This document shows positions 1-20,059 of a stretch of DNA of 20,059 nt, piece after piece. A program made the translations under genes and the position numbers. Origin of the DNA: a virus; IMG/VR virus record IMGVR_UViG_3300005589_000118, positions 1-20,059 of that record, one strand, 5' to 3'. The notes under the pieces were generated by a model. The model was given only the letters and a program-made list of their open reading frames with translations. It was not told where the DNA came from and searched no databases. Each line of letters opens with the position of its first letter. The stretch's first letter is position 1.

Positions 1-16
1 TCACACCAACCCCTCC

Positions 17-580
17 TTAATCAATATCTGCATTAGGTTTACTGCTGTTTGGATGCCTCTTAAATACATGCCCTTTATGCTGCTTATACATGCCCATTAA
101 CACCTTGCCGACACCTGAAGATGTGAATCCGTAATTAACTACATCAGGTAGGGATCTCATTATTACTTCCTCTCCTGTCTTAATATTCACCCCCACTATA
201 GGGCCTTTATAGTTCCCGTTAGCCCAGCCATTTAATCTAGTTGGACTTTGAAGGCCTGTTTCAAATGCATGCTTTGCGTTTTCAGACCTTGTACACCATT
301 CTAGGTTAGATAAGTTATTATTACTTTTATTACCGTCTTTATGATTAACAAAAACCTTTTTCTCATCAACAGGCAAGAAGCATTCAGCCACTATACGGTG
401 TATATAAAAGGTCTTATATTTGCCATGTTGCCAAAGCATTACTGATTGGTATCCGTTACTTTTCTTCTGGGGCTTCCTCTCAAGGCCTGTCTTGCCATTA
501 ACTATCTCTCCGTGAGTGCTTACAAGATAATTGGTTTCCCTAAACCTTTCCCAGCGCTTCTCTTTAAATTTCACAATCAC
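17..580 (-). CDS. HNH homing-type endonuclease (NUMOD4-HNH-NUMOD1)
   Basis: The 187-residue product has three parts. A NUMOD4-like N-terminus (about 9-50) has the W-x-x-F/I...Y-x-V-S-x-x-G pattern. An HNH_3 nuclease core (about 57-105) contains H61-R, the N79-H80-K81-D82-G-N-K block, N-L-E-W (92-95) and N101...H104. A C-terminal NUMOD1-like DNA-recognition segment (about 128-172) contains a G-E-E...S-x-x-D-V pattern and a conserved-looking G-H-x-F end. This architecture is typical of free-standing phage homing endonucleases that nick or cut DNA at an intron-less target. The start is GTG at 580, overlapping the TGA of the upstream DUF551 gene (GTGA), so translation is probably coupled. After the stop the minus strand shows GGAGG and possible GTG starts at the very edge, suggesting another gene beyond position 1. 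The family assignment is confident; the target site is unknown. Confidence 0.9.
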   Translation of the reverse strand: MIVKFKEKRWERFRETNYLVSTHGEIVNGKTGLERKPQKKSNGYQSVMLWQHGKYKTFYIHRIVAECFLPVDEKKVFVNHKDGNKSNNNLSNLEWCTRSENAKHAFETGLQSPTRLNGWANGNYKGPIVGVNIKTGEEVIMRSLPDVVNYGFTSSGVGKVLMGMYKQHKGHVFKRHPNSSKPNADID

Positions 581-801
581 GCCTCCTCTGTTGGTGGTAG
601 GGGTAGTGGCATCCAGTGGGTAACCACAGCTGAATTAGCCTCCCCCCAGAATCTAAACACGCCTTCATCTATGTAAAACGCATCTGTGTCAACTATCCGC
701 TTGCCATCATGATTTAGAATAGATACTAATAAAGTATCGTGCGACTCATCTGGTAGTGCTATATCCACATCAACCCAGCTCATAATAACTTGCTTACTCA
801 T
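577..801 (-). CDS. DUF551 domain protein
   Basis: A 74-residue protein with the DUF551 signature: W9-V near the start, an L-P (16-17) turn, a central hydrophobic strand (L-L-V-S-I), an aromatic F-x-F-W and the C-terminal V-T-H-W-M-P-L-P-L-P-P block (60-70). DUF551 proteins are small, common in phage early regions and of unknown function. The frame is open to 822. I prefer the ATG at 801 because GGAG lies 7-8 nt before it and it overlaps the previous stop by 8 nt, as is usual in this operon. It sits between the coiled-coil gene upstream and the HNH gene downstream, whose GTG overlaps this TGA. Family call good; role unknown. Confidence 0.82.
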   Translation of the reverse strand: MSKQVIMSWVDVDIALPDESHDTLLVSILNHDGKRIVDTDAFYIDEGVFRFWGEANSAVVTHWMPLPLPPTEEA

Positions 802-1114
802 TGTCTTGCTCCAGTTTGCCAAAATACACTGCTTTCACGCCCTCAAAATGGGGATGGAAAATAAATTTTGTAGCCGCAATTAATTCTGAGTGATAACCAT
901 TAACAGCATCCGCCCGCACCTTTGGCAGACTGGCCCTAAAGGCGGCTATGCCAGCCGATAAATCCAGATTTTCACAGAGTACCTGTTCCCATTTTGCCTT
1001 TAGTTCTTCATTGTCGGCTTTTAGGTCGGCTAGTTGTTGCTCTAACTCAATAGCAGCTTTACGCAATACTAATACCTGCTCAACTGTTACATGTGGTAAG
1101 TCTTTAATACTCAT
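794..1114 (-). CDS. Small coiled-coil phage protein of unknown function
   Basis: 106 residues. Residues about 10-50 form a strongly heptad-like helix (L-R-K-A-A-I-E-L-E-Q-Q-L-A-D-L-K-A-D-N-E-E-L-K), predicting a coiled coil. A second half follows with an A-F-R-A-S-L-P-K-V-R-A-D-A-V stretch resembling the tail of many small phage early proteins. No enzymatic motif is visible. The start is well supported: ATG at 1114 has GGAGT 5-6 nt upstream and overlaps the TGA of the preceding 53-aa gene (ATGA). It is a middle gene of the leftward operon and probably translationally coupled on both sides. An oligomerising adaptor or regulator is possible, but that is only inference. Confidence 0.75.
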   Translation of the reverse strand: MSIKDLPHVTVEQVLVLRKAAIELEQQLADLKADNEELKAKWEQVLCENLDLSAGIAAFRASLPKVRADAVNGYHSELIAATKFIFHPHFEGVKAVYFGKLEQDNE

Positions 1115-1272
1115 TTTGTACTCCTTTTTACTATTCGCATTTTAAGAAAGGAACCGTGAGATATGACTAATCTTTGCGCCTGCCTTAATGTCATTAAATC
1201 CAACTTTAAGTCTTCCCATCTTTCAAAGAATTCACACCAATCTTGCACCATGTAAGCGCGCTTTTTGCTCAT
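1111..1272 (-). CDS. 53-aa protein, unknown, in leftward operon
   Basis: An uninterrupted 53-codon frame that begins MSKKRAYMVQDWCEFFERWE, continues with a mainly helical basic segment (L-M-T-L-R-Q-A-Q-R-L) and ends M-R-I-V-K-R-S-T-K. ATG at 1272 lies just after the stop of the HTH_39-like gene, with AAGGA about 9 nt upstream. Its TGA overlaps the ATG of the next gene (ATGA), which is good evidence of real coupled translation. Net charge is basic apart from an acidic aromatic patch near residues 11-20. No family is recognised; the case for reality rests on the exact overlaps and the filled gap. Confidence 0.65.
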   Translation of the reverse strand: MSKKRAYMVQDWCEFFERWEDLKLDLMTLRQAQRLVISHGSFLKMRIVKRSTK

Positions 1273-1277
1273 AACCA

Positions 1278-1487
1278 TCAATCCTTTTCTAACGTATTTA
1301 ACGAATACCGTGCTACTCGCGTCTCTACGCCATCGCTACGGGTTACTGTTATCATTTCCGAGCTAATGCCTGCTATTTCACAAACGCGGCTTCTAAGGTT
1401 ATACACGCCTAATTTATGTATGGCTTGCATACAAGTTAGGTATTTGCGGGTTTTAAACCATTTTAGGATTTTTTGTTTATCGGTCAT
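1278..1487 (-). CDS. HTH_39-like winged helix protein
   Basis: A 69-residue protein matching the short phage HTH_39-type domain (PF14090-like). K4-Q-K-I-L-K-W-F begins a helix, L17-T-x-M-Q-A-I-x-K-L-G forms the turn, L31-R-S-R-V-C-E-I is the putative recognition helix, and residues 43-63 (I-T-V-T-R-S-D-G-V-E-T-R-V-A-R-Y-S-L) look like the beta wing. Such proteins are presumed DNA binders, but the regulon is unknown. ATG at 1487 has AGGTGA immediately upstream. It lies second in the leftward operon, directly after the RMF-like gene. It is the only clear HTH protein in the window and so a candidate to act on the paired operator-like elements, although that link is inference from proximity only. 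Confidence 0.78.
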   Translation of the reverse strand: MTDKQKILKWFKTRKYLTCMQAIHKLGVYNLRSRVCEIAGISSEMITVTRSDGVETRVARYSLNTLEKD

Positions 1488-1518
1488 AAGTCACCTAAGC
1501 CCCTTTCGAGGCTCCTTG

Positions 1519-1689
1519 TTATTTTATGTCAAAATCTTTGCAAGATTGATTGTATCCAGATACCCATGCTTTGTTTTTTGTTTCATCTTTATATGGTTTT
1601 TGCTTTTCTTGCCCTTCTGCTGCTGCCTGATAGCCATATTTATAAGCTAGGCCTGCTGAGTCTGTTTTTTGCGGTTGGTTTGTTGTCAT
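1519..1689 (-). CDS. Ribosome modulation factor (RMF)-like small protein
   Basis: A 56-codon frame beginning MTTNQPQKTDSAGLAYKYGY. The core A15-Y-K-Y-G-Y-Q-A-A-A-E-G, then K-P-Y, then K-A-W-V-S-G-Y matches the RMF pattern: G-Y-x-A-x-x-x-G, a P-Y pair, and W-x-x-G-(W/Y). In Escherichia coli RMF (55 residues) binds the 30S subunit and dimerises ribosomes into inactive 100S particles; phage and plasmid relatives are mostly uncharacterised. ATG at 1689 has GGGGA 6 nt upstream. This is the first gene of the leftward operon, 59 nt downstream of the operator-like element at 1749-1793. Family resemblance is read from motif spacing only; whether it binds ribosomes is unknown. Confidence 0.72.
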   Translation of the reverse strand: MTTNQPQKTDSAGLAYKYGYQAAAEGQEKQKPYKDETKNKAWVSGYNQSCKDFDIK

Positions 1690-1748
1690 GTTTCATCCCC
1701 TTTGTTTAAGTTACACCCTGATTTTAGCCAATCCATTTATTTTAGCAG

Positions 1749-1793
1749 TGGCAAAAACTACCAACTTTATTTTTATTTTGTAAGTTTTGGCCA
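1749..1793 (-). promoter_or_regulatory. Operator-like inverted repeat, copy A
   Basis: Arm 1 at 1749-1764 (tggcaaaaactaccaa) and arm 2 at 1778-1793 (ttgtaagttttggcca) are inverted with 13 of 16 positions complementary and a 13-bp spacer. Read on the minus strand, the first 20 bp facing the RMF-like gene (aaagttggtagtttttgcca, 1768-1749) are identical to 18297-18316. The element ends 59 nt before the ATG at 1689, almost the same as the 58 nt in copy B. It lies in the divergent region between the leftward and rightward operons, so it could control both. Confidence 0.7.
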
Positions 1794-1794
1794 A

Positions 1795-1822
1795 TTGCAA
1801 AGCTGAATGTTTAGGCTAGTAT
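1795..1822 (+). promoter_or_regulatory. Candidate promoter of the rightward operon
   Basis: TTGCAA at 1795-1800 and TAGTAT at 1817-1822 are separated by 16 bp, giving a plausible sigma-70 promoter next to copy A of the operator-like element. Transcription would start near 1829, exactly at the foot of a small hairpin, leaving a leader of about 98 nt. No experimental evidence; a TTGACA at 1857-1862 lacks a matching -10. Confidence 0.4.
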
Positions 1823-1828
1823 TTGGTT

Positions 1829-1926
1829 AGTGGCATGGGGCCACTGTTTAAATTCGTTGACACTGGGAAAGACTAGGCGTGCTGAGGCGCAACCCTTGGC
1901 CGACTTTTAACTAATAAGGGGTTTAT
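1829..1926 (+). other. Structured, non-coding leader of the rightward operon
   Basis: The leader opens with a perfect 6-bp stem, AGTGGC (1829-1834) with GCCACT (1840-1845), around a 5-nt loop. It then has an unusually GC-rich stretch at about 1866-1902 for this AT-rich region, with short self-complementary parts (AGG/CCT, GCG/CGC). A 13-codon frame (1835-1876) exists but has no Shine-Dalgarno. I do not recognise a named riboswitch. The downstream gene has its own good site, AAGGGG, 5 nt before ATG 1927. Confidence 0.35.
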
Positions 1927-2115
1927 ATGAGTAAGCAGATTAAAGTTACAGTAGACACTGGTTGGGCTAATGGTGACCATGTAGATTACTGGGATTTACC
2001 TGAAAACTGGGATTCACTAACAGACAAGGAAAAAGAAAAGCACTTAGATGATTGTGCAAATGACTTTCTACATGAATGTTGCGACAGTTTCGCAGAATTA
2101 GTTGACGAAGACTAA
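1927..2115 (+). CDS. Small acidic phage protein, unknown
   Basis: 62 residues, strongly acidic. V-T-V-D-T-G and D-H-V-D-Y-W-D-L-P are followed by a helical region (L-T-D-K-E-K-E-K-H-L-D-D-C-A-N-D-F-L-H-E-C-C-D-S). The layout (beta strand with V-D-T-G, a W/L-P turn, then an acidic helix) resembles a recurring family of short phage early proteins, possibly the DUF7167 type, which I cannot confirm. ATG has AAGGGG 5 nt upstream. It is the first gene of the rightward operon, following a leader of about 98 nt. The acidic, compact character would suit a DNA-mimic or inhibitor, but no evidence supports a specific target. Confidence 0.75.
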   Translation: MSKQIKVTVDTGWANGDHVDYWDLPENWDSLTDKEKEKHLDDCANDFLHECCDSFAELVDED

Positions 2116-2188
2116 AGAATCGCCAACTCGTAAGGAGGTGAATGTTCCACCCGCCAACTACATTCGAGAGAAGCTAGGGCGGTTTTAA
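2102..2188 (+). CDS. Possible 28-aa leader peptide
   Basis: A short frame from TTG 2102 to TAA 2186-2188, overlapping the end of the previous gene, would encode a basic peptide ending P-P-A-N-Y-I-R-E-K-L-G-R-F. A GTG at 2138 lies in the same frame but directly abuts a perfect AAGGAGG at 2132-2138, and an ATG at 2142 in another frame gives only 11 codons with too short a spacing. The peptide looks protein-like, but no start is well placed, so this may be a regulatory leader and not a gene. Confidence 0.25.
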   Translation: MTKTKESPTRKEVNVPPANYIREKLGRF

Positions 2189-2204
2189 ATAGCAGGAGTG
2201 CTAA

Positions 2205-2369
2205 ATGACACTACGAGAAACACTAAATAAGGCTTATGACTCAATGTCACTGCCTTTCTTTGAAATGACCGACAATCTAGTTTTAGTAGCTAGTAAGTGG
2301 GCAGAATCCCAAGGCGTTGAGATTAACCCTTGGCAAGAAACAATTAAATTTTTACAGGTGAGATTATGA
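2205..2369 (+). CDS. 54-aa protein, unknown, in rightward operon
   Basis: An open frame of 54 codons starting MTLRETLNKAYDSMSLPFFE, with a following amphipathic segment (T-D-N-L-V-L-V-A-S-K-W-A-E-S) and N-P-W-Q-E-T near the end. AGGAG lies 6 nt before ATG 2205. The stop TGA overlaps the ATG of the next gene at 2366 (ATGA), supporting coupled translation. No domain is recognised. It fills what would otherwise be a gap in a densely packed operon, and the ribosome site and overlap are the main reasons to accept it. Confidence 0.7.
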   Translation: MTLRETLNKAYDSMSLPFFEMTDNLVLVASKWAESQGVEINPWQETIKFLQVRL

Positions 2370-2707
2370 TTCAAACAGTACTACTAAGAACGGCTAATCT
2401 AAGCAAGGAATGCCGTGATCATTACAATATGGAAGGCGCAACACATGAAGCTCAGTTATTTATTGATACTGAGCTATATGGAATGGCGCTTAAAGGCTTC
2501 TCAGTGTGTCAGAGCGCCATTTACTTTGAAGAGCTGCACAATGAGGCGTTACAAGCTAAAGTTCGCGCTGATGAGCTAAAGAAGATTGAACAAGAGCGCC
2601 AAGCTAAGCTTAACAGTATGGCCGCTAAAGAAGAGCGTGAGCTGATTATTAAAAGCTGGGGTTGGCCTGCTAAGTTTGAGAAAGAAGCGCTTGAGGTGTT
2701 TGGATAA
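2366..2707 (+). CDS. Coiled-coil protein, unknown
   Basis: 113 residues. The N-terminal half (I-Q-T-V-L-L-R-T-A-N-L-S-K-E-C...) reads as mixed helix and strand. Residues about 55-98 form a long charged helix (N-E-A-L-Q-A-K-V-R-A-D-E-L-K-K-I-E-Q-E-R-Q-A-K-L), and the tail has a tryptophan pair (S-W-G-W-P-A). No catalytic motif is visible. AGGTGAGATT precedes ATG 2366, which overlaps the upstream stop. It belongs to the rightward operon of small accessory genes; no function can be proposed from sequence alone. Confidence 0.75.
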   Translation: MIQTVLLRTANLSKECRDHYNMEGATHEAQLFIDTELYGMALKGFSVCQSAIYFEELHNEALQAKVRADELKKIEQERQAKLNSMAAKEERELIIKSWGWPAKFEKEALEVFG

Positions 2708-2730
2708 TTTAATTAAAAGGAGTGATTGAG

Positions 2731-3087
2731 ATGCGAGAGATTAAGTTTAGAGCGTGGGATGGACATAAGATGCGCACCGATTTTACGATGCACAGTGACG
2801 GCCAAGTGATCATAAGTGCTTCGGTGTATGCTATTGGCTTCAAACCAGTACTAATGCAATACACTGGACTGAAAGACCAGAACGGCAAAGGCACTGAGAT
2901 GTGCCAAGGGGACTTGGTTCGCGCTTCTGGTCATGGTATTGGTAAGGTTGATAAAAACGGATGGGGTGAGTGGGAGCTTGTATTCAATGATGGCACTGAG
3001 ACTATTCACGACCTAATTATGGAGCAAGACCTAGGCGAGATTGTCGGCACGATTTACGAAAACCCTGAATTATTGGAGAGTAAATAA
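2731..3087 (+). CDS. YopX family phage protein
   Basis: 118 residues with the YopX family pattern: the N-terminal M-R-E-I-K-F-R-A-W-D (1-10), the central L-M-Q-Y-T-G-L-K-D-Q-N-G-K segment, then E-M-C-Q-G-D-L-V, and the C-terminal I-V-G-T-I-Y-E-N-P-E-L-L. YopX proteins are frequent in phage early regions and their molecular role is not established. A GTG at 2722 is in frame, but AGGAG stands 8 nt before ATG 2731 and the family begins with M-R-E-I-K-F-R, so 2731 is chosen. The TAA overlaps the next ATG by one base (TAATG). Family call is confident. Confidence 0.92.
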   Translation: MREIKFRAWDGHKMRTDFTMHSDGQVIISASVYAIGFKPVLMQYTGLKDQNGKGTEMCQGDLVRASGHGIGKVDKNGWGEWELVFNDGTETIHDLIMEQDLGEIVGTIYENPELLESK

Positions 3088-3395
3088 TGTTAATGTATCG
3101 TAGAACACAAGGGCAGCCAATTACCCTTTATTATCGTAAAACTCATGAGCACCAGTGGCGCATGATTACAAAAGACAATTACGCAAAGGAATGGGAAGCT
3201 GAGGCCAAGCGTATTCAAGGGTTGTTTGAGTTAGAGCAGGCTAAATGCAAAGCTTTAGCGGATGAATTAGAAGAAATACAGGAAAGGCTAAACCTTACTG
3301 AGTCCATGCTGCATAGTGCTGCTAAGGATAATATGAGCAAGGATATTCAAATTAAAATGCTATCTAAAAACAAAGGGGTTGATAATGGGGATTGA
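3087..3395 (+). CDS. Coiled-coil phage protein, unknown
   Basis: 102 residues. The first 35 residues include a basic, aromatic segment (R-T-Q-G-Q-P-I-T-L-Y-Y-R-K-T-H-E-H-Q-W-R). From about residue 36 to 78 a heptad-rich helix follows (A-E-A-K-R-I-Q-G-L-F-E-L-E-Q-A-K-C-K-A-L-A-D-E-L-E-E-I), predicting a coiled coil. It starts at ATG 3087 in a TAATG overlap with the YopX gene, with GGAG 8 nt upstream; ATG 3093 is an alternative. Its end overlaps the start of the next membrane protein gene. No recognised family. Confidence 0.7.
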   Translation: MLMYRRTQGQPITLYYRKTHEHQWRMITKDNYAKEWEAEAKRIQGLFELEQAKCKALADELEEIQERLNLTESMLHSAAKDNMSKDIQIKMLSKNKGVDNGD

Positions 3396-3573
3396 TACAT
3401 ATTTGGCAGTGGCTTTTTGGCTTGGTATTATTGGTGTTGTCCTAAGAGGGGTATTCCTAATATGTTGCGAATACCCAAGAATAACAAAAACAAGCGTAGG
3501 GTCTGATACTATGCAATTTATATTGCAGGCGTTCTTTTTAGCTTGGGTTTGCTATCTCAGGTTTTATTCTTAA
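3385..3573 (+). CDS. Two-helix membrane protein, unknown
   Basis: 62 residues with two hydrophobic segments: about 6-28 (Y-L-A-V-A-F-W-L-G-I-I-G-V-V-L-R-G-V-F-L-I-C-C) and about 43-60 (M-Q-F-I-L-Q-A-F-F-L-A-W-V-C-Y-L). A short basic/polar loop (P-R-I-T-K-T-S-V-G-S-D) connects them. An in-frame TTG exists at 3379, but GGGG lies 6 nt before ATG 3385, so that start is chosen. It ends the rightward operon; its TAA directly abuts the stop of the convergent lysis-side gene. Size and topology would allow a holin-like or superinfection-exclusion role, but this is guesswork. Confidence 0.72.
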   Translation: MGIDTYLAVAFWLGIIGVVLRGVFLICCEYPRITKTSVGSDTMQFILQAFFLAWVCYLRFYS

Positions 3574-3774
3574 TTAAAGTAAGTCACGCGCAATCCGTAG
3601 AATAGCATCACGGTCTTCTTTAAGTGCAGCAACGGCTTTATCATCAAGCTTAGTTGCAGTGCTTAGAGAAGCTTTTTCAGCTGCCTCAATAATCCCATCT
3701 AAAGCCAACTCTAAAGCGTGCTTTTTAAAGAAATACATCCCTATTGCTGAGCCTATTTTAAAAAGTAACGGCAT
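3574..3774 (-). CDS. Small phage protein downstream of lysis genes, unknown
   Basis: 66 residues: a short hydrophobic N-terminal stretch (P-L-L-F-K-I-G-S-A-I-G-M-Y-F-F) followed by an amphipathic helical region (L-E-L-A-L-D-G-I-I-E-A-A-E-K-A) and a charged C-terminal helix (D-D-K-A-V-A-A-L-K-E-D-R-D-A-I-L-R-I-A-R-D-L-L). The first segment is too short and basic for a sure membrane span. ATG 3774 has GGGGT about 6 nt upstream. The gene overlaps the 3' end of the small membrane gene at 3753-3890 and is the last of the late leftward series. The neighbourhood suggests a lysis or lysis-timing role, without direct evidence. Confidence 0.65.
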   Translation of the reverse strand: MPLLFKIGSAIGMYFFKKHALELALDGIIEAAEKASLSTATKLDDKAVAALKEDRDAILRIARDLL

Positions 3775-3890
3775 TTTAAACCCCTTAGTTTGGTTTTGGT
3801 TATGTGAATTAGGTCACAAGATAAAGCGAATACTAACACTATGGTTAATCCAATCAAGAAAAGCCATGTTATCAGTAAGCGCTTAATCAT
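3753..3890 (-). CDS. Small single-span membrane protein, candidate holin or spanin part
   Basis: A 45-codon frame: M-I-K-R, then a hydrophobic span of about 20 residues (L-L-I-T-W-L-F-L-I-G-L-T-I-V-L-V-F-A-L-S-C, residues 5-25), then a short basic tail (T-K-T-K-L-R-G-L-K-C-R-Y-F-L-K). ATG 3890 overlaps the endolysin TGA by one base (TGATG), and GGAA lies about 8 nt upstream, so translation is probably coupled to the endolysin. The A-L-S-C at the end of the span resembles a weak lipobox, so a lipoprotein (Rz1-like) is an alternative to a pinholin-like protein. Its 3' end overlaps the next gene by 22 bp. No family is recognised. Confidence 0.6.
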   Translation of the reverse strand: MIKRLLITWLFLIGLTIVLVFALSCDLIHITKTKLRGLKCRYFLK

Positions 3891-4276
3891 CAGTAATTCC
3901 AAGTTGGTACGTCTTTCCGGTCTGTTTCAGTCCATGCTATGTGAACAAATCCACAATAGGCGCCACCTGCCACTCTAGTTGCGCCATGACGACCAGCTAA
4001 TACCTTTAGCTTTGTTTCCATTATTACATTATCACAGCGAACGTCTACGGCCTTACATAGCTGGTGATCTCCGGCCTTTTTCTTTTTAACTTCATTAGGA
4101 TGATTGGGACAACGGCCACCTGAAGTTATAATTAAAGGTGAGTCGTAATCATTGCGGATTAACTGGACTTTATCTAGAGACTCTTGATCTATGCTGCGGC
4201 GGTCACATTCCTTGTGGCCGCATGTGCATAGTAGTTTAGGGTCTGCTGCTGGGTTGAAGTTTTTTGTGGCTATCAT
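3890..4276 (-). CDS. Peptidase M15 family endolysin (D-Ala-D-Ala carboxypeptidase type)
   Basis: 128 residues with the short M15_3-type phage peptidase layout. The N-terminal C17-T-C-G-H-K-E-C-D segment is followed by I-T-S-G-G-R-C-P-N-H-P (50-60), the metal motif H71-x(6)-D78 in G-D-H-Q-L-C-K-A-V-D-V, and H112 in F-V-H-I-A-W. H71, D78 and H112 are the expected zinc ligands. Members cleave peptide cross-links in peptidoglycan and serve as phage endolysins. No signal peptide is visible, so release would depend on a holin; the overlapping membrane gene at 3753-3890 is the obvious candidate. It starts 4 bp after the tailspike stop with only a weak ribosome site, perhaps coupled to it. Residues C17, C19 and C24 near the N-terminus could bind a second metal, which is inference. 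Confidence 0.85.
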   Translation of the reverse strand: MIATKNFNPAADPKLLCTCGHKECDRRSIDQESLDKVQLIRNDYDSPLIITSGGRCPNHPNEVKKKKAGDHQLCKAVDVRCDNVIMETKLKVLAGRHGATRVAGGAYCGFVHIAWTETDRKDVPTWNY

Positions 4277-4280
4277 TGTC

Positions 4281-6110
4281 TTACCAAGGTGATGTCATTA
4301 ATGGTAAGTACATAACAGCACCAGTTGAATCTTTTATCTCAAGATACCTATTTGCTACAAAGTTCGCAGGTGTTGTAGCTGCTTGAGATGTATATTGTAA
4401 TTTTAACCTACCATCACCTTTTGGCTGTATTTTCACATCTATATTTGCTGATGAACCTGCAACAGCTAGAGTTGGCTCGTCTGTTTCTGAAGCCCTTACA
4501 ATTAATTTTGACGAAGCGGCAGGGGTATTCTCTACCAATAACTGGCTATTACCTGTATTCAGGTCTGTTATGTCTAAACCAAACTCTGAGAAGTTTACAC
4601 GCTGCTTATTAGAACCCGCTGTATTTGTAGAAAGAACCTCACCGACTTTTGTGTTAGCTGCATTATACCAAGCCAATGATTGCCTTGTTGCCATTGCAAC
4701 AGCTACCCCTACCCCTGTTGCGCCATCAGTGCCAGCTATCGCTTCATTATGGAAGACAATGCCTTTTTCAAAGTCTGCATTCTTAGCAGGGTCGTTGCTA
4801 ATAATGCCTATAGCACAAGATGCTGTTCCAAGATTCACACCTTCCGCAGTCTCTGAAATCTCACCACCTGAGCCAAGCCATAGCGTTTGCGACTGCCCAG
4901 CATTAAATGGATTAAAAGGAAACAGTGCTCTTGTATCCCCCATGTTGGCTATATCAAGTTCCATACCAAAACAAGAAGCAGTAACTCCAGATTCTCTTAC
5001 AGCAGTACCATATAACGCCCAAGCTCCACCTGTGTGGTTAAGCTTGTTATTAACAGCAAAGCCAGATACACCTATGTCAGCGCCAGAAGTCCCAGCACCC
5101 TCTCTCCAAGCTGTTTGCACTGAACCATGAAGTCCAAGATTGCCATACCCAGTAAGGGCACTATTGTGCTCAAGATAATTAAATATACCTTCATAAAAAT
5201 CAGGGTCGCTCTCAATTGAGTCGTAATTACCTTCTGACACTATCTTCTGGTTCACACCTGCCGTGATCGAGTTTGGATTTACGAAACTCGCACCTCTTTG
5301 TACCAACCAAGTTACTTTAGGGGATGTAGGCATTGGAGGTGATGATAGAAGATACACCCCTTTAGGGATAACTATTGTCAATTCATCAAATGATGCAGAG
5401 GCAGAGTTAAATGCGCTTAACTCATCTGTGACACCATCCCCTATGGCACCAAAGGCTTTAACATTAACCACGTCACCAACCCAATCAGACAAAGCCCTAG
5501 GTGTAGTTGTGCCTGTAGCAGTAACCAATAAACCATTAGGATTAGACGGGAAGTAATTAACCCATGCGCTGCCATTCCATGTAAAAAACACATCAGAAAC
5601 AGTATTGAAGTAAATAGACCCTTCGTTTGGCGGATTTCCTAAATCATCTACAGCTGGATTAGATGAATAAGCGCCAAAGTAACGATTAGTAAAATCAGTG
5701 TATAAAGCCTCAGTTAAATCCTTAGCTGCAATAGCGTTAGCCTCAGAAGAAGCCGCCTCCGCCGCTGCATCTTGCGCGGTTTGTGCGGCATTGGCATCGC
5801 TTAAATCATACTCAGGAATATACGAAAGCTCTTTTTTATTAGCACCACGAATTACAATTGAGTAAACCGTATCAGTGGGTCCGTATAAGATACCAGTATC
5901 GGATTGATCAAATACACCATCCGAGCTGATGCCTTGCGGGTTTTCAGCTTGCTGAGATAAGGCAGCATCTAAATAGATAGCTTTAAGCGTGGAAGGGTTA
6001 TCTTCGTCCGGCTTAACGTTAGGCTGGCCAAATAACACAGAGCCACCGGATACGATCTTGCCGCCTGCTATGATTGGGTAGTTAATTGGAGCTTTTATTT
6101 GGTTTGCCAT
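4281..6110 (-). CDS. Tailspike with P22-type head-binding domain
   Basis: 609 residues at the gp9 position. Residues about 1-105 match the P22 tailspike head-binding domain (G-G-K-I-V-S-G-G-S-V-L-F-G-Q, P-x-N-P, K-A-I-Y-L-D, then Y-S-I-V-I-R and Y-I-P-E-Y-D-L). An alanine-rich helix (about 107-135) is followed by a G-S-I-Y-F-N-T...F-F-T-W-N-G-S-A-W-V motif. At about 213-232 the V-N-V-K-A-F-G-A-I-G-D-G-V-T-D-E block marks entry into a pectate-lyase-like beta helix. The rest is beta-rich and ends S-T-G-A-V-M-Y-L-P-L-M. It would bind the host surface and perhaps cleave polysaccharide; no catalytic residues can be assigned, and the distal part does not look like the P22 endorhamnosidase. The start overlaps the upstream gene (TAATG) with GAGGAAG as ribosome site. 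Confidence 0.88.
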   Translation of the reverse strand: MANQIKAPINYPIIAGGKIVSGGSVLFGQPNVKPDEDNPSTLKAIYLDAALSQQAENPQGISSDGVFDQSDTGILYGPTDTVYSIVIRGANKKELSYIPEYDLSDANAAQTAQDAAAEAASSEANAIAAKDLTEALYTDFTNRYFGAYSSNPAVDDLGNPPNEGSIYFNTVSDVFFTWNGSAWVNYFPSNPNGLLVTATGTTTPRALSDWVGDVVNVKAFGAIGDGVTDELSAFNSASASFDELTIVIPKGVYLLSSPPMPTSPKVTWLVQRGASFVNPNSITAGVNQKIVSEGNYDSIESDPDFYEGIFNYLEHNSALTGYGNLGLHGSVQTAWREGAGTSGADIGVSGFAVNNKLNHTGGAWALYGTAVRESGVTASCFGMELDIANMGDTRALFPFNPFNAGQSQTLWLGSGGEISETAEGVNLGTASCAIGIISNDPAKNADFEKGIVFHNEAIAGTDGATGVGVAVAMATRQSLAWYNAANTKVGEVLSTNTAGSNKQRVNFSEFGLDITDLNTGNSQLLVENTPAASSKLIVRASETDEPTLAVAGSSANIDVKIQPKGDGRLKLQYTSQAATTPANFVANRYLEIKDSTGAVMYLPLMTSPW

Positions 6111-7993
6111 TATTCTTCCTCGTCTTCTCTTACTAGCGGTATGCCAAGCGCAACAGCTAAAGAAGGGTAATCGGTTGATAGTAAATTGATAGCGTCTTTA
6201 ATTTCCGGACTTGACTGAACCGCTCGTTCAAATGCCTTTGCATCCTGAGAGGTCTTGCCAATCTTGGTTAAGAAGTCTGCTGTTGCTGGCCCTGCATAAG
6301 GTATTGCATTCATCATTCCCATTATACCCGCTTTATTTAATGCCTCGATAAAGAATCCAGCCGATCCTTTTGGCATCGCCCCGCTAGGTGGTACAAGGTC
6401 ATTTGCATCGTTTCTTAACTTGCTTAACTGTTTAAACTCAGTATCGGTCATTATTGACTTAAGCTTAGGCTCTAGCTTATCAAATCGCTTAGCAAAAGCA
6501 TTAGCACCAAATACACGCTCTCCTTTGATTTTACGAGTAGAAGCATTAAAGCCGCTATCAATTAAATCCATGACCATTTGAGCTTTAATCTGGTTTTTTG
6601 CCTTAGAGCCTCTTGTGCCAGCCCTATCTAGGGATTTAATCACACGAGAAAAGCTTTCAATTGGTGTTGAGTCTGTCACTAGCTTTGCATATACCTGAGA
6701 CTCTTCTATTTTAGGCAATTTAGATTGATAACTTTTATTATCTATAAGCTGGCTAGTTAAGCCTTTTTCATCAAACTCAGTCTTTAGTGCCGCGTGTGAT
6801 TGACGCGCCTCTTTAGCAGCTCTAGATATATCTGGATTACCATTCTCTTGAAGGGCTTTTGATGCCAGATCAAATTCAGAATCAAGAGCGTCTTTCATTG
6901 GGCCTGTAAACCTTGAGGTATTTCCTGTTGGGTCTGATTTTTCTATATTATTCAATCGCTTACGCATTCTCTCTGCATTTGATACGGACAACTCTTGTAT
7001 CTCAATACCTTCTTTAGCTGCGCCCTTTAATGCTTCGTCGCTAAGATCTAGGCCGAATTCAGCAATAATACCTTCTATTGCTTTTGCTTGCTGGGGGTTG
7101 GTTGACCGGAAGTCCCTAAAGTCCGCAGGGTCTGCAAAGCCAGCTTCGTAAATAGTATTGGTATCAAGTCTTACATCTATGTCTTTTGTTAGGTCCGCAA
7201 GCTTGTCATAGGCAAGCTTTCGTTTGTATTTAGAACTATTCTTTCTAAGCCTAATAGCGTCCTGAACAGACTGCCCGACATTATCCACCTCTTCTGGCTT
7301 AACACCTTCAAGGTAATCTCGAATCTCTCTAGACTGAGCAAGCTTATAACCTCGAAGCTGGTCGCCGCCTTCACTGGACTGCTCTAAAAGAAATTGCTCT
7401 GACTTTTGCTGGCCAAGGTCTTGAGTGGCCTCACCAACTGTAGACCTGATTCCTGTTTCTTTTAGAGTAGGCTCAGCCTCCGGTATTACGTTCTCTGGTG
7501 TTACCTTTTTAAGCCCTCTAGTGCCTTTCAGCCCAAGAAGTTCAAGGGTTGCTGTTGGTAGTGTTGCCGCTGCCGCTGCCGCTGCTGGACTACCAGTAAC
7601 ATCTAAGGTTGTATCACCTAGAAATCGCTCAGTTGCTGTCATGGCCTCGCCAACTGGCTGCAATGCCTCACCTAGACCTGATTGAACGTCTGCGCCTGAT
7701 GCCGATCTTGGCTGATACGTTCCACCTTCTTTTATATTAGCAATACGCTGAGACCTTTCATCAACATTGCCGCCACCAACTAAGCCAGATAAGCCAGCCG
7801 CAGCATCGGAAATAGAACCACTTAAGATAGACAAAAGGTTTTCAGCACCCCCTATAACAGGGTCGGAATCTGCTAGCTTTGCAAGGTCAGAAAAAAAGCC
7901 GCTTTTCTTTTTTGGCTCTTCTATTTCGTCAAACTGATCAAAAGGGTTTGATTCAGTCTTAACTTCATCAAATTGATCAAATACATTAGCCAT
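6110..7993 (-). CDS. Large ejection (DNA injection) protein, gp16 position
   Basis: 627 residues, close to the 609 of P22 gp16 and in the same place, directly before the tailspike. The N-terminus carries a tandem short motif, F-D-Q-F-D-E at residues 5-10 and 18-23, seen at the start of several large podovirus internal virion proteins. A glycine/alanine-rich, weakly hydrophobic stretch (about 45-75), an alanine run (A7, about residues 136-142) and long helical middle regions follow. Near the C-terminus is a hydrophobic segment (I-E-A-L-N-K-A-G-I-M-G-M-M-N-A-I-P-Y-A-G-P-A). In P22 the gp16 protein is packaged and enters the host envelope on infection. No enzymatic motif is visible. TAATG overlaps on both sides. 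Function is inferred mainly from synteny. Confidence 0.72.
   Translation of the reverse strand: MANVFDQFDEVKTESNPFDQFDEIEEPKKKSGFFSDLAKLADSDPVIGGAENLLSILSGSISDAAAGLSGLVGGGNVDERSQRIANIKEGGTYQPRSASGADVQSGLGEALQPVGEAMTATERFLGDTTLDVTGSPAAAAAAATLPTATLELLGLKGTRGLKKVTPENVIPEAEPTLKETGIRSTVGEATQDLGQQKSEQFLLEQSSEGGDQLRGYKLAQSREIRDYLEGVKPEEVDNVGQSVQDAIRLRKNSSKYKRKLAYDKLADLTKDIDVRLDTNTIYEAGFADPADFRDFRSTNPQQAKAIEGIIAEFGLDLSDEALKGAAKEGIEIQELSVSNAERMRKRLNNIEKSDPTGNTSRFTGPMKDALDSEFDLASKALQENGNPDISRAAKEARQSHAALKTEFDEKGLTSQLIDNKSYQSKLPKIEESQVYAKLVTDSTPIESFSRVIKSLDRAGTRGSKAKNQIKAQMVMDLIDSGFNASTRKIKGERVFGANAFAKRFDKLEPKLKSIMTDTEFKQLSKLRNDANDLVPPSGAMPKGSAGFFIEALNKAGIMGMMNAIPYAGPATADFLTKIGKTSQDAKAFERAVQSSPEIKDAINLLSTDYPSLAVALGIPLVREDEEE
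7563..7590. repeat. Short GCTGCC-type repeat coding for an alanine run
   Basis: Three and a half near-perfect hexamer units (gccgct) encode seven consecutive alanines in the large ejection protein. It is a simple-sequence repeat that could vary in length by slippage while keeping frame when hexamers are gained or lost. Confidence 0.5.
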
Positions 7994-8976
7994 TACATGC
8001 CCTCTGGTAGGTAGCCGTATTTAGCTTTAAATGCGCTAGCTGCATCAGGATTGCTTTTTAGGTAATCAATTGCAGCCTGAGGTGCGCCTGATCCTTGCTC
8101 TTGTTTTTTGTTGAATTTTTTTGGTACACGACTTTTTATTCGGCCTTTAATATCTTCCGGTAGGGTATCCCCATAAACACCAAGATAGTTATCAATCTCA
8201 TTGGAAGATGAGTCAATGGCTGAGTTGGCCATGACATATGCAGTATTAACAAGATCCTCAAAACCATCGTCAGATAATTCACCCTCACCAAGTAGCGAAT
8301 TTAACTTGCCTGTTAATTGTTTTGCTGCACCTTGGGCTGAATAGACCTGCCCTTGCTCTGACTCGCGAACTACTGACGTGGGGTCTATGGACTTCATAAA
8401 TGCAAATACAGCCGCCAGCTTAGCTGCGGGGCTGCTTGAATCTTTAAGCGACTCAAGAGTGCTTGCTGCTTTTGTTATGCCGCCAACATCTTTTGTGAGG
8501 GCTGTAACATCCTTATTAATACCTTGGATGTCTTTAACGCCAAGCTTTCCACCTTCTTGGGCTTTGGCTCTTGCCTTGCCCTCTAGGTATTCTTTTGCAA
8601 CAGGGTCAATACTATAGCTTGATGTTTTTGAATCCCACACCAAAGCGCCTTCACCGCGCTCTTTTGACTGCATACCTTCTGATTTAAGCTTATTCGCTTG
8701 CATGAAGCCCGTAAAAAACTCAGGGTCTGCCTCGTAAGCATTAAGCATGTATTTCTCTTGCTCTTCTGGGTTTTCAACCGCTAGGCGGATAAAGTTCGCT
8801 GATTTAGCTTGGCCTGTTTTAGCCTGCTGTGCAGCTTGTCGGCGCTCTTTGTTAGCTGCGCCTTGCTGGTAAGCATTGAAGCCACCTTGAACCAATTGAC
8901 CAAGTTGAGCAAGCGGACTATTTGCCCGTTGCATTTCGCCTAATCGTGCTATTTCTAGTGCTGATGGGATAGCCAT
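7993..8976 (-). CDS. Ejection protein, gp20 position
   Basis: 327 residues. A glutamine/alanine-rich helical N-terminus (A-N-S-P-L-A-Q-L-G-Q-L-V-Q-G-G-F-N-A-Y-Q-Q-G-A-A-N-K-E-R-R-Q-A-A-Q-Q) is followed by a region with an S-x-D-P-T-S-V-V-R-E-S-E-Q-G motif (about 197-210) that recurs in podovirus internal virion or DNA transfer proteins. The C-terminus is basic then acidic, ending in a D-Y-L-K-S-N-P-D-A-A-S-A-F-K-A-K-Y-G-Y-L-P-E-G-M segment. It is shorter than P22 gp20 (471). Its place between gp7-like and gp16-like genes suggests the middle ejection protein. ATG 8976 has AGGAG; the stop overlaps the next ATG (TAATG). The assignment rests on synteny and composition. Confidence 0.7.
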   Translation of the reverse strand: MAIPSALEIARLGEMQRANSPLAQLGQLVQGGFNAYQQGAANKERRQAAQQAKTGQAKSANFIRLAVENPEEQEKYMLNAYEADPEFFTGFMQANKLKSEGMQSKERGEGALVWDSKTSSYSIDPVAKEYLEGKARAKAQEGGKLGVKDIQGINKDVTALTKDVGGITKAASTLESLKDSSSPAAKLAAVFAFMKSIDPTSVVRESEQGQVYSAQGAAKQLTGKLNSLLGEGELSDDGFEDLVNTAYVMANSAIDSSSNEIDNYLGVYGDTLPEDIKGRIKSRVPKKFNKKQEQGSGAPQAAIDYLKSNPDAASAFKAKYGYLPEGM

Positions 8977-8984
8977 AATAACTC

Positions 8985-9686
8985 CTAAGAAGCGCCGTAA
9001 ATGGCTGCGCCAGTTTGAATAAATGGTGTCAGGTCTGCCATTAAGCCACCTTGACCGATACTAGCGCGGCCAATGCCTAATTGAGCTAAGTTTCCAAGGC
9101 CTTGCTGCATACCTTGGTTTAATTGACCTTGAGCCTGTAATTGAGTGCCAAAGGTACCCAAACCTAAGTTTGTACCAGTGGTTAGATTGCCTAATGCTTG
9201 ATTGTAAGCATTACCACCTAATTGACTGCCCATTTGCAAGGTCTGGCGTGCTAATCGATCTTGAGTGCCACTAGCGCCTAAGCCCTTAGTAGCCGCCGCA
9301 GATTGTAGAAGCTGGTTAGATGCCTGCTCTTGTAGTTGCTGGTACTCGCCGCCTTGAAGGTAGTTAGCAATAAAGTCTTCACGCGCCTCTGGGCTTAGCA
9401 TTTCCTGCAATTGAGGTAAGAATGTTTCACCTGCCTCTCGATATGGTTTTAAGCCCTCGGTTATATCTCCGTACTGCTCCTTGAGAAATTCAAGCTGGGC
9501 AAGCTGGGCGGCTTCTTGTTTGGCTATCTGCTCTTTAAGGGCCTTCTCTTCATCCTCACCAGTTAATTCACCCCATGCGTCAGAAACAGGTTTTTTTTGT
9601 TTTTCATAAATAGCCTCGCCAACTTTGTCGAGACCCCCTGTTGATATAGTTTTCGCCGCATCTTTCGCATCGCTTTCATCACACAT
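8985..9686 (-). CDS. Ejection protein, gp7-like (DNA transfer protein)
   Basis: 233 residues, against 229 for P22 gp7. The central block Y-R-E-A-G-E-T-F-L-P-Q-L (about 81-92), then G-G-E-Y-Q-Q-L-Q-E-Q-A-S-N-Q-L-L-Q-S-A-A-A-T-K-G-L-G-A-S-G-T (about 116-145), is characteristic of podovirus DNA transfer/internal virion proteins. A Q/G/N-rich C-terminal region follows (about 145-230). The N-terminal third is a charged coiled coil. Such proteins are packaged in the head and injected ahead of DNA to build a conduit across the envelope. Its ATG overlaps the acetyltransferase stop by 8 bp (ATGTGTGA), with GGGGA upstream. Good confidence in the family. Confidence 0.82.
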   Translation of the reverse strand: MCDESDAKDAAKTISTGGLDKVGEAIYEKQKKPVSDAWGELTGEDEEKALKEQIAKQEAAQLAQLEFLKEQYGDITEGLKPYREAGETFLPQLQEMLSPEAREDFIANYLQGGEYQQLQEQASNQLLQSAAATKGLGASGTQDRLARQTLQMGSQLGGNAYNQALGNLTTGTNLGLGTFGTQLQAQGQLNQGMQQGLGNLAQLGIGRASIGQGGLMADLTPFIQTGAAIYGAS

Positions 9687-10098
9687 GGTATATATCCCCT
9701 ACTTTTGTTAGGTTTAAGTCTTTTGCCATTTTATTAAATGACTCTTCATTAATTCCAGAGCTTCTAGCTATCTTTATTGAGACTGCGTTTTTCCCTTTAG
9801 CCCATTCTATAAATTCTTGCGCAGCCTTTTTGGCCAATCCTTTCCCTCGACTTTCTTTTTTTGTGTAAATTAAAAAGTCACTCGCGTGAATGTCGTCTGT
9901 GTACCAGCTATTTACCAGCTTACCAACAAACAAGCACTCGCCATCATAATAACAAAAACCCTCTCTTATTGTTTTTAGTAGGTAATATATCCCCTTTTCC
10001 AAATTAACTTTGGATTTTGAGAATACACCCTCTTTAAACAAAGAATGAGCCGTGCTTATGATTTCTTTTATTTGGTCTTCTGTTAGTTGGCTGCTCAT
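9679..10098 (-). CDS. GNAT-fold acetyltransferase-like protein, gp14 position
   Basis: 139 residues with a GNAT fold signature. The strand D-F-L-I-Y-T (74-79) leads into the acetyl-CoA phosphate-binding motif R84-G-K-G-L-A, followed by the helix K-K-A-A-Q-E-F-I-E-W-A. A second strand V-S-I-K-I-A-R and a helix with N-E-E-S-F-N-K-M-A-K follow, as in the N-x(n)-A-x-x-F/L pattern. GNAT-like genes recur at this spot in podovirus tail modules; P22 gp14, an assembly protein, occupies the same position between gp26 and gp7. Substrate unknown: modification of a virion protein is possible, as is a non-enzymatic assembly role. ATG 10098 has GGGG 7 nt upstream. Confidence 0.8.
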   Translation of the reverse strand: MSSQLTEDQIKEIISTAHSLFKEGVFSKSKVNLEKGIYYLLKTIREGFCYYDGECLFVGKLVNSWYTDDIHASDFLIYTKKESRGKGLAKKAAQEFIEWAKGKNAVSIKIARSSGINEESFNKMAKDLNLTKVGDIYHV

Positions 10099-10110
10099 GT
10101 TTTACCCCTG

Positions 10111-10434
10111 TTAAGGTATATTTGTCGCTGGGTCGAATGCTGTGCCATCGTATAACCTGCGCCATTTGTCCAAGCCACCAACAACGGCAGCCTCGTAAGT
10201 ACCGGATGTTAAAAATAACAATCCTATTTTTTCAGTAGGCAGTGGCGGGAAAGTAGCATTACCACTAACAATCTTACAGTCTGCAATATTATACACGCTT
10301 GGCAGTTTTAGGTTGTCATCCTGTAGCGCCTTTAGCCAGAATATAAATGACCATGAATCCTGGGGTTTTGTCTCACCTGCTACCAATTGTCCTATCTGGG
10401 TTTGAGTAATAGCAGTTTGCTTAATATTCTGCAT
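10111..10434 (-). CDS. Hypothetical virion-module protein at the gp26 position
   Basis: 107 residues: a polar helical N-terminus (T-A-I-T-Q-T-Q-I-G-Q-L-V-A-G), an aromatic helix D-S-W-S-F-I-F-W-L-K-A-L-Q-D-D-N, then a beta-rich second half ending Y-D-G-T-A-F-D-P-A-T-N-I-P. It overlaps the gp10-like stop by one base (TAATG) and precedes the acetyltransferase-fold gene. In P22 this slot holds the tail needle gp26, but here there is no long trimeric coiled coil, so it is not an obvious needle. It is probably a small virion or assembly protein; I do not recognise a family. Confidence 0.65.
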   Translation of the reverse strand: MQNIKQTAITQTQIGQLVAGETKPQDSWSFIFWLKALQDDNLKLPSVYNIADCKIVSGNATFPPLPTEKIGLLFLTSGTYEAAVVGGLDKWRRLYDGTAFDPATNIP

Positions 10435-12014
10435 TAGCTATAACCCTTTTCAGTTCGAGCCAATAAGGTTAGCACTCGTGTAGGGTAAGGGTTCATTGCT
10501 CTAAGTTTTACAGTAAAAGCCTGAGTTACGTAGCCAAAATTGAAAAATCTAGTCGTTGCTTTGTAGTCACCAATAGAACCAATATTCAAGCTACGCTCTT
10601 TTTCAAACGTATTGCCAAAGTCATATGAAACGCTGATATTGATTTCAGGTTTAGACCAACCAGAATCAGGCATTGAAAAATCCACTTCACATTGAGGTTG
10701 TAATTCAGCCAGTATAATCTTGTCATTCTTACCATTGAATGGTGAGCTGATCATTTCGCGGTTAACTATACCTGATTCATTTGATTCATTGTTTGGCGAT
10801 GCCACCTCAGTTCCTAGCACTGGATTATGAACACCGCTACCAGTAAACAAACGACCGATTGAAGTTTCTTTAAATTCTGCGCCAATCATTACCGAACCTG
10901 TACCGCTGGCATTCTCGGTCGCACCTACAAACTGCCAAGAGTTTTCTGGGTATGTTTTACGCTCATGCCATATTCCTGTTTCAGCTTCAAACACAAAACA
11001 AACAGTGTCCGATCTAACACAAAGGAATTCACGGCCTTTTTCAGTAAAGGCAAACAATCTAATATTGTTCGTTTCTTGTGCAATTATCCGGTCTACATCT
11101 TTAGTGGAGATAGCTTGAGCACCTGAGCCAGATAGTAAATAAATACGGGTCGGGCCGTTCTTTTGGCGACCATAAAAGGCAATCGTACCTTTATACTTAC
11201 ATTTAGCTTGTGGAGCGCTTGCAGTGCCATCTAGGCCGTATTCCATCGTGCCAACTTCTTGATATGGAATATCAGTGCTTTCCGTTACTCGATAGATAAA
11301 GGTTTGAGTTTCAGCAAATAAGTATAGGTGATCATTAAGAACCTCTAATCCCTTTAGTTGCTCGTCATTGCCTTGAGGTGTGAAGAAGTCCAATGTATTC
11401 GGGGCTATACCACCCAATCCTGAATAGTGAACTCGATTAAAGTTAAATGCTGGGTTTGATGATTTTTGGGCGCACAAATAAAGGAAGCGAGCGCCTAGAT
11501 AAGCTAAATCTACAATATTTGCAGTATTGGTATTCAAAGCTGTTGCAACATCTACAGCAGTAGGGGTTAATGAGTCATCATATTTATAAACCCTATCCTG
11601 ATTTGAATTGTATGAGCTTGGCGCTACTGAGACTAAATCTGTACCATTAGAAGCAAAGCGAGAATACGCGCTTGATGATGTTATTGTTCCACCGCCTACA
11701 ATTGGCGTAGCTGGGAGTAATTTAGTTGTACCTAGTACACCATTATAGCCAATAATCCTACGGCCAACATGGAATTGCGTTAGCGAGTTAAAGCCATCAA
11801 ACGCGCCTACTTGACCAGTAATCTTGCCATCCCCATACTCTGAACTCCATACAAGCCCGACATTATCTAAGTATTCAATACCAGAGCTTGGCATAAGAGA
11901 GAAAGCTGATAGCGATCCATTATCAGAAAGAGTAGGTACCCAATTGATACAGCGCCTATCTGTTAATTTGCGGCTCTCGCTACTATAAAAACCGTTTAAT
12001 GGTAGTTCTTGCAT
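10434..12014 (-). CDS. P22 gp10-like packaged DNA stabilisation protein (tail hub)
   Basis: 526 residues. The start L-P-L-N-G-F-Y-S-S-E-S-R-K-L-T-D-R-R-C-I-N-W (4-25) matches the phage_stabilise family to which P22 gp10 belongs, with the usual P-L-x-G-x-Y...R-C-I-N-x-x-P layout. The remainder is beta-rich with propeller-like repeats (L-K-G-L-E-V-L-N-D-H-L-Y-L-F-A-E-T, V-G-A-F-D-G). In P22 gp10 forms the hexameric hub below gp4 that closes the tail and holds tailspikes and needle. It is somewhat longer than P22 gp10 (472). The ATG at 12014 has only a weak ribosome site, so translation may depend on the small genes or peptides just upstream. Confidence 0.85.
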   Translation of the reverse strand: MQELPLNGFYSSESRKLTDRRCINWVPTLSDNGSLSAFSLMPSSGIEYLDNVGLVWSSEYGDGKITGQVGAFDGFNSLTQFHVGRRIIGYNGVLGTTKLLPATPIVGGGTITSSSAYSRFASNGTDLVSVAPSSYNSNQDRVYKYDDSLTPTAVDVATALNTNTANIVDLAYLGARFLYLCAQKSSNPAFNFNRVHYSGLGGIAPNTLDFFTPQGNDEQLKGLEVLNDHLYLFAETQTFIYRVTESTDIPYQEVGTMEYGLDGTASAPQAKCKYKGTIAFYGRQKNGPTRIYLLSGSGAQAISTKDVDRIIAQETNNIRLFAFTEKGREFLCVRSDTVCFVFEAETGIWHERKTYPENSWQFVGATENASGTGSVMIGAEFKETSIGRLFTGSGVHNPVLGTEVASPNNESNESGIVNREMISSPFNGKNDKIILAELQPQCEVDFSMPDSGWSKPEINISVSYDFGNTFEKERSLNIGSIGDYKATTRFFNFGYVTQAFTVKLRAMNPYPTRVLTLLARTEKGYS

Positions 12015-12041
12015 AATTCAAACTTATGATTGTTTTGCATA

Positions 12042-12137
12042 TCATAACACCTGTTTATGTTTGCTCAAAATTAAAGCTAAAAACAGAACAAACAGCGCGA
12101 TGGCTGTCAATTCTAGAATGCGGAGTACGGTTATCAT
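12042..12137 (-). CDS. 31-aa single-span membrane peptide inside virion operon
   Basis: A 31-codon frame consisting of M-I-T-V-L-R-I-L-E, an uninterrupted hydrophobic span (L-T-A-I-A-L-F-V-L-F-L-A-L-I-L, residues 10-24) and a basic tail S-K-H-K-Q-V-L. Its ATG overlaps the stop of the upstream fibre-like gene (ATGA), with GGTGG 5 nt before it, and it occupies most of the only sizeable gap before the gp10-like gene. Such tight overlap and a perfect membrane span argue for a real product. No family is recognised; it could be a holin-like peptide, an inner-membrane assembly factor or a translational coupler for gp10. Confidence 0.55.
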   Translation of the reverse strand: MITVLRILELTAIALFVLFLALILSKHKQVL

Positions 12138-13369
12138 TCGTACCACCGGCCAGTTGCGTTATAGCCCGGAGAAAATGTAAGTGTATTTACAAAGCCGCTT
12201 CCGCCAATAGTTACACCTGTTGTAGACAATCCAAAAACATACGCACCAGAAGCAGAGGAACCTGAACCATTTTTTAAAGTTGGGGACAACACAGGCGTGG
12301 CTGTATAAGTTTTAGGAAAAGTGAATGTCTCACCATTATTTACAAAACCAGCTCCTTGCGCTGAACTCGTAGCATAGCTGGCGGCACTTTGTTTAAAGCA
12401 TCGCAGCACTCCATCGGTTTGCTTTACCCATCCGCCATTTGCATTACTCCCACTAATATCACTAGCAATCAGCATATCCGTGCCGTCAAAGTAAAACAGG
12501 ATAGGCTGCTTGTTGTAGGTTTCGTCTAGGTCGTCAGCTGCCAAGGCGCTTCCATTAATCCATTTGATGACATAAGCCGAGCCATTATAGTCAATATCCG
12601 GCGTAGCTGTAGTGTTTGCAGATCCGCTAGGAAGTTTGAAACTCAAGTACATACCAGCCTGCAACGGTCTAAAACCTGTGCCCACTGGTGTAAATGTATA
12701 AACATCTCCTGAAAACGAAGCTGTACCACATACTGCTGAGCTTAGGTTATCATTGGCGGGAATCTCTGTCGCCCCAGTACCAATCACCACCTCTTGAGCT
12801 GGTATCCTATCAATCGTTGGTTGATCTATTTGAATTAAAGAAGAAAGTTTAGCTCTTTCTGTACTGGTGAAGACCTTGGCCGATACTGTCTCGACCATGC
12901 TTCCCATAGAGAAAGCATCACCACTAACACTTGTCGGGTCATACACAGCCTTTAACATATCGCCAGTTGATATATTGCCAGTATTGACCCACACCGCACC
13001 ATCGTAAAACCAAACACTGTCTGTATCATCCTGAATGACATAAAAGCCGCTTGCAGGTGTTGTTACGACTGCATCCCTAGCGGTTGAATCAGCAAAGAAA
13101 CCTTTAAAGCTGTCTGTTATGTTTCCAAGCTTGTTTTTTTCTGCGGTCGTGTAGTCCTCAGTTGAAAGCTGCTTTGCCCCATCAGAATCAACCTTTTGGT
13201 TAAGGTCATTTAGTATTGCGGTAGTGAAAGCTTCTTCTGTTGCATCTAGCGTGGCCTTGTTGGCATGAGTATGCCTTGCAGCCGTATTGGCATTTAGATT
13301 ACCTTCCTGTGCAGGGGTTAATCCAGCGCCGCCGCCTGATGTTGGTCGTATCGGTCTAGGCCCTGACAT
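12134..13369 (-). CDS. Fibre- or needle-like virion protein
   Basis: 411 residues. A low-complexity start (S-G-P-R-P-I-R-P-T-S-G-G-G-A-G-L-T) is followed by two motifs common in baseplate/fibre proteins: H-T-H-A-N-K-A-T-L-D-A and Y-T-T-A-E-K-N-K-L (and again F-T-S-T-E-R-A-K-L near 168). A chaperone-like or phage fibre module with V-W-F-Y-D-G-A-V-W-V follows, then a beta-rich C-terminal domain ending F-P-K-T-Y-T-A-T-P-V-L-S-P...N-A-T-G-R-W-Y-E, as in fibre tips. It may be the functional substitute for a tail needle or an extra head/tail fibre. ATG 13369 has GGAGG 9 nt upstream. P22 itself has no gene like this here. Confidence 0.7.
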   Translation of the reverse strand: MSGPRPIRPTSGGGAGLTPAQEGNLNANTAARHTHANKATLDATEEAFTTAILNDLNQKVDSDGAKQLSTEDYTTAEKNKLGNITDSFKGFFADSTARDAVVTTPASGFYVIQDDTDSVWFYDGAVWVNTGNISTGDMLKAVYDPTSVSGDAFSMGSMVETVSAKVFTSTERAKLSSLIQIDQPTIDRIPAQEVVIGTGATEIPANDNLSSAVCGTASFSGDVYTFTPVGTGFRPLQAGMYLSFKLPSGSANTTATPDIDYNGSAYVIKWINGSALAADDLDETYNKQPILFYFDGTDMLIASDISGSNANGGWVKQTDGVLRCFKQSAASYATSSAQGAGFVNNGETFTFPKTYTATPVLSPTLKNGSGSSASGAYVFGLSTTGVTIGGSGFVNTLTFSPGYNATGRWYE

Positions 13370-13370
13370 A

Positions 13371-13694
13371 TTAAGAAACCTCCAAGTCAGTTATAAGTAT
13401 TCTTCCGCTACCGACTGAGCCGCTAACAACAAACCTATAATCAGAAGTATTGAATTCAAACATAGGTGTAACAATTGCTGTTAGATCAATTGGTGAGTCT
13501 GGTATTTCTTCATAAGCATCTGAGCCTTTACCCTTGCAGAATATCTGCAAACTTCCTGCTGATATAGATGATCCGCTAGCTAACTTAATCGACATTTGAT
13601 GACCAAAGCCAGTATTTAACTGGCCTATTTGACTTACATCACCTGATTCTGTGTCATAAGTCCCGTCCTGAATGGGTATTGAGTAGCTAGCCAT
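13371..13694 (-). CDS. Small beta-rich virion protein, unknown
   Basis: 107 residues, almost entirely predicted beta strand (S-I-P-I-Q-D-G-T-Y, H-Q-M-S-I-K-L-A-S-G, S-L-Q-I-F-C-K-G-K-G, Y-R-F-V-V-S-G-S-V-G-S-G-R-I-L-I-T-D-L-E-V). The order of strands suggests an Ig-like or jelly-roll domain, as in decoration or fibre adaptor proteins. An excellent ribosome site (GAGGTGA) precedes ATG 13694. It lies between two fibre-like genes and is probably part of the same appendage. No family recognised. Confidence 0.68.
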   Translation of the reverse strand: MASYSIPIQDGTYDTESGDVSQIGQLNTGFGHQMSIKLASGSSISAGSLQIFCKGKGSDAYEEIPDSPIDLTAIVTPMFEFNTSDYRFVVSGSVGSGRILITDLEVS

Positions 13695-13698
13695 AGTA

Positions 13699-15153
13699 TC
13701 ACCTCTCTGTTATTTCATAGAATGATTCAAGCTGAACTGTTACATCTGCCGTGCCTGAATTATTCGCCACTTGGATTTTAATGTAATCATTTTGATCTAA
13801 TTGAACGCTCTTAATGATATTAAAGAACGCAACGTCTGTACCGCCTGTTAGGTTTAGCACTGGTTTTTGCTGAGCTACTACATCAACAAAGCCTGATGCA
13901 GAGTCATCCCATTTTACTACTTTTAAGCTGATTAGATTGTTAGCAGATCCAGCCACGGTAAAAAATAAGTTAATCTTATAGTTAACTGGGTTTGCACCTA
14001 AGTGTCTAAGCTGCCCGCTTACTGGTGCATCAAAGTGTTGAAGCTCGGAAGCCGTAAACGTTCCAAGTACATCATAATAGGTGTTGATTGCAGCAACAGG
14101 GGTTAGGACTGCGGTCGTTACTTTAGTGCTACCACCTACATAGGTGCTATCTACGCCTATATTATTTCGCCAATCACACTCTAATTCACCTGCGGTGAGG
14201 TTTGGGGTTGGGCCTACATTGGCAGCACCTGTTACAATCGCGCCTTGAATTTGAATAGTGGAGGGTAGTGTAAAGTTAGACGGGGAAAAATCAGCCAATG
14301 AGCAACTAGCTGGAAGGTCTGCATTTATATCCGTTAAGAATCGGCTGGCCATTGTAAACCCTGCGCCAGCTTTGAATAAAGAGCCACTCATACCTGCGTC
14401 TAGGCCTCGCACAATTGTCGTAGTTGCACGAAAACCACCTAACCAACTGCCAACTAATGTTAGCTCGGGTGTGCCGCCAAATCGTGCCGTGTTGTCTTCT
14501 AATCCCTGCCTGTAATCCTCTATATTGCCTAGGCTTGTGCAGTCATTGTAAATACAAGATAGGACCTCCACCGCGTGGCTAAAGTTTGAATCTTTAATAT
14601 CGTAAACTTTCGCGCTAGTACCACTGGCTTGTATTAAAAGGTTTTCTAGGAATAAGTCCCCACTACCACCTACAGGGCTGGTGAATAGCGTAGCGCTGGC
14701 AGTAGAAGTAAACAAACCGGATACATTGGGGTTAAAGCCTGTGATATTTAAACCACCAGCAGGGACTTCGATAGATGTAGACCCCATATCAATAATACCG
14801 TCGACAATATAAAGCACATTGCTATCCAATGCGCCTGTAAGGTCTGAGACGTTGCGAACGTAGCGAACTGAATTAATAGGGACATTAGTAGGTAGTTTTG
14901 ATATATCAAGCGTTAGATTGCCACCGGATACAGTAGCCAGCCCGATATTGTCGTTCTGGATATCAATCAACCCGACACTTTGAGATGGGTCTAGGTTTTT
15001 TTGTGCAGATACACCGCCTTTAGTAATGCCTTTCTTTAAATTAAGAAAGCTAATTGAGCGGCTAACTTTATCTTTATTTGTAATTAAGACTAAAGCCGTA
15101 TCATCTATTGTATCTTGCTGGGTTAACCCTGTTAGCTTAATGCCGTTTGTCAT
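13699..15153 (-). CDS. Fibre-like virion protein with probable C-terminal jelly roll
   Basis: 484 residues. The N-terminus M-T-N-G-I-K-L-T-G-L-T-Q-Q-D-T-I-D-D-T-A-L-V-L-I resembles the short attachment region of phage fibre proteins. A middle part with repeated V/I/G-rich strands (S-L-T-G-A-L-D-S-N-V-L-Y-I-V-D-G, S-I-E-V-P-A-G-G-L-N-I-T-G, D-L-F-L-E-N-L-L-I-Q-A-S-G) looks like a short right-handed beta helix. The last 130 residues (T-Y-Y-D-V-L-G-T-F-T-A-S...V-A-N-N-S-G-T-A-D-V-T-V-Q-L-E-S-F-Y-E-I) look like a TNF/C1q-type jelly roll, usual in receptor-binding heads. Position right after gp4 suggests an appendage fixed near the portal/tail ring or capsid. ATG 15153 has AGGTGA. Confidence 0.68.
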   Translation of the reverse strand: MTNGIKLTGLTQQDTIDDTALVLITNKDKVSRSISFLNLKKGITKGGVSAQKNLDPSQSVGLIDIQNDNIGLATVSGGNLTLDISKLPTNVPINSVRYVRNVSDLTGALDSNVLYIVDGIIDMGSTSIEVPAGGLNITGFNPNVSGLFTSTASATLFTSPVGGSGDLFLENLLIQASGTSAKVYDIKDSNFSHAVEVLSCIYNDCTSLGNIEDYRQGLEDNTARFGGTPELTLVGSWLGGFRATTTIVRGLDAGMSGSLFKAGAGFTMASRFLTDINADLPASCSLADFSPSNFTLPSTIQIQGAIVTGAANVGPTPNLTAGELECDWRNNIGVDSTYVGGSTKVTTAVLTPVAAINTYYDVLGTFTASELQHFDAPVSGQLRHLGANPVNYKINLFFTVAGSANNLISLKVVKWDDSASGFVDVVAQQKPVLNLTGGTDVAFFNIIKSVQLDQNDYIKIQVANNSGTADVTVQLESFYEITER

Positions 15154-15160
15154 ATATCAC

Positions 15161-15631
15161 CTATGGGTCAACCAATAGATCAACCGATTGTTCTGTGGTT
15201 AGGTTTTCGTCATCTTGTTGCTGGAATTCTGGATAGTTGCCAATATTTCCATAGCCGTAAGTATTCCCCTGCCCTAATGGCATGTAAGGATTAGCGGCTA
15301 CCGATGGCGGCGCGATTGGAATTAGGTTTTTATATGCTGCACTAGCTAGACTAACTAAGCGCTGATCTAAAGGCAGGCGCAAAACAGGTGCGAGCTGGCA
15401 GGCAAGGTTTAAAATAACTGCCTGTTTATTCTGGCTAGCAATGCCTGATTCATCATTAGGGTTAGCGGTTGTTTCAGTGGTGATATAACCCAGTAAAACA
15501 CCGTCATTCTCCCAAGATAGCATCATGTCATCTAGATTCTCGATAGCGCGTACAATCATGTCTGATTCGTAGTTGCCGCCGATACCTAGGCTATCCAACG
15601 CCCGTTCTGCTAGCGTGCCTTTAGTTGTCAT
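15161..15631 (-). CDS. P22 gp4-like head completion / tail accessory protein
   Basis: 156 residues, against 166 for P22 gp4. It shows the family layout: T-K-G-T-L-A-E-R-A-L-D-S-L-G-I (3-17), the helix I-E-N-L-D-D-M-M-L-S-W-E-N-D-G-V-L-L-G-Y (30-49), then A-V-I-L-N-L-A-C-Q-L-A-P (71-82). This closely follows the order K-G-D-L...L-G-V, D-L-E-A-M-M-A-E-W-Y-Q-D-G-I-I-T-G-Y and F-H-N-L-A-C-R-I-A-P in P22 gp4. gp4 forms the dodecamer below the portal and is the first closure protein. The tail of the protein is rich in G/Y/Q/D. It overlaps the previous stop by one base (TAATG). Confidence 0.88.
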   Translation of the reverse strand: MTTKGTLAERALDSLGIGGNYESDMIVRAIENLDDMMLSWENDGVLLGYITTETTANPNDESGIASQNKQAVILNLACQLAPVLRLPLDQRLVSLASAAYKNLIPIAPPSVAANPYMPLGQGNTYGYGNIGNYPEFQQQDDENLTTEQSVDLLVDP

Positions 15632-15939
15632 TATTCTGCCTCTTGTGCCGCCGCTTCGAGCTCAGCAAGTTTAGCAAGTACCGTTTCTAATTTGGCACGA
15701 CCGCCAATAGTACCGCCTAGCTCATTAATTCGGTCACGAGCGTTACGCTCAACTGAGTCCATTTGCTCACCAGTATCATGATTATCAATAACTGAGATAG
15801 TGGTTTTTGCTAACTCTAATGTCTTGTGATAGCCACTAGAAAGCAATTTATTGTACTGATCACCGCTTACACATTTTACAGTGTATTCAAAACCATCTTG
15901 GTCTTTCCATGCGCCGCCAGCTTTAAAAACGTGTTTCAT
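15631..15939 (-). CDS. Hypothetical protein between coat and gp4
   Basis: 102 residues: a small beta-rich front (V-F-K-A-G-G-A-W-K-D-Q-D-G-F-E-Y-T-V-K-C-V) and a helical, charged rear half with E-R-N-A-R-D-R-I-N-E-L-G-G...L-E-T-V-L-A-K-L-A-E-L-E-A-A-A. ATG 15939 follows the intrinsic terminator downstream of coat and has GGGG 7 nt upstream, so it depends on read-through or its own promoter. The TAA overlaps the gp4-like start. No family recognised; the spot in many P22-like genomes holds a small head-related gene. Confidence 0.7.
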   Translation of the reverse strand: MKHVFKAGGAWKDQDGFEYTVKCVSGDQYNKLLSSGYHKTLELAKTTISVIDNHDTGEQMDSVERNARDRINELGGTIGGRAKLETVLAKLAELEAAAQEAE

Positions 15940-15956
15940 TAATTTACCCCTTAAAC

Positions 15957-15984
15957 AAAAAAAAGGCGGGCTTTTACACCCGCC
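15957..15984 (-). terminator. Strong intrinsic terminator after the coat gene
   Basis: On the minus strand GGCGGG (15984-15979), an 8-nt loop, then CCCGCC (15970-15965) is followed directly by eight T (15964-15957). This perfect 6-bp GC stem with a U tract lies 8 bp past the coat stop and before the next gene. It should lower transcription of all tail genes relative to scaffold and coat, unless antitermination acts. Confidence 0.88.
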
Positions 15985-15991
15985 GCCTAGA

Positions 15992-17242
15992 TTAAACCTG
16001 CTTATCTAAGATAACGCCGACCTGCTCAGGATGAACAACTGCAACGTCAAAGAAAATAAGAGTTTTAATGTTAAGCGCTTCATTGTGCGGATCCCACCAG
16101 AACGTCATACGCATTGGCAGGCCGTTATCAGTCACGCCATCAAAGGTTTCAACACCGCCAGCATTCTGAGCAACTGGCAAATATCCCGGAACTAAGAAAG
16201 TAGATTCAGGGGTGTAGAACAACGATGCAGCGTTGTCCGCAACATTCAAGATAGTGATTGCTTTAGTATCACCAGCCGCAGCACTACAGTTCTGATAGGC
16301 ACCAGTTGCAACAATTGCAGGGGAGATAACAACAGAACCAGTACCAGTGGCAACTACAGTGAAAGTACGAAGGCTATCATTCTCTGTACGGCTTTCTGGG
16401 TTCACTTCATAGACATCAGCGATGGTGAACTTAGTGCCCACTGGCATAGTGGTTGGCGTTGAGCCAGTCACTAACAAGGTCATTTGACGGTTATCGAGAT
16501 AGAAGTCACCAGAAGCATCATAAGTGCTAACAGTGTGAGATTGAGCGCCATTTACCGATAGACCAGTCGAGGTATTACCTTCAAGCTTGCTGGTGTATTC
16601 GGCTCGCATAGTACTAAAGGTTGACAGGTTCGGAACACGGGCGCGCTCTAATGCATCACGCACTGCAACTTCACGGCTAGCAGTTTGAAGAGACTGGGCT
16701 ACTTTATTATAGTGAGGGATAGATAAGCATAGCTCTTTATCGTAACGACCTAAGCCGTTATTAAGCATCATGCTTTCTGCCAAGATTGCGTCGTCGTAAT
16801 CAAAGTCGCCAGTTAATGCCACGGTCATGTTTGCACGATCACGCATTGTGTCATAAGCAACAACATCAACCGCATTTGCAATATCTTTAGCCATGCCTTT
16901 CTTGGCACGCTCTAGGCGCATAGGGTCACGCAAATCTTTAGTTTTGATTTGAGTAAGGATGCGTTTGGCTTTATTGCGGCGAACCGGAATATTGCGGTCA
17001 ATAAGATCTTGGAAGTCACCAGAAGTTGATTCAATGCCGTCTTGAACATTAAATCGGTATTCTTGAGGAATCCACTCAATATCAGCACCTGAGCCATCGG
17101 AATCAGTTGTGCGACCTTTGTCGGCAATATCCGACATATCGTAAGTGTCTAAATTCTTAGACAGTGTCAGGTTAAGTGACGTAGTATCCGCTGTTTCTTC
17201 AAACAGGGTCGCCATCTTATCCTTGGAAAATGAATTAGCCAT
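15992..17242 (-). CDS. Major capsid (coat) protein, P22 gp5-like
   Basis: 416 residues, against 430 in P22. Similarity to P22 coat is readable: the middle T-G-L-S-V-N-G-A-Q-S-H-T-V parallels I-T-V-S-G-A-Q-S-F-K-P. The stretch A-I-T-I-L-N-V-A-D-N-A-A-S-L-F-Y parallels N-I-L-N-V-K-D-A-R-T-N-V-F-W. The C-terminus F-F-D-V-A-V-V-H-P-E-Q-V-G-V-I-L parallels Y-G-V-N-A-T-R-P-E-A-I-G-V-G-L. The central region (about 225-335) would be the inserted I-domain of the HK97-fold P22 coat. AAGGAA precedes ATG 17242. It follows scaffold by 14 bp and is followed by a strong terminator, consistent with high-level expression from a scaffold promoter. Confidence 0.92.
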   Translation of the reverse strand: MANSFSKDKMATLFEETADTTSLNLTLSKNLDTYDMSDIADKGRTTDSDGSGADIEWIPQEYRFNVQDGIESTSGDFQDLIDRNIPVRRNKAKRILTQIKTKDLRDPMRLERAKKGMAKDIANAVDVVAYDTMRDRANMTVALTGDFDYDDAILAESMMLNNGLGRYDKELCLSIPHYNKVAQSLQTASREVAVRDALERARVPNLSTFSTMRAEYTSKLEGNTSTGLSVNGAQSHTVSTYDASGDFYLDNRQMTLLVTGSTPTTMPVGTKFTIADVYEVNPESRTENDSLRTFTVVATGTGSVVISPAIVATGAYQNCSAAAGDTKAITILNVADNAASLFYTPESTFLVPGYLPVAQNAGGVETFDGVTDNGLPMRMTFWWDPHNEALNIKTLIFFDVAVVHPEQVGVILDKQV

Positions 17243-17256
17243 TTTTTAGTTTCCTT

Positions 17257-18189
17257 TTAGGATTGAGCTACTTTTTTCTTAGCTTCGCCGACCTTTTTAA
17301 AGTTGGCTACACTTGGGTCTTTTGCATAAGCTTCACGGGCTTTTTCAAGCGCCTTGCTTGCTGCGTTAATAGAACCAGTGCTGCTAAGACTGGGTTCTGG
17401 TTTAGAATCAATTTTTGCAGGTTGACGCACCTTAACCTTGCTTGCTGCTTTTTTAAGTCCAGCCACGATAGCCATTTGATTTGGAGCCTTTGCAAGCTCT
17501 TCTTTCAATGCAGGGATTTTATTAATCGCATAAATAGCCTTGGCGTAATCAATATCATGGGCGTGTGATAGTGCAATGATACCTTCCTTAATCCCGCTCA
17601 TATTGGGATAGGTGGTAGCAATCCAGTTATCAACTGCCTTTTCCGCTTCATCATAGTCTGGCAGGTGCTTTCGCATTTCCAACCGTGAAAAATCGGCATG
17701 ATCTTCTTGATCATCACTAAGTTCTATTACTTTTGCTTTTGGCTCTTCTGGCTTTGGTGGAGTTAAACCTTCACGCTTCTGATCATAATCCTTGCGGGCT
17801 TCGAGATAGTCCGCCATGTAATCATAATCTTCTAGCTTTGGTTCACTTCCTACTTTAGCCTCGAAAGCTAATCGCTCTGCACGCTCTAAACGCTCTTCTA
17901 GTTCAGCCTGCTTTCGCTTGGCTTCATCTAATTCAGCGTTCTTGCGTTTACGCTTTTCGCGCTCGTCTCGTAAAGCTGCTTTAGCTTGTTTATGGGTCAT
18001 TCCCCCGCTTTTAGGCTCTTCTTGCTGGTCGCCTTCATCTTCAATATAAACCGCTGGCTGCTCTGTACTTTCCACTTCCTCGGCCTGTGGTGTTGCCTCG
18101 GTTGCTTCCAATTCCTCTGATTCAGTCACCACAACTTCATCAGGTTGAACGCCTTCAATTTCTACTTCCGACATATTTCCAGAATCCAT
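17257..18189 (-). CDS. Scaffold protein, P22 gp8-like
   Basis: 310 residues, against 303 in P22, between portal and coat. The N-terminus is highly acidic (E-V-E-I-E-G-V-Q-P-D-E-V-V-V-T-E-S-E-E-L-E). Residues about 64-120 form a charged coiled coil (K-Q-A-K-A-A-L-R-D-E-R-E-K-R-K-R-K-N-A-E-L-D-E-A). The C-terminus is a basic helix-loop-helix (A-S-K-A-L-E-K-A-R-E-A-Y-A-K-D-P-S-V-A-N-F-K-K-V-G-E-A-K-K-K), the expected coat-binding part of P22-type scaffolds. ATG 18189 has GGAG about 9 nt upstream; ATG 18174 is an alternative. It would direct procapsid assembly and exit before DNA packaging. Confidence 0.87.
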   Translation of the reverse strand: MDSGNMSEVEIEGVQPDEVVVTESEELEATEATPQAEEVESTEQPAVYIEDEGDQQEEPKSGGMTHKQAKAALRDEREKRKRKNAELDEAKRKQAELEERLERAERLAFEAKVGSEPKLEDYDYMADYLEARKDYDQKREGLTPPKPEEPKAKVIELSDDQEDHADFSRLEMRKHLPDYDEAEKAVDNWIATTYPNMSGIKEGIIALSHAHDIDYAKAIYAINKIPALKEELAKAPNQMAIVAGLKKAASKVKVRQPAKIDSKPEPSLSSTGSINAASKALEKAREAYAKDPSVANFKKVGEAKKKVAQS

Positions 18190-18223
18190 ATAGTATTTCT
18201 CCGCTCATATGGCTAACGTATAA

Positions 18224-18245
18224 CGCTAGATTTATGGGCCTAGCG
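18224..18245. repeat. 6-bp inverted repeat in the scaffold leader
   Basis: CGCTAG (18224-18229) and CTAGCG (18240-18245) flank 10 nt. If transcription begins near 18253, this hairpin is almost at the 5' end of the scaffold mRNA. No T tract follows, so it is not a good terminator; it might stabilise the transcript. Confidence 0.4.
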
Positions 18246-18259
18246 ATTCCCATTCATGT

Positions 18260-18287
18260 ATTTTATATGATTAGCAAAAACTTACAA
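18260..18287 (-). promoter_or_regulatory. Candidate scaffold-coat promoter
   Basis: On the minus strand TTGTAA (18287-18282) and TAAAAT (18265-18260) are separated by 16 bp, giving a good sigma-70-like promoter. The start would be near 18253 and the leader about 63 nt to ATG 18189. The -35 lies in the left arm of operator-like element B, so a protein bound there should block it. Confidence 0.5.
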
Positions 18288-18316
18288 GCACTAGCAAAAG
18301 TTGGTAGTTTTTGCCA
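18272..18316 (+). promoter_or_regulatory. Operator-like inverted repeat, copy B
   Basis: Left arm 18272-18287 (tagcaaaaacttacaa) and right arm 18301-18316 (ttggtagtttttgcca) are inverted with 13 of 16 positions complementary around a 13-bp spacer, the same geometry as copy A. 18297-18316 is identical to 1768-1749 on the minus strand over 20 bp. The element ends 58 nt before ATG 18375 of the zinc-ribbon gene and overlaps the -35 of the candidate scaffold promoter on the other side. Confidence 0.72.
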
Positions 18317-18374
18317 ATGATTTAATTGTTTTGGTTAATTATGCCTGGATGGTTAATTTAAAGAGGGGTGGGAA

Positions 18375-18689
18375 ATGAGCAAACTAAAGTGCAACTGCGG
18401 GAATATCTTAAGTAATGTTAGTGAATCAAATAAAATTGACTACGCTATATATGATGAGCATGGCGATACATTGATCAATGTATGGGTCTGCGATAATTGC
18501 AAGAATGTACATATTGAGAGCAACCGTCATGATATTGATGGATGGTACAAACCACAAAAAGATGACATAAAGGATACTCACCGCAAAGAAGTTAAGGCTA
18601 TGTTTGAGAAGATTGATAGAAATATTATGGTCGAAATTGATCAAGCTGAAAAAGAGCTGGTGGATAATTTCTTTAGTAAAGGGGCTTAA
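18375..18689 (+). CDS. Zinc-ribbon moron-like protein between portal and scaffold
   Basis: 104 residues. A C6-x-C8 pair and a C39-x-x-C42 pair, the latter in W-V-C-D-N-C-K-N-V-H-I, look like a small zinc ribbon with the strand Y-A-I-Y-D-E-H-G-D-T-L-I-N-V between them. Residues about 66-102 form a charged helix (T-H-R-K-E-V-K-A-M-F-E-K-I-D...). It is transcribed opposite to all neighbours, with its own upstream region and GAGGGGTGGG before ATG 18375, and its stop overlaps the portal stop in the palindrome TTAA. This is the pattern of a moron: an accessory gene added between essential ones. Sharing the operator-like element with the RMF-like operon suggests early or regulated expression. Function unknown. 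Confidence 0.78.
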   Translation: MSKLKCNCGNILSNVSESNKIDYAIYDEHGDTLINVWVCDNCKNVHIESNRHDIDGWYKPQKDDIKDTHRKEVKAMFEKIDRNIMVEIDQAEKELVDNFFSKGA

Positions 18690-18695
18690 CGCCCC
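18681..18695. terminator. Weak bidirectional hairpin at convergent stops
   Basis: GGGGC (18681-18685) and GCCCC (18691-18695) form a 5-bp all-GC stem whose loop holds both stop codons, of the plus-strand zinc-ribbon gene and the minus-strand portal gene. On the minus strand it is followed by TTTAC, on the plus strand by GTTAT, so termination would be weak in both directions. Confidence 0.4.
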
Positions 18696-20059
18696 GTTAT
18701 CTCTTTAGCTAACTTAATGTTTTGATCTAAATACTCGCCTTGTGTCTTGGCTTGGGTGTTTTCAATATCAACACCTGCCTCGACAGCTTTAATATTCAGC
18801 TCTTTGTCTTTAAGTTGTAGTTTGGCCACTTCTATCTCATTCTTCTTAGCGTCATTCACTTCATTTTGAATGGCCGCTTGGCCTTCCATCATTCGTGCTT
18901 GAGCTTCTGCCTGAGCCAGCATAACTTGTGGGTTTTGCTGATTCTGTTGAGCTGCTTGCATTTGCTGAATGGTACGCTGTGCAAAGGCCTGCTCTTCATC
19001 GTTTTTGATATCAGGGTCAATGCCTTCCATTAACATCACCTTGATTTCATTAAAGCGCGCCATCTTGCGAACCGATGCCATGCCCTCACCTGTAGTGGCT
19101 TGAATGGCTGACATTAAGACAGCCTGCCCCATTGGGGTTGCGGTATCGGTGTATTGAAGTAATTCACGCGCCGCCGCTGCTTCTGCCTCTTTCACTGACT
19201 TGTGAGACTCGCCAACTTTAACAGTTACGTCATACTTACCACGGGCTGTATTCTTATATGGTCCGTAGCCTTCTGGTGTTAATGCGTACTCCAATGTTTT
19301 AACTTGACTGTATGATTGATCAGGGCCTTGAATACGAATAGAGCGAGAACCTGAAAAGTATATTTTCTGAGCCGCTGGCAACCATACCTTACAAGCTGCT
19401 TTGATTGTTTGAACTGCATTCTGAAATAGTGGCTGAAAAGCATCATCTTGACGCTCATTAACCTGCTGAATAGCCGCTGCTGCAGTATTACTTGGTAATG
19501 TACTTTGACCAGTTCCAGCTTGCTCTGCTGTGTTTTGGCCAAGGTATTGCAATGCACTCGCTAAGCCTGAGCCAATTTGAGGAGGCTTATGTATACCAAT
19601 AGGCCCGAAATGTATAGGGTTTCCATTGGCATCTTTTACAGCATCGGACAATAAGAACGCAGGATTATCCAAGTCTTTATTAGCGTGGAATGATGCATGA
19701 CGATTAATCTGCTCTGGCGTATATTCTGGGATTTCCTTCTGATTCTGCGCCATGATCTCCATTAGCCCACCAAAGCCCATGTTTTCAAAGCGTTGATTGT
19801 CACGCTGGCGGCATACTTCACCGCAGTAGTACTCAATACCATTAATAACAGTGTGATAGCCGTATTGAGGAATAATAGGGATAGACTTGAATGGCGTGCG
19901 AGTAGGCTTGATTAAAAACTTATCACCGGACATTAACGCATACTCAACGTATTTAATTTTACGCTGTGATTGCTCGTACTCTAAAGCTTCTTTTAGTTCT
20001 GCCAGTTCATCACGGGTAATCTTGTTACCCATTTGGTCTTTAATGCCATCGCCAGTAGT
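18686..20059 (-). CDS. Portal protein, P22 gp1-like (5' part outside the window)
   Basis: The frame stays open through the right edge, so the 457 residues seen are the C-terminal part; P22 gp1 has 725. The first Met inside the window (20032, M-G-N-K-I-T-R-D-E-L) is internal. It includes a wing/stem region with H-F-G-P-I-G-I-H-K-P-P-Q-I-G-S-G-L-A-S-A-L-Q-Y-L-G-Q-N, the beta segment Y-S-Q-V-K-T-L-E-Y-A-L-T-P-E-G-Y-G-P, and a long Q/A/E-rich helical C-terminus (about the last 110 residues) that would form the helical barrel typical of P22 portals. It makes the dodecameric DNA entry channel. The stop overlaps the zinc-ribbon gene stop on the other strand. Assignment rests on the P22-type gene order and these segments. 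Confidence 0.85.
   Translation of the reverse strand, partial: TTGDGIKDQMGNKITRDELAELKEALEYEQSQRKIKYVEYALMSGDKFLIKPTRTPFKSIPIIPQYGYHTVINGIEYYCGEVCRQRDNQRFENMGFGGLMEIMAQNQKEIPEYTPEQINRHASFHANKDLDNPAFLLSDAVKDANGNPIHFGPIGIHKPPQIGSGLASALQYLGQNTAEQAGTGQSTLPSNTAAAAIQQVNERQDDAFQPLFQNAVQTIKAACKVWLPAAQKIYFSGSRSIRIQGPDQSYSQVKTLEYALTPEGYGPYKNTARGKYDVTVKVGESHKSVKEAEAAAARELLQYTDTATPMGQAVLMSAIQATTGEGMASVRKMARFNEIKVMLMEGIDPDIKNDEEQAFAQRTIQQMQAAQQNQQNPQVMLAQAEAQARMMEGQAAIQNEVNDAKKNEIEVAKLQLKDKELNIKAVEAGVDIENTQAKTQGEYLDQNIKLAKEITGR

Follow-up and report, generated by a model that had tools for sequence, protein, structure and literature searches.

A predicted RMF-fold protein encoded by an accessory cassette at the head of a phage early operon

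A small open reading frame (ORF) at the head of a phage operon raised the question of whether phages carry a ribosome modulation factor (RMF) of their own, and whether such a protein could silence host ribosomes during infection, as a first-pass annotation of this locus had proposed. The window, that is, the whole stretch of DNA that was analysed, is a 20,059-bp IMG/VR virus fragment from a marine phage, in which a head/portal/tail gene block occupies the (-) strand and, to the left of it, the early region comprises two divergent operons. Its P22-type coat protein is about 51% identical to coat proteins of Vibrio lentus phages.

The gene, its operon and its cassette

The features of the early region on which the argument rests are as follows.

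1519-1689, (-) strand: gene of a 56-aa protein of predicted RMF fold, MTTNQPQKTDSAGLAYKYGYQAAAEGQEKQKPYKDETKNKAWVSGYNQSCKDFDIK; based on frame, profiles, predicted fold and codon fit
1696-1701, (-) strand: Shine-Dalgarno-like AGGGGA of this gene, read from the sequence
1497-1514, (-) strand: hairpin with a stem of 7 bp closed by a GAAA tetraloop, lacking a T-run; folding energy -11 kcal/mol, z -2.5
1497-1701, (-) strand: cassette of Shine-Dalgarno, ORF and hairpin, 205 bp; one clean gap in related phages L249 and L246
1278-1487, (-) strand: winged-helix HTH_39 protein, second operon gene; 84-86% identical in relatives without the RMF-like gene
1111-1281, (-) strand: small ORF of the same operon
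794-1114, (-) strand: coiled-coil protein of the same operon
577-822, (-) strand: DUF551 protein of the same operon
17-580, (-) strand: HNH homing-endonuclease-like gene (NUMOD4 + HNH_3) of the same operon
17-1281, (-) strand: remaining (-) operon genes of the window
1690-1926, no strand: 237-bp intergenic region that separates the divergent operons; high conservation in L249 and L246
1927-3573, (+) strand: divergent operon, with a DUF7167 protein (1927-2115) first

The ORF at 1519-1689 is a genuine gene. Its frame comprises 56 codons from an ATG start, with the Shine-Dalgarno-like motif 7-12 nt 5' of the ATG, and its coding score (+0.456) is the highest of the six frames, the others remaining at or below +0.029. 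An identical protein is encoded by a sister contig, IMGVR_UViG_3300027820_000109. The suspicion that the ORF is no gene, or that its likeness to RMF is due to chance, may draw on its low GC content and richness in lysine, on RMF profile scores that miss the curated cut-offs, and on a tblastn search of the phage collection that returned no homologue. Against it stand the best coding score of the six frames together with the Shine-Dalgarno motif, the identical copy in the sister contig, a profile score well above its shuffle control, a clean cassette boundary that spans both Shine-Dalgarno and ORF, and a second RMF-like ORF at the equivalent operon position in the relative G194. We regard this very improbable reading as largely refuted.

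The gene is the first of the (-) operon and follows the divergent intergenic region, in line with the first-pass annotation, which described it as heading an early operon. In the sister contig, this operon extends leftwards beyond the window end; ParB-like and PAPS-reductase-like genes follow there and, further on, genes resembling ERF and SSB, the last two named from sequence and not via a profile search; its reach to ERF and SSB supports the designation as early. The description of the gene as an important early product stood in part: its place at the operon head is upheld, while the absence of precisely this gene from two close relatives detracts from its importance. Within 1690-1926, a hairpin-like GTGGCATGGGGCCAC is invariant between the window and L249/L246, and, as regards the operator-like copy A of the first-pass annotation, only an imperfect inverted repeat could be made out by eye (about 1780-1794 / 1749-1762). 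Promoter and terminator scans remained at chance level, with no excess over shuffles, and the leader region matched no known RNA family and folded no better than shuffles (z -1.2).

The ParB-like and PAPS-reductase/DUF3440 genes of the sister contig (L002:3947-4609 and 4979-6208, (+) strand) gave weak PADLOC matches to DndC/BrxP; we take the pair to be reminiscent of IbrB/IbrA. PADLOC returned no defence match for the RMF-like protein.

Coat-protein relatives (64-100% identity) were collected for a comparison of early regions. Both L249 and L246 have the promoter region and the HTH_39 gene in conserved form, and exactly the segment corresponding to 1497-1701 is missing from them; this clean absence of 205 bp identifies the segment as an accessory cassette. 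The hairpin at its distal end, located between the stop codon of the RMF-like gene and the next gene, is the sole sequence of its kind in the window, and it is not a plain intrinsic terminator since it lacks a T-run. The syntenic operon of G194, which has the coiled-coil gene (794-1114) in common with the window, starts with a different 56-aa ORF, MNKYERDIYQSGHSAAKNGKPKSACQLKKWTELRQRHWWLAGWHDWHIENNTGIRS, which is weakly RMF-like (15.9 bits with the Pfam profile, 19.2 bits with the RMF profile described below). Together with the empty sites, this ORF suggests that the head of the operon tends to be occupied by an exchangeable accessory gene of the RMF fold. Among cultured phages, those closest in coat protein (Vibrio, Aeromonas) are devoid of RMF-like genes.

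Homology to RMF and predicted fold

By sequence comparison, the phage protein is a distant RMF homologue. The spacing GY-x-A...G...PY...W-x-x-G, from which the RMF likeness had been read, is indeed present, and the protein is 30% identical to E. coli RMF over their alignment. The expected profile match was found with significant E-values, but below the curated cut-offs of both databases: 24.1 bits with Pfam RMF (PF04957, E=3.8e-5, cut-off 27.9) and 28.2 bits with NCBIfam RMF (NF011162, E=1.3e-6, cut-off 40). Because no database match reached its curated cut-off, a separate profile was built from 54 distinct cellular RMFs; the phage protein scored 25.5 bits with it, against a maximum of 12.2 bits among 20,000 shuffled versions of it and 11.5 bits for the phage protein itself with a profile of NPYxxGT-type mobile-element proteins. 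E. coli RMF was also its top PDB sequence match (E=0.005). Searches by tblastn with the phage protein and E. coli RMF gave no matches among cultured phages and, among plasmids, weak Rmf/CrpP matches only; a scan of species genomes with the phage protein as query returned no relative.

The fold is predicted to be the RMF two-helix hairpin. AlphaFold2, run with a 26-row alignment, placed helices at 11-24 and 36-53 (mean pLDDT 82, core about 90, first 9 residues disordered), and the top three PDB structure matches of the model were all RMF (9iot_y, 6h4n_v, 2jrm). RMF chains reached TMq 0.64-0.76 with probabilities of 0.72-1.00, and the good PDB matches were RMF only. The two helices anticipated from the sequence are thus present in the model, a result that is not fully independent because the alignment contained cellular RMFs; the single-sequence AlphaFold2 run yielded no usable model (pLDDT 59).

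Residues kept and lost, and relation to other RMF-like proteins

Mutagenesis of E. coli RMF provides a residue-level reading of this homology. The substitutions G16A, C29A, W40A and W44A abolish ribosome binding, while R3A, K5A, R11A, G23A, P30A, G43A and R45A leave binding in place with dimers lost or nearly lost (Yoshida et al. 2021, PMC8126665); R45 contacts C1536 of the anti-Shine-Dalgarno (anti-SD) sequence and is required for dimerisation. Mapped through the alignment with E. coli RMF, the helix-packing residues G16, G23, P30, W40 and G43 are kept in the phage protein (G19, G26, P32, W42 and G45), as is K5 (K8). By contrast, R3 and R11 are replaced by P6 and L14 and the basic N-terminal tail has given way to another sequence, C29 is deleted, W44 has become Tyr46, and R45 has become N47. 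The N-terminal tail carries a net charge of +1, compared with +5 for that of E. coli RMF, while the charge of the 39-residue core is +2 in both proteins. Each of these mutagenesis residues, R45 included, is conserved throughout the 51 full-length enterobacterial RMFs of the comparison; R11 varies in one more distant cellular RMF. As judged from the alignment, the scaffold is retained, unlike the tail that contacts rRNA and the residue for dimerisation. Since published mutants at these rRNA-contact and dimerisation positions are impaired, the phage protein most likely builds no 100S ribosomes. The proposal of an RMF-like silencing of host ribosomes accordingly finds no support, with profile scores under the curated cut-offs, R3, R11, C29 and R45 missing and W44 replaced by Tyr.

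Compared with known systems, the protein resembles E. coli RMF (PF04957, NF011162; 6h4n_v) in its two-helix hairpin of about 55 aa, its motif order and its PY-to-W spacing of 9, and differs from it in the residues above, in its scores below cut-off and in its location in a phage early cassette. It shares with the Rmf/CrpP family (NF041886; plasmids, ICEs and phages) the same two-helix motif order, mobile carriers, and G-[FY]-N where RMF has G-W-R. Unlike that family, it lacks NPYxxGT and has KPYKDETKNKAWVSGY, and its PY-to-W spacing is one residue shorter; its NF041886 score is 18.5 bits (cut-off 28), and the core NPYxxGTx5WxxG[FY] of the collected mobile-element members is absent from it. Small stand-alone phage ORFs with an RMF hairpin, like the present one, encode the Agrobacterium phage Milano proteins QBQ72082 and QBQ72098, the genome paper of that phage naming two such proteins, and the proteins called "ribosome modulation factor" in a viral structure library for Delftia phage IME-DE1 and Caulobacter phage CcrBL9. 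The Milano proteins, from a different phage, are of the NPY type, unlike the window protein, and the first of them scores above the Pfam cut-off.

A motif scan for NPYxxGTx5WxxG[FY] found at least 120 viral stretches in at least 52 clusters at 60% identity, and among the NPYxxGT matches listed, 90 of 119 were small stand-alone ORFs. A scan for the RMF spacing added 22 viral stretches, and the exact spacing occurred in two phages, where a GcrA-like DNA-binding domain precedes the RMF-like one (L212:7961-8044, (+) strand; L213:11422-11505, (-) strand). The charge of phage RMF-like domains ranges widely, from -12 to +5. These annotated examples and many viral matches indicate that phage-borne RMF-like proteins are a known and widespread kind, so that the present gene is a modest new example and no surprise. 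The protein is a divergent, probably non-dimerising member of this superfamily, in which about 40 residues can be aligned, too few for a tree.

Several further stretches were observed during these scans. In phage Milano, MK637516 43598-43699, between Milano_060 and Milano_061 and outside the listed genes save for its last bases, is a possible third RMF-like stretch. An Rmf/CrpP-type ORF of 56 aa, unlisted as a gene, occurs on Pseudomonas and E. coli plasmids (L003:1501-1668, L004:1501-1668), and the E. coli plasmid NZ_MZ513635.1 holds three copies of this type, L003:1501-1668 and two further ones. Conserved small phage proteins (L250:8982-9164, (+) strand; L248:4161-4367, (-) strand) share G..AC.DGKPH...YxRGYA.QYELEQ, the motif order of which resembles the RMF hairpin; the L248 protein scores nothing on the RMF profile.

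Candidate mechanisms and what they would mean

From a mechanistic point of view, we tentatively favour, with a probability of about 0.45, a product of an early accessory cassette that has retained the RMF hairpin and, without dimerising ribosomes, most likely still has its site of action on the host 30S subunit. A cassette of Shine-Dalgarno, small ORF and hairpin would have been inserted at the early operon head of a phage with a P22-type coat, and encodes a protein of predicted two-helix RMF fold in which the helix-packing residues are kept, while most residues for dimerisation and for the grip on the anti-SD and helix 28 of 16S rRNA are lost. The likeliest single target would be the platform of the host 30S subunit, bound by a weak, non-dimerising contact, which would consequently bias translation or compete with host RMF early in infection. 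The profiles and their shuffle control, the AlphaFold2 model and PDB matches, the residue comparison, the 205-bp indel, G194 and the operon with ERF and SSB are in line with this reading; the low tail charge, the deleted C29, the Tyr at W44, the charge diversity of the phage family and the cellular RMFs in the AlphaFold2 alignment weigh against it. So does BatR/PA3049 of P. aeruginosa, an RMF homologue that takes no part in the hibernation of ribosomes (PMC13411936), which is chromosomal, about 49% similar to RMF, carries an extra C-terminal helix and regulates biofilm architecture.

BatR/PA3049, in acting outside hibernation, also illustrates a quite plausible rival, namely that the RMF fold has been repurposed and the hairpin serves as a general small adaptor for a non-ribosomal target, which may be a host protein, or DNA or RNA next to the HTH regulator. 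The fusion to a GcrA-like DNA-binding domain in two phages, the adjoining HTH_39 gene, the loss of ribosome-contact residues and the highly variable charge across the phage family all fit such an adaptor, but the window protein scores clearly higher with cellular RMF than with the mobile type and keeps the PY-to-W spacing of RMF. That the protein is a true RMF, binding 70S ribosomes, forming 100S dimers and silencing host translation in infection, is unlikely: the profile matches, the predicted fold and the retention of K5, G16, G23, P30, W40 and G43 would agree with it, but R3, R11, C29 and R45, each of which when changed to Ala abolishes or nearly abolishes dimers in E. coli, are lost, as is W44 (now Tyr), of which the same holds, all the enterobacterial RMFs compared keep them, and an early global silencing would block the phage's own translation too. 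It is similarly doubtful that the protein is an anti-hibernation decoy, which would occupy the site of host RMF on the 30S subunit without triggering dimerisation, as the G23A and R45A variants of E. coli RMF do (PMC8126665), and would displace host RMF. If true, the ribosomes of starved marine bacteria would, on infection by the phage, stay in translation or be returned to it.

The locus offers a natural with/without pair, in which the promoter region and operon are the same, plus or minus the 205-bp cassette. RMF-fold miniproteins occur in many phages and plasmids, and what the names "ribosome modulation factor" and CrpP imply about their function is possibly wrong. The residue-level prediction made here, ribosome contact without 100S formation, bears on whether phages manipulate ribosome hibernation.
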